Source: Roseovarius carneus | GTDB lineage: Bacteria; Pseudomonadota; Alphaproteobacteria; Rhodobacterales; Rhodobacteraceae | Assembly: GCF_020141465.1 (NCBI RefSeq) | Contig: NZ_JAHSPD010000001.1 | Location: 1,408,374-1,472,373, forward strand | Length of the DNA stretch: 64,000 nt | Direction of reading: 5' to 3' | Part shown: piece by piece, positions 1 through 64,000 of the stretch | Numbering within the stretch: position 1 is the stretch's first letter | How the letters are laid out: the number at the start of each line of letters is the position of its first letter | Made by a program: the position numbers and the translations under genes | Notes under the pieces: generated by a model | Told to the model about the DNA's origin: nothing | What the model saw: the letters and a program-made list of their open reading frames with translations, nothing else | The model's database searches: none

Positions 1-206
1 CACCATTTGACCCGTCCGCGCCGTTCCTGACTGATCAGGCCCGCGCGGCTCAGAATGCCCAGGTGCTTGGAAATTGCGGCAAGGCTCATCCCGAACGGCT
101 CGGCCACATCCGTTACGGCCATATCGTCCTCGAGCAGCATCGCGAGGATCGCGCGCCGTGTCGGATCGCCGAGGGCTGCAAAGACAAGATCAAGCGATTG
201 GGTCAT
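1..206 (-). CDS. ArsR-family transcriptional regulator (3' end outside window)
   Basis: The minus-strand reading frame starts at the ATG at 206-204 with MTQSLDLVFAALGDPTRRAI and runs off the left edge, leaving about 68 residues. The N-terminus has the ArsR winged-helix signature: ALGDPTRRAIL, then a helix-turn-helix around MSLAAISKHLGIL, then AGLISQERRGR leading into the wing. No metal-binding CxC motif is visible in the part present. In this subfamily (SdpR-like) the regulator usually sits beside an SRPBCC/AHSA1 protein, which would lie off the window. A palindrome 31 bases upstream of the start (237-252) is the likely self-operator. The family is confident; the ligand is unknown. Confidence 0.9.
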   Translation of the reverse strand, partial: MTQSLDLVFAALGDPTRRAILAMLLEDDMAVTDVAEPFGMSLAAISKHLGILSRAGLISQERRGRVKW

Positions 207-236
207 AAGCCCGCCTAACCAAGCCCCAGAGAAAGA

Positions 237-252
237 TCAACCAAATGGTTGA
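237..252. promoter_or_regulatory. Palindromic operator upstream of the ArsR gene
   Basis: TCAACCAAATGGTTGA is an inverted repeat with 7-base arms (TCAACCA/TGGTTGA) around a 2-base centre. It lies 31 bases before the ArsR start codon, in the region shared with the divergent atp operon. ArsR proteins bind such short dyads and usually repress themselves. That this ArsR binds it is inferred from position and symmetry. Confidence 0.65.
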
Positions 253-377
253 ATAACGTGTGGCGGCAAAATTGAGTCGCATCGCGCAGGTTCACCTCTG
301 ACGTGTTGCCTTCTTCTTAGAAAAAATACTCACAAAAACAGCGCTCTAACCAAAGTGCCGCACCGTCTGAGGCGCGC

Positions 378-406
378 TTGACTCAATGCTCGTCGCGCAA
401 TAGCAC
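378..406 (+). promoter_or_regulatory. Candidate sigma-70 promoter of the atp F0 operon
   Basis: TTGACT (378-383) and TAGCAC (401-406) are separated by 17 bases. They lie upstream of a GGGGGAGA ribosome-binding site (423-430) and the GTG start at 438. The -35 element is good and the -10 element is poor. The distance to the start codon would give a 5' leader of roughly 25 bases. Confidence 0.45.
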
Positions 407-437
407 TACGCCTACGTCCAACGGGGGAGAAGCGCGC

Positions 438-815
438 GTGGATGACCGGGATCATAGCGAGCGCCTTGCGCAGCTGGAGGACCGAATTAAGGCGCTCAAA
501 GCTCCGCAAGAGCAAAAACCCCACACGGAGGAGCATTATTCTCAGGCGCAGCATGCTTGGCGGATGGTGATCGAACTTGTCGCCGGTCTCTTGATCGGTT
601 TTGGCATCGGATACGGGCTCGACAGTGTCTTTGGCACGCTCCCGATTTTTCTGGTGCTCTTTACATTGCTGGGGCTCGCCGCGGGCATCAAAACGATGAT
701 GCGCAGCGCTGAGGAGCTTCAGAGGAACCAGATGGCTCAGGGGGATGAAACCCGCCGAGCTGAACAAGACGCGGCCAAGACGGACGCAGACGAGAGGGCG
801 AAACATGGCGACTGA
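438..815 (+). CDS. atpI: ATP synthase protein I (AtpI/AtpZ family)
   Basis: This 125-residue small membrane protein is the first gene of the F0 operon. The N-terminal third is charged and helical ([19 protein letters not shown]). Two hydrophobic segments follow: [20 protein letters not shown] and then [18 protein letters not shown]. The C-terminus is charged (residues [12 protein letters not shown]). AtpI homologues help assemble the c-ring or act as a small Mg2+ transporter. GTG 438 is chosen over an upstream in-frame TTG because a strong GGGGGAGA lies 7 bases before it. The gene overlaps atpB by 11 bases. Confidence 0.88.
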
Positions 816-1590
816 GACACAAGGCGCGGAAAAGGCTCTGGAGCTGAAATTCTACCCGCTGGATCAGTTCATGGTCGAGCCGCTCTTTGGCGATGGCCCC
901 GTTGGCCTTTTCACCGTGACAAACGTGACCCTCTGGATGGCTCTGGCGATCCTCGCCACGATTGGCCTTTTGGTGTTGGGCACGTCCAGGCGCGCCACGA
1001 TCCCCTCGCGGGTTCAGTCTTTGGCAGAGCTTTCCTACGGGTTTATCCGCAAGATGGTTGAGGACGTGGCGGGCAAAGATGCGCTGCCGTACTTCCCTTA
1101 TATTTTCACGCTCTTTATGTTCATCCTCTTCTCGAACTTCCTTGGGCTCATCCCCGGGGCGTTCACCACCACGAGCCATATCGCCGTGACAGCCGTTCTG
1201 GCCATGCTGGTCTTCCTCACCGTCACCGTCATGGGCTTCGTGAACAACGGTGCGACCTTCCTCAGCCTTTTCTGGGTGTCGTCCGCGCCTCTGGCGCTCC
1301 GCCCTATTCTGGCGGTGATTGAGGTGATTTCCTATTTCGTGCGCCCCGTCAGCCACTCTGTCCGCCTCGCAGGCTCCATGATGGCGGGCCACGCGGTGGT
1401 GAAGGTGTTTGCGTCCTTCGCACCCATGATCCTGATCTCGACCGGTATCGGCATCCTCGTGACGCCGATGTCGATCCTTGCCATCACGGCAGTCTATGCG
1501 CTGGAGGTGCTCGTATCCTTCATTCAGGCGTATGTCTTTACAATCCTGACCTGCGTCTATCTCAAGGACGCGCTGAGCCCACACCACTAG
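805..1590 (+). CDS. atpB: F0F1 ATP synthase subunit a
   Basis: This 261-residue proton-channel stator of F0 lies in the inner membrane. Hydrophobic helices begin near residues 40, 97, 126, 165 and 205. The essential arginine lies in [16 protein letters not shown] (Arg187), the equivalent of E. coli Arg210, which faces the c-ring glutamate. The ATG at 805 is chosen because it is preceded by GAGAGGG and begins a typical alphaproteobacterial N-terminus ([20 protein letters not shown]). The start lies inside the end of atpI, so translation is probably coupled. Confidence 0.97.
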
Positions 1591-1684
1591 GCGCTCGCCG
1601 GGAAACCCAGAACAATCCCGGCGGGCCATCCTGCCGGGCAGACGATCAAACGAAACACCAAATTCCAACGTAAGGAGAAATCAA

Positions 1685-1921
1685 ATGGAAGGTGATATCA
1701 CACAAATGGGCCAGTTCATCGGCGCTGGTCTCGCATGTGTCGGCATGGGTGGCGCGGCCATCGGTGTGGGGAATGTTGTGGGCAACTATCTGTCCGGCGC
1801 CCTGCGCAACCCGTCTGCGGCTGCTGGTCAGACCGCGACAATGTTCATCGGTATCGCATTCGCGGAAGCTTTGGGGATCTTCTCGTTCCTCGTGGCCCTT
1901 CTGCTGATGTTCGCCGTCTAA
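1685..1921 (+). CDS. atpE: F0F1 ATP synthase subunit c
   Basis: This 78-residue hairpin protein forms the rotating c-ring. It has two long hydrophobic helices joined by the polar loop GALRNPSAA, the hallmark RNP loop that touches F1. The proton-carrying carboxylate is Glu61 in [11 protein letters not shown], as is usual outside enterobacteria, where it is Asp. A 94-base gap separates it from atpB. An AAGGAGA ribosome-binding site precedes the ATG, which fits the high expression this subunit needs. Confidence 0.98.
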
Positions 1922-2013
1922 GACCAAGCGACCGTTATCCTTACGGCCGGGTGGGCGCGCATGTCGTGCCCACCCCGCGCATACCGATAGCATCCCCGTA
2001 GGAGGAGCATATA

Positions 2014-2571
2014 ATGGCAAGCGAAACCAGCGATCTCGCACAGTCTGCGGTCAGTAAGTGTATTGGCCCTGATGGCGGCGCCATCGGCATGCCCCAGCTC
2101 TGCGTGGAGTGGTTCGGAAATCAGATTTTCTGGCTGGCGATCACGCTGGTCATCCTCTTCTTCGTTCTGTCGCGCATCGCCCTGCCACGCATCGCGGCCA
2201 TTCTGGCCGAGCGTCAGGGCACAATAACAAATGACATCGCCGCCGCGGAAGACCTCAAGGCCCGCGCCGTCGAGGCGGAAGAAGCCTACCAAAAAGCCCT
2301 CGTTGATGCCCGCGCAGACGCGCAGACCATCATCACCGAGACCAAGGCCGAGATCAAATCTGATCTTGATGCGGCCATGGCCAAGGCAGACGCGCAAATC
2401 TCTGCCCGCGCGGCAGAGGGTGAGAAAGCCATTGCCGAGATCCGCGCCAACGCGCTGCAAAGCGTGACCGCAGTGGCCAAAGACACCGCGAAAGAGATCG
2501 TGTCGGCCATGGGTGGCAAGGCAGATGCAAAAACCGTAACCGCGGCTGTGACCGCCCGGATGAAAGGCTGA
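2014..2571 (+). CDS. atpX: F0F1 ATP synthase subunit b'
   Basis: This 185-residue protein is one of two unequal peripheral-stalk subunits in photosynthetic and other alphaproteobacteria. A polar N-terminus precedes one membrane helix ([20 protein letters not shown], about residues 42-61). The rest is an Ala/Glu/Lys-rich coiled coil. Being first of the b pair and having an N-terminal extension, it is called b'. It starts at the ATG behind GGAGGAG and is separated from atpF by only 3 bases. Confidence 0.9.
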
Positions 2572-2574
2572 GCC

Positions 2575-3150
2575 ATGCGCAAGACTGCAAACACTCTGAC
2601 CCTGACGGTGGCCTCCGTGATGCTGGCCACACCGGCCCTCGCGAAGGGGGATTATGGTTTTGTCTCCCTCCAGAACTCGGACTTCGTGGTTCTGGTCGCC
2701 TTCCTCTGTTTCTTTGGGATCCTCTTCTACCTCAAGGTGCCGGGCAAGATCGGCGGGATGCTGGACAGCCGCGCCGACGGGATCAAGTCCGAGTTGGACG
2801 AGGCCCGCGCTCTGCGCGAAGAGGCCCAGAGCCTTCTGGCGAGCTACGAGCGCAAGCAAAAGGAAGTGCAGGAGCAGGCGGCCCGGATCGTGGCGCAGGC
2901 CAAGCAAGAGGCCGATGCCGCCGCCGAGCAGGCCAAGGCGGATCTCAAAACCTCCATCGCGCGCCGCCTTCAGGCCGCCGAGGACCAGATCGCCTCAGCC
3001 GAAGGGGCTGCGATCAAGGAGGTGCGCGACCGTGCCGTGATTATCGCCATCGCCGCCGCGCGTGAAGTGATCGCGAAACAGATGACCGCGGCCGATGGCA
3101 ACAAGCTGATCGACGATGCGATCGCCACTGTGGACGCCAAGCTGCACTAA
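2575..3150 (+). CDS. atpF: F0F1 ATP synthase subunit b
   Basis: This 191-residue second peripheral-stalk subunit begins with a hydrophobic, signal-like stretch ([17 protein letters not shown]). The membrane segment is [20 protein letters not shown] (about residues 38-57). From residue 70 it is a long charged coiled coil. It pairs with b' to hold F1 to F0. It is the last gene of the operon, followed 27 bases later by a terminator. The F1 genes are not in this window, so F0 and F1 are in separate operons, as is usual in this order. Confidence 0.93.
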
Positions 3151-3177
3151 GCCTCGGCTCAGAGCCAAGAAACAAAG

Positions 3178-3205
3178 CCCGCGCCTGGATTGGTGCGGGT
3201 TTTTT
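3178..3205 (+). terminator. Rho-independent terminator of the atp F0 operon
   Basis: An 8-base-pair stem (CCCGCGCC at 3178-3185 with GGTGCGGG at 3192-3199, one G-U pair) with a 6-base loop is followed directly by six T residues (3200-3205). It starts 27 bases after the atpF stop codon. Confidence 0.9.
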
Positions 3206-3372
3206 CGTTTCCGGTGAGAGGGTATAATGGTTCGGCGCGGATGGTTTCCGGCTCCGCGCCCGGCCTCTCTGGCCTGCCCTAAGACGTGAAAGGGGGCCGT
3301 TGGGTCGGCCCCTCAATCACTCTCGCTCGATAGTCTGCGCCGTTTGCCTGTCGTCCGTTGTTCATGTTTCCC

Positions 3373-4032
3373 TCAGAGCGCTGGCATGACCAGCGTCTGC
3401 CCAACCTTGAGTTGGGCCATTGCGCCCAATGCGTCGCGGTTGGCGTTGAAAATCTCCGTGCTGTACCTTGTCTGGCCGTAAAAGCGGTATGCGATCGTGG
3501 CGAGCGTATCGCCCGGCTGAACCACATAAAGTCCTGCGCCCGGCCCCTCCGTCAGGGCCCTTTCGGTGAGCGCGCTCAGCATAGCATTCGTGTTCACGCG
3601 TCCATCCGATGTGACGAGATCGCTCGGCATGGCCATGTCGCCGTCACGTGCCGCTTGATTGACCAGCGCGTCGATATATCCCTCCGACTGGCCCTGTTTC
3701 AGCGCGGTCATGATGATGTCTTCCAGCCCTGCGTCTATCGCGAGTCCGGTGGTGGTGGCTTCGGGGGCTGGTGCGGCCTGAGGCGCGGCTTCTGGGATCA
3801 GAGCAGGCTCGGGCACCAGAGTTGGTTCACTGCGGGCGGCGATCACACTGTTGACCTGCGGGATATTTTCCTCGGCCAAGACCGTATCAAGCCCTGTGTT
3901 GGCGCGGGTCACGCCTATTGCGGGGCCGGCAAGATCAGGGCTGGGCGCGCGAATACCCGCTGTGGGCTGAAACACGATCAGAGCGAGGGTAATGGCAAAA
4001 AAGCCGGCACTTATAAGAGCGATACGGATCAT
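3373..4032 (-). CDS. LysM-domain protein with N-terminal membrane anchor
   Basis: This 219-residue protein begins MIRIALISAGFFAITLALIV, a signal anchor or uncleaved signal peptide. A Pro/Ala/Glu-rich, low-complexity periplasmic linker follows. The C-terminal LysM domain (YVVQPGDTLATIAYRFYG ... KVGQTLVMPAL) is the usual peptidoglycan-binding fold. The start is the ATG at 4032-4030, because the hydrophobic anchor begins there. That ATG has no good ribosome-binding site of its own and overlaps the stop of a 20-codon ORF (ATGA), suggesting coupled translation. The role is unknown; a cell-wall-associated function is inferred. Confidence 0.8.
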   Translation of the reverse strand: MIRIALISAGFFAITLALIVFQPTAGIRAPSPDLAGPAIGVTRANTGLDTVLAEENIPQVNSVIAARSEPTLVPEPALIPEAAPQAAPAPEATTTGLAIDAGLEDIIMTALKQGQSEGYIDALVNQAARDGDMAMPSDLVTSDGRVNTNAMLSALTERALTEGPGAGLYVVQPGDTLATIAYRFYGQTRYSTEIFNANRDALGAMAQLKVGQTLVMPAL

Positions 4033-4091
4033 TTCGCCGCGCGGCCTGTCGGTAAGATGGCCATGCGGCCGCGCTTTGCTACGTGATGCAT
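4029..4091 (-). CDS. Possible 20-residue leader peptide ORF upstream of the LysM gene
   Basis: ATG 4091-4089 opens a 20-codon frame (MHHVAKRGRMAILPTGRAAK) that ends in TGA at 4031-4029, overlapping the LysM start as ATGA. The only strong ribosome-binding site nearby (GGGGGAG, forward 4100-4106) lies 8 bases before this ATG, whereas the LysM ATG has none. The peptide is basic, with no recognisable domain. It could feed ribosomes to the LysM start rather than make a functional product. Chance cannot be excluded. Confidence 0.45.
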   Translation of the reverse strand: MHHVAKRGRMAILPTGRAAK

Positions 4092-4169
4092 CGTGTCCGC
4101 TCCCCCTTAATTGCCACACTGTACAAGATCTTTGCGCCGGCCTGACCACGGTTCGCGCAAGTGGGGCAA

Positions 4170-4199
4170 CATATAGGCGAAATGTCTTGAAACCGTCAA
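4170..4199 (-). promoter_or_regulatory. Candidate promoter for the leader ORF/LysM gene
   Basis: Read on the minus strand, TTGACG (forward 4194-4199) and TATATG (forward 4170-4175) are 18 bases apart. They lie about 80 bases before the leader ORF start. The hexamer quality is good for a GC-rich genome. Confidence 0.6.
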
Positions 4200-4314
4200 T
4201 ATAAAGTAGGGTCGCATAGGACGCGAAACCTCATGTTTTTCTCGTTCTTTGGGAAAAACTGAGTCGTTTCGGTAGCTTGCCAGTAACGGCTTCATGGCGA
4301 AATTTTACGTCAGC

Positions 4315-5589
4315 CTAGCCGTTTTCGCGCAAAATATAGCCTGCAAGGTAAAGAGAGCCGCAAATCAGCACGCGCGCTTTGGGATCTTGGGCGATGATTT
4401 GCGCCAGAGCGGTGCCCACATCAGGCGCCTCGGAGGCGGGCAGACCCACGGCGCGCGCGGCGGCTGCGGTGACATCTGCGGGCAAAGTGTTCGCCTCGCC
4501 GGGGATGGACACGGCGGTGAGGCTGGCGGCTTGTGCGGCGAGCGGGGTGAGAAAGCCTGCGATATCCTTGGTGTTGAGCATCCCGCAAATGAGGTGCGTG
4601 GGCCTTGGCGCGAGCGTCGCCATATGCGCGCCCAGAGCCTTGCCCGCAGCGGCGTTGTGCCCACCATCGAGCCATAGTTCCGCGTCGCGTGCGGCGGCAA
4701 CCAGCGGGCCGGTCGCCAGACGCTGCATCCGGGCAGGCCACTCGGCCTGCGTCACCGCACCGTCAAATGCGGCTTCGTCCAGCCCTATATGCCGCAGCGC
4801 TGCCAGTGCGGCCCCTGCGTTCTCGATCTGATGCGCGCCGGGCAGGTTCGGCAGGGGCAGGTCCAGAAGCCCGGTCTCGTCCTGATAGATCAGGCGGCCC
4901 CGCTCCTCGCTGACATGCCAGTGCTGGCCATATGCCAAAAGCGGCGCGCCGAGGCTGGCGGCTGTGCTCTCGATTACTTCGGACGCGGCATTGTGTTGCG
5001 GCCCGACGATGCAGGGCACACCACGCTTGATGATCCCAGCCTTCTCACCTGCGATTTTCGCAATAGTGTCGCCAAGGAATTGTTCATGATCCATCGACAC
5101 GGGCGTGATGATGGTGAGCGCGGGCGCGGGGATCACGTTGGTCGCATCGAGCCGCCCGCCGAGGCCGACCTCCAGCAAGGTGTAATCCGCCTTGGTGCGC
5201 GACATGGCCAAGAGGGCCGCGCAGGTGGTGATCTCGAAATAGGTGATCGTCTCGGCATTGTTGGCGGCATAACATTCATCCAAAGCCGCCGTCAGCGCGT
5301 CCTCGGTGATCAGCGTCCCAGCAAGGCGGATCCGCTCGTGAAACCGCGCGAGATGCGGCGAGGTATAGGCGTGCACGCTTTGCCCCGCTGCCTCAAGCCC
5401 TGCACGCAGCATGGCTTGGGTGGAGCCCTTGCCATTGGTCCCGGCGATATGAATCACGGGGGGCAGGGCATCCTGCGGATCACCCAAGGCATGCAGCAAG
5501 CGCCACATCCGGTCCAGCGTCAGGTCGATGATCTTGGGGTGGAGGGCCATCATCCGTTCAAGGATGACGTCAGAGGCTTGCGCGCTCAT
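4315..5589 (-). CDS. folC: Bifunctional dihydrofolate/folylpolyglutamate synthase
   Basis: This 424-residue cytoplasmic Mur-ligase-type enzyme adds glutamate to dihydropteroate and then to tetrahydrofolates. The ATP-binding loop is [11 protein letters not shown] (residues 47-57), followed by the folate-binding segment [14 protein letters not shown]. The [10 protein letters not shown] stretch and the C-terminal LDGGHN are also family hallmarks. Its start overlaps the accD stop (ATGA at 5586-5589). The accD-folC pairing is common in proteobacteria. No clear terminator follows. Confidence 0.95.
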
Positions 5590-6515
5590 GCCTTTGGAGG
5601 CTCCTCAGGGGTGCGGGGCTCCATCTCCTCAAGCGTGGGAGGGGGCAGATCGCCCACCACGGCAGGGGGAAGGTCCAACAGCATCCGGGTGATCGTGATC
5701 AACTCTTCCCGCATCAGGGCGCGAGGCGTGACGCGGTCAAGCATCCCGTGATCAAGGAGGTATTCCGCGCGCTGGAACCCTTCGGGGAGCTTTTCGCGGA
5801 TGGTCTGTTCGATCACGCGGGGGCCAGCGAAACAAATAAGCGCGCCCGGCTCGGCAATCTGCACATCGCCCAACATGGCATAGGACGCGGTGACGCCGCC
5901 CGTTGTGGGGTGCGTGAGGACCGTGATGTAGGGCAGGCCCGCTTCTTTCAGCATCTGCACCGCCACGGTGGTGCGGGGCATCTGCATCAGGCTGAGAATA
6001 CCCTCCTGCATCCGCGCACCGCCTGCGGCGGAGAAAAGGATAAGCGGGCGGTTGAGCTTCACAGCCTCTTCTGCGGCGGCGATGATCGCATTGCCCACAT
6101 ACATGCCCATGGAGCCTGCCATGAAGGTGAAATCCTGTGCGGCGGCCACGATGGGCGTGCGGCCCATCTCGCCCGTGGCGACAAGCATCGCCTCGGCCTC
6201 ACCCGTGGCCTTTTGAGCGGCCTTCATCCGGTCGGGATATTTCTTCTGATCGCGAAAACCCAAAGGGTCGGCAGGTGGCAGGGGCACGGCCACCTCGTTG
6301 AAGATGCCGCCGTCAAAGAGCGTACTGAACCGTGCGCGCGGCGTGATGTTCATGTGGTGGCCGCAATTGGAGCAGACGTTGAGATTTTGGCTCATCTCGC
6401 GGTGAAAGAGCATCGTCCCGCATTCGTCGCATTTGGTCCAAAGGTTCTCGGGTATCTCGCGGCGCGAGAAGATCGAGTTGATGCGCGGGCGCATGTAGTT
6501 GCTGATCCAGTTCAT
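5586..6515 (-). CDS. accD: Acetyl-CoA carboxylase, carboxyltransferase subunit beta
   Basis: This 309-residue protein, with AccA, transfers the carboxyl group from biotin to acetyl-CoA, the committed step of fatty acid synthesis. The N-terminus carries the zinc ribbon [12 protein letters not shown] ... [10 protein letters not shown] (Cys29, Cys32, Cys48, Cys51). The crotonase-like core includes [18 protein letters not shown] and [14 protein letters not shown]. The ATG at 6515 is chosen because homologues begin [10 protein letters not shown]; a longer in-frame extension to 6605 looks non-coding. It is followed by folC and preceded by a CPBP protease gene. Confidence 0.95.
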
Positions 6516-6576
6516 ACCGGTCTGGTCCCTTTGATTGGCCTCGCTCTGAGATAATCGCCGCCGTCTGGAATTGCAA

Positions 6577-7467
6577 TCAAACGCGCAACGCCACGCGTAC
6601 CGCAAGCCATGAAGTGAAGATCATCAAGATCTCCACAGGCATCCATGCGCGCAAGAGCGCCATATCGGCCGTATCGAATGGCACAGTATAAAGCGCCAGC
6701 CCATCCAGATAGCCCTCGGTTCCGGTGATAAGAATACCGACAAAATTATTCACGAAATGCAGCGCGATGGCAGGGCCGAGCGTGCCTGTGCGCGCCGTGA
6801 TATCCGCCGCCGCCACCCCAAAGAGCGCGGCCCAGATGGCGATCCATATCGCGCCCTCGCCCATGACGGACGGATCGTAATGCAGCGCCCCGAAGAGGAT
6901 CGAGGGCACGATGATCCAGACCCAAGGAGGGGAGAACCGCGCGGCAAGCTGGCTCTGAATATAGCCGCGAAAGACAAGCTCTTCGGCACTGACCTGAATG
7001 AGCAAGCCCAGAAGGGCGAGGGGCAGGAGCAATAGCCACTGACGGCCACTCAGGCCCGCGGTGAGCGCCATCTCCTCTGGCATCGGCAGAAGCGAAACCA
7101 CCCCGTACAAAAGCGCCAGCGCCGCCAAAGCGCGCACTCCTTGCCGCACGGCCGACCCCAGCGGCCCAATAAGCGACAGCATCCCGCGCCGATGCAGTAA
7201 AAGTGTCGCACTCCAAAGGGCGAGGATCATTGGCGCGAAGACAAAAAGCGTGGCCAGCGCACCCTCAGGGGTCGTGCCAAGGTCCATGCCCGTGCCATCC
7301 GGGCCCCATGCTTCGGGCGACAACATGCGCCGGACCAACCCGCTGTAGAAGACTGCAAGCCCTAGAAAAAGCGCCGTTGCGAGGGCAAGCCCCACCACAA
7401 GCCGCCAGAGCGCGGAGGTGCCGCGTGCCGGGGCGATCAGGGACTGGTGAGGCTCATATCCGTGCAT
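6577..7467 (-). CDS. CPBP (CAAX/Abi) family intramembrane metalloprotease
   Basis: This 296-residue polytopic membrane protein has about eight hydrophobic segments. The conserved active-site motifs of the family are intact: EELVFRGY (Glu162, Glu163, Arg167), FGALHYD (His196) and ALHFVNN (His237, Asn241). In eukaryotes the family removes CAAX tripeptides; bacterial members cleave or stabilise membrane proteins and some confer bacteriocin immunity. The substrate here is unknown. It lies upstream of accD on the same strand, with a 61-base gap. A TATAAT box ends 2 bases before the assigned ATG, so the message may be leaderless or the true start may be further in. Confidence 0.88.
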
Positions 7468-7469
7468 GG

Positions 7470-7498
7470 ATTATAGCTAGGGCATCGGGCCGGGTCAT
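7470..7498 (-). promoter_or_regulatory. Candidate promoter abutting the CPBP protease start
   Basis: On the minus strand, ATGACC (forward 7493-7498) and a perfect TATAAT (forward 7470-7475) are 17 bases apart. The -10 box is only 2 bases from the assigned start codon (7467). Either transcription begins within the first codons or the annotated start is too early. Confidence 0.5.
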
Positions 7499-7600
7499 TC
7501 AAACGGCCAAACGGCGCTTTCAATCGGTCCGGTCTTGCTTGCGCGCCGCGCGCACCTCGCTTATTCCGAATAAAACTCCAGCTTTGCGAGGCCTCTTCAG

Positions 7601-9328
7601 ATGACCAAGTTCGACAAATCCAAACTGCCCAGCCGTTATGTGACCGAAGGCCCTTCCAAGGCGCCGCACCGGTCATTTCTCTATGCGATGGGCCTCACGG
7701 AGCAGGAAATCCACCAGCCTCTGGTTGGCGTCGCCACCTGCTGGAACGAGGCCGCACCGTGCAACATCGCGCTGAACCGTCAGGCGCAAGCGGTCAAGGC
7801 TGGCGTGAAGACCGCCTTTGGGACACCACGCGAGTTCACCACGATCACGGTGACGGACGGGATCGCGATGGGCCATGAAGGGATGCGCAGCAGCCTCGCC
7901 AGCCGCGAGGCGATTGCAGACACGGTCGAGTTGAGCATGCGCGGCCATGCCTATGACGCGATTGTGGGCCTTGCGGGCTGCGACAAATCCCTTCCAGGGA
8001 TGATGATGGCGATGGTGCGCCTGAACACGCCGTCCGTGTTCATCTATGGCGGGTCGATCCTGCCGGGCCGCTTTGAGGGCCGCGATGTGACCGTCCAAGA
8101 TGTGTTCGAGGCCGTGGGTCAGCATCAGGCGGGGAACCTTTCGACATGCGAGCTGGAGAAGCTTGAGGCCGTGGCCTGCCCCTCGGCGGGCGCGTGCGGC
8201 GGGCAGTTCACAGCCAACACCATGGCCTGTGTATCAGAGGCGATTGGCCTTGCGCTGCCCAATTCGTCGGGGATGCCAGCGGTCTACGAGAGCCGCGACC
8301 AATATGGCGAGGCCTCGGGCCGGGCTGTGATGAACCTTCTGGAGAAAAACATCCGCGCGCGCGATATCGTGACCCGCAAAAGCCTTGAGAACGCCGCGCG
8401 CGTTGTCGCCTGCACCGGCGGGTCAACCAATGCGGGCCTGCACCTCCCGGCGATTGCCCATGAGGCGGGGCTGGAATTCTTCCTCGAAGACGTCTGCGAC
8501 ATCTTCAAAGACACGCCCTATTTCGTCGATCTCAAACCTGGCGGGCAATATGTGGCCAAAGACCTCTATGAGGTGGGTGGGATCATGGTCGTGATGAAGG
8601 AACTGCGCAAAGCGGGCCTGATGCACGAAGACTGCATGACGGCCACAGGGCGCAGCATGGGCGAAGAGCTTGACATGATCGAGCGCGAGGCGGACGGCAA
8701 AGTGATCCATCCCGTCTCCGCGCCGCTGACCAAGACGGGCGGCGTTGTGGGCCTCAAAGGCAACCTTGCGCCCGAAGGGGCTATTGTGAAGGTCGCAGGC
8801 ATCGCCACGCAGCACCAGATTTTCAAAGGCCCTGCGCGGGTGTTTGAATGTGAGGAAGATGCGTTTGAAGCCGTGCAGTCGCGCGGCTATTCCGAGGGCG
8901 ATGTGATCATCATCCGCAACGAAGGCCCCGCAGGTGGGCCGGGCATGCGCGAGATGCTCTCCACGACCGCTGCCCTCTCTGGCCAAGGCATGGGCAAGAA
9001 AGTGGCCCTCATCACCGATGGGCGCTTCTCGGGGGCCACACGCGGCTTCTGTGTGGGCCATGTCGGGCCGGAAGCAGCACTTGGCGGGCCGATCGCCCTC
9101 GTGCAGGATGGTGACGAGATCACGCTCGACGCGATCGCCGGGACAATCAGCATGGACGTCACCGACGAAGAGCTTGCTGTGCGCAAGGCCAAATGGAAAG
9201 GTCCGCGCAAGACGATCTATTCCTCCGGTGCGCTGTGGAAATACGCGCAGCTCGTCGGGGCCACCTATAAGGGCGCTGTCACCCATCCCGGTGCAGAGGC
9301 CGAAAGCCATGTCTACATGGACATCTAG
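7601..9328 (+). CDS. ilvD: Dihydroxy-acid dehydratase
   Basis: This 575-residue iron-sulfur enzyme converts dihydroxyisovalerate and dihydroxymethylvalerate to the 2-oxo acids of valine and isoleucine synthesis. Candidate cluster ligands are Cys54 (AAPCNIAL), Cys127 (AGCDKS) and Cys199 (SAGACGGQF). Lys129 in CDKS is the expected carbamylated, metal-binding lysine. Domain and length match the family. It starts at ATG 7601 ([20 protein letters not shown]). The last 20 bases overlap the next gene in another frame, so the downstream lipoprotein may be coupled. Confidence 0.97.
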
Positions 9329-10055
9329 GGTTCGGCGCATCGCGCTGGCGCTGGGGCTGATCCTGCCATTGGCGGGGTGCCTTGGCGCAAGCAGCGGTGT
9401 GATGAGCCTGCGCCCCAGCGAGCCGCTCAGGCCGGGTGGCGCGGCCACTGTCGGCTTTTTCAAGGGAGAGGTCGTCGTGCGTGCGCCCAAAGGCTATTGC
9501 GTGGACTCCAACAGCGTTCAGCGCAGAGGGAGTAGCCGGTTTGTCTTGCTCACCAGCTGTGCGCATCTCAGACAGAACGCGCCCCATGAGGTGCCCGCCT
9601 CGGTGATCACCGTCTCAGTTTTGCCGCGGGTGGCAGGTGCTGAGCAGCCCTCGTCGCGCGAGATGGCAGAAGCGGCGGGTGGCGGTGTTCTGAGCGCTGA
9701 GGACGGGGACGGGATCGCGCTGATCCATCTGGCCAATGGTGGATCGGGTGTGATCAATGGCGGCGCGGACGCACATTGGCGCGCGGCGATGGTCATAAAC
9801 GAGCACCTGATTGGTCTGGCGGCCTATAGCCGGCCCGGCGGCGTGGCGACGGATGCGGGCGGGCGCGATGTGCTGATCGATCTGACGGAAGAAATGCGCG
9901 ACGCGAGCCCGGTTCGCCTGCCGTGCGGCGCACCCGAAAGCGTTCAGGTGGAAGCTCTGACACCCGCTGCGAGCGGCGCTTCAGAGCCGCGCACGCCCGT
10001 GCCTGCGGGTGGTCTCCGGTCACTCTTGTCTGGATTGTTTCAAAATCCTGGTTAA
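9309..10055 (+). CDS. Hypothetical lipoprotein
   Basis: This 248-residue protein has a lipoprotein signal: basic [10 protein letters not shown], a hydrophobic core, then the lipobox LAGC with Cys24. The rest has no domain I can name. It contains several short beta-like segments and a Pro/Ala-rich tail ([17 protein letters not shown]), typical of a periplasm-exposed lipoprotein. The ATG lies inside the last codons of ilvD. A link to branched-chain amino acid synthesis is not implied by anything in the sequence. Confidence 0.75.
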
Positions 10056-10118
10056 TCATCTGGCAGGATTTATACAGGCATATTAGAAACAAAGCTCAGG
10101 CAACAGGAAGCAGACACC

Positions 10119-10889
10119 ATGCAATTGCGAACTGCATTGGTCGATTTGATCGTCCATCGCCGAGGAGTGCGCCGCTGGGCCAAGGCCGCGCGGCGGGCGG
10201 TTGACATGCCGCTGAGCGAGTTGCGGCGTGAGCGATCTCTGGCTCGTAAGCTGCTTTATTCGCTTACAGAAGTCGTTGCGGTGGCGGATAATCGCCTCTC
10301 CCTGCCGATGATCGGATCGAACGCGTTCCCGAAGCCTCATGGAACCGATTGGTCATGGCGTCCGTCGCTGTGGTGCCTGCCTTTGCCGAGCCCCGGACTG
10401 TCCTCGGCCCCAAGCAAATCTAAGCTGGGTGAGGAGCTCACATTGTTTCATGATTGCATGCAATCAGAGCTGACGTTACGGCAATTGCGCAATACGCGCG
10501 AGGCGGATCTGGCGCCTTACGGGCTTCGGATGGATGTTTTTGCCTTCGATGGATCGTTCCTTTCGGTGGTGCTTGATTTGCCGCAAGGGGCTGTGAACGG
10601 GCTAGAGAAGCGGCATTTGCTGCGCATGACAACGATCGTGGAGATGGAAAAACCGCTGGAGATTTTTGCCCGGCTGAACATCAAGCACGGCCCCAATACG
10701 GAGCAGATCGTCCGCGAATTGCCACTGCACCAGGATGAGATCATGGTGGAATTCGATCTGGCCTATTCCAACCTCAATGAGAAACGGATTGAGCGTGTGT
10801 GGATCGACCTGATCTTCGAAAACCCGGAAATGAGCCAGGTCGTGCTGCGAGACGTGACCCTGAGCCGCCGCCCGCGCGCGGAATTTTGA
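10119..10889 (+). CDS. Conserved uncharacterised protein (possibly DUF6478)
   Basis: This 256-residue protein has no signal peptide or membrane helix. The N-terminal 50 residues are very basic (HRRGVRRWAKAARRAVDMP, then ELRRERS). The C-terminal half looks like an alternating beta-strand domain (GLRMDVFAFDGSFLSVVLDL, then KPLEIFARLNIKHGPNTEQ, then DEIMVEFDLAYSNLNEKRI). I recall a Rhodobacterales-restricted family, DUF6478, that resembles this, but I cannot verify it. The next gene starts 14 bases downstream in the same direction, so the two probably form an operon. Confidence 0.7.
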   Translation: MQLRTALVDLIVHRRGVRRWAKAARRAVDMPLSELRRERSLARKLLYSLTEVVAVADNRLSLPMIGSNAFPKPHGTDWSWRPSLWCLPLPSPGLSSAPSKSKLGEELTLFHDCMQSELTLRQLRNTREADLAPYGLRMDVFAFDGSFLSVVLDLPQGAVNGLEKRHLLRMTTIVEMEKPLEIFARLNIKHGPNTEQIVRELPLHQDEIMVEFDLAYSNLNEKRIERVWIDLIFENPEMSQVVLRDVTLSRRPRAEF

Positions 10890-10903
10890 GAAAGGCCCCT
10901 GCG

Positions 10904-11278
10904 ATGAGCGATCTGATACTGACGAAAACGCGGCTCTTTGAAGGGGTCTGGGAGGGGGTTTTGAGCCATCAAGGCGACGGCAATATCCAACCCAAGATTG
11001 AGGTCACGCATCTGGAAAAGCCGCTCTCAGGCGTTGAGGTGATGGAGCTTGAGGATCGCAGTTGGGCGCTTCGTGTGCCGATCCCGGCTGAGGTGATCAC
11101 TGATGGCGTGCAAACATTCCTGATCCGGGAGGTGGTGCGCGATGAGACGCTGGGAAGTTTCGCCCTGATGTCCGGTGATGCGCTGGGCTATGATATCCGC
11201 GCCGAGGTGACGCTTCTGCGCGAGGAGCTCGACATGCTCAAACGCGCGTTCCGGCGCCATTGTCTTGAGACGACCTGA
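10904..11278 (+). CDS. Conserved hypothetical protein, cotranscribed with its neighbour
   Basis: This 124-residue soluble, acidic protein begins MSDLILTKTRLFEGVWEGVL. It consists of predicted beta-strands (QPKIEVTHLEKPLSGVEVME, WALRVPIPAEVITDGVQTFL) followed by a C-terminal helix (AEVTLLREELDMLKRAFRRH). No domain is recognised. The ATG at 10904 is used because an upstream in-frame extension would overlap the previous gene. The tight spacing suggests a functional partnership with the 256-residue protein. Confidence 0.65.
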   Translation: MSDLILTKTRLFEGVWEGVLSHQGDGNIQPKIEVTHLEKPLSGVEVMELEDRSWALRVPIPAEVITDGVQTFLIREVVRDETLGSFALMSGDALGYDIRAEVTLLREELDMLKRAFRRHCLETT

Positions 11279-11280
11279 GA

Positions 11281-11511
11281 TCAGATTGCGACGAGCCATG
11301 CCGTAAGATCCCAAAGCTCGGCGGAGCGGGCGACGTCCGTGGCCTTGGGCGCAAGGCCCAGCGATGGGACGGCGTGCTCTCCGCCTTTTTCGGGTCGCAA
11401 ACTGCCATGATCACGCGACAGCCTTCACGGATCACCGCTGTCGCGCTGTGCAGGCTCATGCCAGAGGAAGCGCCGGTGGATAATGGCGAGCGGTTCGGCG
11501 GCTTGTGTCAT
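11281..11511 (-). pseudogene. Frameshifted remnant of a small gene
   Basis: Translating the minus strand gives coding-like pieces in different frames. One begins MTQAAEPLAIIHRR at 11511. A second reads SLHSATAVIREGCRVIMAVC up to a GACCCGAAAAAGG stretch. A third then reads EKGGEHAVPSLGLAPKATDV and ends WDLTAWLVAI at a TGA (11283-11281). A one-base loss at the GACCC/GAAAAA junction, and another near the start, would explain the breaks. The final piece ends 2 bases past the stop of the convergent neighbour, as a real gene end would. I do not recognise the family. It could also be sequencing error in an intact gene. Confidence 0.5.
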
Positions 11512-11592
11512 GCAATGCGCTCCGAGGGCGGGTCAATGCGTCAGATGAAGTTGATACAATTGATGAGCCTGTTTTCAAAAATTGAAACTGGA

Positions 11593-12762
11593 TCACTCAT
11601 CTTTGATCAAAGCAGGCATAGTCGGCTCCACATCTGGCGCAATCTCCTCAAAATCGAAATTGTCCAGACGGCGCGCACGGCGGCCTGCCTTGTCGGATGA
11701 AATTTTGATGTCGCTGATGTCTTTCGCCGCCTGCCCAAAATGACGATCAAGGTTTTCGACGCGGGTGCCGAGGCGCTCCATATCCTTGTAGAGAAGGCCC
11801 AGCTCGCGCCGGATCGCGCCCGCCTGCTCGCGCATCCGTGCGTCCTTGAGGATCGCGCGCATCGTGTTGAGCGTGGCCATGCAGGTGGTGGGCGACACGA
11901 TCCAGACCTTCACCTCAAATCCCGCGCGCACCAGCTCGGGGAAATTCGCATGCAGCTCCGCATAGACCGCTTCTGACGGCAGAAACATCAGCGCGCCATC
12001 GGCGGTGTCACCATCCAGAATGTATTTTTCCGAGATATCGCGGATATGCTTGCGCACAGAGGTGCGGAGCATCTTGGCCGCCTCGTTCAACTCCCAATCC
12101 GTCTTGGCGCGGCGGAGCGCTTCATAGGCCTCAAGCGGGAATTTGCTGTCGATGACGATGGGGCCGGGCGGGTTTGGCAGGTGGATGAGGCAATCGGCCC
12201 GCCGACCATTCGGGAGCGTATGTTGCAGGCTGTAGCTGTCGGAGGGCAGCGCCTTGGAGACGATATCGTTGAGCTGGATCTCACCAAAAGCCCCGCGCGT
12301 TTGCTTGTTGCTGAGGATGTCCTGAAGGCTGAGCACATCGCCGGACAGTTTGGAGATATTCTTTTGCGCCTCGTCGATGGTCACCAGCCGTTGTTGCAGA
12401 TCGCCCAAGGATTGCGCCGTGCGCCGCGATGAGCCTTGCAGGTTCTCATTCATCCGCTCTGATACTGTGGCGAGGCGCTCTTCCATCAGGCGCAGCATGT
12501 TGGCCTGAGCCGCTGATTGCGCCTCGGCCACATGGGTGAGGCCACCTGCAAGTTGGTGCTGCCCGTCGCTAAGTCCTTGAACACGCTGTTCCATCTGGCC
12601 AATTTGTTGCGCAAGCGGTGCGGCAAGATTGGCGGTGCGGCCCGCGGCACGCACGGCGGCGATCAGGAGCAACAAAAACAGCAAGATAATAAGCGAGCCG
12701 GCCAGAACGGCCAGAACGATGGGGTCGGTAAGCGCATATTGGCTGCCGCCAAAGCTGATCAT
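11593..12762 (-). CDS. rmuC: DNA recombination protein RmuC
   Basis: This 389-residue protein has an N-terminal membrane anchor (residues 15-37), a coiled coil (about 45-140) and the RmuC nuclease-like domain. Recognisable motifs are TRGAFGEIQLNDIVSKALP and NPPGPIVIDSKFPLEAYEAL, the latter resembling PD-(D/E)XK nuclease cores. RmuC limits inversions at short inverted repeats in E. coli. Its ATG overlaps the mutL stop (ATGA at 12759-12762), so two genome-stability genes are translationally coupled. Confidence 0.93.
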   Translation of the reverse strand: MISFGGSQYALTDPIVLAVLAGSLIILLFLLLLIAAVRAAGRTANLAAPLAQQIGQMEQRVQGLSDGQHQLAGGLTHVAEAQSAAQANMLRLMEERLATVSERMNENLQGSSRRTAQSLGDLQQRLVTIDEAQKNISKLSGDVLSLQDILSNKQTRGAFGEIQLNDIVSKALPSDSYSLQHTLPNGRRADCLIHLPNPPGPIVIDSKFPLEAYEALRRAKTDWELNEAAKMLRTSVRKHIRDISEKYILDGDTADGALMFLPSEAVYAELHANFPELVRAGFEVKVWIVSPTTCMATLNTMRAILKDARMREQAGAIRRELGLLYKDMERLGTRVENLDRHFGQAAKDISDIKISSDKAGRRARRLDNFDFEEIAPDVEPTMPALIKDE

Positions 12763-14618
12763 GTGCGTCCAAAGAGCCGTTCAATATCGGGCAGTTTCAG
12801 CTCCACGTAAGTGGGGCGGCCATGGTTGCATTGCCCCGAAAGCGGCGTCGCTTCCATCTCGCGCAGGAGCGCGTTCATCTCATCAGGCTGCATACGGCGG
12901 CCAGTGCGGATGGAGCCATGGCAGGAGATGCGGCTGAGGATCGCATCAATACGGGTGCGTATTGTGTCCGAGCTGCCTTGGTCGCTCAGCTCATCAATTA
13001 TGTCGAGGACCATCGCGCGCGCATCGACATTGCCGAGGATGGCCGGCGTTTCTCGCACGGCGATGGCGCCGCCGCCAAAGGCCTCAATGGTGAGGCCAAG
13101 CGGGGAGAGATCCGGTGCTATGGCGAGGATCGCGGCGCAATCGCCCACGGAGAGCTCTACGATTTCGGGGATCAAGAGGGCCTGCGCGGGGACGGAGCGG
13201 GTGGCCATTTGCGCCTTGAGTTTTTCATAAACCAACCGCTCATGCGCCGCATGGCCATCGACGATGACGATGCCATCTGCGGTCTGGGCGATGATGTAAT
13301 TCTCATGCACCTGCGCGCGGGCGGCCCCAAGGGGGGCGTGCTCGGCAGGGCTTTCCTCCAGCCCTTGGGGGTTGTCCTCAAAGGGCTCCGTCCGGGCGCT
13401 GAGCGCGGATTGCATTTCGGCGAAGCCTTCAGGGGCTTGGCCTGAATAGCTGGCCGCGCGAGCGGCGGCAGTGGGGCGATCCATCTGGTAGACGCGCGCG
13501 CCGGACGGCGCAGGTGTCTCCGGGCGGAACGCGCCCAAGGTCGCTCCGGCCACGGTTGTGGAGGCGCGGTGCCCGGCCTCGGCCAGCGCATGACGCAAGC
13601 CTGAGACGATCAGGCCCCGCACGGTGCCGGGATCGCGAAAACGCACCTCGGATTTGGCGGGATGCACGTTCACGTCCACAAGGGTTGGATCACATTCGAT
13701 AAAGAGGGCCGCCGCCGGATGCCGGTCACGGCTGAGCACATCGCGATAGGCGGCCCGCAGCGCCCCAAGCAGCATCTTGTCGCGCACGGGGCGGCCATTA
13801 ACGAAGAGAAACTGCGCCACTGCCGCGCCACGCGAATAGGTTGGCAGGGCGGCATATCCGGTCATCAATATGCCCTCGCGCTCCGTCTCTATCTTTAGTG
13901 CGTTCTCGGCAAATTCGCGGCCGAGCACGGTTTTGAGCCGCTCGTGCAGGGCGTCGAACATATCGCCGGTTGCCGCATCGGCGCGGAAAGTGACGCGCCC
14001 CTCGCCGCCGCCCGTCACGTCACGCAGGGTAAATGCGATGCTTGGCTCTGCCATGGCGAGGCGTTTGACTGTGTCAGTGATCGCTTGGGTCTCGGCCCGG
14101 TCGGACCGCATGAATTTAAGCCGTGCAGGCGTGGCGAAGAAGAGATCACGCAAGGTTATCACGGTGCCCGCGCTGAGCGCTGCGGGCCGGGGCGCGGTGA
14201 TGTGGCCACCCATCGCGCTGATCTCGGCGGCGTCATGGCCCGGCGCGCGCGACGTGATCGTGAGCCGCCCAACCGCCCCGAGGGAGGCCAGCGCCTCACC
14301 GCGAAAGCCGAAGCTGTGGATGTTCAGAAGATCCGATCCATCGATCTTGGAGGTGGCATGGCGCGCAAGGGCCAGAGGCAGATCGGCAGGGGACATGCCG
14401 CAGCCATCATCGCTTACCCGGATCAAGGTTTTGCCACCATCGGCGTAGGCGACCTCGATCCGGCGCGCGCCTGCGTCGATGGCGTTCTCAACGAGTTCCT
14501 TAACAGCCGATGCGGGCCGCTCGACCACCTCGCCCGCCGCGATACGGTTGATCGCCGCCTCACCGAGCTGGCGGATTTGCGGGCGTGTTTCGCTTATATG
14601 GGGGGCGGGTGCGCTCAT
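12759..14618 (-). CDS. mutL: DNA mismatch repair protein MutL (endonuclease-type)
   Basis: This 619-residue protein carries the GHKL ATPase motifs near the N-terminus (VKELVENAIDAGA, SDDGCGM, LARHATSKI). It also has FRGEALASLGAVG and the NGRPVRDK segment. The C-terminal dimerisation domain has DGHAAHERLVYE (Asp454 to Glu465), matching the endonuclease signature DxHA(x)2E(x)4E with Gly for Gln, and a CNHGRP motif near the end. MutL proteins with these motifs nick DNA themselves, as in bacteria without MutH. It is expressed with rmuC. Confidence 0.96.
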   Translation of the reverse strand: MSAPAPHISETRPQIRQLGEAAINRIAAGEVVERPASAVKELVENAIDAGARRIEVAYADGGKTLIRVSDDGCGMSPADLPLALARHATSKIDGSDLLNIHSFGFRGEALASLGAVGRLTITSRAPGHDAAEISAMGGHITAPRPAALSAGTVITLRDLFFATPARLKFMRSDRAETQAITDTVKRLAMAEPSIAFTLRDVTGGGEGRVTFRADAATGDMFDALHERLKTVLGREFAENALKIETEREGILMTGYAALPTYSRGAAVAQFLFVNGRPVRDKMLLGALRAAYRDVLSRDRHPAAALFIECDPTLVDVNVHPAKSEVRFRDPGTVRGLIVSGLRHALAEAGHRASTTVAGATLGAFRPETPAPSGARVYQMDRPTAAARAASYSGQAPEGFAEMQSALSARTEPFEDNPQGLEESPAEHAPLGAARAQVHENYIIAQTADGIVIVDGHAAHERLVYEKLKAQMATRSVPAQALLIPEIVELSVGDCAAILAIAPDLSPLGLTIEAFGGGAIAVRETPAILGNVDARAMVLDIIDELSDQGSSDTIRTRIDAILSRISCHGSIRTGRRMQPDEMNALLREMEATPLSGQCNHGRPTYVELKLPDIERLFGRT

Positions 14619-14710
14619 GCCACAAGGTTTAGCATGAGGAGCGGCGATTCTGGAAGGTGCAAAGCTGTGGTTGCATTGCTAGGATGCCCCAAGCGCAGAG
14701 GAGTACAGCG

Positions 14711-15085
14711 ATGCAGGTTGATCAGGTGGATGGCAAGGTATTGGAGACATGGGACGCGGGTGAGGTTCATGCTGCATTTGAGGCAGGCGAGGTGGTGATC
14801 ATTGATGTGCGCAGCCCGCAGGAATTCATGCTGGAGCATATTGGGGGATCGCTTTTGATGCCGATGTCCTCGTTTGAGGCGGCGGGTTTGCCGGGGCAGG
14901 GTGATAAGCGGATTGTGTTGATGTGTGCTGGCGGTGTGCGCTCAGAGCGGATGGCGCGTGTCGCGCTTGACGCAGGCTTTGATCGGATTGCGCATATGGG
15001 TGGCGGGTTCGGCGCGTGGAAGGCGGCAAAGCTGCCCTATCTGGGCACAGATTTTACCACTGGCGCGACGAAGCAGGTGAGATAG
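14711..15085 (+). CDS. Rhodanese-like domain protein
   Basis: This 124-residue single-domain protein has a catalytic-type Cys72 in VLMCAGGVRSERM, the six-residue active-site loop of sulfurtransferases. The opening CH2A-like motif is VVIIDVRSPQEFMLEHIGGS. No signal peptide is present, so it should be cytoplasmic. It starts at the ATG behind AGAGGAG. The substrate is unknown. It is convergent with the acyl-CoA dehydrogenase gene. Confidence 0.88.
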   Translation: MQVDQVDGKVLETWDAGEVHAAFEAGEVVIIDVRSPQEFMLEHIGGSLLMPMSSFEAAGLPGQGDKRIVLMCAGGVRSERMARVALDAGFDRIAHMGGGFGAWKAAKLPYLGTDFTTGATKQVR

Positions 15086-15088
15086 GCG

Positions 15089-15108
15089 GCGCCCCTCGTG
15101 AGGGGCGC
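15089..15108. terminator. Perfect hairpin between convergent genes
   Basis: GCGCCCCTC (15089-15097) pairs exactly with GAGGGGCGC (15100-15108). It lies between the rhodanese stop (15085) and the stop of the acyl-CoA dehydrogenase gene (15119). No T-run follows on either strand, so it is at best a partial terminator or a 3'-end stabiliser for both genes. Confidence 0.5.
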
Positions 15109-15118
15109 GCCGAAAGTC

Positions 15119-16306
15119 CTAGGCCTCGCCGTGGCCTTTGGGGATCGGCAGGGGCGCGAGGGTCTTCGCACGTTTCTGCAAATGCCGCCCGATGACAACG
15201 CGGCTGATCTCGGTCGTGCCGTCCACGATCCGCAGCATCTGCGCAAGACGCGACAGGCGGTCCAATCCGTAGGGCTGCAAAAGGCCCATCCCGCCCAGCA
15301 CTTGCGTGCAGGTATTGGCGGCCTTCAGCGCCGCATCCGGCACGAAGCGTTTGGCATGGGCGGCCATAAGCGGGCCTTCGTCAGTGCCGAGCGCTTGGGC
15401 GGCGGCGCGGTAGAGCAAACGCGAGGCTTCCAAGTCGGTCGCAACCTCGCCCAGCATCCATTGGATACCATCCAGATCGAGGTTTGTGCCGCCAAACATC
15501 TTGCGGTTGGACGAATAGGCCAGCGCGGTATCCAGCGCCGATTGCATCAACCCGCAGCACCCCGATGCGATGGAGACACGGGCGATGTCGATGGCCATGA
15601 GTGAGCCTTGCAGGCCTTGGCCCTCGGGCAGGATGATGTTGTCGGCGCTGACGATCACATCCTTCATGTACATCTCGGACATGGGCAGGAAATTATACGA
15701 TGGCGTCTCGTAGAGCGGACCGAAGCTGAGGCCTTTTGCATCCGCTGGAATGGCGATCATCGCCATGTCCTTGTGGCCTGGCGCATCGGTCATCTTGACC
15801 ACTGTGAAGTAGATATCCGCCTCGCCCGCGAGGCTCACCCATGCCTTGGCGCCGTTGATCGTGTAGGTGCCGTTGCCATTGTCCACGGCGCGCGAATACA
15901 TATTTACCGGGTCGGAGCCTGATTGTGGCTCGGACAATGCGAAATTGGCCAGCTTGGTGCCTGATGTCAGGCCCCGCGCCCACTCTGCTTTGAATGCATC
16001 AGTGCCATATCCGCAGCCTGCGAACGTGCAGATATTGTGCATCGAGAGGGCAAATGCATAGGCACCATCGCCGCGCCCCAGCTCCTCATAAACGCGGATG
16101 CCTTCCGACAGGGGAAGGCCTTGGCCGCCAAACTCAACCGGGGCATAAAGCCCGGTGAGGCCCATCGCGCCCGCCTTGGTCGAGGTGTCGCGCGGCCATT
16201 TGGCGGTGCGGTTCCACGCGTCTACATTCGGGATCACGTCCTCGGCGCAATGTTTGCGCGCGGCGGTGATGACGGTGTCGAGGGTGTGGGGTGATTGAAA
16301 GCTCAT
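15119..16306 (-). CDS. Acyl-CoA dehydrogenase family protein
   Basis: This 395-residue flavoprotein has the family landmarks [10 protein letters not shown] (FAD/acyl-CoA loop), [20 protein letters not shown] and the C-terminal [13 protein letters not shown]. Glu366 within GTTEI is at the catalytic-base position. It should oxidise an acyl-CoA to the enoyl-CoA with electron transfer to ETF. The substrate cannot be told from sequence. It stands alone, not in a beta-oxidation operon. Two tandem palindromes overlap the region just upstream (16325-16350), so it is probably tightly controlled by a GntR/FadR-like repressor. Confidence 0.93.
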
Positions 16307-16324
16307 CTCAGCGAATCCATGTAT

Positions 16325-16350
16325 TTGTCTGACAATTAATTGTCTGACAT
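16325..16350. promoter_or_regulatory. Tandem GntR/FadR-like operator pair
   Basis: TTGTCTGACAA (16325-16335) is a perfect 5-base dyad around one central base. TTGTCTGACAT (16340-16350) repeats it with one mismatch, 15 bases centre to centre. They start 19 bases upstream of the acyl-CoA dehydrogenase ATG. The odd-length short dyad is typical of FCD-type GntR repressors of carboxylate and fatty-acid genes. The cognate regulator is not in the window. Confidence 0.7.
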
Positions 16351-16419
16351 ATGTTTTTACCCGTGGCGAGCAAAACTATTTGGCTCCGGACCACTTGTCG
16401 CAGGGCTTTGGCTGGTGGC

Positions 16420-16454
16420 AAAGAAAAAGGCCCCGAGCATATGCGCCCGGGGCC
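16420..16454 (-). terminator. Rho-independent terminator of glnK-amtB
   Basis: On the minus strand, GGCCCCGGGC and GCTCGGGGCC form a 10-base-pair stem (one G-U) with a 6-base loop, followed by TTTTTCTTT (forward 16420-16428). It lies 33 bases after the amtB stop codon. Confidence 0.93.
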
Positions 16455-16487
16455 TCAGGTTTCTCATGGCCGTCTCAGGGAGGAGTA

Positions 16488-17816
16488 TCAGCCTTTGGAG
16501 AACTCAGGATAGGCTTCCATGCCCAGCTCTGTGGTGTCGAGACCGTTGACTTCGGCCTCTTCGCTGACACGGATGCCGATGGTCGCCTTGAGCACGATCC
16601 ACAGGATCAGGCAGGCCCCGAAGGTGAACACACCGTAGGCGAAGATGCCCAGAAGCTGCGTCATGAGGTTCGCATCGCTGTTGTAGAACACAACCGCGAT
16701 GGTGCCCCAGATCCCCGCAAAGAGGTGCACCGGGATCGCGCCAACAACATCGTCGATCTTGAACTTGTCCAGCATCGGCACCGTGAGAACCACGATGATA
16801 CCGCCCACTGCACCGATCCAGAGCGCACCGAAAAGCGACGGCGCCAGAGGTTCGGCTGTGATGGACACGAGACCGGCCAGCGCGCCGTTCAGCACCATGG
16901 TGAGGTCGATCTTTTTGTAGACCAGTTGCGTCATGATCAAAGCGGCGGCTGCACCGGCGGCTGCGGCCATGTTGGTGTTGGCGAAGATGCGGCTGACGTC
17001 AGAGATGTCGCCCACGGTGCCCGCGGCCAGTTGCGAGCCGCCGTTGAAGCCAAACCAGCCGAGCCACAGGATGAACGTACCCAATGTGGCAAGCGCAAGG
17101 TTGGAGCCCGGGAACGGGTTCACTTTGCCCTCTTTGGTATATTTGCCCAAGCGCGGCCCAAGGATGATTGCGCCCGCCAAAGCCGCCCAGCCACCCACGG
17201 AGTGCACAACTGTGGAGCCCGCAAAGTCCGAGAAGCCCGCTTCAGACAGCCAGCCGCCGCCCCACTGCCACGAGCCCGAGATTGGATAGAAGACGCCCGT
17301 CAGCACCACGACGAAGATCAGGAAGGGCCAAAGCTTGATCCGCTCGGCCAAAGCACCCGACACGATTGAGGCGGTGGCGGCCACGAAGACCAGTTGGAAG
17401 AAGAAATCTGACCCGATGGAGGCATAGCCCAGATCGGCGTCCGCCGCGGCGATGCCCACAGGGTCCAGCACGGTCTGGTCAAAGAAAGGCCCCACCCAAC
17501 CTGCGATGGTCCAACCATCGCCGGGATACATCAGGTTGAAGCCGATGAGCCAATACATGATCGCGGCAAATGAGAAGAGCGCTATGTTCTTGGTCAACTG
17601 CATCGCCACGTTTTTGGAGCGCACGAGGCCCGCCTCCAGCATGGCAAACCCTGCGGCCATGAAGAAAACCAGAAAGCCCGCCACGAGAAAGAGCAGCGTG
17701 GTCATGATGTAGGGGCCGATTTCGTCGAAAGTTGGCGCAGGCGCATCCTGTGCCAGCGCCATGGACGGGAGCGCAAGAAGTGCTCCGCCCAGCGTCAGTG
17801 TCTTGAAGGTGTTCAT
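16488..17816 (-). CDS. amtB: Ammonium transporter
   Basis: This 442-residue Amt/Mep/Rh channel has a cleavable signal peptide (MNTFKTLTLGGALLALPSMA) and eleven expected membrane helices. Family motifs include LVRSKNVAMQLTKN, FDQTVLDP and DFAGSTVVHSVGGW, which holds the first pore histidine. A start at 17816 is preferred: AAAGGA lies 7 bases upstream of this ATG, while the ATG two codons earlier is too close to it. It follows glnK by 26 bases, so the PII protein that blocks this channel is made with it. Confidence 0.96.
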   Translation of the reverse strand: MNTFKTLTLGGALLALPSMALAQDAPAPTFDEIGPYIMTTLLFLVAGFLVFFMAAGFAMLEAGLVRSKNVAMQLTKNIALFSFAAIMYWLIGFNLMYPGDGWTIAGWVGPFFDQTVLDPVGIAAADADLGYASIGSDFFFQLVFVAATASIVSGALAERIKLWPFLIFVVVLTGVFYPISGSWQWGGGWLSEAGFSDFAGSTVVHSVGGWAALAGAIILGPRLGKYTKEGKVNPFPGSNLALATLGTFILWLGWFGFNGGSQLAAGTVGDISDVSRIFANTNMAAAAGAAAALIMTQLVYKKIDLTMVLNGALAGLVSITAEPLAPSLFGALWIGAVGGIIVVLTVPMLDKFKIDDVVGAIPVHLFAGIWGTIAVVFYNSDANLMTQLLGIFAYGVFTFGACLILWIVLKATIGIRVSEEAEVNGLDTTELGMEAYPEFSKG

Positions 17817-17842
17817 TGTCATGTCCTTTCCCCGCGCGCCGT

Positions 17843-18181
17843 TCACAGCGCGTCCTCATTGGTCTCGCCGGTGCGCACGCGCATGGCCTGATTGATGTCC
17901 ACCACGAAGATTTTACCGTCCCCGATCTTGCCGGTCTTGGCGGCGGCGGCGATGGTTTCGACCACTTGGTCGGCCATGCTGTCGGCCACGCCGATCTCCA
18001 GCTTGATCTTGGGCACGAAATTCACGGCATATTCAGCGCCGCGATAGATTTCCGTATGGCCCGATTGGGCACCGAACCCCTTGATCTCGGTGACCATCAT
18101 GCCGCGCACGCCGATACCCGTCAGCGCTTCGCGGACTTCTTCAAGCTTGAAGGGCTTGATTGTCGCAATGATGAGTTTCAC
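17843..18181 (-). CDS. glnK: Nitrogen regulatory protein PII
   Basis: This 112-residue trimeric signal protein binds ATP/ADP and 2-oxoglutarate and controls AmtB. The T-loop GHTEIYRGAEYAVNFVPK contains Tyr51, the uridylylation site, and the B-loop is TGKIGDGKIFV. Linkage to amtB makes GlnK more likely than GlnB. The start is GTG (18181-18179) behind AGGGGAG. GTGCAG is repeated three times 30-50 bases upstream (18211-18234), and a long palindrome lies about 125 bases upstream. Both are candidates for nitrogen control. Confidence 0.95.
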   Translation of the reverse strand: MKLIIATIKPFKLEEVREALTGIGVRGMMVTEIKGFGAQSGHTEIYRGAEYAVNFVPKIKLEIGVADSMADQVVETIAAAAKTGKIGDGKIFVVDINQAMRVRTGETNEDAL

Positions 18182-18305
18182 GTCCCACTCCCCTTATTTT
18201 GCCCGCAGATGTGCAGGCATTGTGCAGGTGCAGCAAAGGCTCATGGTGAGGGATTCTCAAAGGCAGAGCGGGGTATTTTGGCGGGCTCGCCTGGGGTGAT
18301 CGTCT

Positions 18306-18341
18306 AAATTTTGTGCAAAATGACACCAGCGCACAAAATTT
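18306..18341. promoter_or_regulatory. 36-base perfect inverted repeat upstream of glnK
   Basis: AAATTTTGTGC (18306-18316) and GCACAAAATTT (18331-18341) are exact complements separated by 14 bases. The site is about 125 bases before glnK and 100 bases before the divergent penicillin-binding protein gene. Enhancer-type NtrC control of glnK is the obvious hypothesis, but the spacing does not fit the canonical TGC-N11-GCA form. No -24/-12 sigma-54 promoter was found. Confidence 0.6.
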
Positions 18342-18441
18342 GGGCGGACGAAAAAACGCAAAGCCGGGTGCATCGCCCCTCTACTTTTGTCGCGGGGGCG
18401 GGTAGTGTCTTGCAAAATCAAAGGCTCCGGGCAGGGGTGGC

Positions 18442-20607
18442 ATGAGCAATACAGGACGGCGTAAACCCCCCTTGGTGGCGGATAAGCGCAAACCCAAATC
18501 CAAACCTAAACCCAAGCCGGCGCCGAGGCGTAGGCGGGCCACCCCGCGCGCCAAGGGTGGCATTCTGCGCCGCCTCTTCGGCGGGCTTTTGCGCTGGATC
18601 TGGCGGATCGTGTGGGGCGTAGGCTGGCGGGTGGCGGTGTTTGTGGGGCTCATTGTTGGGCTGGCCACGGGATATACCTATACAACGCTGCCGGATGTCT
18701 CGGCGCTTCTGGACGGGCGCGCGCGTGGCTCTGTGACCTTGCTCGACCGGGATGGGGATGTGTTTGCGTGGCGCGGGGATCAGTTTGGTGGGGCGGTGAC
18801 GGCGGAATCTGTGTCGCGCCATTTGCGCAATGCGGTGATCGCGGTCGAGGACAGACGCTTTTATAGCCATTTCGGGATCAGCCCGCGCGGCGTAGCCTCG
18901 GCGGTGCGTATCAATATGAGCGAGGGGCGCGGGCCGTTGCAGGGCCATGGCGGCTCCACCATCACGCAGCAGACGGCGAAGCTTCTCTGCCTTGGCGTGG
19001 AATATGTCGAATCCGAATGGGAGAGCGAGCGTGAATATGTGCGCGATTGCCGCCGTGGATCGCTGGCGCGCAAGGCCAAGGAGGCAATTTACGCACTGGC
19101 GATGGAGGTCAAGTATTCGAAGGATGAAATCCTGTCGATTTACCTCAATCGTGCCTATCTGGGGGCGGGCGCATATGGGGCCGAGGCCGCTGCACAGCGC
19201 TATTTTGGTAAACCGGCAGTGGCGCTGGACCCTGCCGAGGGCGCAATGATTGCGGGGCTTTTGACCGCCCCCTCAACCCTCGCGCCCACCTCCAATATTG
19301 AGCGCAGCCAGAACCGCGCGGCGACCGTGCTGCGCCTGATGGCCGAGCAGGGATATCTGAGCGCGGATGAAGCGCGCGAGGCGCAGGCCAACCCGGCAGA
19401 GCTTTCCGACGCCGCCGCCCGGCAGGCAGGCGGGTACTTTGCCGATTGGGTCATGGCCTCGGGTCCTGAGTTTTTCACCCGTGACACGACCGAGGATGTC
19501 ATCATCCGCACCACGCTGGATCAGCGGTTGCAAACAGCCGCCGAAGACGCGCTGCGCGTTATTTTCGAGACCAAAGTGCGAGAAGGGTCCAAGGCCCAGG
19601 CGGCCATTGTGGTGATGAGTGCGGATGGCGCGGTGCGCGCCATGGTCGGCGGGCGGCAGAGCAAGATATCGGGCGGGTTCAACCGCGCGACCCAAGCGAA
19701 CCGTCAGACCGGGTCGAGCTTCAAACCCTTCGTTTATGCCACAGCGCTTGAGCTTGGCTATTCCAGCCAGGACACGATTGTGGACGAGCCATATTGCCTC
19801 AACATCGCAGGCTCGGGCGCGTGGTGTCCGAGCAATTACGACAACCGCTTCCATGGCCGTGTGACCCTGACCGAGGCGCTGGCGAAGTCTTATAACATTC
19901 CTGCGGTGAAGATATCGGAGAGTGTGGGCCGTGACCTCGTGCGCAAAGTGGCCAGCGATTTTGGCATAGCAAGCGATCTGGCCGATGGCCCTGCTCTGGC
20001 GCTGGGCGCGTCCGAGAGCACGCTTCTGGAGATGTCGGGCGCTTATGCGGGGATACTCAACGGCGGATCGTCGGTCACGCCTTATGGCCTCGTGGAGCTG
20101 CGTCTTTTGGGGCAGGATGAGCCGCTGATGGGCACGGGCGGCGGTATTGGAGAGCGGGTGATCCGCCAAGAGGCCGCCGAAGAGCTAACCTATATGATGC
20201 ACCGCGTTGTGCATGGCGGCACGGGCGGGCGTGCCCTGCTTCCGGGGCGCGAGGCGGCGGGCAAGACCGGCACGACACAGGCTGCGCGCGATGCGTGGTT
20301 TCTGGGCTTTACCGCCGATTACGTGGCGGGCGTCTGGATGGGCTATGACGACAACACGCCGCTCACGGGTGTGACGGGTGGGGGCCTTCCCTCCGAGATC
20401 TGGCACGAGGTGATGGTGCGTGTGCATGAAGGATTGCCCGCGCGCCCCCTGCCAATGATCCGCGTGCCCGATAGGCCTGTGGCAGACGGCTTCGGCTTTG
20501 GCGATGGCCAGCAGGGCGTACCGGCAGGTCAGGAGCGTCCCGCGTGGCAAGAGGACCGCAACGGGCCTATCGAGAATATTCTGAGGAAGCTCTTGGGCGG
20601 CGGGTAG
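18442..20607 (+). CDS. mrcA: Class A penicillin-binding protein 1A (transglycosylase/transpeptidase)
   Basis: This 721-residue protein builds peptidoglycan strands and cross-links them. The first 38 residues are very Lys/Arg/Pro-rich and cytoplasmic, followed by one membrane helix (about 60-80). The glycosyltransferase-51 domain has VEDRRFYSHFG (Glu136) and GGSTITQQTAKLL. The transpeptidase domain has the nucleophile in SSFKP (Ser425, Lys428), SYN in AKSYNIPAVK and KTGTT (Lys608). The ATG at 18442 follows AGGGG. No partner gene lies beside it. Confidence 0.95.
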   Translation: MSNTGRRKPPLVADKRKPKSKPKPKPAPRRRRATPRAKGGILRRLFGGLLRWIWRIVWGVGWRVAVFVGLIVGLATGYTYTTLPDVSALLDGRARGSVTLLDRDGDVFAWRGDQFGGAVTAESVSRHLRNAVIAVEDRRFYSHFGISPRGVASAVRINMSEGRGPLQGHGGSTITQQTAKLLCLGVEYVESEWESEREYVRDCRRGSLARKAKEAIYALAMEVKYSKDEILSIYLNRAYLGAGAYGAEAAAQRYFGKPAVALDPAEGAMIAGLLTAPSTLAPTSNIERSQNRAATVLRLMAEQGYLSADEAREAQANPAELSDAAARQAGGYFADWVMASGPEFFTRDTTEDVIIRTTLDQRLQTAAEDALRVIFETKVREGSKAQAAIVVMSADGAVRAMVGGRQSKISGGFNRATQANRQTGSSFKPFVYATALELGYSSQDTIVDEPYCLNIAGSGAWCPSNYDNRFHGRVTLTEALAKSYNIPAVKISESVGRDLVRKVASDFGIASDLADGPALALGASESTLLEMSGAYAGILNGGSSVTPYGLVELRLLGQDEPLMGTGGGIGERVIRQEAAEELTYMMHRVVHGGTGGRALLPGREAAGKTGTTQAARDAWFLGFTADYVAGVWMGYDDNTPLTGVTGGGLPSEIWHEVMVRVHEGLPARPLPMIRVPDRPVADGFGFGDGQQGVPAGQERPAWQEDRNGPIENILRKLLGGG

Positions 20608-20631
20608 ACAGCAGCGCTTGGATTACTGCGC

Positions 20632-21231
20632 TTAGCCGGCAGTTTTCAGATCCGCGATAAGCCCGTCAATATCGCCGTTGCGACGATCCAGCATGGAGCC
20701 GATTTCCGTCCGCTCGCTCAGGCGCAGGCTGATGCCTTCGATCACCATATCGAAGAAGAGATCCTTGCCCGACCGGTCAGAGACCAAAAACCGCACCTCG
20801 AAGGGCGATTCGCCCCGCAGATAGACTGTCGAGCGGACCTCATGCCAGGATTTGACCTCGCGCACGTCTTTCACTTCGATCCGGCCGCCGACAAACTCGT
20901 TGAACCGCTTGCCGTATTTGCGCGCGACATAGCCGCGAAACGCGTCCGTATAGGCACGCATCTGTCCGGCGCTTGCGCGGCGCGCATCCGCGCCAAGGGT
21001 TGATTGGGCGATGATGTTCACATCCGCATAGCGGGTGAAAATACGCTCGAACTCTTTGATCATCGCGTTGAGACCACGGCCCGAGGCGATGACGCCGTTG
21101 ATCTCCTCCACGACCTTATTCACCAGCGCCTTGGCGGACGCGTCGGTCAAGGCGACGGCGGGCATGGGGGCTGCCATCGCGACCGCGGCGGCACCGCCAA
21201 GAACAAAACGACGCGTAAGATTATTGGTCAT
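20632..21231 (-). CDS. mlaC: MlaC-family phospholipid-binding periplasmic protein
   Basis: This 199-residue protein begins MTNNLTRRFVLGGAAAVAMA, a twin-arginine-like signal peptide ending near AVA. The body is the Ttg2/MlaC fold (FERIFTRYADVNIIAQSTLG, AFRGYVARKYGKRF, FFDMVIEGISL). MlaC shuttles phospholipids between the outer-membrane MlaA complex and the inner-membrane MlaFEDB complex. The start at 21231 follows GAGGA and lies 11 bases inside the mlaA end. MlaFED genes are not in the window. Confidence 0.9.
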   Translation of the reverse strand: MTNNLTRRFVLGGAAAVAMAAPMPAVALTDASAKALVNKVVEEINGVIASGRGLNAMIKEFERIFTRYADVNIIAQSTLGADARRASAGQMRAYTDAFRGYVARKYGKRFNEFVGGRIEVKDVREVKSWHEVRSTVYLRGESPFEVRFLVSDRSGKDLFFDMVIEGISLRLSERTEIGSMLDRRNGDIDGLIADLKTAG

Positions 21232-22036
21232 ATGGGTCCTCATACGGGTCTGAAACTGCGGATGCTCCGCTATCATATGGGTCGGCGAACCCTTCAGAGC
21301 CACCCCCGCTCACCTTGAAACGGCGGTTTTGCAGATAAATTGAGCGGGTTGCCGCGTAGCTGTCGGCGGATTCGTACAAAACACTGTCGATTGTATCGCT
21401 GAACTGCCCTCGATTGGTGAGGCTGGACGAGGCTGACGCGGCAGTCCCATAGAACCTTTCTGGCGATTCGACCGCATAGGAGAGCGGATTGGTAAACAGA
21501 TCCACCACTTTGCCCACTGCGTCACGCGTTGTGGCTGCGCCCAAGAAAGGAAGCTCTACCAGTGGGCCTTCATGCACGCCCCACACATAGAGGGTCTGGC
21601 CGAAATCAGCGCCGGATTTTCGCGGCATGTTGAGGTCGGTGGCTGTATCAAAAAGCCCGCCGAGACCAATCGTGGTGTTCACAATGAAGCGGTAAAGATC
21701 CGTGCTCATCGCGCGGCCATTGCCTTGGAGCGCACTGTTCACGATGGCCGAGGGAAGCGACAGGTTGGTCGCAAAGTTGCTGACCAGCGTTTCCACATCA
21801 TCTGGAATGGCCTTGGCATACCCAACCCCGGCAGGGCGCACGATGGCCCGGTCAACGGAGCGGTTAAACTCGTGCATCTTGCGGTTTTCGGCCTCATAGG
21901 GGTCAAACGGCTCGCCCCGCGTGAGGGCCGGGTCGGGCGTGCCGCAAGCCGCAATCAAAAGGGTCGCTGCCAATGCAAGCACAGGGCGCCTGCACCAAGG
22001 CTCGGAAGGGTTTGGGTGTTGGCTCACAGGCGGCAT
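21221..22036 (-). CDS. mlaA: MlaA/VacJ lipoprotein, phospholipid removal from the outer membrane
   Basis: This 271-residue lipoprotein has a lipobox LIAAC (Cys31) and the VacJ core: FDPYEAENRKMHEFNRSVDR, FIVNTTIGLGGLFD, and the GVHEGPLVELPFLG loop. It sits in the outer membrane and takes mislocalised phospholipid from the outer leaflet to MlaC. The C-terminus ends with DPY repeats (SDPYEDPYDQ), an acidic tail. It is followed directly by mlaC with an 11-base overlap. Confidence 0.93.
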   Translation of the reverse strand: MPPVSQHPNPSEPWCRRPVLALAATLLIAACGTPDPALTRGEPFDPYEAENRKMHEFNRSVDRAIVRPAGVGYAKAIPDDVETLVSNFATNLSLPSAIVNSALQGNGRAMSTDLYRFIVNTTIGLGGLFDTATDLNMPRKSGADFGQTLYVWGVHEGPLVELPFLGAATTRDAVGKVVDLFTNPLSYAVESPERFYGTAASASSSLTNRGQFSDTIDSVLYESADSYAATRSIYLQNRRFKVSGGGSEGFADPYDSGASAVSDPYEDPYDQ

Positions 22037-22310
22037 TCCAGTTTTAAATCGTTTCGGGCGTGGATTACGTTAGTATTTGGGTCGTGTCGGGCCGTTGCAG
22101 GCACCAGATAGAATCACCCAGACCCTAGCACAGAGCAGAACAGATTCACCCAAATGCATGGAGCGAATTAGCTCTTCACCGGGTTCGATGCAAGCTATGG
22201 GGACCAGATGGGGCCCATGTGTGACTTTTCCCACGGGGTGCGGCATTTGGCGTTTCCTTCGTCGCGGGCGCGCGGTAGCGTCCAGTGAAACATAGATATT
22301 GAAGGACGCG

Positions 22311-22775
22311 ATGATGGGTCAATTTGAGACAAAACTGGCGGCAATGGGGGTGGCTTTGCCGGATGCCCCGGCGCCCGCCGCCAATTATGTGCCATACGTG
22401 CAGGTGGGCGATATCGTCTACGTCTCGGGCCAGATCAGCCAGAATGAGGCGGGTCTGATAAAGGGCAAGCTGGGCGATGATATGAGCACTGAAGCGGGTG
22501 CTGAAGCTGCGCGCGCCTGTGCGATCTCGCTTTTGGCGCAGGTCAAGGCGGCGTGTGGCGGCGATCTGGACCGGCTCGTGCGGGTCGTGAAGCTCACGGG
22601 GTTCGTGAACTCCACGCCCGATTATACCGAGCAGCCGCAGGTGATCAACGGCGCGTCCAACCTCATTGGTGATGCGCTGGGCGATGTAGGCAAACACGCC
22701 CGCGCGGCCGTTTCGGCGGTGGCACTTCCACTGGGCGTCGCGGTGGAAATCGAAGGCATCTTTCAGATCAAATGA
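22311..22775 (+). CDS. RidA-family (YjgF/YER057c) protein
   Basis: This protein has 154 residues (or 153 if the next ATG is used; GAAGGA precedes both). RidA proteins hydrolyse reactive enamine/imine intermediates such as 2-aminoacrylate. The fold markers are VGDIVYVSGQISQNEAG, VVKLTGFVNSTPDY and ARAAVSAVALPLGVAVEIEG. The last includes the arginine that binds the substrate carboxylate in active members. It is longer than classical RidA (about 130), as in the subgroup common in alphaproteobacteria. Its stop overlaps the next gene as ATGA. Confidence 0.9.
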   Translation: MMGQFETKLAAMGVALPDAPAPAANYVPYVQVGDIVYVSGQISQNEAGLIKGKLGDDMSTEAGAEAARACAISLLAQVKAACGGDLDRLVRVVKLTGFVNSTPDYTEQPQVINGASNLIGDALGDVGKHARAAVSAVALPLGVAVEIEGIFQIK

Positions 22776-23542
22776 GGCTCCATCCGGCGTTTTTGCACGC
22801 GCCGCTGGCGCATCGTGCACTGCACGATAAGGGCGCAGGGCGGCCTGAGAATTCGCGCCGTGCTATAGAGGCGGCGATATCGGCGGGCTATGGCATCGAA
22901 GTGGACGTACAGCTGTCCTGCGATGGTGTGGCCATGGTCTTTCACGACTATGCTTTGACGCGTCTGACGGGTGCCGACGGGCTTGTTGCCGAGCGTAGCG
23001 CCGCAGAGCTGGGCCAGATGCCGCTTTCGGGCGGTGCGGAGGGCATCCCGACACTTGCCGAGGTTCTGACGCTTGTTGATGGGCGTGCGGCGCTTTTGGT
23101 GGAACTGAAGGACCAGCATGGCGCGATGGGAGCTGGGGATGGCGCGTTGGAGCGGGCTGTGGCGCGCGACGTTGCGGGTTATGCCGGACCACTGGCCGTG
23201 ATGTCGTTTAATCCGCACATGGTGCTGGCCTTGCGGGATTTGGCCCCGGACGTGCCGCGCGGGATCGTCACCAGCGCCTATGACCCGAGCGATGTGGATT
23301 GGGCGCAACTGCCCGCCGCCACGCGGGACCATTTGCGCCAGATTGCCGAGTATGACGAGGCGGAGTGCAGCTTCATCAGCCATGAGCGGGATGATCTGGC
23401 GCGGGGGCGCGTGGCCGATCTGAAATCGAAAGGGGCGGCAGTGCTGACATGGACCGTGCGCAGCGCTGAGCAGGAACGACAGGCGCGCCGCGTGGCGGAT
23501 AACATCACCTTCGAGGGCTATCTCGCGCCGCATCCGGGTTGA
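22772..23542 (+). CDS. Glycerophosphodiester phosphodiesterase family protein
   Basis: This 256-residue TIM-barrel enzyme has the GDPD metal and acid-base residues: LAHRALHDKGAGRPENS (His14, Arg15, Glu26), GYGIEVDVQLSCDG (Glu43, Asp45) and MVFHDYALTRLT (His58). VELKDQHG supplies another metal ligand region. No signal peptide is present, so it acts in the cytoplasm on glycerophosphodiesters. It is coupled to the RidA gene by ATGA. Confidence 0.92.
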   Translation: MRLHPAFLHAPLAHRALHDKGAGRPENSRRAIEAAISAGYGIEVDVQLSCDGVAMVFHDYALTRLTGADGLVAERSAAELGQMPLSGGAEGIPTLAEVLTLVDGRAALLVELKDQHGAMGAGDGALERAVARDVAGYAGPLAVMSFNPHMVLALRDLAPDVPRGIVTSAYDPSDVDWAQLPAATRDHLRQIAEYDEAECSFISHERDDLARGRVADLKSKGAAVLTWTVRSAEQERQARRVADNITFEGYLAPHPG

Positions 23543-23590
23543 TCCCCCGCGCGGGCGCGCCATTTTGTAAGGCCTGAGCAGGGGCACCCG

Positions 23591-24790
23591 ATGACTGAGA
23601 CCGAAGCTGAGACCGAGATCATCATCCGCGCCTATGGCTCCATCGCCGAGATCGGGCCGGAGGCATGGGATGCCTGCGCCTGCCCCGAGGCGGCGGGCGG
23701 CGCGCGGGCCGAAGACCCATTCACGACCTATCGTTTCTTGCAGGCGTTGGAGGAGAGCGGATCGGTCGGGCCCGGCACCGGCTGGCAAGGGCAATACCTG
23801 ACCGCCGAGCAGAGTGGCGAGATTATTGGCTGCGCGCCGCTTTATGCAAAATCGCACAGTCAGGGCGAATACATCTTCGATCACAACTGGGCCCATGCCT
23901 ATGAGCGGGCGGGTGGGCGCTATTATCCCAAATTGCAAATGGCTGTGCCGTTCACGCCCGCGACGGGGCGGCGCTTGCTTGCGCGGCCCGGTTTTGAGGA
24001 CATGGGCCGTGCGGCTCTGGTGCAAGGCGCGGTGGGGCTTGGCGAGCGCAATGGGCTGTCCTCGCTGCACATCACGTTTTGCAGCGAGGAGGAGGCCGAC
24101 AGCGCCGCTGACTTGGGCCTTATGCCGCGCCGGAGCCAGCAGTTTCATTGGGTCAACGAGAATTATGGCGATTTCGATGGCTTCCTCACCGCGCTCAGCG
24201 CCCGCAAGCGCAAGAACATCCGCAAGGAACGCGCCCGCGCGCAGGGTTTCGGCGGGGAAATCGTGCAACTCACCGGCGACCAGATCGAGCCGCACCATTG
24301 GGATGCGGTCTGGGAGTTTTACCAAGACACCGGCGCGCGCAAATGGGGCACGCCATACCTGACCCGCAGGTTCTTTGATCTGGCGCAGGAGCGGTTGCGC
24401 GACGATATCCTGCTGATTTTGGCCATGGACGGGGATCGTCCGGTGGCGGGTGCCGTGAACTGGATCGGGGCCTCGGCGCTATATGGCCGCTATTGGGGCT
24501 GCGTCGAGGACCACCCGTGCCTGCATTTTGAGCTGTGCTATTATCAGGCGATTGACTATGCGATTGTCCACGGTTTGGCCCGCGTGGAGGCGGGCGCGCA
24601 AGGCGAGCACAAGCTGGCGCGCGGCTATCTGCCCGTGGCCACACATTCGATGCACTGGCTGCGCGATCCGGGGTTTGCGGAGGCGGTGGCAGATTATCTT
24701 CGGGCCGAGGCGCGGGCGGTGGAGGATGATATTGACATCCTCACCTCCTACGGCCCATTTCGCAAATCAAACATGGAGGATCACCAATGA
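23591..24790 (+). CDS. FemAB-like/GNAT acyltransferase (peptidogalycan biosynthesis family)
   Basis: This 399-residue protein matches the PF04339 family: [17 protein letters not shown] near the N-terminus, [20 protein letters not shown] in the middle, and [16 protein letters not shown] before the second GNAT fold. [20 protein letters not shown] is the family's most conserved stretch. Related Fem proteins attach amino acids to cell-wall precursors, but the reaction of this family is not established. It ends overlapping the next gene (ATGA at 24787). Confidence 0.88.
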
Positions 24791-25086
24791 CCGAACGTCT
24801 GAGCGAGACCGCCCGAGAGACCATGATCGAGCCGCTTCTGGCCAATGGATGGGCCATGGAAGACGGGCGCGACGCGATCCGCAAAGAGTTCAAATTCGCC
24901 GATTTCGCCAGTGCGCTGGGATGGATGGTGCAGGCAGGGGTCTGGGCCGAGAAATGGGACCATCACCCCGAATGGAGCAACGTCTACAGCCGTGTGAGCG
25001 TGGTGCTGACCACCCATGATGTGGACGGTCTGAGCGCGCTGGATGCCAAGCTTGCGCGGAAGATGGATAAGCTTTTCGGCGGGTAG
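24787..25086 (+). CDS. Pterin-4a-carbinolamine dehydratase
   Basis: This 99-residue enzyme recycles the pterin cofactor of aromatic amino acid hydroxylases. The active-site signature [16 protein letters not shown] (His59, His60, Pro61) and the later THDVDGLS (His77) are complete. It overlaps the upstream acyltransferase gene by 4 bases. No phenylalanine hydroxylase gene is nearby, so another role (DcoH-like, or in molybdopterin or folate metabolism) is possible. Confidence 0.95.
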
Positions 25087-25127
25087 CGTGCCGCAGGCCG
25101 GGTGATATTGGGTATTTAGACCAAGAA

Positions 25128-25160
25128 AAAGCCGCAGGCGCGATATGTGCCTGCGGCTTT
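25128..25160. terminator. Bidirectional terminator between convergent genes
   Basis: AAAGCCGCAGGC (25128-25139) and GCCTGCGGCTTT (25149-25160) form a perfect 12-base-pair stem with a 9-base loop. On the minus strand the stem runs into a T-rich tail (TTTTTC), so it best serves the peroxiredoxin gene. On the plus strand it ends in TTTGACTTTT and serves the dehydratase operon. Confidence 0.92.
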
Positions 25161-25165
25161 GACTT

Positions 25166-25654
25166 TTACAGAGCGGCGACGATCGCCTCGCCGGCGGAGA
25201 CTTCGCAGGCGCCGGGATTTTCTTCTTCGTGCAGCAAGGTGACTTTGCCGTCCTCGACCACCATCGCGTAGCGTTTGGAGCGCTCCATCAGGCCGACGGG
25301 GGCTGCGGAAAACTCCATCCCGATGGCTTTGGTGAAGGTGCTTTCCGCATCGCCAAGCATAGTGATGCCCGCGGCAGACGCGCCTGTGACCTCGCCCCAT
25401 GTGCCCATCACAAAGGGGTCGTTGACGGAGATGCAGATCACCTCCTCCACGCCCTTGGCGCTGAGCGCGTCCTTGGTGCGGATGAAGCTCGGGACATGGG
25501 CCGAGTGACAGGTGGGGGTGAACGCGCCGGGCACGGCGAAGATCACGACCTTGCGGCCGCTCAGCTTTTCCGACAGCTCAATCTGCTCGGGGCCGTCCTT
25601 GCCCATATGGGTGAGGGTTGCGTTGGGAAGTGTGTCGCCTTTTGAAATGGTCAT
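25166..25654 (-). CDS. Peroxiredoxin (Prx5 type)
   Basis: This 162-residue thiol peroxidase reduces hydrogen peroxide and organic peroxides. The peroxidatic cysteine is Cys49 in PGAFTPTCHSAHVPSF. VISVNDPF-like and GDAESTFTKAIGM stretches match the Prx5 group, which typically accepts electrons from glutathione or a hybrid glutaredoxin. The ATG at 25654 is chosen over one three codons earlier because of its spacing from AGGA. It is transcribed towards the bidirectional terminator. Confidence 0.92.
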   Translation of the reverse strand: MTISKGDTLPNATLTHMGKDGPEQIELSEKLSGRKVVIFAVPGAFTPTCHSAHVPSFIRTKDALSAKGVEEVICISVNDPFVMGTWGEVTGASAAGITMLGDAESTFTKAIGMEFSAAPVGLMERSKRYAMVVEDGKVTLLHEEENPGACEVSAGEAIVAAL

Positions 25655-25745
25655 GGGTCGCATCCTGTCTGGTCATGAGGTTTGATTGTCGCGTAGATAT
25701 AGGCCGCGTGGCGCGGTGGCTATGGGAAATTTTGGAAGGATTGTT

Positions 25746-26957
25746 ATGGGGCATGTGGTTGTGATTGGCGCTGGGCAGGCCGGGTCGGCCCTTGTGGCGC
25801 GGCTGCGCAATCGCGGTTTCGAGGGCGAAGTGACGTTGATCGGGGCCGAGGCGGTGCCGCCCTATCAGCGCCCCCCCTTGTCGAAGAAATACCTTCTGGG
25901 CGAGATGGATCTGGAGCGGCTTTATCTGCGGCCCGAGAGTTTTTATGCCGAGCACTCGATTGATATGCGCCTTGGGGTGGCGGTGACAGGCATCGACCGT
26001 GCCGCGCGCGAGGTGCATCTGGGGGCCGCGCGCCTGAGCTATGACCATCTGGTACTGACCACGGGGTCCACGCCACGCCGCCTGCCCGCAGCCATCGGCG
26101 GCGATCTGGAGGGCGTGCATGTGGTGCGCGATCTGGCGGATGCGGACGCGATGGAGCCGCGTTTTGTCTCTGGGGCGCATGTGCTGATCGTCGGGGGGGG
26201 CTATATCGGGCTGGAGGCGGCGGCGGTGGCGGCCTCCAAGGGCCTGCGTGTGACGTTGGTGGAGATGTCGGAGCGGATCTTGCAGCGTGTCGCGGCCCCC
26301 GAGACGTCGGATTATTTCCGCGCCTTGCACGGCGCGCATGGGGTGGATATCCGCGAGGGCGTGGGGCTTGAAACCTTGCTGGGGGAGGGGCGTGTGCGGG
26401 GTGCGCGCCTGTCGGACGGAACCGAGATCGACGTGGATTTTGTCATCGTCGGCGTGGGGATTGCGCCCGGCACTGGGCTGGCCGAGGCGGCGGGGCTGGA
26501 GCTTGACAATGGCATCCGCTGTGACGCGCAGGGGCGCACCAGCGATGCGCATATCTGGGCCGCAGGCGATTGCGCGAGCTTTCCCTACCGCGCGAGCCAG
26601 CTTCGCCTTGAGAGCGTGCCCAACGCGATTGATATGGCGGAATGCGTGGCCGACAATATCATGGGCGCGGATACTGCATATGTCCCGAAGGTGTGGTTCT
26701 GGTCGGATCAATACGACGTGAAACTTCAGATCGCGGGGCTCAATACCGGCTATGATCGCATCGTGACGCGCCCCGAGGAGGCGGAGGGGGCGGTGTCCTA
26801 TTGGTATTACCGCGGCAGCACCCTTCTGGCGGTGGACGCGATGAACGCGCCGCGCGCCTACATGGTGGGCAAGCGGCTGATCGAGAGCGGGATGTCGCCC
26901 GATCCTGCGCTTGTGGCTAATACTGGCGTCGCGTTGAAATCGCTTTTGTCCGCGTGA
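25746..26957 (+). CDS. FAD-dependent ferredoxin (putidaredoxin-type) reductase
   Basis: This 403-residue NAD(P)H-dependent flavoprotein starts at the ATG behind GGAAGGA. The N-terminal FAD fold is VVVIGAGQAGSALVARLR. The NAD fold is VLIVGGGYIGLEAAAVAAS, and the second FAD motif is HIWAAGDCASFPYR. The segment YQRPPLSKKYLLGE is diagnostic of rhodocoxin/putidaredoxin reductases, which feed [2Fe-2S] ferredoxins for P450 enzymes. No P450 or ferredoxin gene is adjacent. Its stop overlaps rsmD (GTGA). Confidence 0.92.
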   Translation: MGHVVVIGAGQAGSALVARLRNRGFEGEVTLIGAEAVPPYQRPPLSKKYLLGEMDLERLYLRPESFYAEHSIDMRLGVAVTGIDRAAREVHLGAARLSYDHLVLTTGSTPRRLPAAIGGDLEGVHVVRDLADADAMEPRFVSGAHVLIVGGGYIGLEAAAVAASKGLRVTLVEMSERILQRVAAPETSDYFRALHGAHGVDIREGVGLETLLGEGRVRGARLSDGTEIDVDFVIVGVGIAPGTGLAEAAGLELDNGIRCDAQGRTSDAHIWAAGDCASFPYRASQLRLESVPNAIDMAECVADNIMGADTAYVPKVWFWSDQYDVKLQIAGLNTGYDRIVTRPEEAEGAVSYWYYRGSTLLAVDAMNAPRAYMVGKRLIESGMSPDPALVANTGVALKSLLSA

Positions 26958-27517
26958 GGATCATTGCCGGAGAGTGGCGCGGGCGGCGGCTGGCCTCGGT
27001 GGGGGCGGGCGACGCGGGCGCGGCGCTACGGCCCACGGGCGACCGGGTGCGCGAGAGTGTGTTTAATGTGCTGGCCGGTGCCATGGGAGACCCTGTGCCG
27101 GGCGCGCAGGTCCTGGACCTTTTTGCGGGCACGGGGGCCTTGGGGCTGGAGGCGTTGTCGCGGGGGGCGGCGGAGGCTGTTTTTGTGGAAAACGGTGCGG
27201 CGGCGCTGAAGCTCTTGGACGAGAATATCACGCTTTTCCGGGCGGGCGCGCGGGCGCGGGTGCTGCGCCGGGATGCGCGAGCGCTTGGGCCAGTGCGTGA
27301 GGGGCCAGTGCCTGCGACCTTGGTTTTCCTTGATCCGCCTTATGGGCGCGGCCTCGGGGAGGAGGCGCTTGAGGCGGCCCTAAAGGGAGGATGGATCGCG
27401 CAAGGCGCGTTGATCGTCTGGGAAGAGGGCGCGCCGATCAGGCCGCCTGCGGGGCTGAGGCTGCGCGATGCGCGGCGCTATGGGGCGGCGACACTCTCGA
27501 TCCTTGAGAAGATCTGA
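26954..27517 (+). CDS. rsmD: 16S rRNA (guanine966-N2)-methyltransferase
   Basis: This 187-residue SAM-dependent enzyme methylates G966 of 16S rRNA. Key features are MRIIAGEWRGRRL at the start, PTGDRVRESVFNVL, the SAM loop LDLFAGTGALGLEALSRG (about residues 54-71) and the catalytic FLDPPYG (residues 125-131). It begins with GTG at 26954 within the last codons of the reductase gene. It meets the glycerate kinase gene tail to tail with a 3-base gap. Confidence 0.96.
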   Translation: MRIIAGEWRGRRLASVGAGDAGAALRPTGDRVRESVFNVLAGAMGDPVPGAQVLDLFAGTGALGLEALSRGAAEAVFVENGAAALKLLDENITLFRAGARARVLRRDARALGPVREGPVPATLVFLDPPYGRGLGEEALEAALKGGWIAQGALIVWEEGAPIRPPAGLRLRDARRYGAATLSILEKI

Positions 27518-27520
27518 GGC

Positions 27521-28777
27521 TTAGACCCGCTCGATCAGGATCGCCCTGAAATCATTGACATTCGTGAGGGTCGGCCCCGGTACGACCTGCGCGCCGATCC
27601 GTGCGAAAAAGCTGTGGGCGTCGTTTTTGTCCAGCGCATCTGCCGCATCCGGGCCAAGGCGGAGCGTGTCCGGCCCGATGATGGCTCCCGCCACTTCCGC
27701 CGCACCATCCACCCCGTCCGTGTCACAGGCGATCGCGTGAATGCCGGGCGCGCCCTTGAGGGCCAGCGCGAGGGCCAGCGCGAATTCCGCATTCGGTCCG
27801 CCGATCCCGGTGCCCCGGTGGGTGACGGTCAGCTCGCCACCCGACATGAGCAATATGGGCGCGTCCGAGCTGTGCAGCGTGGCCTGAAGCTCCAGCGCCT
27901 CGCGGGCCTGTGCGGCGGCCACATCGCGCGCCTCGCCCTCCAGAGCGTCGCCAATGATATGCACGCTGATCCCTTCGGCGCGTGCCATCTTTGCGGCAGC
28001 GGCGAGCGATTGTGACGGGGCGGCATAGATCACATTCTCGACCCGGCTGAGGCGTTTGTCGCCCGGCGCAAGGGGCGCGCCGCCTGCCTTGAGATAGGCC
28101 CCGATGGCCTCGGGCGGCGTGACGTTGAAGCGCTCCAGTAAGGCTAGCGCCCCCGCTGCATCGCCGGGATCGCCCACGGTCGGGCCGCTTGCGATTTCCG
28201 CAGGATTGTCGCCCGGTACATCCGAGATCATCAGCGCGAGCATCCGTGCAGGATAAGCCGCTGCCGCAAGCTTTCCGCCTTTGACGTCAGAGAGCTGCTT
28301 GCGGATGGAGTTCATCGCCCCGATGGGCGCGCCGCTGGCCAGAAGCGCGTCGGTGAGCGCGCGTTTCTCCTCCAGCGTTATGCCGCCCGAGGGCGCGATC
28401 AAAAGCGCCGATCCACCGCCAGAGATAAGCGCGAGCACGAAATCATTCTCCCCAAGACCTTCCAAGAGGGCCAGCATCCGCTTGGTGGCCTCCACCCCAG
28501 CGGCGTCCGGCACCGGATGTGCGGCCTCGACAATCTCGATACCTTTGCAGGCACGGGCATAGCCATAGCGCGTGATCACCAGACCTTCGCAAGGGCCCCA
28601 TTCGGCCTCCACCGCTTCGGCCATCCGGGCCGAGGCTTTGCCCGCACCGATCACCACCACACGCCCCTCCGGGCGGGGGGGCAAGGCAGCGGCGAGGCTT
28701 TGCATCGGGTCGGCCACGGCGACCGCGCGGTCAAAAAGGCGGCGCAGGAGGGCTGCGGGGTCTGAGATATGCGTCAC
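27521..28777 (-). CDS. Glycerate 2-kinase (MOFRL/DUF4147 family)
   Basis: This 418-residue cytoplasmic kinase of the GckA/TtuD type phosphorylates D-glycerate to 2-phosphoglycerate; many homologues are mislabelled hydroxypyruvate reductase. Motifs are VVVIGAGKASARMAEAVE, ALISGGGSALL and GAMNSIRKQLSDVKGGKLA. The C-terminal MOFRL domain shows LMSGGELTVTHRGTGIGGPN and ACDTDGVDG. The start is uncertain: GTG 28777 gives the usual length, and ATG codons at 28828 or 28831 would add about 17 residues. Neither has a clear ribosome-binding site. Confidence 0.9.
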   Translation of the reverse strand: MTHISDPAALLRRLFDRAVAVADPMQSLAAALPPRPEGRVVVIGAGKASARMAEAVEAEWGPCEGLVITRYGYARACKGIEIVEAAHPVPDAAGVEATKRMLALLEGLGENDFVLALISGGGSALLIAPSGGITLEEKRALTDALLASGAPIGAMNSIRKQLSDVKGGKLAAAAYPARMLALMISDVPGDNPAEIASGPTVGDPGDAAGALALLERFNVTPPEAIGAYLKAGGAPLAPGDKRLSRVENVIYAAPSQSLAAAAKMARAEGISVHIIGDALEGEARDVAAAQAREALELQATLHSSDAPILLMSGGELTVTHRGTGIGGPNAEFALALALALKGAPGIHAIACDTDGVDGAAEVAGAIIGPDTLRLGPDAADALDKNDAHSFFARIGAQVVPGPTLTNVNDFRAILIERV

Positions 28778-28858
28778 AATGTTGGGCTTTCGGCTTGGTG
28801 TCGGGATCGCATCTGCGAATTTGCGCATCATGTTAGCGGTCACGCGGGCGGGCCAAAA

Positions 28859-28890
28859 GCGGATTTTGTGCGGTTTGCGGCAAAATCTGC
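28859..28890. promoter_or_regulatory. Long inverted repeat between glycerate kinase and crcB
   Basis: GCGGATTTTG (28859-28868) and CAAAATCTGC (28881-28890) form a 10-base-pair stem with one G-U, around a 12-base centre. It lies between the divergent glycerate kinase and crcB genes, 60-80 bases from either start. It may be an operator for one or both; the bound protein is unknown. Confidence 0.5.
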
Positions 28891-28952
28891 ACGCAGCGGC
28901 ACAGGTGACGCCATGGTTGACAATGGGCGGTGCGCGCGCGACAGACCGGGCC

Positions 28953-29330
28953 ATGATCATGACGTTTCTCCAAGTGGGCCTCGGCGGGGCCATCGGCGCG
29001 ATGCTGCGCTTTGGCGCGGGGCTGTTGCTTAGCCGCACGGGCGGGCAGGGGTTTCCCATCGCCATGCTCAGCGTAAATGTGCTCGGCTCGTTCCTGATGG
29101 GGCTGTTCTTCGTGTGGTCGCTGCACCGGGGTTTTGAGGGGCTCACCCCCTTCGTCATGGCCGGAATTTTGGGTGGGTTCACCACCTTCTCGGCCTTCTC
29201 TCTGGAGGCGTTTACATTGTTCGAACGCGGGCAAGTGGGCGCGGCCGCAGCTTACGTGGCGCTGTCGGTGGGCCTGTCGATTGGCGCTCTGGTGGTTGGC
29301 ATTTGGGCCGCGCGGGGGGTGCTGGCATGA
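28953..29330 (+). CDS. crcB: Fluoride ion channel Fluc/CrcB
   Basis: This 125-residue protein has four membrane helices and works as a dual-topology dimer exporting fluoride. The conserved motifs are present: GGAIGAMLRF, SVNVLGSFLMG (Asn42) and GGFTTFSAFSLEA (residues 74-86). The start may be ATG 28953 or 28959. I looked for a fluoride riboswitch upstream and did not find one. The stop overlaps rluC as ATGA, so the gene begins a four-gene operon. Confidence 0.95.
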   Translation: MIMTFLQVGLGGAIGAMLRFGAGLLLSRTGGQGFPIAMLSVNVLGSFLMGLFFVWSLHRGFEGLTPFVMAGILGGFTTFSAFSLEAFTLFERGQVGAAAAYVALSVGLSIGALVVGIWAARGVLA

Positions 29331-30367
29331 GCCGGGTTCAGACAATTTACATCGCCAAGGGCGAAGCGGATCAGCGGCTGGACCGGTGGCTGCGCCGCCG
29401 CTTTCCGAACCTGCGCCAAAGCCAGATCGAGAAGATGTGCCGCAAGGGGGATCTGCGGATCGAGGGTGGGCGGGTGAAGCCCTCCACCCGGCTGGAAGAG
29501 GGGCAGATCGTGCGCGTGCCGCCGATTTCAGACGCGGCCCCGGTGCATGAGGGGCCACGGCGCGTGACGGATGCCGATGCGGCGATGATCCGGGCCTGTG
29601 TGATCTACCGCGACGATCATGTGATCGCGCTGAACAAGCCACCCGGCCTGCCGGTGCAGGGTGGATCGAAACAACATCGCCATGTGGATGGTCTGGCCGA
29701 GGCGTTGCGCTTTGATCTGGATGAAAAACCCCGGCTCGTGCACCGTCTCGATAAGGATACGTCCGGTGTTTTGATTCTGGCCCGCACCCGTGAGGCGGCC
29801 AAGGGCCTGACGGCGGCGTTCCGGCACCGGGCCACGCGCAAGATATACTGGGCCGCGATTGCGGGCGTGCCTTTGCCGCGTATGGGTACGATCAAATACG
29901 GGCTTTTGAAAGCGCCGGGGCATGGGGCCAAGGGCGAGGGCGAGAAGATGCATTGCATCCATCCCCGCGAAGTGCACAGCACCGAGGGCGCGAAACACGC
30001 AACCACCGATTACGCCGTGCTTGAGGCGGCGGGCAGCCGCACGTCATGGGCCGCTCTGGTGCCGGTGACGGGCCGCACGCACCAGCTTAGGGCGCATATG
30101 GCCGAGTTGGGCCATCCCATCATCGGTGACGGGAAATATGGCGGGTCGGGGCAGGAAAACCTGGGCGACGGCTGGGGCGCACAATTGGGCGGCGATATCA
30201 GCCGCAAGCTGCACCTGCACGCGCGCTCGCTGAAGATTGAACACCCTGTGACCAAGGCGATGCTGCATATCACGGCCCCCTTGCCCGCGCATATGGAGCA
30301 TACGTGGGAGACGTTCCAATGGCGTGCGTCTGATGTGCCAGCGGACCCGTTTGAGGACATGGAATGA
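29327..30367 (+). CDS. rluC: RluC-type 23S rRNA pseudouridine synthase
   Basis: This 346-residue enzyme has an N-terminal S4 RNA-binding domain (ADQRLDRWLRRRFPNLRQSQ) and an RluA catalytic domain. Asp142 of HRLDKDTSGVLILAR is the nucleophile. GRTHQLRAHMAELGHPIIGD follows as expected. RluC modifies positions 955, 2504 and 2580 of 23S rRNA; specificity cannot be decided from sequence alone, and RluD or RluA would be alternatives. It starts at the ATGA overlap with crcB and ends in one with the HAD gene. Confidence 0.92.
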   Translation: MSRVQTIYIAKGEADQRLDRWLRRRFPNLRQSQIEKMCRKGDLRIEGGRVKPSTRLEEGQIVRVPPISDAAPVHEGPRRVTDADAAMIRACVIYRDDHVIALNKPPGLPVQGGSKQHRHVDGLAEALRFDLDEKPRLVHRLDKDTSGVLILARTREAAKGLTAAFRHRATRKIYWAAIAGVPLPRMGTIKYGLLKAPGHGAKGEGEKMHCIHPREVHSTEGAKHATTDYAVLEAAGSRTSWAALVPVTGRTHQLRAHMAELGHPIIGDGKYGGSGQENLGDGWGAQLGGDISRKLHLHARSLKIEHPVTKAMLHITAPLPAHMEHTWETFQWRASDVPADPFEDME

Positions 30368-31047
30368 GTGGTCGGCTTCGGCTGATCCTCTTTGATGTGG
30401 ACGGCACATTGGTGGACAGTCAGGGCGATATCGTGGCCGCGATGAATGCGGCCTTTGCCGCCCAAGGGCTGGACGCACCGGGGCGCGCCGAGATCCTCAG
30501 CATTGTTGGTCTGTCGCTGGAGGTGGCGATCCCGCGTCTGGCGCCCGCTCTCGATCCGGCGCGGCAGGTGGCGATGGTTCAGGGCTACAAGGATGCATAC
30601 ATGGTGCTCAGGGCCAAGTCTGGCGCGGCGGAATCCTCGCCGCTCTATCCCGGTGCGCGGGCGGCGTTGGAACGGCTATCCCTGCGCCCCGAGACTATCC
30701 TTGGCGTGGCCACGGGCAAGTCGCGCAGGGGTTTGGACAAATTGCTGGAGGGGCATGGCTTGCAGCGCATGTTCACTACACAGCAGGTGAGTGACCACCA
30801 CCCGTCAAAACCGCACCCGTCGATGATCCACGCGGCCCTGCATGAAGCCGGTGTTGAGGCGCAGGACGCGGTGATGATCGGCGATACCAGCTTTGACATG
30901 GACATGGCGCGCGCCGCAGGTGTGGCCGCGATTGGTGTCGCGTGGGGCTATCATCCGGTGGACGCGCTGGGATCGGCGCACCATATCATTGAGGATTTTG
31001 GCGCGCTGGACGGCGTGCTTGAGGCTCTGTGGGAGGCGGCACGATGA
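30364..31047 (+). CDS. HAD-family hydrolase, phosphoglycolate phosphatase-like
   Basis: This 227-residue protein carries the HAD motifs: FDVDGTLVDS (nucleophile Asp11, acid/base Asp13), GVATGKSRRGLDKLLEGHG (motif II region), KPHPSM (motif III) and MIGDTSFDMDMARAAGV (motif IV). The helical cap lies between residues 20 and 90. The closest annotation is phosphoglycolate phosphatase (gph), but substrate assignments in this family are unreliable. It sits between rluC and the ATP12 gene with overlaps at both ends. Confidence 0.88.
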   Translation: MSGRLRLILFDVDGTLVDSQGDIVAAMNAAFAAQGLDAPGRAEILSIVGLSLEVAIPRLAPALDPARQVAMVQGYKDAYMVLRAKSGAAESSPLYPGARAALERLSLRPETILGVATGKSRRGLDKLLEGHGLQRMFTTQQVSDHHPSKPHPSMIHAALHEAGVEAQDAVMIGDTSFDMDMARAAGVAAIGVAWGYHPVDALGSAHHIIEDFGALDGVLEALWEAAR

Positions 31048-31757
31048 GTGAGTGGAGACCCAAACGATTCTGGGAGACCGCGCATGTGGCCGAGGCCGAG
31101 GGTGGGTTTGAGGTGCTTTTGGACACGCGCCCTGTGCGCACCCCGGCCAAGGCGGCGCTCAGGGTGCCCACCCGCGCGATGGCCGAGGCCGTGGCCGCCG
31201 AATGGGACGCGCAGATCGAAAAGGTGGACCCCGCGTCCATGCCCGTCACGCGGTCGGTCAATGCGGCGATTGACAAGCTGAGCATACAGCGCGCCGAAGT
31301 GGCAGACATGATCGCGGGCTATGGCGACACGGATTTGCTGTGTTACCGCGCCGAGAGTCCGCAAGAATTGGTCGAGCGGCAGGCGTCACTTTGGGACCCG
31401 CTTCTGGATTGGGCCGATTCGGATCTTGGCGCGCGACTTCGGCCCGTAAGCGGTGTCATGCACACTCCGCAGGACGTGGGCGCGCTCGAAACCTTGCGGC
31501 AAATCGTGCATGGCTTTGATGATTTTGAGCTGACGGCGCTGCATGATCTGGTGGGGCTTTCAGGGTCTATCGTGCTTGGCCTGGCGGCGGTGCGTGGGGC
31601 GCAAGATATTGAAACCCTTTGGGATTTATCGCGCTTGGACGAGGCTTGGCAGGCCGAGCTTTGGGGCACGGATGATGAGGCCGAGGAAATGGCAGCCATA
31701 AAGCGTGAGGCATTTTTGCACGCTTTGCGGTTTTTCCACCTCGCACAGGCGCGCTGA
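31044..31757 (+). CDS. ATP12-family F1-ATPase assembly chaperone
   Basis: This 237-residue homologue of mitochondrial Atp12 binds free F1 alpha subunits and prevents aggregation during F1 assembly. Family features are RPKRFWETAHVAEAEGGFEV near the N-terminus, LDTRPVRTPAKAALRVPT, and SVNAAIDKLSIQRAEVADMI. The YGDTDLLCYRAESPQELVER stretch is the best conserved. The gene is restricted to alphaproteobacteria and mitochondria. It is last in the crcB-rluC-HAD-ATP12 operon; its client F1 genes are elsewhere. Confidence 0.93.
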   Translation: MSEWRPKRFWETAHVAEAEGGFEVLLDTRPVRTPAKAALRVPTRAMAEAVAAEWDAQIEKVDPASMPVTRSVNAAIDKLSIQRAEVADMIAGYGDTDLLCYRAESPQELVERQASLWDPLLDWADSDLGARLRPVSGVMHTPQDVGALETLRQIVHGFDDFELTALHDLVGLSGSIVLGLAAVRGAQDIETLWDLSRLDEAWQAELWGTDDEAEEMAAIKREAFLHALRFFHLAQAR

Positions 31758-31826
31758 GCCTGCCTCCGTTATAACCTGACGTTAGGTCAAGAGGGGGGCG
31801 AAGTATCTTTTTTCGTGATACGACCC

Positions 31827-31856
31827 TTGACCTTTGTGAATGAATCCTTCCATTCT
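31827..31856 (+). promoter_or_regulatory. Candidate promoter of the bzt operon
   Basis: TTGACC (31827-31832) is followed after 18 bases by CATTCT (31851-31856). It is about 110 bases before bztA. The -10 is weak. A TGAC-N5-GTCA dyad (31777-31789) lies 40 bases upstream and could bind a regulator. Confidence 0.35.
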
Positions 31857-31968
31857 CCAACGCGCTGAGCGGGCTTTTGGCCTGGTCATGCGTAATTCGA
31901 TCTGGCTCAAACAATTGAGCTGAATGAACCACCCCCCTGAATGGGTGGATAATCAGGAAGAGGTAAAC

Positions 31969-32988
31969 ATGAAAAAATCCGTATTTCTTGGCGCGCTGAC
32001 CGTCGCTGGCGTGACCGCTGGTGTCGCTGCCGCCGGTACGCTTGACGATGTCAAAGCACGCGGCACGCTGAACTGCGGCGTTACAACCGGTCTCATCGGC
32101 TTCGCAGCCCCCGACGCAAACGGCGTCTGGGACGGCTTCGACGTTGGCGTGTGCCGCGCTGTTGCTGCTGCTGTGCTGGGCGATGCCACGGCGGTGGAAT
32201 TCGTTCCCACAACCGGCAAAACGCGCTTCACCGCACTGGCTTCGGGCGAAATCGACATGCTGGCGCGTAACACCACATGGACCTTCAGCCGCGACGTCGA
32301 TCTGAAGTTCGAATTTGTCGGCATCAACTATTATGACGGCCAGGGCTTCATGGTTCCCAAGGCGCTGGGCGTAAGCTCCGCCAAGGAACTGGACGGCGCG
32401 ACCGTTTGTATCCAGACTGGCACAACGACCGAACTGAACCTTGCGGACTTCTTCCGTAAGAACAACATCAGCTACGAGCCCGTGCCGATTGAAACCAACG
32501 CCGAAGGCCAGCAGCTCTATCTTGCCGGCGCGTGCGACACCTACACGACCGACGCTTCAGGCCTCGCCGCAACACGTGCCGCGTTTGAGAACCCCGCAGA
32601 TCACGTCGTTCTGCCCGAAATCATCTCGAAAGAGCCGCTCGGCCCGCTGGTCCGTCACGGTGATAACGAGTGGGCAGACGTTGTGCGCTGGACGCTGAAC
32701 GCTCTGATCGCAGCAGAAGAGTTGGGTGTGACCTCCGCTAACGTGGCCGATATGGCCGCTGCAGCAGGCGACAACCCTGAGATCAACCGTCTGGTTGGCA
32801 CCGAGGGCAACCTTGGCGAGCAACTGGGACTTGACGCAGACTGGGCCGCGAAAGCGATCATGGTTGGCGGCAACTACGGTGAGCTGTTTGAGAAAAACAT
32901 TGGTGAGAACACTCCGATCGGTCTGGCCCGTGGCCTGAACGCTCAGTGGACCGATGGTGGCCTGCTCTACACACCGCCCTTCCGCTAA
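31969..32988 (+). CDS. bztA: Glutamate/aspartate/glutamine/asparagine ABC transporter, binding protein
   Basis: This 339-residue periplasmic protein has a signal peptide (MKKSVFLGALTVAGVTAGVA, cut near AAA). A type-3 solute-binding fold follows (TLNCGVTTGLIGFAAPDANG, GFDVGVCRAVAAAVLGD, IDMLARNTTWTFSRDV). Length and order of the operon match Rhodobacter BztABCD; aapJ is the rhizobial name for the same family. The start follows GGAAGAGG. An upstream in-frame ATG at 31924 would add a non-signal extension and is rejected. A hairpin follows the gene. Confidence 0.93.
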   Translation: MKKSVFLGALTVAGVTAGVAAAGTLDDVKARGTLNCGVTTGLIGFAAPDANGVWDGFDVGVCRAVAAAVLGDATAVEFVPTTGKTRFTALASGEIDMLARNTTWTFSRDVDLKFEFVGINYYDGQGFMVPKALGVSSAKELDGATVCIQTGTTTELNLADFFRKNNISYEPVPIETNAEGQQLYLAGACDTYTTDASGLAATRAAFENPADHVVLPEIISKEPLGPLVRHGDNEWADVVRWTLNALIAAEELGVTSANVADMAAAAGDNPEINRLVGTEGNLGEQLGLDADWAAKAIMVGGNYGELFEKNIGENTPIGLARGLNAQWTDGGLLYTPPFR

Positions 32989-33004
32989 ACCGGGATTGTG
33001 TCTT

Positions 33005-33032
33005 GAAGGGCGCGGCAATCGCCGCGCCCTTC
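33005..33032 (+). promoter_or_regulatory. Intercistronic stem-loop after bztA
   Basis: GAAGGGCGCGGC (33005-33016) and GCCGCGCCCTTC (33021-33032) pair over 12 bases with an AATC loop, 17 bases after the bztA stop. No T-run follows, so it is more likely a 3'-end stabiliser that keeps bztA mRNA in excess over the permease genes than a full terminator. Confidence 0.8.
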
Positions 33033-33191
33033 TCACTTGAAGCGACCGCAGCGGAGGCATCACATCTGGTGCCTTGCGCCAAGACGACTAGCCGACCAAG
33101 ACAACAATTACCAATACGCGAACGAACAGGCCCTCGGCGCAAAAAAGACGCCAGCTTAAGCATCGGGCCGACATGACGGGGAACACTCAAG

Positions 33192-34412
33192 ATGACCGCT
33201 CTCACCGACCCTCCTAAGGAGTCGTTTCGTATCGGCATGTTGCTGAGCGACACACGCTACAGATCTTTGACGTTTCAGGCGATTGCCCTGCTGGTTTTGA
33301 TCTACTGCATTGCGACGCTCGCGAACAATCTGGTGACGAACCTTGCTGCGGCCGGGCTGAACATCTCGTTTGATTTTCTGAATGCGCCCTCTGGGTATGA
33401 TATCAACCAGACCCTTATTCCTTACACCAGCCAGTCGACCAACCTTCAGGCCGCATGGGTGGGCATCATCAACACGCTTCTGGTGGCGGTTCTGGCCTGT
33501 GCCACCGCGACGATCTTTGGTGTGATCGCAGGCGTTTTGCGCCTGTCGAACAACTGGCTCGTGCGCAAGCTCATGTCCTTTTACGTCGAGATCTTCCGCA
33601 ATATTCCGGTGCTGATCTGGATCATCATCATCTTCACCATCATCACCGCCGCCCTCGACAGCCCGCGGGCTTATCTGGGCGATGACCCGTCCAAGCAATT
33701 GGGTCTTGGGTATTTCGCATTCACCAACCGGGGCATCTATGTGCCGCTGCCGGTGTGGGGTCCGGGATCGGGCATTGTGGTGGGTGTGTTCTTTGCCTCC
33801 ATCATCGGCGTGTTCGCCTATCGCCGCTATGCTAAGAAGCTACTCTTTGATACGGGCCGCCTTTTGCCCATGGGCTGGCCCTCGCTGGTGATCCTTTTTG
33901 TCCCGGCCATTATCGTTTATTTCGTTATGGGGTCGCCCATCAGCCTTGATGCGCCCGACCCGCTGGCCAACCGCTTCAACCTTCAGGGTGGTTTGCAGGT
34001 GCCTGCGCCGCTGATCGCACTTTGGTTCGCCCTCTCGATCTATACCGGCGCGTTTATCGCGGAGAATGTGCGCGCAGGTATTCAGGCCGTCTCCAAGGGC
34101 CAGACCGAAGCCGCCGCCGCCCTTGGGATGCGCCCGCGCCGGATCATGAACCTTGTGGTGCTGCCGCAGGCGCTGCGGGTGATCATCCCGCCGCTGATCT
34201 CGCAATATCTCAACATCACCAAGAACTCCTCACTCGCAATCGCCGTGGGCTATGCGGATATAACGGCCACGCTGGGCGGGATCACCCTGAACACATCGGG
34301 GCGCGCGATTGAGTGTATTTTGCTGCTGATGCTTTTCTATCTCATCATCTCCTTGAGCATTTCTGCGGTGATGAACGTCTATAACAACGCAATTAAGCTG
34401 AAGGAGCGCTGA
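33192..34412 (+). CDS. bztB: Amino acid ABC transporter permease BztB
   Basis: This 406-residue inner-membrane permease is larger than most amino acid permeases. A hydrophobic N-terminal helix is followed by a long periplasmic loop (residues about 55-90). An inserted pair of helices (about 190-260) precedes the canonical C-terminal core. The ABC-interacting EAA loop is TEAAAALGMRPRRIMNLVVL followed by PQALRVIIPPL. It pairs with BztC. It begins 203 bases after bztA and ends 3 bases before bztC. Confidence 0.92.
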   Translation: MTALTDPPKESFRIGMLLSDTRYRSLTFQAIALLVLIYCIATLANNLVTNLAAAGLNISFDFLNAPSGYDINQTLIPYTSQSTNLQAAWVGIINTLLVAVLACATATIFGVIAGVLRLSNNWLVRKLMSFYVEIFRNIPVLIWIIIIFTIITAALDSPRAYLGDDPSKQLGLGYFAFTNRGIYVPLPVWGPGSGIVVGVFFASIIGVFAYRRYAKKLLFDTGRLLPMGWPSLVILFVPAIIVYFVMGSPISLDAPDPLANRFNLQGGLQVPAPLIALWFALSIYTGAFIAENVRAGIQAVSKGQTEAAAALGMRPRRIMNLVVLPQALRVIIPPLISQYLNITKNSSLAIAVGYADITATLGGITLNTSGRAIECILLLMLFYLIISLSISAVMNVYNNAIKLKER

Positions 34413-34415
34413 GCC

Positions 34416-35714
34416 ATGTCAGATACACATGCACATTCCGTCGCCTTCGTCCGCGAAACCACCATCGAGCAACAGGCGCCCCCCTCATCGGCGGCGGGGC
34501 CTGTCGCGTGGATGCGCGAGAACCTGTTCGCGACATTGCCCAACGCGTTGCTGACCATCGCTTCGGCCTATGTGATCTTCCTGCTGCTGTCCTCGACCCT
34601 GCCTTGGATCTTGAATGGTATCTGGAACACAGACAGCCTTGCGGAATGCCGCGAAGCCCTTCAGGGGCAGGCGGCTGCGTGTTTCTCGGTCCTGACGGAG
34701 CGGTGGAACCAGCTTCTCTTCGGGTTCCAATACCCGTCTGATCAATACTGGCGGCCCGGTTTGGCCTTTGTTTTGCTGTTCTTCGCCGCAGCGCCGGTTT
34801 TGTTTTTCGACCTGCCGCGCAAGCTTTTGCTCTTCACCGCCGTCTACCCCTTCATCGCCTATTGGCTGATCTGGGGTGGCTCTATCTTTATTCCAATCTT
34901 TGCGGCACTGGGCTTTGTCGCGGGCTACGTTGTCTTCGACCGCTTCGGCAAACAAAACTTCGCGCTGGGCTTTTTTGGCGGGGTCGCTACGGCCTTGGTC
35001 GTTTGGTATGCCTCTGGCTTCATCACACCTGCGCTGACGCCTGAGGAGACTTTCCTTGAGGCGGTCCAATCGCGCGACATGGGTGGCTTCATGCTGAACA
35101 TGATGCTCGGTGTGGTCTGCGTGTCTTTGTCTATCCCACTGGGCATCGCGCTGGCGCTGGGGCGGCAATCGTCGATGCCGCTGATCAAGGGTATCTGCGT
35201 GGTGTTTATTGAGTTTGTCCGGGGTGTGCCTCTCATCACTTTGCTCTTCGTGGCGAACGTGGTGCTTGCCTATTTCCTGCCGCCCGGCACGACATTCGAT
35301 TTGATCCTGCGGGTGATTATCATGATCACGATGTTCGCCTCCGCCTATATCGCCGAGGTGATCCGGGGCGGGCTCGCTGCGTTGCCGAAGGGTCAGTATG
35401 AGGCGGCTGATTCTCTGGGTCTTGATTACCCTCAGGCAATGCGGCTGATCATCCTGCCCCAAGCGCTCAAAATCTCCATTCCGGGGATCGTGAACGTGGC
35501 GGTGGGCCTCTTCAAGGATACCACGCTTGTCTCGGTCATCTCGATGTTTGACCTTGTGGGCATGATCCGCGGGCCGATCCTTGCGTCCACCGATTGGAAC
35601 GGCGTCTACTGGGAGCTCTTCAGCTTCGCCGCCATCCTATTCTTCGTCGTGTGCTACGGCATTTCGCAATATTCTCAGTGGCTTGAGCGTCGCCTTGCCA
35701 CGGATCATCGTTAA
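34416..35714 (+). CDS. bztC: Amino acid ABC transporter permease BztC
   Basis: This 432-residue partner permease has the same expanded layout: one N-terminal helix (about 36-60), a periplasmic insert with cysteines (SLAECREALQGQAAACFSVL), three extra helices (about 108-180) and a C-terminal permease core. The EAA loop is QYEAADSLGLDYPQAMRLII then LPQALKISIPGIVN. BztC and BztB form a heterodimer in Rhodobacter. It is separated from bztB by 3 bases. Confidence 0.92.
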   Translation: MSDTHAHSVAFVRETTIEQQAPPSSAAGPVAWMRENLFATLPNALLTIASAYVIFLLLSSTLPWILNGIWNTDSLAECREALQGQAAACFSVLTERWNQLLFGFQYPSDQYWRPGLAFVLLFFAAAPVLFFDLPRKLLLFTAVYPFIAYWLIWGGSIFIPIFAALGFVAGYVVFDRFGKQNFALGFFGGVATALVVWYASGFITPALTPEETFLEAVQSRDMGGFMLNMMLGVVCVSLSIPLGIALALGRQSSMPLIKGICVVFIEFVRGVPLITLLFVANVVLAYFLPPGTTFDLILRVIIMITMFASAYIAEVIRGGLAALPKGQYEAADSLGLDYPQAMRLIILPQALKISIPGIVNVAVGLFKDTTLVSVISMFDLVGMIRGPILASTDWNGVYWELFSFAAILFFVVCYGISQYSQWLERRLATDHR

Positions 35715-35765
35715 TGTGCCCTTACGCAGTGAACGCGTCAGGATACCCTAAAGGAGGCCGCAAGC

Positions 35766-36533
35766 ATGGCTGAGAACACTCAAATGAAAGTCTCCGATCA
35801 GGTTGCGATCTCGATCGACAATATGAACAAATGGTATGGCAGCTTCCACGTGCTGCGCGACATTGACCTGACCGTCTACCAAGGCGAGCGGATCGTGATT
35901 TGCGGGCCGTCGGGCTCGGGCAAGTCCACGCTGATCCGGTGCATCAATGCGCTGGAGGAGCATCAGAAGGGCAAGATCACGGTCGATGGCACGCTTTTGT
36001 CGTCGGACCTGAAGAATATCGACAAGATCCGGTCCGAGGTCGGCATGTGCTTTCAGCACTTCAATCTCTTCCCGCACCTGACCATCCTTGAGAATTGCAC
36101 TCTCGCGCCGATCTGGGTCCGCAAGACGCCCAAGAAGGAAGCCGAGGAAACGGCAATGCATTTCCTTGAGAAGGTGAAAATCCCGGAGCAGGCCGATAAA
36201 TACCCCGGTCAGCTTTCGGGCGGGCAGCAGCAGCGTGTGGCCATCGCCCGGTCGCTGTGCATGAAGCCGCGCATCATGCTCTTTGACGAGCCGACATCGG
36301 CGCTTGACCCCGAGATGATTGCCGAAGTGCTCGACACGATGATCGAGTTGGCTGAGGAGGGCATGACCATGCTCTGCGTGACCCACGAGATGGGCTTTGC
36401 CCGCAAGGTGGCTAACCGGGTGATCTTCATGGATCAGGGCCAGATTGTTGAGCAAAACGAGCCCGAAGAGTTCTTCAACAACCCGAAATCTGAGCGGACG
36501 CAGCTTTTCCTGAGCCAAATCCTCGGCCATTGA
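35766..36533 (+). CDS. bztD: Amino acid ABC transporter ATP-binding protein BztD
   Basis: This 255-residue ATPase drives uptake. Walker A is GPSGSGKST (residues 47-55), the signature is [15 protein letters not shown] and Walker B is [14 protein letters not shown]. The H-loop is VTHEMGFA. The first 12 residues are a variable tail. It starts at the ATG behind AAAGGAGG, a strong site, 51 bases after bztC. It closes the operon with a terminator. Confidence 0.96.
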
Positions 36534-36556
36534 TAGACGCGCAAATTGCGTTTGAG

Positions 36557-36590
36557 AGCCCCCCAGACCTCATGCGGTTCGGGGGCTTTT
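36557..36590 (+). terminator. Terminator of the bzt operon
   Basis: AGCCCCC (36557-36563) and GGGGGCT (36581-36587) pair over 7 bases, with a short inner pairing in the 17-base loop. The stem runs into TTTT. It starts 24 bases after bztD and abuts the stop codon of the convergent sixA gene. Confidence 0.8.
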
Positions 36591-37085
36591 CTATGCCGTG
36601 ATCTCGCGTGGGATCATAAAATCCACGACTTCCGCACTGCGGGCTTCCGCCTGTGCCCAATCATCGATGGGCAGGTCCGCCACCATCGTGGCGCAGGTCG
36701 GATAATCTGCAAAGCGCGGATGTGCCGGGGGCGTAGCGGCGAGAGCGTGGGCAAATTCCGCGATGCCCGGATTGTGGCCCATCATCAGCACGCATTGCCC
36801 CGATGCGTCGCGTAATGCCCGCATCATCGCCTCAGGGCTTGCGTGATAAAGCGAATTGAGCAGGGTCACGGGGGCAATCAGCCCCAGCCCCTCCGCCGTT
36901 TCCTGAGTGCGCACGGAAGACGAGCAGAGCACCTCATCCGGCACGTACGCCTGCGCCCGCATCCATACGCCAAGGGCGTTGGCCGAACGCCGCCCGCGCC
37001 CGTTCAGTGGACGGTCATGATCGCTCAGATCCACAGCGCCCCAGCTTGATTTCGCGTGCCGCATCAGGATCAGGCGGCGCGTCAT
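36591..37085 (-). CDS. sixA: SixA-type histidine phosphatase
   Basis: This 164-residue protein is a phosphohistidine phosphatase of the phosphoglycerate mutase-like fold. The catalytic RHA box is LILMRHAKSSWG (His10). The second conserved histidine is in MMGHNPGIAEFA. SixA acts on phosphohistidine of HPt or phosphotransferase proteins, for example NPr in E. coli; the target here is unknown. Its start overlaps the preceding gene by ATGA. Confidence 0.88.
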   Translation of the reverse strand: MTRRLILMRHAKSSWGAVDLSDHDRPLNGRGRRSANALGVWMRAQAYVPDEVLCSSSVRTQETAEGLGLIAPVTLLNSLYHASPEAMMRALRDASGQCVLMMGHNPGIAEFAHALAATPPAHPRFADYPTCATMVADLPIDDWAQAEARSAEVVDFMIPREITA

Positions 37086-37732
37086 GTCTTGTGAAAACTG
37101 CGCATATGCAGTGCCGACTGCTCGGGGTCGCGATCAAAACTCTGGCTGACCGGGCAGGCGCGCCGGGCGCGGCAGCCAAGGCTCATGCAATCCTGCCCTG
37201 CGCTTGTGTCCAGATAGGCGTGGCATGCGTCTACGTTATAGCCCTGCTCCGCGCTCAGCGCGTCCACCGGACAGGCGCTCATGCAGGGTTGACCCTCGCA
37301 CGTAGTGCAGGGCGATGTGACCGGGGCAGGCAATATTATTGTGTAATCAAATCTGAGCGCCCCGCGATAGGATACCATCAATCCCGCCGTATCATGCACC
37401 AGCATCCCCGCCGGGCTTTGCCACGCGCGCCCGCTGTCCATCGCCCACCGCAAAAACGGCAGGTAGGGTGGGCCGCCAAAGGGGAAGAGCGGCTCTGCGT
37501 TCAGCGCTCGCGCCATCCGGGTCACAACGCGCAGGGACCAGCGGTCCACTTGGTCTTTGCATCCATCCAGCATCTCGGCGGAGCCTTGCAGCATTGGCCA
37601 GAACGCCTGTGAGGGTCCGAGCAACACAACGGTTCCACCGTTCTCATGCAAAGCTCCCATCACGCTGAGCGCATCCACCTCCGCGGTGCGCGCAATATCC
37701 TCAAGGGTCAATTCTTGCGAAACGGCAGCCAT
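37082..37732 (-). CDS. 4Fe-4S ferredoxin-type protein
   Basis: This 216-residue cytoplasmic protein carries one clear [4Fe-4S] motif, PCTTCEGQPCMSACP (Cys142, Cys145, Cys150, Cys154), and a second cysteine cluster, DCMSLGCRARRACP (Cys182, Cys187, Cys193). The first 130 residues resemble the substrate-binding half of QueG-like iron-sulfur reductases, but the full cobalamin-binding part is absent. Function unknown. The ATG at 37732 follows GGAG and lies 25 bases inside the end of the sterol desaturase gene. The stop overlaps sixA. Confidence 0.78.
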   Translation of the reverse strand: MAAVSQELTLEDIARTAEVDALSVMGALHENGGTVVLLGPSQAFWPMLQGSAEMLDGCKDQVDRWSLRVVTRMARALNAEPLFPFGGPPYLPFLRWAMDSGRAWQSPAGMLVHDTAGLMVSYRGALRFDYTIILPAPVTSPCTTCEGQPCMSACPVDALSAEQGYNVDACHAYLDTSAGQDCMSLGCRARRACPVSQSFDRDPEQSALHMRSFHKT

Positions 37733-38502
37733 AGGCTCCACCCCAGTTTTGAGGGCCGCCTATCTTGCCATTCCAACCCGATGGTCATGCCGTCATGCCC
37801 GGCGGCGGGCTGCGGGATATAGGTGCCGAACATCCGATCCCAGATCGAGAGAGCAAAGCCGTAATTGCTATCATGCTCATCGCGCCGGTCCGAGTGGTGG
37901 ACGCGGTGCATGTCCGGTGTGACCAGCACGAGGCGCAAGGCCCTGTCGAGCCAGAGGGGCAGACGGATATTGGCGTGGTTGAACATGGCCGTGCCATTGA
38001 GGATGATCTCAAAGAGGATAATGCCGAGTGCGGGCGCACCAAGCAGGTAGACGAGGCCAATTTTCAACAGCATGGACACGGCGATCTCGACCGGGTGAAA
38101 CCGGATCGCGGTGCTCACGTCAATGTCGCGGTCGGCGTGGTGGACGCGGTGAAAGCGCCACAGAAGCGGGATTTTATGCGTGATGAGATGCTGCGCCCAG
38201 ATGGCGAAATCGAAGATCAAAATGGTGGCGATCACGGCCAGCCAAAGAGGCAATTCCCACGCGTTCATCAGGCCCCAACCCTGCGCCTCGGCATCGAGTG
38301 CGGCACCCACGGCCAGCAGGGGCAGCCCAACCGCGAGCGCGCGTAAGGCGCATGTGTTGAGGATCGTGATCGACCAGTTCGTGACCCAACGCCGCCCACG
38401 CGGCTCAGACCGCACGCGGCGGGGGGCCCATGCCTCAAGCGCTGCGAAAAGCGCGAAGAGCCCGAGGAAAATGCCAAGGCGGATGAGGGTCTCGTGTTCC
38501 AT
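37708..38502 (-). CDS. Sterol desaturase/fatty acid hydroxylase family protein
   Basis: This 264-residue membrane di-iron oxygenase has four hydrophobic segments and the eight-histidine set typical of the superfamily: QHLITHK, WRFHRVHHADRDIDVSTAIR, FHPVE, and MHRVHHSDRRDEHDSNYG. These bind two irons and hydroxylate lipids or carotenoids. The substrate cannot be predicted. It overlaps the 4Fe-4S protein gene by 25 bases, so coordinated expression with an electron carrier is possible. Confidence 0.9.
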   Translation of the reverse strand: MEHETLIRLGIFLGLFALFAALEAWAPRRVRSEPRGRRWVTNWSITILNTCALRALAVGLPLLAVGAALDAEAQGWGLMNAWELPLWLAVIATILIFDFAIWAQHLITHKIPLLWRFHRVHHADRDIDVSTAIRFHPVEIAVSMLLKIGLVYLLGAPALGIILFEIILNGTAMFNHANIRLPLWLDRALRLVLVTPDMHRVHHSDRRDEHDSNYGFALSIWDRMFGTYIPQPAAGHDGMTIGLEWQDRRPSKLGWSLWLPFRKN

Positions 38503-38550
38503 GACTAACAACCTATGCCGAAAGCCGCGCGGCGCAAGTCATGAGGCGCG

Positions 38551-39414
38551 TCAGCCTTCACGGATCATGGAGCCTGCGCCATGTTCGGTGAACAGCTCCA
38601 GAAGCGCTGCGTTGGGCGCACGCCCATCTACGATCACGACGGCGCGCACGCCCGCCGCGATGGCGGCAAGGGCTGTTTCCGTCTTGGGGATCATGCCGCC
38701 CTTGATGGTGCCCTCTGCGGTCATTGCACGAATTTGCTCGGCGGTCAGCTCGGTGACCACGGCCCCGCTTGCATCCCGAACCCCGTCCACGTCGGTGAGA
38801 AGGAGAAGTCGGTCGGCCTTGAGCGCGCCCGCGATAGCCCCGGCCATCGTGTCGCCGTTTATGTTGAACGTCTCGCCCGCGCGGCCCGACCCGAGCGGGG
38901 CAATCACCGGGATCGCATCGTCGCGGAAAAGCGTGTGCAGGATGCCTGCGTCAATCTCGGATGGCTTGCCCACAAGGCCAAGTGCCGGATCGGCAGGATC
39001 ACACGTGACCATATTCGCGTCCTTGCCCGACAGGCCCACGGCGCGGCCACCTTGGGCATTGATCGCCTGCACGATGCGCTTGTTAACACGGCCCGAGAGG
39101 ACCATCTCAACCACTTCCATGGTGGCGGCATCCGTCACCCGCTTGCCGTTCACGAACTCGGATTGGATATCCAGCTTGTCCAGCATCTCGTTGATCATCG
39201 GACCGCCGCCGTGCACGATCACGGGGTTCACGCCGACCTGCCGCATCAGCACCACATCGCGTGCGAACATGTCCATCGCAGCATCGTCGCCCATCGCATG
39301 GCCACCAAATTTGATGACAACCACGGCGCCATCGTAGCGTTGCAAATAGGGCAGCGCCTCGGACAGGGTTTTGGCTGTGGCGATCCAATCGCGGTTCATG
39401 TCGCGCTTCTTCAT
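38551..39414 (-). CDS. argB: Acetylglutamate kinase
   Basis: This 287-residue enzyme performs the second step of arginine synthesis, phosphorylating N-acetylglutamate. The nucleotide-binding loop is [10 protein letters not shown] and the substrate loop is [14 protein letters not shown]. Other markers are [10 protein letters not shown] and [14 protein letters not shown]. The ATG at 39414 follows GAGGG. The enzyme should be arginine-inhibited and PII-controlled in many bacteria; the PII gene lies 21 kb away. It follows engB. Confidence 0.96.
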
Positions 39415-39456
39415 GTCTGGTCCCTCATGGCGGTGTTTATCCCCGAGGGCGCGCGC

Positions 39457-40110
39457 TTAGGCAAGGGTGGCGATGGTGGCGCGCAGATCGGGGATGCCGA
39501 TGCCTTTTTCGCTGGAGGTGAGGATGATCTCCGGAAATGCTGCAGGATGTTTGGCCAGCGCGCCGCGCACTTGGGTCAGGATGCGCGCGCGCTCGGCGTC
39601 TTTAACCTTGTCGGCCTTCGTCATCACCACCTGAAAGGTCACGGCGGCGCTGTCCAGCAGGCTCATGATCTCGTCATCCACCGGCTTCACCCCGTGGCGG
39701 GTGTCAACGAGCACAAAGGCGCGGCGCAGGTTTTGCCGCCCGGACAGATAGGATTTTAGCAGACGCTGCCATTTCTCCACAATCGGAAGCGGGGCATTGG
39801 CATAGCCGTAGCCTGGTAGATCGACGAGGTAGTGGCTCTGAGCGAGGGTAAAGAAGTTGATCTCTTGCGTGCGGCCTGGGGTATTGGAAGCACGCGCAAG
39901 CCCCTTGCGGCCCGTCAGAGCGTTGATCAGCGTGGATTTCCCTACGTTGGAGCGCCCGGCGAAGCAGACCTCAAGCCTGTCGGAAGGCGGCAGCCCATCC
40001 ATGGCCACCACACCTTTGAGAAACTCAGTCTCACCGGCGAAGAGAATGCGGCCCTTCTCCGACGTCAGCTCATCGGGCGCGGGTGCGAGGGGGAAAGGCA
40101 GCTGCTCCAT
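39457..40110 (-). CDS. engB: Ribosome biogenesis GTPase EngB (YihA/YsxC)
   Basis: This 217-residue GTPase is needed for 50S subunit assembly and cell division. The G1 motif is AGRSNVGKST (residues 51-60), G2 TPGRTQEIN, G3 DLPGYGYAN, G4 MTKADKV and G5 TSSEKG. The first 40 residues are the usual short extension. It sits between yidC and argB, an order conserved in Rhodobacterales. Confidence 0.96.
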   Translation of the reverse strand: MEQLPFPLAPAPDELTSEKGRILFAGETEFLKGVVAMDGLPPSDRLEVCFAGRSNVGKSTLINALTGRKGLARASNTPGRTQEINFFTLAQSHYLVDLPGYGYANAPLPIVEKWQRLLKSYLSGRQNLRRAFVLVDTRHGVKPVDDEIMSLLDSAAVTFQVVMTKADKVKDAERARILTQVRGALAKHPAAFPEIILTSSEKGIGIPDLRATIATLA

Positions 40111-40157
40111 AGCTCAGCCGGCCCCGATCAGGCCGTGCCCCGAGCCCGCGATCCCAC

Positions 40158-41960
40158 TCATTTTTTGGGGTCTTTCTGCGGCTCGGAGGCGGTTTTGCGT
40201 TTGAAGCTCTCGCGGATGTTTCCGAACACATCGGGTTTATAGCCTTGGCTGCGCATGATCAGATATTGCTGTCCAAAGGTGATCATGTTGTTCGCGATCC
40301 AGTAGACGACAAGGCCGCTGGCGAAGGTGCCGAGCATGAACATGAAGACCCATGGCATCCATGCGAAGATCATCTTTTGCGTGGGGTCCGTGGGCGTCGG
40401 GTTCAGCTTTTGCTGGAGCCACATTGAGATGCCGAGGCCCAACGGCAAGATGCCGATAAAGATGAGCGCAAGGATTGAGCCCGCTTCCGGCGCGTCCCAC
40501 GGCAAGAGGCCATAGAAGTTGAAAAGCGACGAGGGGTCAGGCGCGGACAGATCGTCGATCCAACCGATCCACGGGGCGTGGCGCAGCTCCAGCGTGACGA
40601 AGATCACCTTGTAGAGCGAGAAGAAGATCGGGATTTGGAGCAAGATCGGCAAACAGCCCGAGGCCGGGTTCACCTTCTCTTTCTTGTAAAGCTCCATGAT
40701 CTGCTTTTGCATCGCCTGCTTATCATCGCCGGCGGATTCCTTGATCTTCTCCATCTGCGGTTGCAGCTCTTTCATCCGCGCCATGGAGACGTAGGATTTA
40801 TAAGCCAGCGGCAGCAGAACGGCCTTGATCAGCAGCGTGAGGCCGATGATCGCCCAGCCCATATTTCCGATAAACGCGTTAAGATAATGCAGCACGGCGA
40901 AGATCGGCTTGGTCAGGAAAAAGAACCAGCCCCAGTCGATGGAATCGAGGAAGCGGTCGATGCCGCCATCATTTTGGTAGTTGCGGATCGCTTCCCATTC
41001 CTTGGCACCGGCAAAGAGCTGGGTCTGCGCCGCGGCGCTTTCACCGGGGGCGAGGGTCTGGGTCGTTTGCTTGACCGTGGTCTGATAGATATCGCGGCGC
41101 GGGTCCTGCAACGTGCTGATGTCAAAGCTTGTTTCGCCGCGCGGGATGAGTGTGGTCATCCAGTAGTGATCGGTGAACCCGGTCCAGCCTTCGGTTGCGA
41201 CGAGCACGTCCTCATGCTGACCTGCGGGCAGGAAATCATCGTAATCAGTCTCGGTAAGCTCGCCATCCACCATCTTGATGCCACCCTCGTGGAGGATGAA
41301 GAAATTCATCAGATCATCGGGCAGGCCGTGCCGCGCGAGGATGCCGTAAGGCGCGAGGGTGGCGGGTTCGGTGCCACTATTGGTCACCGATTGGGTGACC
41401 GAGAACATGTAATTCTCGTCGATCGAAATCTCGCGGCGAAAGCTCAGCCCGGTCCCGTTGTCCCAGGTCAGCGCGATGGGGTTATCGGGAGTGAGGGTTG
41501 CGTCGCTCTCGGCGGTCCAGATCGTGTTGGCTCCGGGTACCTGCTCAGGCGTGAGACCGCCGCCGGGGGCCCATCCGAAGAGCGCGTAATAGGGTGCATC
41601 TGTGCCGATGGGAGACAGCAAATTCACGATTTCTGCACCCGGCTCAAGCGTATCGCGGTATTTGCGCAGCGACAGGTCGTCGATTCTGCCACCCAGAAGA
41701 GAGATCGAGCCCTTCAGCGTCGGCGTATCGATGGCGATGCGTGGCGCGTCTGGCGCTGTTGGTGCGGCCTCGGGCGCGGGTGCTTCGGGGTCTGCCGCCG
41801 TAGGCGCGATGGCCGTGGCGGGCAGCGTTTCCGTCACGGGGGCCGCTTCGGTGATCGCGGCGGGGTCCGGCTCTGGCGGGGGGAAGAGCACAAACCAGAT
41901 GAGGATCACGAAGAAACTCAGCGCGGTGGCAAGGATTAGGTTCTTGTTCTGATCGTCCAT
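40158..41960 (-). CDS. yidC: Membrane protein insertase YidC
   Basis: This 600-residue protein inserts and folds inner-membrane proteins, including F0 subunit c. The N-terminal anchor is LILATALSFFVILIWFVLF. An acidic Ala/Pro-rich linker and the periplasmic P1 beta domain (about 75-330) follow. The C-terminal core has PIFAVLHYLNAFIGNMGWAI, the cytoplasmic helical hairpin (KSYVSMARMKELQPQMEKIK), then NPASGCLPILLQIPIFFSLY. The C-terminal tail is basic. Confidence 0.97.
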   Translation of the reverse strand: MDDQNKNLILATALSFFVILIWFVLFPPPEPDPAAITEAAPVTETLPATAIAPTAADPEAPAPEAAPTAPDAPRIAIDTPTLKGSISLLGGRIDDLSLRKYRDTLEPGAEIVNLLSPIGTDAPYYALFGWAPGGGLTPEQVPGANTIWTAESDATLTPDNPIALTWDNGTGLSFRREISIDENYMFSVTQSVTNSGTEPATLAPYGILARHGLPDDLMNFFILHEGGIKMVDGELTETDYDDFLPAGQHEDVLVATEGWTGFTDHYWMTTLIPRGETSFDISTLQDPRRDIYQTTVKQTTQTLAPGESAAAQTQLFAGAKEWEAIRNYQNDGGIDRFLDSIDWGWFFFLTKPIFAVLHYLNAFIGNMGWAIIGLTLLIKAVLLPLAYKSYVSMARMKELQPQMEKIKESAGDDKQAMQKQIMELYKKEKVNPASGCLPILLQIPIFFSLYKVIFVTLELRHAPWIGWIDDLSAPDPSSLFNFYGLLPWDAPEAGSILALIFIGILPLGLGISMWLQQKLNPTPTDPTQKMIFAWMPWVFMFMLGTFASGLVVYWIANNMITFGQQYLIMRSQGYKPDVFGNIRESFKRKTASEPQKDPKK

Positions 41961-41973
41961 CGCGGGCGGCCAC

Positions 41974-42156
41974 TCATCTGTTTGGCGCGTTCACTGAAAT
42001 CGGCCCGGGTGGCTGAAGCGCGCGAAAAGCCTCCGGGGCGGGCCATTCGCACAGGCCAAAGGCCCCGCGCAAAGCGGCACTGTCTTGGCCTGCTTTCAAC
42101 AGAGTGCTGTCCCAAAGGTCAAGTGCATTTACCGATATTGCGGCGGGGTAACGCAT
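41974..42156 (-). CDS. Possible small protein downstream of the EAL gene
   Basis: A 60-codon frame starts 12 bases after the EAL-domain gene stop and ends 13 bases before yidC. It begins MRYPAAISVNALDLWDSTLL and contains ISVNA twice (near both ends). No ribosome-binding site or domain is evident. Placement fits an operon gene, but there is no further support, and it may be non-coding. Confidence 0.3.
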   Translation of the reverse strand: MRYPAAISVNALDLWDSTLLKAGQDSAALRGAFGLCEWPAPEAFRALQPPGPISVNAPNR

Positions 42157-42168
42157 GGCAAAGGCGCT

Positions 42169-43710
42169 CTACCCCGTCTGACGGCCAATTTCGGGCAGGG
42201 GCTGAATTTTGGCCATGTACTCTTCGGCCCATCTCAGCGTGTCCTCCAGAGGCATAGGGCGACCGATGCCGAAGCCCTGCACATAGCCGCAGCCAAGTTG
42301 GCCCAGCATAGCGTGTTCGCCTGCGGTTTCCACACCCTCGGCGAGGGTTTCAAGCCCCAGTTGCTCGGCCATGGTGATGATGGCGGAGACCATGCGCTGT
42401 TGCTGGGGATCGCGGTCCACCTTCATCACGAAGGAGCGGTCAATCTTGAGGCGCTGCACATCAAAGCGACGCAACGAGGAGATTGAGGCATGTCCGGTGC
42501 CGAAATCATCCAGATCTATTTGGCAGCCCAATTTCGAGAGCGCCGCGATGTTGCGCACCACCGTGTCATCGGGTGAGGAGGCCACAACCGTCTCTAGGAT
42601 TTCGATCGTGAGCCGGGACGGGGCCAGCTCGAAGCGATCAAGCTCCCATTCGATCTTTTTGATCAGGCGCGGGTTGCGTAGCTCCTCTGGAGCGAAATTC
42701 ACACCGACCTGTGGCACGTCTAAGCCCGCCAAATCCCATGATTTCATGGCGCTTAGGGCATGGTAGAGTATCACTTCGCCCAAGCGCCCCATCTGGCTGG
42801 ATTGCTCTAGCGCGGGCAAAAACTCCAGCGGGGAGATCAAACCGCGCTTGGGGTGGTGCCAGCGGGCGAGCGCCTCAAACCCACTGATACGGCCTGTGTC
42901 GGTGGAGACCTGTGGTTGAAACCATGGATGTATCTGGCCTGCTTCGAGGGCCTCAATAGCCTCATCCGCCAGACCAATGTCGCAAAGGACGGCGGGCGTG
43001 TGCATTTCCTGGCTATAGACACGCATGGCGGAGGGGCCGTGGCGGCGGGCCTCTGCAAGTGCCACACTGGCCGCATCCATCAGGCCCGCGCCGCTTTTGA
43101 CGGCCACGTTACTGTCGAGGGTCAGCCCCACCGAGGCGCTGACATAGACCGTCGCCCCATCCATGACCAAAGGCTCCTCAACGGTGGTTTGCAGTCGTGA
43201 GGCAATGTGCAAAGCGTTTCCGAGATCAAGCCTGCGCATTGGCGCAAGGCTCACGGCCAGCAGGTTATCCTCAAGTCGGCTGATCCTGTCACGCCCTCTG
43301 ACGCTGCCGCAAAGACGCTCCATCACGCTGGTCATCAAGTGCTCGGTCCCGGCCCGGCCATAGCGGGTCAGAAGCTTGTCATAGTCATCAAGCTCAATCA
43401 GAACGCATCCCGTCCGACATGAGGAGCGATTCGCGGAGAGGGCTGCGGCATGCAACGCCTCCTCAAAGCTGTCACGCCCGATCAGGCTTACCTCATCCCG
43501 GCGGCTCGTATCCGGCTCGCGGGTCAGCACGCTGGCAAATGCGAGGCATATGGGAAAGCCCAAGGCGCCCATGATCAACATTTGCTCACCACCCAGCCAA
43601 TACCCGCCGAGCACGAGGGCAAGCAGGAAAGCCAGCATGGGCGGACCTGTCAAGGCCGCGCTCAGACGCGCGCGCAGGACTGAGAGAGGCATGAAGTGGC
43701 GCAATGACAT
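42169..43710 (-). CDS. Membrane-anchored degenerate GGDEF/EAL c-di-GMP phosphodiesterase
   Basis: This 513-residue protein has two N-terminal membrane helices (about 22-63). A GGDEF domain follows whose catalytic motif is degenerate (SRLEDNLLA at about 145-153). A C-terminal EAL domain has its catalytic residues: EAL (Glu279), NFAPEEL, EILET, DDFGTGHAS, KIDRSF and ETLAEGVE. It should hydrolyse c-di-GMP, with the GGDEF-like part as a sensor. It sits among translation and membrane-insertion genes, an odd place for a signalling gene. Confidence 0.93.
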   Translation of the reverse strand: MSLRHFMPLSVLRARLSAALTGPPMLAFLLALVLGGYWLGGEQMLIMGALGFPICLAFASVLTREPDTSRRDEVSLIGRDSFEEALHAAALSANRSSCRTGCVLIELDDYDKLLTRYGRAGTEHLMTSVMERLCGSVRGRDRISRLEDNLLAVSLAPMRRLDLGNALHIASRLQTTVEEPLVMDGATVYVSASVGLTLDSNVAVKSGAGLMDAASVALAEARRHGPSAMRVYSQEMHTPAVLCDIGLADEAIEALEAGQIHPWFQPQVSTDTGRISGFEALARWHHPKRGLISPLEFLPALEQSSQMGRLGEVILYHALSAMKSWDLAGLDVPQVGVNFAPEELRNPRLIKKIEWELDRFELAPSRLTIEILETVVASSPDDTVVRNIAALSKLGCQIDLDDFGTGHASISSLRRFDVQRLKIDRSFVMKVDRDPQQQRMVSAIITMAEQLGLETLAEGVETAGEHAMLGQLGCGYVQGFGIGRPMPLEDTLRWAEEYMAKIQPLPEIGRQTG

Positions 43711-43798
43711 GGTCCGCGATTCCCTTTGCTGATGATCAACCTAAGGGCGCGACCTCAACAGTCCTTTAACGACGGCGCGCGTGCATGCACAAATCGCC

Positions 43799-44659
43799 TC
43801 AAATTGTATCGGGCGCGTCAGACGTTCTTGCCAGCGCGGCAAAATCAAAGAGGTTTGGGTCAAGAAGATGCGAGGGCCGTGCGTTCATCAGCGCCCGGAA
43901 CATTACCTGACGGCGGCCGGGGCTGTTGGCCTCCCACCCATCGAGAATTGCCTTGACCTGTTGGCGTTGCAGCCCGTCCTGGCTACCGCAGAGATCGCAA
44001 GGGATGATGGGATAATCCATGGCCTGCGCGAATTTCTCGCAATCAACCTCGGCCACATGGGCGAGGGGGCGGTAGACGAAAAGATCACCCTCCTCATTCA
44101 AAAGCTTTGGTGGCATCGTCGCGAGCCGCCCGCCGTGAAAGAGGTTCATGAAGAAAGTCTCAAGGATGTCATCGCGGTGATGGCCCAGAACGACCGCCGA
44201 GCAGCCCTCTTCGCGCGCCACACGGTAAAGATTGCCGCGCCTCAGCCGCGAGCAGAGCGCACAAAACGTGCGGCCCGCTGGGATCTTGTCCATGACGATC
44301 GAGTAGGTGTCTTGATACTCAATCCGGTGCGGGACCTGCATGCGCTCAAGAAACGCCGGGAGCACGGTGGCGGGAAAGCCCGGTTGCCCCTGATCAAGGT
44401 TGCAGGCCAGTAGATCGACCGGCAAAAGCCCGCGCCATTGCAGCTCATGCAGCACGGCCAGAAGGGTATAGCTGTCCTTGCCGCCCGACAGGCACACCAG
44501 CCATTTGGCGCGGGTCGCGTCCGCGCTGCGATCCACCATCGCGTATTGATCAACCGCCTCGCGGGCGAGGCGCACGATGCGTTTGCGCAGCTTGCGAAAC
44601 TCGGTCGTGCGGGGCGCGCCGTAAAAGAGCGGATGGATATCGTCGGGTTGGTCCAGCAT
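43799..44659 (-). CDS. ttcA: tRNA 2-thiocytidine synthetase TtcA
   Basis: This 286-residue protein thiolates C32 of some tRNAs. The PP-loop is [11 protein letters not shown] (SGGKDS, residues 58-63). Iron-sulfur ligands are the CxxC pairs FCALC (Cys133, Cys136) and PCDLC (Cys221, Cys224). [16 protein letters not shown] is also typical. It lies between yidD and the EAL gene. The target tRNAs usually include arginine tRNAs, one of which lies 5 kb away. Confidence 0.94.
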
Positions 44660-44723
44660 GACGCCTCGTGTATGTCAGATGGGAGGGTGCGGCAATAGAA
44701 TCGGCGTTTTCCGCAGAGCCGGG

Positions 44724-44945
44724 CTAATCAGGCACGTCGTCAATGCCGCTGGCGCCCCATGGGTGGCAGCGGGCGATGCGCCGCACGGTAAGCCAGCCAC
44801 CTTTGAGCCCACCATGCTTGCGCAGCGCTTCCATCGCATAGGCGCTGCATGTGGGATGAAAGCGGCAATTATGCCCGACCCAAGGGCTGAAGATCAGCCG
44901 GTAGGCGCGGATGGGCAGGGCGAGGATATGTGCGAGCGGGCTCAT
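44724..44945 (-). CDS. yidD: Membrane protein insertion efficiency factor YidD
   Basis: This 73-residue protein has an amphipathic N-terminus and the invariant core RLIFSPWVGHNCRFHPTCSAYA, followed by EALRKHGGLKGGWL and RCHPWG. YidD helps YidC-dependent membrane insertion. It starts at the ATGA overlap with rnpA, the universal rpmH-rnpA-yidD arrangement. Confidence 0.96.
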   Translation of the reverse strand: MSPLAHILALPIRAYRLIFSPWVGHNCRFHPTCSAYAMEALRKHGGLKGGWLTVRRIARCHPWGASGIDDVPD

Positions 44946-45361
44946 TTCACTTGGGTCCCCGCGCTGTTATGCAGCTTGCGCAGCGCATAGCGCAGATCAC
45001 CCTTCAGCGCTTCGAACGGGCGGGCGGCGGTGGCCTCATGCCGGCCGATCAGCACGTAATCCCATCCGGGGCGCCCATCTGTGGGCAGGATGGCGCGGGC
45101 GGCCTCACGTAGCCTGCGCTTGGCGCGGTTGCGCGCCACCGCGTTGCCAACCTTCTTGGAGCAGGTGAAGCCCACGCGGATCTCGCCCGGCGCCTCGCCC
45201 TCGGGGCGCATGAGCGCTTGCACCAGCATCCCTGTGGTCCCGCGCCGGGCCGCGCGGGCGGCACGCAGAAACTCGGCCCGTTTAGTGAGAACATGCAGAC
45301 GCAAAAAATCCGCCGGGGGCAAAATCCCCGCATCCAAATCGGGGGCCTCCGGCGGTCTCAT
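44942..45361 (-). CDS. rnpA: Ribonuclease P protein component
   Basis: This 139-residue basic cofactor of the RNase P ribozyme matures tRNA 5' ends. The core RNP motif is GNAVARNRAKRRLREAAR. The N-terminal extension (about 25 residues, MRPPEAPDLDAGILPP) exceeds that of E. coli. It lies 26 bases after rpmH and overlaps yidD at its end. Confidence 0.95.
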   Translation of the reverse strand: MRPPEAPDLDAGILPPADFLRLHVLTKRAEFLRAARAARRGTTGMLVQALMRPEGEAPGEIRVGFTCSKKVGNAVARNRAKRRLREAARAILPTDGRPGWDYVLIGRHEATAARPFEALKGDLRYALRKLHNSAGTQVK

Positions 45362-45387
45362 GTCTTACATGCCTCGACTTGTGCGCT

Positions 45388-45522
45388 TTACGCGCTCAGC
45401 GACTTGCGGCCCTTCGCGCGGCGCGCGTTCAGGATTTTACGGCCCGCTTTGGTCGCCATGCGCGAGCGGAAGCCGTGGCGCCGTTTGCGCACGAGGTTCG
45501 AGGGTTGAAAGGTGCGTTTCAT
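45388..45522 (-). CDS. rpmH: 50S ribosomal protein L34
   Basis: This 44-residue protein is very basic (begins [20 protein letters not shown], ends GRKSLSA) and matches L34 throughout, including the RMATKAGRK region. It is the first gene of the rpmH-rnpA-yidD run, transcribed from the promoter at 45602-45630. Confidence 0.97.
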
Positions 45523-45601
45523 CGCTCCGTCTCCGAATTTGCCTGCGGGCGGGGCGCATAGGATTCGCGCCAGGATGCCCGGTTATGTCTCTGAAGCCCG
45601 G

Positions 45602-45630
45602 TCTATAGAGAGGGGCAGGACCCAAGTCAA
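45602..45630 (-). promoter_or_regulatory. Strong sigma-70 promoter of rpmH
   Basis: On the minus strand, TTGACT (forward 45625-45630) and TATAGA (forward 45602-45607) are exactly 17 bases apart. They are about 80 bases before the L34 start. This is the closest match to consensus seen in the window. Confidence 0.9.
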
Positions 45631-45821
45631 ACGCCGCCGCGCGGTTTTTTGCAACAAATCTACTGCGCACCGTGTACCGGGATGTTACAAAAGCGCAGTC
45701 TTTGCGTAAAGGCAGGGTGCAAACTATCACCTGCGATCAAGCGCCCGTGATCCGTCTATCATTTGCACCGCGCACCCGTCATCTAAGGACTAGAAAAATC
45801 ACTGATAAAGGCGGAAAAGAC

Positions 45822-46553
45822 GTGGAACATACACAAGTACAACCCAAAGGCTCGGCCCTGCGCCATGCGCCCTTGGTAGTGATCGTGATCATTGCGGCCA
45901 TCGGGGCCTTTACCCTGAAGGATTATCTCAGCTTCGAGACATTGCGCGACAACCGCGAGGCGCTTTTGGCATTTCGGGATGCGAACTTCTTCGGGATCAT
46001 GGCCATTTTTATCGCCATCTATTTCGCCATCGTGGCGTTTTCCCTGCCGGGGGCTGCTGTGGCCTCGGTCACGGGCGGGTTTCTCTTTGGTCTGGGGCTG
46101 GGCACCACGTTTAACGTGACGGCCGCGAGCCTTGGGGCGTTTGCCATCTTCTTTGCGGCGCGTGCGGGTCTCGGAAAATCCCTTGCGGCCAAGATGCAGG
46201 CGGGCGAAGGCACGCTGAAGAAGATCAAGGACGGGCTGCATGCCAACGAGATCAGCTATCTCTTCCTCCTGCGCCTTGTGCCTGCGGTACCGTTTTTCGT
46301 GGCCAATCTTCTGCCCGCGCTTGTGGGCGTGAAGTTCCGCAATTTTGCGCTGACCACGGTTTTGGGCATCATCCCCGGCGCGCTGGTTTTCACATGGATT
46401 GGTGTTGGCCTCGGAGAGGTGTTCGATCGCGGTGAGAGCCCTGATCTGAGCCTTCTGTGGGAGCCGCAGATCATCGGGCCAATCTTGGGTCTCAGCGTGT
46501 TGGCTGCCCTGCCGATTGCAATCAAGGCCGTGCGCGGCAAGAAGGAACTCTGA
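45822..46553 (+). CDS. TVP38/TMEM64-family membrane protein (VTT/SNARE-associated domain)
   Basis: This 243-residue polytopic protein has about six membrane segments. The VTT domain core is FSLPGAAVASVTGGFLFGLG then FNVTAASLGAFAIFFAARAG, and the amphipathic loop RLVPAVPFFVANLLPALVGV. DedA/TVP38 relatives are lipid scramblases or transporters. The start is GTG 45822 behind GGAAAAG. It is followed 2 bases later by a disulfide-reductase-like flavoprotein gene, a pairing seen repeatedly in bacteria. Function unknown. Confidence 0.88.
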   Translation: MEHTQVQPKGSALRHAPLVVIVIIAAIGAFTLKDYLSFETLRDNREALLAFRDANFFGIMAIFIAIYFAIVAFSLPGAAVASVTGGFLFGLGLGTTFNVTAASLGAFAIFFAARAGLGKSLAAKMQAGEGTLKKIKDGLHANEISYLFLLRLVPAVPFFVANLLPALVGVKFRNFALTTVLGIIPGALVFTWIGVGLGEVFDRGESPDLSLLWEPQIIGPILGLSVLAALPIAIKAVRGKKEL

Positions 46554-46555
46554 GC

Positions 46556-47974
46556 ATGGCACGTATCAAGACGGATCTTCTGGTGATCGGCGCGGGCTCG
46601 GGCGGGTTGTCCGTGGCCGCGGGCGCCAGCCAAATGGGTGCGAAGGTGGTCCTTTTGGAGGGCCATAAGATGGGCGGCGATTGCCTGAACTATGGCTGCG
46701 TGCCGTCCAAGGCGCTGATTGCCTCGGGCAAAGCGGCCTACGGGCAGGCCCACAGCGCCCCCTACGGCGTGGCGAATGTGGACCCGAAGGTGGATTATGC
46801 CGCCGCCAAAGATCATGTGGCTGATGTGATCGCCACCATCGCCCCCGTAGACAGCCAGGAGCGCTTTGAAGGCTTTGGCGTGCATGTGATCCGCGAATTC
46901 GGGCATTTCATCTCCCCCACCGAGGTGCAGGCCGGGGATGACGTGATCGTGGCGCGACGGGTGGTGATCGCCACAGGCTCTTCGCCCTTGGTGCCGCCTA
47001 TTCCGGGGCTGGACAAAGTCCCTTTCGAGACAAACGAGACGCTTTTTGAGCTGCGCGATGCGCCCAAGCATTTGCTGATCATTGGCGGTGGGCCGATTGG
47101 GATGGAAATGGCGCAGGCGCATCGGCGTCTGGGCAGCCGCGTGACGGTGATTGAGGGTGCCAAGGCCATGGCCAATGACGATCCGGAAATGGCTGCGATT
47201 GTTCTCGACAAGCTGCGCGAGGAGGGTGTCGAGATTGCCGAAGACGCGCTTGCCGCCGAGATCCGTGGCAAAAAGGGTGCGATTGAGGTGGAGGCCAAGG
47301 ATGGTCGTGTCTTCAAAGGATCGCACCTGCTGATGGCCGTGGGGCGCAAGACGAATACCGAACGGCTCAATCTCGAGGCCGCCGGCATCCGCACCAAAGG
47401 GCGCGGGATCAAGGTGGACGCAAGCCTCAAGACGACGAACCGCCGCGTCTATGCCATTGGCGATGTGGCGGGGGGGATGCAGTTCACCCATGTGGCGGGT
47501 TATCACGCAGGGCTTATCATCCGCTCGGCGGTGCTGGGCCTGCCCGCGAAGGAGCGCACGGATCATATCCCATGGGCCACCTATACCGACCCTGAGCTGG
47601 CGCAGATCGGCCTGACCGAGGCGCAGGCCCGCAAGAAGCATGGGCCCGCATTGGAAGTGGTGCGGTTTGAATATGCCCATAACGACCGCGCCATTGCCGA
47701 GCGCAAGACAACCGGCCTCATCAAGGTGATGGTCGTCAAGGGCCGCCCCGTGGGTGTGTCGATCGCGGGCACGCAGGCGGGCGAGCTGATCAACCTCTGG
47801 GCGCTGGTGCTGGCCAACAAGATGAAGATGAGTCAGGTCGCGGCCATGGTCGCGCCATACCCCACGATTGGCGAAGTGAACAAACGCGCTGCCGGGGCCT
47901 ATTTCTCGCCACGGCTTTTTGATAGCTCTAAGGTGAAGTGGGTGGTGGGCATGGTTCAGCGCTGGCTTCCTTGA
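46556..47974 (+). CDS. Pyridine nucleotide-disulfide oxidoreductase (mercuric reductase-like)
   Basis: This 472-residue flavoprotein has the dinucleotide motifs VIGAGSGGLSVAAGA and IIGGGPIGMEMAQAHR. The redox pair is in CLNYGCVPSKALI, spaced as in dihydrolipoamide dehydrogenase and mercuric reductase. The C-terminal dimer interface carries APYPTIGEVNKRAAGAY instead of the HxxxxPTxxE of lipoamide dehydrogenases. No second cysteine pair for mercury is present, so mercuric reduction is unlikely. The substrate is unknown; the partner upstream is a VTT-domain protein. Confidence 0.9.
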   Translation: MARIKTDLLVIGAGSGGLSVAAGASQMGAKVVLLEGHKMGGDCLNYGCVPSKALIASGKAAYGQAHSAPYGVANVDPKVDYAAAKDHVADVIATIAPVDSQERFEGFGVHVIREFGHFISPTEVQAGDDVIVARRVVIATGSSPLVPPIPGLDKVPFETNETLFELRDAPKHLLIIGGGPIGMEMAQAHRRLGSRVTVIEGAKAMANDDPEMAAIVLDKLREEGVEIAEDALAAEIRGKKGAIEVEAKDGRVFKGSHLLMAVGRKTNTERLNLEAAGIRTKGRGIKVDASLKTTNRRVYAIGDVAGGMQFTHVAGYHAGLIIRSAVLGLPAKERTDHIPWATYTDPELAQIGLTEAQARKKHGPALEVVRFEYAHNDRAIAERKTTGLIKVMVVKGRPVGVSIAGTQAGELINLWALVLANKMKMSQVAAMVAPYPTIGEVNKRAAGAYFSPRLFDSSKVKWVVGMVQRWLP

Positions 47975-47996
47975 ATTTGCAACGGCGAAGAGCATC

Positions 47997-49376
47997 ATGA
48001 ATTCACTTTCGGGCCGCTTCCTGATCCTTACGGCGATCTTCGTGATGCTGGCCGAGATTATGATCTTTGTGCCCTCTGTCGCGCGCTTTCGCGAGGATTT
48101 CCTGCTGACCCGGCTGGAGCGGGCGCAGATCGCTTCATTGGCCCTTCTTGCCTCCGAGGAGATCAGCGCAGAACTGGAAGAAGAGCTTCTGAGCAATGCG
48201 GGCGTCTTCAACGTGGTCATGCGCCGCGATGAGGCGCGCCAGCTGATGCTGGACTCGCCCATGCCCTCGCCCATTGTCCAGACGTTCGATCTGCGCGATG
48301 CCACCGCGCTTGGCCTGATCCGGGACGCGATGGCGCGGCTGGTGACCCCCGAGCCCGAGGTGATCCGCGTGATCGGTGCGCCGTCCCGGATGGCGGGCCT
48401 GCTCATCGAGGTGACGATGGAGACACGCACGCTGCGTGAGGCCATGCTGGATTACGGCGTGCGCATCCTGATCCTCTCGGCGGTTATCTCGATCATCACG
48501 GCTGTTTTTTTGTTCCTCGCCGTGCGGGTGTTCCTCGTGCGCCCCATCAAGCGGGTCGTGGAGTATATGAAGAGCTACGCGCTTGCCCCCGAGGATGCGC
48601 GCGGCGTGATCATGCCCAGCTCCAGCATCACGGAGCTGCGCGAGGCCGAAGAAACCCTGCGCCTGATGCAGACCCAACTGACGCAGGCACTGCGTCAGAA
48701 AGAGCGTCTGGCCCAGCTTGGTGGCGCTGTGGCGAAGGTCAGCCATGATCTGCGCAATATTCTGACCTCAGCGCAGCTTTTCACTGACCGGATCGAGATG
48801 TCTGAGGACCCTGCCGTCAAACGCATGGCGCCTAAGCTGGTCAATTCGATCACCCGCGCGGTCTATCTGTGCGAAAGCACGCTGGCCTACGGAAAGGCTG
48901 AGGAGCCGGCACCGACCCTCGGGGATGTGGGGCTTGAGGATATCATTGAGGATGTGTTCGATAGCGAGCGGCTCTCGGTGGATGGTTCAGATGTCAGCTT
49001 TTCGTCCGACGTGCCCACGGGCTTCACCCTGAGCGCGGATCACGAGCAGCTCTACCGCGTGATCGCCAATCTGGTGCGCAACGCACGCCAAGCCATCGTA
49101 AACTCCGGCAAAGCGGGCGAGATCAGCATACAGGCAGCCCAAACAGAGGCTGATTGGATCATCACCATCGCGGATACAGGTCCCGGCCTGCCCAAACGTG
49201 CGCAGGACCACCTTTTTCAGCCGTTTCAGGGCGGTGCGACCAAAGGTGGCTCTGGTCTTGGCCTCACGATTTCCCAAGAGCTGATCCGCGGCCATGGTGG
49301 GCATTTGATGCTGGCGGCAACGGGCCCTGAGGGCACACGCTTCGAGCTGACCCTCCCACGTGGCGCGCGCGCATGA
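47997..49376 (+). CDS. Membrane sensor histidine kinase
   Basis: This 459-residue kinase has two membrane helices (8-28, 155-180) around a periplasmic sensor region of about 125 residues, then HAMP-like residues (180-235). The phosphoacceptor is His250 in VSHDLRNIL. The ATPase domain shows NLVRNARQAI, ADTGPGLP and GGSGLGLTI. No response regulator gene is adjacent, so it is an orphan kinase. It is read towards the tRNA gene. Confidence 0.92.
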   Translation: MNSLSGRFLILTAIFVMLAEIMIFVPSVARFREDFLLTRLERAQIASLALLASEEISAELEEELLSNAGVFNVVMRRDEARQLMLDSPMPSPIVQTFDLRDATALGLIRDAMARLVTPEPEVIRVIGAPSRMAGLLIEVTMETRTLREAMLDYGVRILILSAVISIITAVFLFLAVRVFLVRPIKRVVEYMKSYALAPEDARGVIMPSSSITELREAEETLRLMQTQLTQALRQKERLAQLGGAVAKVSHDLRNILTSAQLFTDRIEMSEDPAVKRMAPKLVNSITRAVYLCESTLAYGKAEEPAPTLGDVGLEDIIEDVFDSERLSVDGSDVSFSSDVPTGFTLSADHEQLYRVIANLVRNARQAIVNSGKAGEISIQAAQTEADWIITIADTGPGLPKRAQDHLFQPFQGGATKGGSGLGLTISQELIRGHGGHLMLAATGPEGTRFELTLPRGARA

Positions 49377-49434
49377 ATTTGTGCCCCGCCCCCCTTGCTA
49401 TCCCGTGCCGCTTTGTCTAATTGCTGGCCCCTGT

Positions 49435-49511
49435 GGACCGATAGCTCAGCTGGATAGAGTACCTGACTACGAATCAGGGGGTCGGGGGTTCGAATCCTCC
49501 TCGGTCCGCCA
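49435..49511 (+). tRNA. tRNA-Arg (anticodon ACG)
   Basis: The 77-base cloverleaf has a 7-base-pair acceptor stem GGACCGA/TCGGTCC and a D-arm with AGCTCAGCTGGATAGAGT. The anticodon stem CCTGA/TCAGG closes the loop CTACGAA, giving anticodon ACG. The T-arm includes GGTTCGAATCC, and CCA is encoded at the 3' end (49509-49511). The A34 would be edited to inosine by TadA to read CGN codons. Confidence 0.98.
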
Positions 49512-49595
49512 CCTCCCTTACAGTGCAAACATAAAACGTAACCGTTTGAGAGCCGTGGGACATGCCCGCCGGGTGTTGGTAACGGGTTGTGACTT

Positions 49596-49856
49596 GTGAT
49601 TGCTTCTGTCGACGCGCGGCGCTGGATGGTTCGCATCGTGATCAAGGGTGGAAATGCGGTCTATGCCGCCGCCACGGGCCAGCGTGTGCGCGTGTTGCCC
49701 ATGCCCCAAAGGCGGTTTTGCCTGAGCGTATTGGGCGCGGCCTTCATCTGCTTGGTGCCGGTTGGCCTTGGAGTGCATGGGTACAGCATTTCTCCCAACG
49801 GCCAGAGGTGCGCTATTCCGCAGCCACCGCAGGCAGGGCCTCTGGCACATAGTTAA
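49596..49856 (+). CDS. Doubtful 86-residue ORF between tRNA-Arg and metH
   Basis: The 300 bases between the tRNA and the metH stop (49813) hold no convincing gene. A GTG-initiated frame begins [20 protein letters not shown] and has one hydrophobic stretch ([20 protein letters not shown]). It has no ribosome-binding site and overlaps 44 bases of metH. No terminator-like hairpin or promoter was found in this stretch. Confidence 0.2.
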
Positions 49857-52527
49857 GGATCGGTGCGAGCCAGCGTTCGGCCTCGTCAAATGCTATGCCT
49901 TTGCGGATGGCGTAGTCCTGCACCTGATCCCGTTCCACCTTGGACACGCCAAAATAATAGGCGTCCGGGTGGCCGATATAAAGGCCCGATACGGAGGAGC
50001 CGGGCCACATCGCCATACTTTCCGTAAGCTCCACGCCCGTTGCGGCCTCCGCGTCCAGAAGGCGGAAGAGGGTCAGCTTTTCGGTATGATCGGGCTGCGC
50101 GGGGTATCCCGGCGCGGGGCGGATGCCGCGATATGGCTCGCCCGTCAGCTCGTCTGGGGCAAAACTCTCATCGGGTGCGTATGGCCACAGCTCGCGGCGG
50201 ACGCGCTGATGCAGCATCTCGGCCATGGCCTCGGCAAAGCGGTCGGCCAGTGCTTTGACGAGGATGGAGGAGTAGCTGTCATTGGCCGCCTCGAACCTCT
50301 TGGCGATCGCCACCTCTTCGGGGCCAGCGGTGACGACAAAGCCGCCCACATAATCGCGCACACCCTCGGGGGCCACGAAATCCGACAGGGCCAGATTGGG
50401 CCGTCCGGGGCGTTTGGCATGTTGCTGTCGCAGTGTGTGCAGGGTCGCAAGCGGTGTCTGGCGGTCCTCGCCTTTGAAGAGGCGAATATCATCGCCCTTA
50501 GCATTGGCGGGCCAGAACCCGGCAACCGCGCGTGGTCCGAACCATTTCTCGCCGATAATTTGCCCAAGCATCGTTTGTGCATCGGCAAAGAGGGCGCGGG
50601 CGGCCTCGCCTTGGCGTTCGTCCTCAAGGATTTTCGGGTAGATGCCTTTCAGCTCCCATGTGCGAAAAAACGGCGTCCAGTCGATGTATTGCGCAATCTC
50701 TGCGAGGTCCCAATCGTCGATCACCCGCGCACCCGTAAAGCTTGGCGCTGGTACGGTGTAATCTGCGAAGTTGATCTTCATCGCATTGGCGCGCGCGGTG
50801 GCCAGAGGCACGCGTTCCTTCGCCCGCTCTGAGCGTTCATGCCGCTCGGTCACGGTGACGTATTCCTCGCGGATGCCCTCAATATAGGTATCGCGGCTCT
50901 CGGGGTTCAAAAGCTTGCTGACCACGCCCACGGCACGGCTTGCATCCAGCACGTGGATCGCCTGGTTCTTGGTGTAGCGTGGCGCGATTTTTACCGCCGT
51001 ATGCACCTTCGATGTGGTCGCCCCGCCGATCAGGAGGGGGATATCATAGCCCTCGCGCTCCAGCTCGGAGGCCATATGCGCCATCTCATCGAGGCTGGGG
51101 GTAATGAGGCCAGACAGCCCGATGATATCGACATTTTCCGTCTTGGCCACTTCGAGAATTTTCTGCGGCGGCACCATCACGCCCAGATCAATGATCTCAT
51201 AATTGTTGCACGCCAGCACGACGCCCACGATATTCTTGCCGATATCATGCACATCGCCTTTCACGGTCGCCATCAGCACCTTGCCCGCCGTCTCGCGCCC
51301 GTCACCGCCGTTCAGGCGCTTTTCCTCTTCCATATAGGGTAGCAAAACCGCAACCGCCTGTTTCATCACCCGCGCGGATTTCACGACCTGCGGCAGGAAC
51401 ATTTTGCCCGCGCCAAAAAGGTCACCCACCACGTTCATCCCCGCCATCAGCGGGCCTTCGATCACATGGAGCGGACGTTTGGCCGCCAAGCGCGCCTCCT
51501 CGGTATCGGCGTCGATGAACTCGGTGATGCCATTGACCAGCGCGTGTTCGAGCCGCTTGTCGATGGACCATTCCCGCCACGCCAGATCGCGGACTTTCTC
51601 CTCGCGCGCGCCGCCGCGAAACCGCTCGGCAATCTCCAGCATCCGCTCGGTTGCATCCTCGCGACGGTTCAGGACCGCATCCTCGCACCGCTCGCGCAAT
51701 TCGGGGTCAATCTGGTCATAGACGGCCAATTGGCCCGCGTTGACGATGCCCATATCCATGCCCGCCTGAATGGCGTGATAGAGGAAAACGGCGTGCATGG
51801 CCTCGCGCACAGCCTCGTTCCCGCGAAACGAAAAGCTGAGATTCGACACCCCGCCCGAGACGTGGGCATGAGGTAGGTTGGCCCGAATCCAGCGGGTTGC
51901 CTCAATAAAATCGACGCCGTAATTGTTGTGTTCCTCAATCCCCGTGGCGATGGCGAAGATATTGGGATCAAAGATGATATCCTCGGGCGGGAAGCCCACT
52001 TCATCCACCAGAATCCGGTAGGCGCGCGCGCAAATCTCGGTCTTGCGCGCGCATGTGTCGGCTTGGCCCTGCTCGTCGAACGCCATGACGACGACTGCGG
52101 CCCCGTAAGCCAGACACAACTGCGCGTGGCGGCGAAATTCGTCCTCGCCCTCTTTCATGGAGATGGAGTTGACGACGCTCTTGCCCTGCACACATTGCAG
52201 GCCCGCCTCGATCACCTCCCATTTCGAGCTGTCGATCATGATGGGCACGCGGGCGATATCGGGCTCAGAAGCGATCAGATTGAGGAAGTCGATCATCGCC
52301 TGTTTGGAATCGATCAGGCCTTCATCCATGTTGATGTCGATGATCTGCGCGCCATTCTCCACCTGATCCAAGGCCACCGTCAGCGCGGCCGTGTAATCAC
52401 GGTTGGTGATCAGCTTGCGGAACTTGGCCGAGCCGGTGACATTGGTCCGCTCGCCTACATTCACGAAGGGGATGTCGGGAGTGAGGACAAAGGGCTCAAG
52501 CCCTGAAAGGCGCAAATGACGGCTCAT
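49813..52527 (-). CDS. metH: Methionine synthase, cobalamin- and folate-binding part
   Basis: This 904-residue protein covers the rest of MetH. The pterin-binding domain begins at [18 protein letters not shown]. The helical cap and B12 domain follow, with the DxHxxG cobalamin motif [15 protein letters not shown] (His427 binds cobalt). The C-terminal activation domain has [20 protein letters not shown], the AdoMet site. It lacks the homocysteine domain, which the overlapping upstream gene supplies. It begins at the ATGA overlap (52524-52527). Confidence 0.95.
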
Positions 52528-53558
52528 GCGGCGTGTTCCTTCAGGACTTGGCGGGGCGCGAAGGGGGCCACAGCCTCGGCGATGGCGCGGATATGGTCGG
52601 GCGTGGTGCCGCAGCAGCCGCCCACAACATTCAAAAGACCTTCTTGCGCAAATTCGGCCAATTGCCGTGCCGTATCCTCTGGGCCTTCGTCATAGAGGCC
52701 AAAGGCGTTGGGCAGCCCGGCATTGGGATAGGCGCAGGTCAGCGTGTTGGACACGCTTGCCAGCTCGGCCATATGCGGACGCATCGCGCTTGCCCCCAGC
52801 GCACAGTTGAGGCCTACGGTGAAGGGGCGCGCGTGTGCGACGGAGTGCCAGAACGCGGTGGGCGTCTGACCGGACAGGGTGCGCCCCGAGGCATCCGTGA
52901 TCGTGCCGGAGATCATGATCGGCAGGCGTCGCCCATGCTCTGCAAACGCCTCCACACAGGCAAAGATCGCGGCCTTGGCGTTCAGCGTGTCAAAGATCGT
53001 CTCGATCATGATCAGGTCCGCGCCGCCCGCGATCAACCCGCGTACCTGTTGGCCGTAGGCCACGCGCAGATCGTCAAAGGTGACGGCGCGGTAGCCCGGA
53101 TCACTTACATCGGGCGACAAAGACGCGGTGCGGTTCGTCGGTCCCACCGCCCCGGCGACAAAGCGTTCCTTGCCGTCGATTGCCGTGGCCCGGTCAAGCG
53201 CGCGGCGCACGATGCGCGCGCCGTGTTCGTTGAGGTCATGCACCGCCGCCTCCAGCCCGTAATCGGCTTGCGCGATGGTGGTGGCCGAAAATGTGTTGGT
53301 CTCCACGATATCCGCGCCCGCAATGGCATAGTTGAAATGGATCTCCTCCAGCGCCTCGGGCTGGGTCAGGATCAGCAGGTCGTTATTGCCTTTTTGAGGG
53401 TGATCCGTCGGGTGAGGGCAGGGTGTGCCGGAGCCTGTCCCGGCATAATCTTCTTCGCTGAGCTTGAGGTTCTGGATCTGCGTGCCCATCGCTCCGTCAA
53501 GGATCAAGATACGCTCTTGGGCTGTGGCGGTGAGTGTCTCAAGGGTGCGATTGGGCAT
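52524..53558 (-). CDS. metH: Methionine synthase, homocysteine-binding part
   Basis: This 344-residue zinc-dependent homocysteine methyltransferase domain begins [20 protein letters not shown]. The nucleophile-activating zinc is held by Cys252 ([10 protein letters not shown]) and Cys315/Cys316 ([10 protein letters not shown]), all present. [18 protein letters not shown] and [15 protein letters not shown] match MetH. AGGA lies 7 bases before ATG 53558, favouring it over longer options. It is coupled to the second MetH gene by ATGA, so the two chains reconstitute one enzyme. Confidence 0.94.
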
Positions 53559-53758
53559 GGGGTTTCCTGACATATCTGGAGTTGTCTGGTACCTAAAGGG
53601 TTGGGTTGCATTAGGCGAATTCATAATGTTCAGGATGATTATGAAAATCTCGCGTGTTTGGGCGCGGGTCTGCTGTGGCATCCCCAAGGGGTTGCGCCTG
53701 CGCGCGTCCTGCGGGAGGGTGCGTTGCTGCACTGAAGCCGCATTGAAGGAGACCGGGC

Positions 53759-54088
53759 ATGTTGATTTATGGGCTGAGTACCTGTTCGGACTGCACCAAG
53801 GCGCGCCGCGCGCTTGAGACGGCGGGCCGCGAGGTTACGTTTCGCGATGTGCGTGCGGAGCCGCTGAGCGAAGATGAGCTTGCAGAGCTGATCACGGAAT
53901 TTGGCGACAATCTGGTGGACCGCACGACGAATGATTACCGCGCGCTGAACGAGTGGCTGAAAAACTCAGAGGCCGAGGCGCAGATCGCGGCGCGGCCAAA
54001 GGTCATGGCACGGCCCGTCATTCGCGACGGCGATGCGTTCTACCTTGGCTGGACCGAGAGCGTTGAGGCGGCGTTGCTGTCGGAGTAA
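53759..54088 (+). CDS. ArsC/Spx-family protein
   Basis: This 109-residue thioredoxin-fold protein begins [20 protein letters not shown], with the redox pair Cys9 and Cys12 in a CxxC arrangement. [20 protein letters not shown] and the end segment [17 protein letters not shown] match ArsC/Spx/YffB relatives. True arsenate reductases have different basic residues around the cysteine, so glutathione- or transcription-related roles are equally likely. AAGGAG precedes the ATG. Confidence 0.85.
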
Positions 54089-54109
54089 CCCGCCCGCTGT
54101 GTACTGGCG

Positions 54110-54556
54110 TCAGGGCTGCGTCAAAGGCAGGCCGCGCTCCAACCATCCCGGTCCCGCGCGCGACCCAAACATACCCTCCGGCACGTCGATAACCTGGGTA
54201 AAGCCCGCGCGGCTGAGCGCGCGGGTCATATGCCCCGAGCGCCCGCCACTGGCACAGATGAGCGCGATGGGCCGGTCGGTTTGGTCCTCGACCAGCGCCA
54301 GCAAGGCTTGCGTGAAATCATTGCGCCGCATGTCCAGCGGGCTGCTGCCTTCGGGCAGGCCCGTGCGCGCCCATTCATCCGGCGTGCGCACATCGATCAA
54401 CAGGATCTCGCCGCTTCGCGCCTTGGCCAGCGCTGCATCGGGGGTGAGGGTGGCTTGCTCTGCTTCGGCGGGGCCGGTCCAGAAGGCACCCAAGCCCATG
54501 GCGGCAGCGCCGAAAAGCACCGCGCGGCGGCCAATGGCGGGTCTGTCTTTGGTCAT
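54110..54556 (-). CDS. Exported rhodanese-domain protein
   Basis: This 148-residue protein has a Tat-like signal (IGRRAVLFGAAAMGLGAF, cut near AEA). The rhodanese domain carries Cys101 in ALICASGGRSGHMTRAL and the IDVRTPDEWARTGLPEG opening motif. The start follows AAGGGAGA. It is therefore a periplasmic sulfurtransferase or thiol sensor, distinct from the cytoplasmic rhodanese at 14711. Confidence 0.88.
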   Translation of the reverse strand: MTKDRPAIGRRAVLFGAAAMGLGAFWTGPAEAEQATLTPDAALAKARSGEILLIDVRTPDEWARTGLPEGSSPLDMRRNDFTQALLALVEDQTDRPIALICASGGRSGHMTRALSRAGFTQVIDVPEGMFGSRAGPGWLERGLPLTQP

Positions 54557-54668
54557 CGCGCGTCTCCCTTGTGTCGGCGATCCTAGCGGCGGTCTGTGGT
54601 TCTCGCATCTCACAATTCGGTGACGCGGGCGCTTTCCTGCGCGCATGGAGGCGCTATGATCCATCCTA

Positions 54669-55337
54669 ATGTTGATCGTTACACATAACACCCTGCGTAA
54701 CCCTGCTATCTTGAAGGTGCGCCAATTGCCGCGCAAATTCTTTGGTCGTGTGACGGTCTGGCCACGAGCGATGTCCTTTGGCCTCACGCTTCGGATATTG
54801 ATCGAGATGCAGTGGGTGCGCATTGCGCTGGCCTTGTCGCCTCTGGTCGCGATCGCGCTGATCTGGCGCGCGGCGGCCCTGCCGCTGAGCCAGGCACCGC
54901 TTTTGATGTTGATCATCATCTGGTGGGTGGAGACGCGGCTTTTGCGGGTCCCGGCCAAGCGGCGCGCGGCGCTGATTGATGCGGCAGAGGCAGAGCGGGG
55001 GCTGGACCTGTTGCGGGTAGAGGCGCGCGCGGCGCTGGGCCGGATTGCGGCGGGGCGCGAGATGCGCGCGGGCCAGTTGCATCTCGTGGTGGAGCAATCC
55101 GAGCTTTGGTCCTTCACGCCGCTGACCTATGTCTCGGTGCAGTCCGAGGCCGGGCCGGAGGTGCTGCGCCTGAGCCCGTCCGAGCAGGATATCCTGCGCG
55201 AGACCTTGTTTCAGGCGGGTCTCAGCGAGGCGGGTTTACAGCGGATCAACCAATCGCAGAATACGTTCCTGCGCGATATCGCCTTTGATGCGCGGGGCGT
55301 ATCGGCCCATGCGCGGCTGGCCGCGGCTCTAGGCTGA
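54669..55337 (+). CDS. Uncharacterised membrane protein
   Basis: This 222-residue protein (or 188 if it starts at the ATG at 54771) has two adjacent hydrophobic segments around residues 50-90. A basic stretch and a helical, Glu/Arg-rich cytoplasmic domain (residues 96-222) follow. Neither start has a good ribosome-binding site. No domain is recognised. It converges on and overlaps by 9 bases the VWA gene. Confidence 0.6.
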   Translation: MLIVTHNTLRNPAILKVRQLPRKFFGRVTVWPRAMSFGLTLRILIEMQWVRIALALSPLVAIALIWRAAALPLSQAPLLMLIIIWWVETRLLRVPAKRRAALIDAAEAERGLDLLRVEARAALGRIAAGREMRAGQLHLVVEQSELWSFTPLTYVSVQSEAGPEVLRLSPSEQDILRETLFQAGLSEAGLQRINQSQNTFLRDIAFDARGVSAHARLAAALG

Positions 55338-56582
55338 AAGATCTATAAGCCGGCCGTAAGGAGCCTGCATGTCACCGGCATCGGGTAGCGCCCAGATCAA
55401 GGGCATTGTGCGCGGAGGCGGGCCGGGATCGCCTTCCAGATCGGTGAGGATCACGAGGGCCGAGGCGTGCATCCGCTGGGCCGCATCAATCACGGGGCGA
55501 AAATCCGTCCCGCCGCCGCGCGGCATCTCGGGCAGTTTGGGCCGTGTGTCAGACGGATCAAGGCGGGCGTGGTGGCGGATCACCTCATCGAAGATCATCA
55601 GGTGCAGCTCAGCGCGCATCCGCCGGGCAATCCCTGTGACCTCGCCCCAAAAAAGGGCCAGCCGCGCATCATCAATGCTGCCTGAGGCGTCGAGCGCGAC
55701 GGCGATGCGCGGCACATCCGTCATCGGTTTCGTCCCCGGCTCGAACCCCGGCATCGGCGCGCCCCTCTGCGCGGCCTCGGCCACGCCTGCGATCCAGCGG
55801 CGGGCAGGGCGGTGTGCGCTGGGCTGTGGTGTTTGGGTCACGGCGGCTGTGAGCAGGCGGCGCAGAACACGTTCCCACGGGGTGCGCGGCTCAGGTATAT
55901 CGCCCAGAAGGTGGCCGATACGGCCAAGCCCGCGCCCAGATGCACGCCCTGCGGCCATTGCGCGGCTGACATGTTGGCGCCAGCGCGCGGCCTCCTCGGC
56001 GCGCGCGCCCTCTTCGGTCCCTTGCGGCCCCTCTTCGGGATCAATATCGCCCTCAAACCCCTGCTGCACAGCATAGGCACGGGCGGATTTAGCGGCCTCC
56101 TTGCCGCCGCCCTCTGCCTGTATCAATGCGAAATAGAGCCGGTCCACGTCCCACGCGCCAAGGGCCGTTTGCGGGGCCACATCCTCGCCGCGCAGGGCCT
56201 CTAAGAGGCCCGTGAGCGTCACGGCGGGGCGGGGCAGGGCATGATCGGCAAGCAGCAGTGCCTCGTTGATCAGGGCGTCGGCGGCAAGCTGATATATCTC
56301 GGGCCGGAACGCCCCACCGAGGCGTGCGCCCATCGCCGAGAGCCGGGCAGAGTGGCGCAGGGCGACATGCAACACGTGATGGGCGGTCAGCCCAATCTGT
56401 TCGTGCAGGGGTCGGGCTTCAAAATCCGCGCCATATGTGATCGTGCTGCCGCTGGTGCGTGTCGCTTCCCCGTCGCGGTGCACGCACCAAAGGGCAAGCG
56501 CCGCCAGCGCCGGATCGGCCTCTGCCAGCGCGCGCAGCGCGGGCCCGGCGCGGCGGCTGTGGCTCTGGGCTTGTGGGCTCAC
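55329..56582 (-). CDS. VWA-like metallopeptidase-type protein (DUF2201 family)
   Basis: This 417-residue protein has an N-terminal half resembling metallopeptidase-like DUF2201_N, with a candidate HVLHVALRHSARL region. The C-terminal VWA-like domain has the metal site VALDASGSID (Asp298, DxSxS). GGGTDFRPVI and VILTDLEGD complete it. The start is GTG at 56582, overlapping the AAA gene stop (GTGA). Such proteins act with MoxR-type ATPases in poorly known chaperone or metal-insertion systems. Confidence 0.82.
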   Translation of the reverse strand: MSPQAQSHSRRAGPALRALAEADPALAALALWCVHRDGEATRTSGSTITYGADFEARPLHEQIGLTAHHVLHVALRHSARLSAMGARLGGAFRPEIYQLAADALINEALLLADHALPRPAVTLTGLLEALRGEDVAPQTALGAWDVDRLYFALIQAEGGGKEAAKSARAYAVQQGFEGDIDPEEGPQGTEEGARAEEAARWRQHVSRAMAAGRASGRGLGRIGHLLGDIPEPRTPWERVLRRLLTAAVTQTPQPSAHRPARRWIAGVAEAAQRGAPMPGFEPGTKPMTDVPRIAVALDASGSIDDARLALFWGEVTGIARRMRAELHLMIFDEVIRHHARLDPSDTRPKLPEMPRGGGTDFRPVIDAAQRMHASALVILTDLEGDPGPPPRTMPLIWALPDAGDMQAPYGRLIDLSA

Positions 56583-57697
56583 GCGCGCCCGGCGGCGCTA
56601 CGTTCGGCCATATAGGCGGCATAGCTCTCGGAGGTGCGGAACGCCTCTTGCAAGCCGCTTGCCAGCGCCTTGTCGATCAAAAGCTCGAACCCGTAGGTGC
56701 AAAGCTCACCCAAGGGCAGGGTTCGGAACACCGGCTCGGGGCGCACCTCGGCAAGAGTGCGAATGTCGGCCATCGCGTCGATCACGCGCGGGATGGTCTG
56801 CGCATCCGTCACCGAGATCAGCGCATAGACCAGCGCCGTCAGCCCGTGCAGGCTGGCTGGATAAAGCCGCGCGCGATCACGGGGGGCCGCCTCCAGAATA
56901 TCGCCTGCCTGCACCGTGGCCGCGATATCTTCGGCGATTAGGATGAACTCGGCGGCCACCGCATCACCCAATACGCCCGCAATCAGAATGTCGCGCAGGG
57001 TCTTGTCGGGCACGGCGTGCAGGATGTCGCTGACCCGCGCCCAGCTGCGCGGGGTGCAGGCAATCATCTGACCCCGGCGCAGGGCTTCTTCAGCGTTGTC
57101 CAACAAATCGGGTCGGGTGCGGATGAACGCCGTCACCGACGGGTGCAGGCCGCGCGGCACGGCGTAGCCTTGGAGCCAGTCTGTCGGCTCCGCCACCACG
57201 CTGAGATGGATCAGCCGGTCCGACAGCGCCGTGCCCATCTCATAGGCAATCGCGCCATCCTCGACGGTGTTTCCAGCGGCGACGATGAACGTAGCCTCGG
57301 GTAGAACATGCCGCCCCACGCGGCGCTCTTGCAACAGGCCGTAGACCGTGGGCTGGAGCGAGGGGGCCGCTGCCGTCAGTTCATCAAGGAACAAGATTGC
57401 AGGGCGCGCGGGATCATCGGGCAGGTCCTCGGGGCGATACCAGACAGTGCGCTGGGCGACGTGATCATAGAAGGGCAGGCCGCGCAGGTCTTGTGGCTCA
57501 ATCGTTGTGAGGCGCAGATCGAAAAGCTGTGCGCCGGTTTCCCTGGCCAGTTGCGCGACGATATCGGTTTTGCCGATACCCGGACGCCCGTGCAGCATCC
57601 ATGAGGCGGTCATTTGCCCGGCTGTTTGCGCGGCGTATCCTGCGCGCAGAGCCTCCAGCGCGCGGCCTGCGGGGATGGGGGTGGTGTTGACGGACAT
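56579..57697 (-). CDS. MoxR-type AAA+ ATPase
   Basis: This 372-residue ATPase has Walker A GRPGIGKTD (residues 37-45) and Walker B AILFLDELTAAAPSLQPTVY. The segment VYGLLQERRVGRHVLPEATF and the sensor-1 stretch VAAGNTVEDGAIAYEM are MoxR-like. The ATG at 57697 follows AAGGAG. The VWA partner starts within its last codons. A chaperone or cofactor-insertion role is inferred from the family. Confidence 0.88.
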   Translation of the reverse strand: MSVNTTPIPAGRALEALRAGYAAQTAGQMTASWMLHGRPGIGKTDIVAQLARETGAQLFDLRLTTIEPQDLRGLPFYDHVAQRTVWYRPEDLPDDPARPAILFLDELTAAAPSLQPTVYGLLQERRVGRHVLPEATFIVAAGNTVEDGAIAYEMGTALSDRLIHLSVVAEPTDWLQGYAVPRGLHPSVTAFIRTRPDLLDNAEEALRRGQMIACTPRSWARVSDILHAVPDKTLRDILIAGVLGDAVAAEFILIAEDIAATVQAGDILEAAPRDRARLYPASLHGLTALVYALISVTDAQTIPRVIDAMADIRTLAEVRPEPVFRTLPLGELCTYGFELLIDKALASGLQEAFRTSESYAAYMAERSAAGRA

Positions 57698-57775
57698 GGC
57701 GCGCGCTCCTTTTAGCAGGGTTAATCTAGCGGAGTGGCGGGTGTGGGCAAGCACGGCCGCGAGGGGTGGGGATGT

Positions 57776-58756
57776 TCAATACCGCCGATGAACGCGCTTG
57801 GCGCGCAGGATTTTGCGGCCCTTCTGCCGCTCGCGCAGGAACACGAAAAGCCCCGACCCAAGGATGAGGACGATCCCGGCCATCATCACCGGGGTGGGCA
57901 GTTCACCAAACACCACAAAGCCCCAGAAGATCGCCAGTGGCAGCCCGACATACTCAAACGGCGCCACGGTGGCCGCATCCGACAGCCGGTACGCCTGTGC
58001 CATGGTGTATCCGACCACGGCCGAGGCCATACCAAGCCCGGCAAAGAGCCAGATATCATTGCCCGTGGGCACGACCCAAGGCCGCAGCAGGAAGATCAGG
58101 CTTTGGCTCTCTAACCCCTCGGCAAACCGTCCATCCCCGGCGATGAAATAGAAGCAGGCGCAGACGATGATGAAATTTGCCTGCACATAAATCGCCAGCG
58201 CCGAGGCTTTGGACGTCACGCCCAGCTTGCGCGTCAACACCTGTGTCGTCGCGTAAAAACACGCCCCGATCAGCGGCAGGGTGTAGACATAAAACGGGGT
58301 CACACGCGCTGCACCCGTCTGCCAGGGGCTCGCCACGATGATCACCCCGATAAAGCCCACGATGACTGCGCCGATCCTGAGCGGCCCGACCTTCTCGCCC
58401 AGCATGGGGATGCTCAGAAGGGTGATCATCAGCGGGGCGGCAAAGAAGATCGCCGTCACTTCGGCTTGCGTCAGCGAAGCAAGCGCTACGAAAAAGCACA
58501 GATTGGCCACCACCAGCATCATCGCACGCAGAAAATGCAGACCTGGTGTGGCGGTTTTCAGGATGCGCCAGCCGCCCTCCATCTGCACAAGCGCGAGCGA
58601 GAAGACGATCCCGATCACCGACCGGGTGAACACCATTTGGTGCAAAGGATAGCCGCCCGAGAGGAATTTGATCAGCGTGTCGTTGATCGAAATCGCGAGC
58701 ATTCCAAACAGGATAAAGACAATCCCTGCGATGCGGTTGTTCGGCTCTGTGCTCAT
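57776..58756 (-). CDS. EamA/DMT-family transporter
   Basis: This 326-residue protein has ten predicted membrane helices in two five-helix EamA repeats. Repeat one begins IAGIVFILFGMLAISINDTL; repeat two begins near FYVYTLPLIGACFYATTQVL. VGYTMAQAYRLSDAATVAPF is typical of the family end. The C-terminal tail is very basic (RERQKGRKILRAKRVHRRY). Members export amino acids or metabolites; the substrate here is unknown. Confidence 0.9.
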   Translation of the reverse strand: MSTEPNNRIAGIVFILFGMLAISINDTLIKFLSGGYPLHQMVFTRSVIGIVFSLALVQMEGGWRILKTATPGLHFLRAMMLVVANLCFFVALASLTQAEVTAIFFAAPLMITLLSIPMLGEKVGPLRIGAVIVGFIGVIIVASPWQTGAARVTPFYVYTLPLIGACFYATTQVLTRKLGVTSKASALAIYVQANFIIVCACFYFIAGDGRFAEGLESQSLIFLLRPWVVPTGNDIWLFAGLGMASAVVGYTMAQAYRLSDAATVAPFEYVGLPLAIFWGFVVFGELPTPVMMAGIVLILGSGLFVFLRERQKGRKILRAKRVHRRY

Positions 58757-58879
58757 TTTTCGTCCCTTCCCAGATCAGCGGTAGCACGTCTTTGGGCCGC
58801 GCGGCAGGTTTCTTAAGCATCTTGGCGGGTGCGCGCGCTTGGGGTAGCGTGCGAGGGAACTTGCCAGGGAGAGTCTTCG

Positions 58880-59413
58880 ATGAAAATGAGCGACAGCCGC
58901 GAGATTGCAGCGGACAGGGCCACCGTCTGGGCCGCCCTTCTAAGCCCCGAGGTTTTGAAAGATTGCGTGCCCGGCGCGACCGAGGTGACCGGCACGCCCG
59001 AGGACGGGTTTGAGGCCACGGTGACGCAAAAGGTGGGCCCGGTGAAAGCCACGTTCAAAGGGCAGGTCGTCCTCAGCAATATGGTGGAGCATGAGAGCCT
59101 GACCCTGACCGGTGAGGGCAAGGGCGGGGCTGCGGGGTTTGCCAAGGGCGGGGCCGATGTGCGGCTTGAAACGATAGAGGGCGGCACGCGTCTGAGCTAT
59201 GATGTGGAGGCCAAGGTCGGTGGCAAGCTCGCGCAGCTTGGCAGCCGCATCGTGGACGGGTTTGCCAAGAAGATGGCCGATCAGTTTTTCTCGAACCTCG
59301 AGACGGCCATCGTGGGGCCCGAGCCCGAGCAGGCGGAAGAGGATGTCCCCCCCGTAGAGGGGGACGACGCGCAGAAAAAAGGCTGGCTCAAGCGGGCGTT
59401 TTCAAAGGACTAG
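58880..59413 (+). CDS. coxG: CoxG-family SRPBCC protein
   Basis: This 177-residue protein has the CO dehydrogenase subunit G fold: EIAADRATVWAALLSPEVLK, VPGATEVTGTPEDGFEATV and GGTRLSYDVEAKVGGKLAQL. CoxG helps anchor or mature CO dehydrogenase, but most homologues, like this one, are not next to cox genes. The C-terminus is acidic, then basic (KKGWLKRAFSKD). GGGAG precedes ATG 58880. Confidence 0.88.
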   Translation: MKMSDSREIAADRATVWAALLSPEVLKDCVPGATEVTGTPEDGFEATVTQKVGPVKATFKGQVVLSNMVEHESLTLTGEGKGGAAGFAKGGADVRLETIEGGTRLSYDVEAKVGGKLAQLGSRIVDGFAKKMADQFFSNLETAIVGPEPEQAEEDVPPVEGDDAQKKGWLKRAFSKD

Positions 59414-59415
59414 CG

Positions 59416-60660
59416 TCACAGCGAGAGCGTGCCCGCCATCCGCGCGACCACATCGCGCCCGCTTTGATAGGCGCCATGGGCCGTGGCCTGCCATTTCAGC
59501 GAAAACGCCTCACCCGCGAAACCCACCCGGCCCGTATCGCGCGCAATGATGTCGCGGCGCAGCTGGGCCGAACCGGGCTGTGCATGAGAATAGGAGCCAA
59601 GGATAAGCGGGTCCTCGGTCCAGCTGGTCGTGGCCGTGCCGGTGATCATCTTGGTAAACTCCGCCCCGAAGGCCGCCACCAGATGCTGCGTGGCCAGATC
59701 GATCATCGCCTCGGGGCCTGCGGCGGAGACCTCGCGCGCGGGTGTGCCGCCGATATGGTTGATCACCATCGGCGCGCCATCCTCGACGATCTGAAAGTTG
59801 AGCGGGCCTGCATCATTGCCGGTGTCGATTGAGGTAAAGAGCTTGCCCTGAAATTCCGCCGGCATGTCGGTGAGGGTAAACGCGACCTTCTCATAAGACC
59901 CGCAGGTGATCGTCTCCATATCCGCCACGAGATCGGCGGCGGGGCCGGGGCCGAACGCAATCGCGCCGCTTTGCAGCACATTGGCCGAGACGGTCACAAT
60001 CGCGGCCTTCGCGCGCAGCGTGCCAGTATCTGTATCCACCTCCACACCATTTGCCGTATGTCGTACCGCGCGCACGGGCGTGCCGAGATGTATGGGCAGC
60101 CCCTGGGCCATCGCCGCAATCAGCGCACCATACCCGGTGAGCACCGGCCAGTCGGCGTCCACATCGGCGTAATCGGAATAGCCCGCAGCCGAGACAACTT
60201 CGGGATCATCACCGGACAAAAGCTGAAAAATCATCCGCATGGTTGGACGCCACTGGTCGGGCGGGGGCATCACGTCGCTGACTGCAATGTCTTGTCCGGC
60301 CTTGCCCGCGTCATAGATCGTATCGAAGAAATGATCGAAGCTGGCCTCGGCCTCGGCTGCGCTTTGGCCCGAGGCGAACCCATCCTTCCAATAGCTTACG
60401 TAATCCTCGCGCGGAGCGGAATCGTACCGCGCGCCCAGCCTGTCCGCATGCGCGACCAAGGGATTTTCCGTCGCGCAATGCAGCCAGTGACAGCCCCAAT
60501 CCCACGTCCGCTCCAGCCCGCCGCTCGCGGTATAGGCCCGCCCGCCGACGCGGTCTGCCCCCTCAAGGATCACGAAAGACAGCCCGCGCGCGGCACAGTC
60601 CAGACCCGCGCCAATGCCCGCCGCCCCTGCGCCGATGATGATAATGTCTGGATCGCTCAT
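59416..60660 (-). CDS. Flavin-containing amine oxidase-like protein
   Basis: This 414-residue oxidoreductase begins MSDPDIIIIGAGAAGIGAGL, the FAD-binding GxGxxG, with DRVGGRAYT nearby. TWDWGCHWLHCATENP is close to the FAD-clamping region. Its C-terminal motif GRVGFAGEAFSLKWQATAHG is the monoamine oxidase FAD signature (GEA/HGA). The amine substrate is unknown. It ends 2 bases from the coxG stop, tail to tail. Confidence 0.9.
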   Translation of the reverse strand: MSDPDIIIIGAGAAGIGAGLDCAARGLSFVILEGADRVGGRAYTASGGLERTWDWGCHWLHCATENPLVAHADRLGARYDSAPREDYVSYWKDGFASGQSAAEAEASFDHFFDTIYDAGKAGQDIAVSDVMPPPDQWRPTMRMIFQLLSGDDPEVVSAAGYSDYADVDADWPVLTGYGALIAAMAQGLPIHLGTPVRAVRHTANGVEVDTDTGTLRAKAAIVTVSANVLQSGAIAFGPGPAADLVADMETITCGSYEKVAFTLTDMPAEFQGKLFTSIDTGNDAGPLNFQIVEDGAPMVINHIGGTPAREVSAAGPEAMIDLATQHLVAAFGAEFTKMITGTATTSWTEDPLILGSYSHAQPGSAQLRRDIIARDTGRVGFAGEAFSLKWQATAHGAYQSGRDVVARMAGTLSL

Positions 60661-60829
60661 GCTGTGCCGCCCCTCATATATTTGATCAAACCCTAGAGGC
60701 TTTGTGCCGGGGTGCAAGGCCGTAACCCGGTCTTTGTGCAGTCGCGCAGGGCTGTGTCTCATCAAATGCCTGATTGCCCCTGCGCGCCCATGGGCTAGTG
60801 TCCGCCCCGAACCGATCGGGGAGAGCATG

Positions 60830-61759
60830 ATGCGCGAGATTGTCAAAGTCGAGGGGCTGAGCAAGGTTTTTGCGGGCGGGTTTGAAGCGCTCAAAGGCGT
60901 GGATCTGAGCATCCGGGAGGGCGAAATCCTGGCCCTGCTTGGCCCCAATGGCGCGGGCAAGACCACGCTGATTTCGGCGCTGTGCGGCATCACATCCCCC
61001 ACGGGCGGGCACGCCTCCATTGGCGGGCATGACATCATCACCGGATACCGCGCCGCGCGGCGTTTGGTGGGTCTGGTTCCGCAGGAGATCGCGCTGGAGC
61101 CGTTCGAGCTTGTGATCAACACCGTGCGATTTTCGCGCGGCCTGTTTGGCAAGCGACGCGATGATGCGCTCATTGAGAAAATCCTGCGCCAGCTGAGCCT
61201 GTGGGACAAGCGGGGCGCGCGCACGCGTGAACTCTCTGGCGGGATGAAGCGCCGGGTGCTGATTGCCAAGGCATTGTGCCACGAGCCGCGCGTTTTGTTT
61301 CTGGATGAACCGACGGCGGGCGTTGATGTGGAGCTGCGCCGCGACATGTGGAAAATCGTCGAGGATCTGCGCGCCGACGGCGTGACCATTATCCTGACTA
61401 CGCATTATATCGAGGAGGCCGAGGCGATTGCCGACAGGATCGCGGTGATCAATGGCGGCAAGATCCTTCTGGTTGAGGATAAAGCCACATTGATGCAGCA
61501 GATGGGGCGCAAGACGCTTCGGATTGATCTGAAAGCGGCGGTGAGCGCGGTGCCCGAGGCGCTGAAGGCCTATGCCGTGGAACTGTCCGGGGACGGGCTG
61601 AGCCTGACCTACACCTATGATACGCGCGGCGAGGGCACCGGGATCACCCGTCTGTTGCAGGCGCTGGCCGCTGAGGGGCTGGCCTTGCGCGACATCCAGA
61701 CCACCCAAAGCAGCCTTGAGGAAATCTTCGTGGGTCTCATTCAGGAGGGTGCGGCATGA
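60830..61759 (+). CDS. yadG: ABC exporter ATP-binding protein (YadG type)
   Basis: This 309-residue ABC-2 type ATPase has Walker [11 protein letters not shown] (residues 38-47), Walker [21 protein letters not shown], the signature [16 protein letters not shown], and [15 protein letters not shown]. The C-terminal 90 residues form a regulatory extension as in YadG/DrrA. ATG 60830 is 6 bases from GGGGAG; ATG 60827 is too close. Its end overlaps the permease gene (ATGA). Confidence 0.9.
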
Positions 61760-62517
61760 ACTACCCCGCTATCTGGGCCATTTACCTTTATGAGATGAAA
61801 CGGTTTTTCCGCACGTTGATGGAAAGCCTTTTGTCGCCCGTCATCTCCACCTCGCTCTATTTCGTGGTGTTTGGCGCGGCCATCGGCAGCCGCATTGATC
61901 AGGTTGAGGGCGTGACCTACGGCGCCTTCATCGTGCCCGGCCTGATCATGCTCAGCGTGATGACGCAAGCCATCTCCAACGCCTCCTTCGGGATATATTT
62001 CCCGAAATTCATCGGCACGATATTCGAGCTTCTCTCTGCGCCCATCAACTTTCTGGAGATCGTGATCGGCTATGTCGGGGCGGCGGCCACGAAGGCGCTT
62101 TTGATCGGGGTGATCATCCTCATCACCGCCAAGCTTTTCGTGGATATCGAGGTGATGCACCCGGGCGCGATGATCGCGTTCCTCTTGCTGACCTGCGTAT
62201 CCTTCAGCCTCTTTGGCTTCATCATCGGCATCTGGTCGCAGAACTTTCAGCAGCTTCAACTCATCCCGCTTCTGGTCATCACGCCTTTGGTGTTTCTCGG
62301 TGGTGCGTTCTATTCCGTCTCGATGCTGCCGCCCTCGTGGCAGACGGTGACGCTGTTCAACCCGGTCGTTTATCTCATCTCGGGCTTCCGCTGGTCCTTT
62401 TTTGGCGTGTCGGATGTGCCGGTGATTGCAAGTTTGATTGCAATCGGGGTGTTTACGGCGCTCTGCCTCGGGGTGATCTGGTGGATCTTCAAGACGGGTT
62501 ATCGGATCAAATCCTAA
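61756..62517 (+). CDS. yadH: ABC exporter permease (YadH type)
   Basis: This 253-residue ABC-2 permease has six membrane helices. It resembles E. coli YadH in segment order: [74 protein letters not shown] and [12 protein letters not shown]. The transported compound is unknown. The gene is coupled to the ATPase by a 4-base overlap. Confidence 0.92.
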
Positions 62518-62635
62518 CGCAGCCCGCCCAAAGGGTTAACATGAGGCCCCGTCCGGTTACATTTTTACCATAACTTGCGCATTGAACCGCGCCCGCGCCT
62601 TGTTTGTGGGCGGGGGCGGTTCTACATCGAAACAC

Positions 62636-63451
62636 ATGACAAAATGGACAAAGATCAAAGCCAAGCTGCCCTTCACCAAGTCGCCGCCGATGGTGGCTGT
62701 TGTGCGACTCGCAGGGGCAATCGGCACTGGCGGGCGCACGGCGCTGAGCGATGAAACCCTCGCCCCGGTGATCGAGAAAGCGTTCTCCAAGGGCAAGCCC
62801 AAGGCCATCGCGCTTGAGATCAACTCGCCCGGTGGCTCGCCGGTGCAATCGGCGCTCATTGCGGCGCGCATCCGGCGGCTGGCGGCGGAGAAAGACATTC
62901 CCGTTCATGCTTTTGTCGAAGACGTGGCCGCTTCGGGCGGCTATTGGCTTGCCTGTGCGGCGGATGACATCCATGTGGATTACGGCAGCATCATCGGCTC
63001 CATCGGCGTGATTTCTGCGGGCTTCGGCCTGCCGGTGTTCCTTGCGCGACAAGGGATTGAGAGGCGGGTTTATACAGCGGGCAAATCCAAATCCACGCTT
63101 GATCCGTTTCGCCCGGAAAAGGATGAGGACGTGGCCCGGCTCAAGAGCCTTCTGGACGATATCCACGTGGGTTTCATCGACTATGTCAAAGAACGGCGCG
63201 GGGGGAAGCTGGGCGATAATCCGGACCTCTTCAATGGCGAATTCTGGCTCGGTGCCAAAGCGCAGGAGCTTGGCCTCGTGGACGGGCAGGGGCATTTGAT
63301 CCCCACGCTCAAGCGGCTCTACGGCGACGATGTGCGGATTCAGCGGTATGGACGCAAACGCGGTCTTTTCCAGCGTTTTGGGGCCGAGATTGTGCATGAT
63401 GCCCTTGCTTCGGTCGAAGAACGCGCGCTTTATGCACGGTTCGGGCTGTAA
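62636..63451 (+). CDS. sohB: S49-family serine peptidase (SohB/SppA type)
   Basis: This 271-residue protein has the crotonase-like peptidase core: ALEINSPGGSPVQSALI, VEDVAASGGYWLACAAD (Ser100) and SIGVISAGFGLPVFLARQG. The general base is predicted as Lys152 in AGKSKSTLDPF, 52 residues on, as in SppA. There is no strong N-terminal membrane helix from ATG 62636, unusual for the group; a longer start at 62582 would not add one. The ribosome-binding site is weak. Confidence 0.9.
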   Translation: MTKWTKIKAKLPFTKSPPMVAVVRLAGAIGTGGRTALSDETLAPVIEKAFSKGKPKAIALEINSPGGSPVQSALIAARIRRLAAEKDIPVHAFVEDVAASGGYWLACAADDIHVDYGSIIGSIGVISAGFGLPVFLARQGIERRVYTAGKSKSTLDPFRPEKDEDVARLKSLLDDIHVGFIDYVKERRGGKLGDNPDLFNGEFWLGAKAQELGLVDGQGHLIPTLKRLYGDDVRIQRYGRKRGLFQRFGAEIVHDALASVEERALYARFGL

Positions 63452-63460
63452 GGGGCGCAT

Positions 63461-63628
63461 GTGATAATCAAGATCGTTTCACTTTTCCTGATCGGGATGG
63501 GCGTGCTGGCCATGTTTGGCAAGCTGCGGTTTCCGGGGCAGAAGCGGCTGGCGGCGGCCAAGTGCCAGAAATGTGGCAAATATCGCATCGGCAAGGGTCC
63601 GTGTTCGTGCACCAAGGGGAAAAGCTAG
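63461..63628 (+). CDS. Small membrane zinc-ribbon protein
   Basis: This 55-residue protein starts with GTG behind AAGGGG, 9 bases after the peptidase stop. One N-terminal membrane helix (IIKIVSLFLIGMGVLAMFG) precedes a basic stretch. A four-cysteine zinc ribbon follows, with Cys35, Cys38, Cys48 and Cys50 (CQKCGKYRIGKGPCSC). Its stop directly abuts the next gene's ATG. The function is unknown, but the operon position suggests work with the peptidase or the exchanger. Confidence 0.82.
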   Translation: MIIKIVSLFLIGMGVLAMFGKLRFPGQKRLAAAKCQKCGKYRIGKGPCSCTKGKS

Positions 63629-64000
63629 ATGATGGTCTGGGGTCTGGCGGGTCTGGGGCTGGTGATCTTGCTTCTGGCGGGCGATGCGCTGGTCAAGGGT
63701 GCTGTGAACCTCAGCCTTCGGGTGGGAATCCCGGCCCTGATCGTCAGCCTCACCATCGTTGCTTTCGGCACATCTGCACCTGAACTTCTCATCGGGATCA
63801 ACGCTGTGCTGGAGGACAAGCCGGGCCTCGCCTTGGGCAATGTGGTGGGGTCCAACACGGCCAATATCCTGCTTGTCTTGGGTATACCGGCGATGATTGC
63901 GGTGATGCACACCTCGCATTGCGATACGAAAAAAAGCTTTAATTTCATGATCGCAGGCACGGTTCTTTTCATCGCGCTTGCCTTTCGCGGCACGTTTGAC
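63629..64000 (+). CDS. Ca2+/Na+ exchanger family protein (3' end outside window)
   Basis: The first 124 residues of a CaCA-superfamily antiporter are present (begins MMVWGLAGLGLVILLLAGDA). The alpha-1 repeat motifs are TIVAFGTSAPELLIGINAVL and GNVVGSNTANILLVLG, whose acidic and polar residues bind the cations. The gene begins immediately after the zinc-ribbon stop codon and runs off the right edge. Homologues are YrbG-like, of unclear physiological ion. Confidence 0.9.
   Translation, partial: MMVWGLAGLGLVILLLAGDALVKGAVNLSLRVGIPALIVSLTIVAFGTSAPELLIGINAVLEDKPGLALGNVVGSNTANILLVLGIPAMIAVMHTSHCDTKKSFNFMIAGTVLFIALAFRGTFD

Follow-up and report, generated by a model that had tools for sequence, protein, structure and literature searches.

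The question raised by this locus is which process is served by a MoxR-type ATPase and its VWA partner, encoded by two adjacent genes of the window (the whole stretch of 64,000 nucleotides that was analyzed). The earlier note had described a GTGA-coupled chaperone-type pair that has no described function and stands alone. The first part of this description was supported, with both ORFs and their overlap found as it had reported, and the last part was not, as detailed below.

The MoxR ATPase and the VWA protein form a conserved gene pair

The moxR gene (372 aa) occupies positions 56579..57697 of the minus strand, with its ATG at 57697. It is followed on the same strand by vwa (417 aa; 55329..56582), which starts with GTG at 56582, and the two ORFs share a 4-base GTGA overlap. 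The matches of the ATPase to Pfam AAA_5 and AAA_3 exceed the Pfam cut-off. It contains Walker A (GRPGIGKT), Walker B (LFLDEL) and sensor (N143) motifs, and the Walker A/B, sensor and Arg positions were invariant in 19 aligned proteins. Its Pfam match of the MoxR type, its Arg finger, its sensor 1 and the two Walker motifs place the ATPase among the MoxR AAA+ proteins. Its partner matched PF13203 (E 1e-64) and PF09967 (E 3.5e-31) in Pfam and consists of a zincin-like DUF2201_N domain followed by a DUF2201 VWA domain; vwa is the only DUF2201 gene in this genome. The MIDAS, previously reported as intact, indeed has all five residues (D298, S300, S302, T359 and D381), and these were invariant in 18 aligned proteins. 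When the neighborhoods of 20 relatives were compared, with ~9 kb of sequence to either side, moxR was immediately upstream of vwa in 20/20. This is therefore a conserved gene pair and not a chance arrangement.

The VWA protein had also been called metallopeptidase-like, which holds for its fold and not for catalysis. The N-terminal zincin-like domain has HHVLH at residues 68-72 in place of HExxH, so that the catalytic Glu is replaced. Among 86 complete relatives, HHxxH was found in 85, HQxxH in one and HExxH in none (0/86). The HExxH motif is kept in the phage, Synechocystis plasmid and Thermus relatives. With the catalytic residue substituted throughout the phototroph clade, proteolysis by the VWA protein is unlikely; the protein is probably no protease, and its zincin-like domain probably a binding module instead. 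His68, His69, His72 and His77 (H68, H69, H72 and H77) are invariant in the aligned set, so this domain may still bind metal. The single HQxxH case belongs to genome G093, which has two c2 copies (see below), a divergent one adjoining the pair and a typical one at a distance.

A third gene, c2, accompanies the pair

The claim that the pair stands alone does not hold. Another conserved gene, c2 (222 aa; 54669..55337, plus strand), adjoins the pair, convergent with vwa and overlapping it by 9 bp. This component was recognized by its linkage to the pair and its identical genome distribution. Clustering of raw ORFs in search of a third gene was swamped by antisense shadow ORFs; c2 was found with a codon-usage gene caller, which detected it in 19/21 loci and fails on Cereibacter loci. 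Apart from c2, no gene that could be a client was common to the flanks of the relatives.

The N-terminal 49 residues of c2 include 8 basic and 1 acidic residue. Hydrophobic segments follow at about residues 47-66 and 70-92, and a C-terminal alpha/beta domain comes after them. The protein is thus predicted to form a membrane hairpin, its N- and C-terminal parts both facing the cytoplasm. No family match to c2 was obtained in Pfam, NCBIfam, PADLOC, PHROG or the PDB, and a fold search with its AlphaFold model (pLDDT 77) matched no solved structure. No c2 was found on plasmids or phages.

Each of moxR, vwa and c2 was present in the same 25 of 149 Rhodobacterales genomes and in none of the 124 others, which means that c2 occurs in 25/25 genomes with the pair. 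This match persists where c2 is unlinked, as in G067 (~13 kb away) and G045 (~1.2 Mb away), and the two c2 copies of G093, one of them unlinked, also fall within the trio-carrying set. The pairwise distances of the trio members correlate with r ~0.85, a value obtained with no unrelated gene as control. In loci with both genes, c2 was convergent after vwa in 53 and on the same strand before moxR in 35; once near-copies were removed, these counts were 48 and 29, with two order changes on the tree. In a class-wide set of 289 genomes, the window's genome was the only one with c2. The trio is a trait of Rhodobacterales.

Carriers of the trio are almost exclusively phototrophic

Many named c2 carriers belong to genera that include known phototrophs, and reaction-centre genes (PF00124) were tested for this reason. 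These genes were present in 64/149 genomes, including all 25 trio genomes, and the trio was found in 0/85 non-phototrophs. The light-harvesting family PF00556 likewise marks 64 genomes. The hypergeometric p for the trio lying within phototrophs was 2.5e-11 by genome and 5.7e-8 by genus, kinship being handled to genus level only. Counted by genus, 16/31 phototrophic genera had the trio compared to 0/42 others. In a second sample of 47 genomes, picked by c2 alone, 46 contained PF00124. One of these 46 matches is a fragment at a contig end, and the single c2 carrier without PF00124 is a metagenome bin. Seven of the 47 genomes were also in the first sample (identical coordinates), leaving ~40 new ones. 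The search for genes co-occurring with the pair, suggested in the earlier note, thus yielded c2 and the restriction of the trio to phototrophs. This restriction indicates the pathway, though not the client, and we propose that, in Rhodobacterales, moxR, vwa and c2 form a single module devoted to bacteriochlorophyll-based phototrophy.

The trio was absent from 39/64 phototrophs of the order, and c2 was absent from 18/18 phototrophs sampled elsewhere in the class, outside the family. With so many phototrophs lacking it, the trio is an accessory to phototrophy and not a requirement. Phototrophs of the same genus differ in the trio, e.g., the window's genome (G000) versus G073, G107, G122 and G129. 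The presence of carriers and non-carriers within one genus implies that the trio was gained or lost repeatedly. Three traits were considered as separating carriers from other phototrophs and rejected, namely pufC (16/25 carriers vs 18/39 non-carriers), LH2 (15/25 vs 12/39) and bchE (14/25 vs 14/39). Pigment-cluster gene content, compared in 22 genomes, revealed no gene that separates carriers, and the apparent differences were partly contig ends.

Gene neighborhood and promoter region

Most trio loci, including the window, do not adjoin the photosynthesis cluster. In the window's genome, a complete photosynthesis gene cluster lies at about 2.145-2.19 Mb of G000:C1 (L146, L147), ~0.7 Mb from the window, with pufX present and pufC absent. 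In three Roseibaca species (L084, L085/L033 and L093), the order bchZ-pufQ-pufBALMX-dxs-orf-moxR-vwa is found on one strand, and c2 is convergent; the end of this puf-moxR-vwa arrangement is also seen in L090. In L073, the pair is ~3 kb from bchO-bchD-bchI-crtA. The location of the pair near puf or bch genes is suggestive, as it amounts to two independent placements and is near chance for so many loci. The Roseibaca gene between dxs and moxR (L151:1564-2181, L084:13066-13884 and L093:13066-13740) encodes ~205-272 aa with a hydrophobic N-terminal part, and had no Pfam match where tested.

A probable moxR promoter region lies at 57698..57775 (minus strand), where CTTGCC is followed ~17-19 bases later by CTA, an arrangement seen in relatives. 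CTTGCC occurred upstream of moxR in 20/44 dereplicated regions compared to 3.6 expected, and this element looks like a housekeeping CTTG promoter. PpsR sites upstream of moxR were not found beyond chance.

Other genes of the window were also inspected. A CoxG-family (SRPBCC) gene is located at 58829-59413 (plus strand), with an EamA transporter between it and the pair. CoxG as a clue to CO dehydrogenase (CoxD/CoxE) was rejected, since relatives do not keep this gene next to the pair. At 49813-53732 (minus strand), methionine synthase MetH is split over two adjacent genes, with the homocysteine-methyltransferase part at 52524..53732 and the folate/cobalamin/activation part at 49813..52527.

Comparison with known AAA+ and VWA systems

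The AlphaFold model of the VWA protein (pLDDT 85) was closest among PDB folds to NorD bound to NorQ (E 8e-5), with a low TM (0.2-0.33) that covers the VWA part only. The membrane enzyme cNOR requires NorQ and NorD to acquire its non-haem iron, and an ATP-driven twist of NorD was proposed in 2026 from cryo-EM work (PMC9976466, PMC13036017). Like the pair described here, NorQ-NorD combines a MoxR AAA+ protein with a VWA partner, and it works from the cytoplasmic side on a redox complex in the membrane. In contrast to NorD, the VWA protein of the trio has the zincin-like DUF2201_N domain and a c2 partner, and is tied to phototrophy. No norCB was recognized among the neighbors of the pair in the window.

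Rubisco activase CbbQ-CbbO is another MoxR-VWA remodelling pair. It differs in the architecture of its VWA protein, and no rubisco genes were seen beside the phototroph pair. Mg-chelatase (BchI-BchD) and cobaltochelatase (CobS-CobT) likewise combine AAA+ and VWA proteins, and BchI/BchD serve phototrophy. The pair had no match to the chelatase families in Pfam or NCBIfam, and the window's genome has separate bchI and bchD genes in the pigment cluster. RavA-ViaA of E. coli is also a MoxR-VWA pair, and its targets are respiratory complexes of the membrane (PMC10585395, PMC3893208). Among the Pfam and NCBIfam matches of the present pair, neither the ViaA nor the RavA C-terminal (LARA) family was found.

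The same domain architecture and gene order were found in the MoxR/metallopeptidase-VWA genes of N4-like and jumbo phages (N4 gp24/gp25), for which a role in virion assembly has been proposed (PMC7824862). The pair matched PHROG 1297 and 1314 (E 8e-71 and 4e-45). The phage pairs differ in that they keep HExxH, have no c2 and share only ~25-33% identity with the phototroph pair. A distant gp24/gp25 pair with intact HExxH is present in Dinoroseobacter phage DS-1410Ws-06 (L159, 1405-3977), an N4-like phage that infects a marine member of Rhodobacterales. Two further candidates were rejected. The match to bpMoxR, the MoxR-vWA-beta-propeller conflict system, scored 26.5 bits against a cut-off of 27, with no propeller gene among the neighbors, and an anti-phage defence system was indicated by PADLOC only through a 38-residue IetA fragment.

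Possible function of the trio

On balance, we consider it likely that in some Rhodobacterales phototrophs (25/64) the trio works as a MoxR-VWA machine, tethered to the membrane, by which part of the photosynthetic apparatus is matured or maintained. From what is known of its family, MoxR would form an ATP-driven ring. The VWA protein would dock in this ring and bind the client through its MIDAS face, while c2, as a membrane hairpin with cytoplasmic domains, would anchor the complex at the photosynthetic membrane. ATP turnover could then open or remodel a phototroph-specific membrane client and thereby allow its assembly, cofactor loading or repair. The most plausible client, at a guess, would be the reaction centre-LH1 core or an enzyme that feeds it. 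The more specific idea of an AAA+ machine dedicated to the purple-bacterial reaction centre, made up of MoxR and a pseudo-peptidase VWA protein and tethered by c2 as a new protein family, which would insert the iron of the centre or reopen damaged centres for repair, is put forward tentatively and is rather doubtful. The open-licence literature searched contained no report of an AAA+ machine that remodels the reaction centre or the light-harvesting complexes of purple bacteria. The trio itself was undescribed there, including in Rhodobacter stress papers (PMC7074977, PMC3688512), and may be described elsewhere; the main text of an R. sphaeroides Tn-seq study names no MoxR.

The trio could instead be a stress or repair factor that removes or refolds membrane proteins photodamaged via BChl, light and oxygen. 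Such a role would explain why only some phototrophs keep the trio, which is restricted to phototrophs yet dispensable in many of them. Moreover, a MoxR of R. sphaeroides (RSP_1024), which may be another MoxR, is induced by singlet oxygen (PMC3688512; also PMC7074977). We nevertheless regard this role as unlikely, since no stress-type promoter was identified and the element upstream of moxR has the housekeeping appearance described above. By its gene order and numbering, RSP_1024 is presumably a different MoxR. Quite unlikely is a metal-insertion machine that loads the non-haem iron of the reaction centre between QA and QB, as NorQD loads FeB. This iron is found close to the cytoplasmic face, the VWA protein has NorD as its nearest solved fold, and the zincin-like domain keeps its four invariant histidines (H68, H69, H72 and H77). 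A membrane protein also receives its non-haem iron through NorQD (PMC9976466, PMC13036017). However, all such reaction centres have this iron, and the trio is present in only 25/64 phototrophs.

Very unlikely as the client, in place of the reaction centre, is an enzyme that takes part in making bacteriochlorophyll or carotenoids, e.g., the diiron cyclase AcsF. AAA+/VWA pairs act in Mg-chelation, the restriction to phototrophs fits such a client equally, and the pair of L073 is near bchO-bchD-bchI-crtA, but neither the pigment-cluster content of the 22 genomes nor bchE separates carriers from non-carriers. The function of the trio might also be unrelated to phototrophy and track it because both follow the same lineages. 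Related genomes are indeed non-independent samples, and the trio is confined to one order. This explanation is most improbable in view of the genus-level contrast (16/31 vs 0/42; p = 5.7e-8), the variable presence of the trio within genera, and the 46 phototrophs among the 47 genomes of the differently chosen set.

Few membrane systems have been studied as thoroughly as the photosynthetic apparatus of purple bacteria. A trio confined to phototrophs and carried by culturable strains makes a role in the loading, assembly or repair of its complexes directly testable by gene deletion. If the trio indeed serves the maturation or maintenance of part of this apparatus, some DUF2201 proteins would gain a function, and members of this family are also found in phages.
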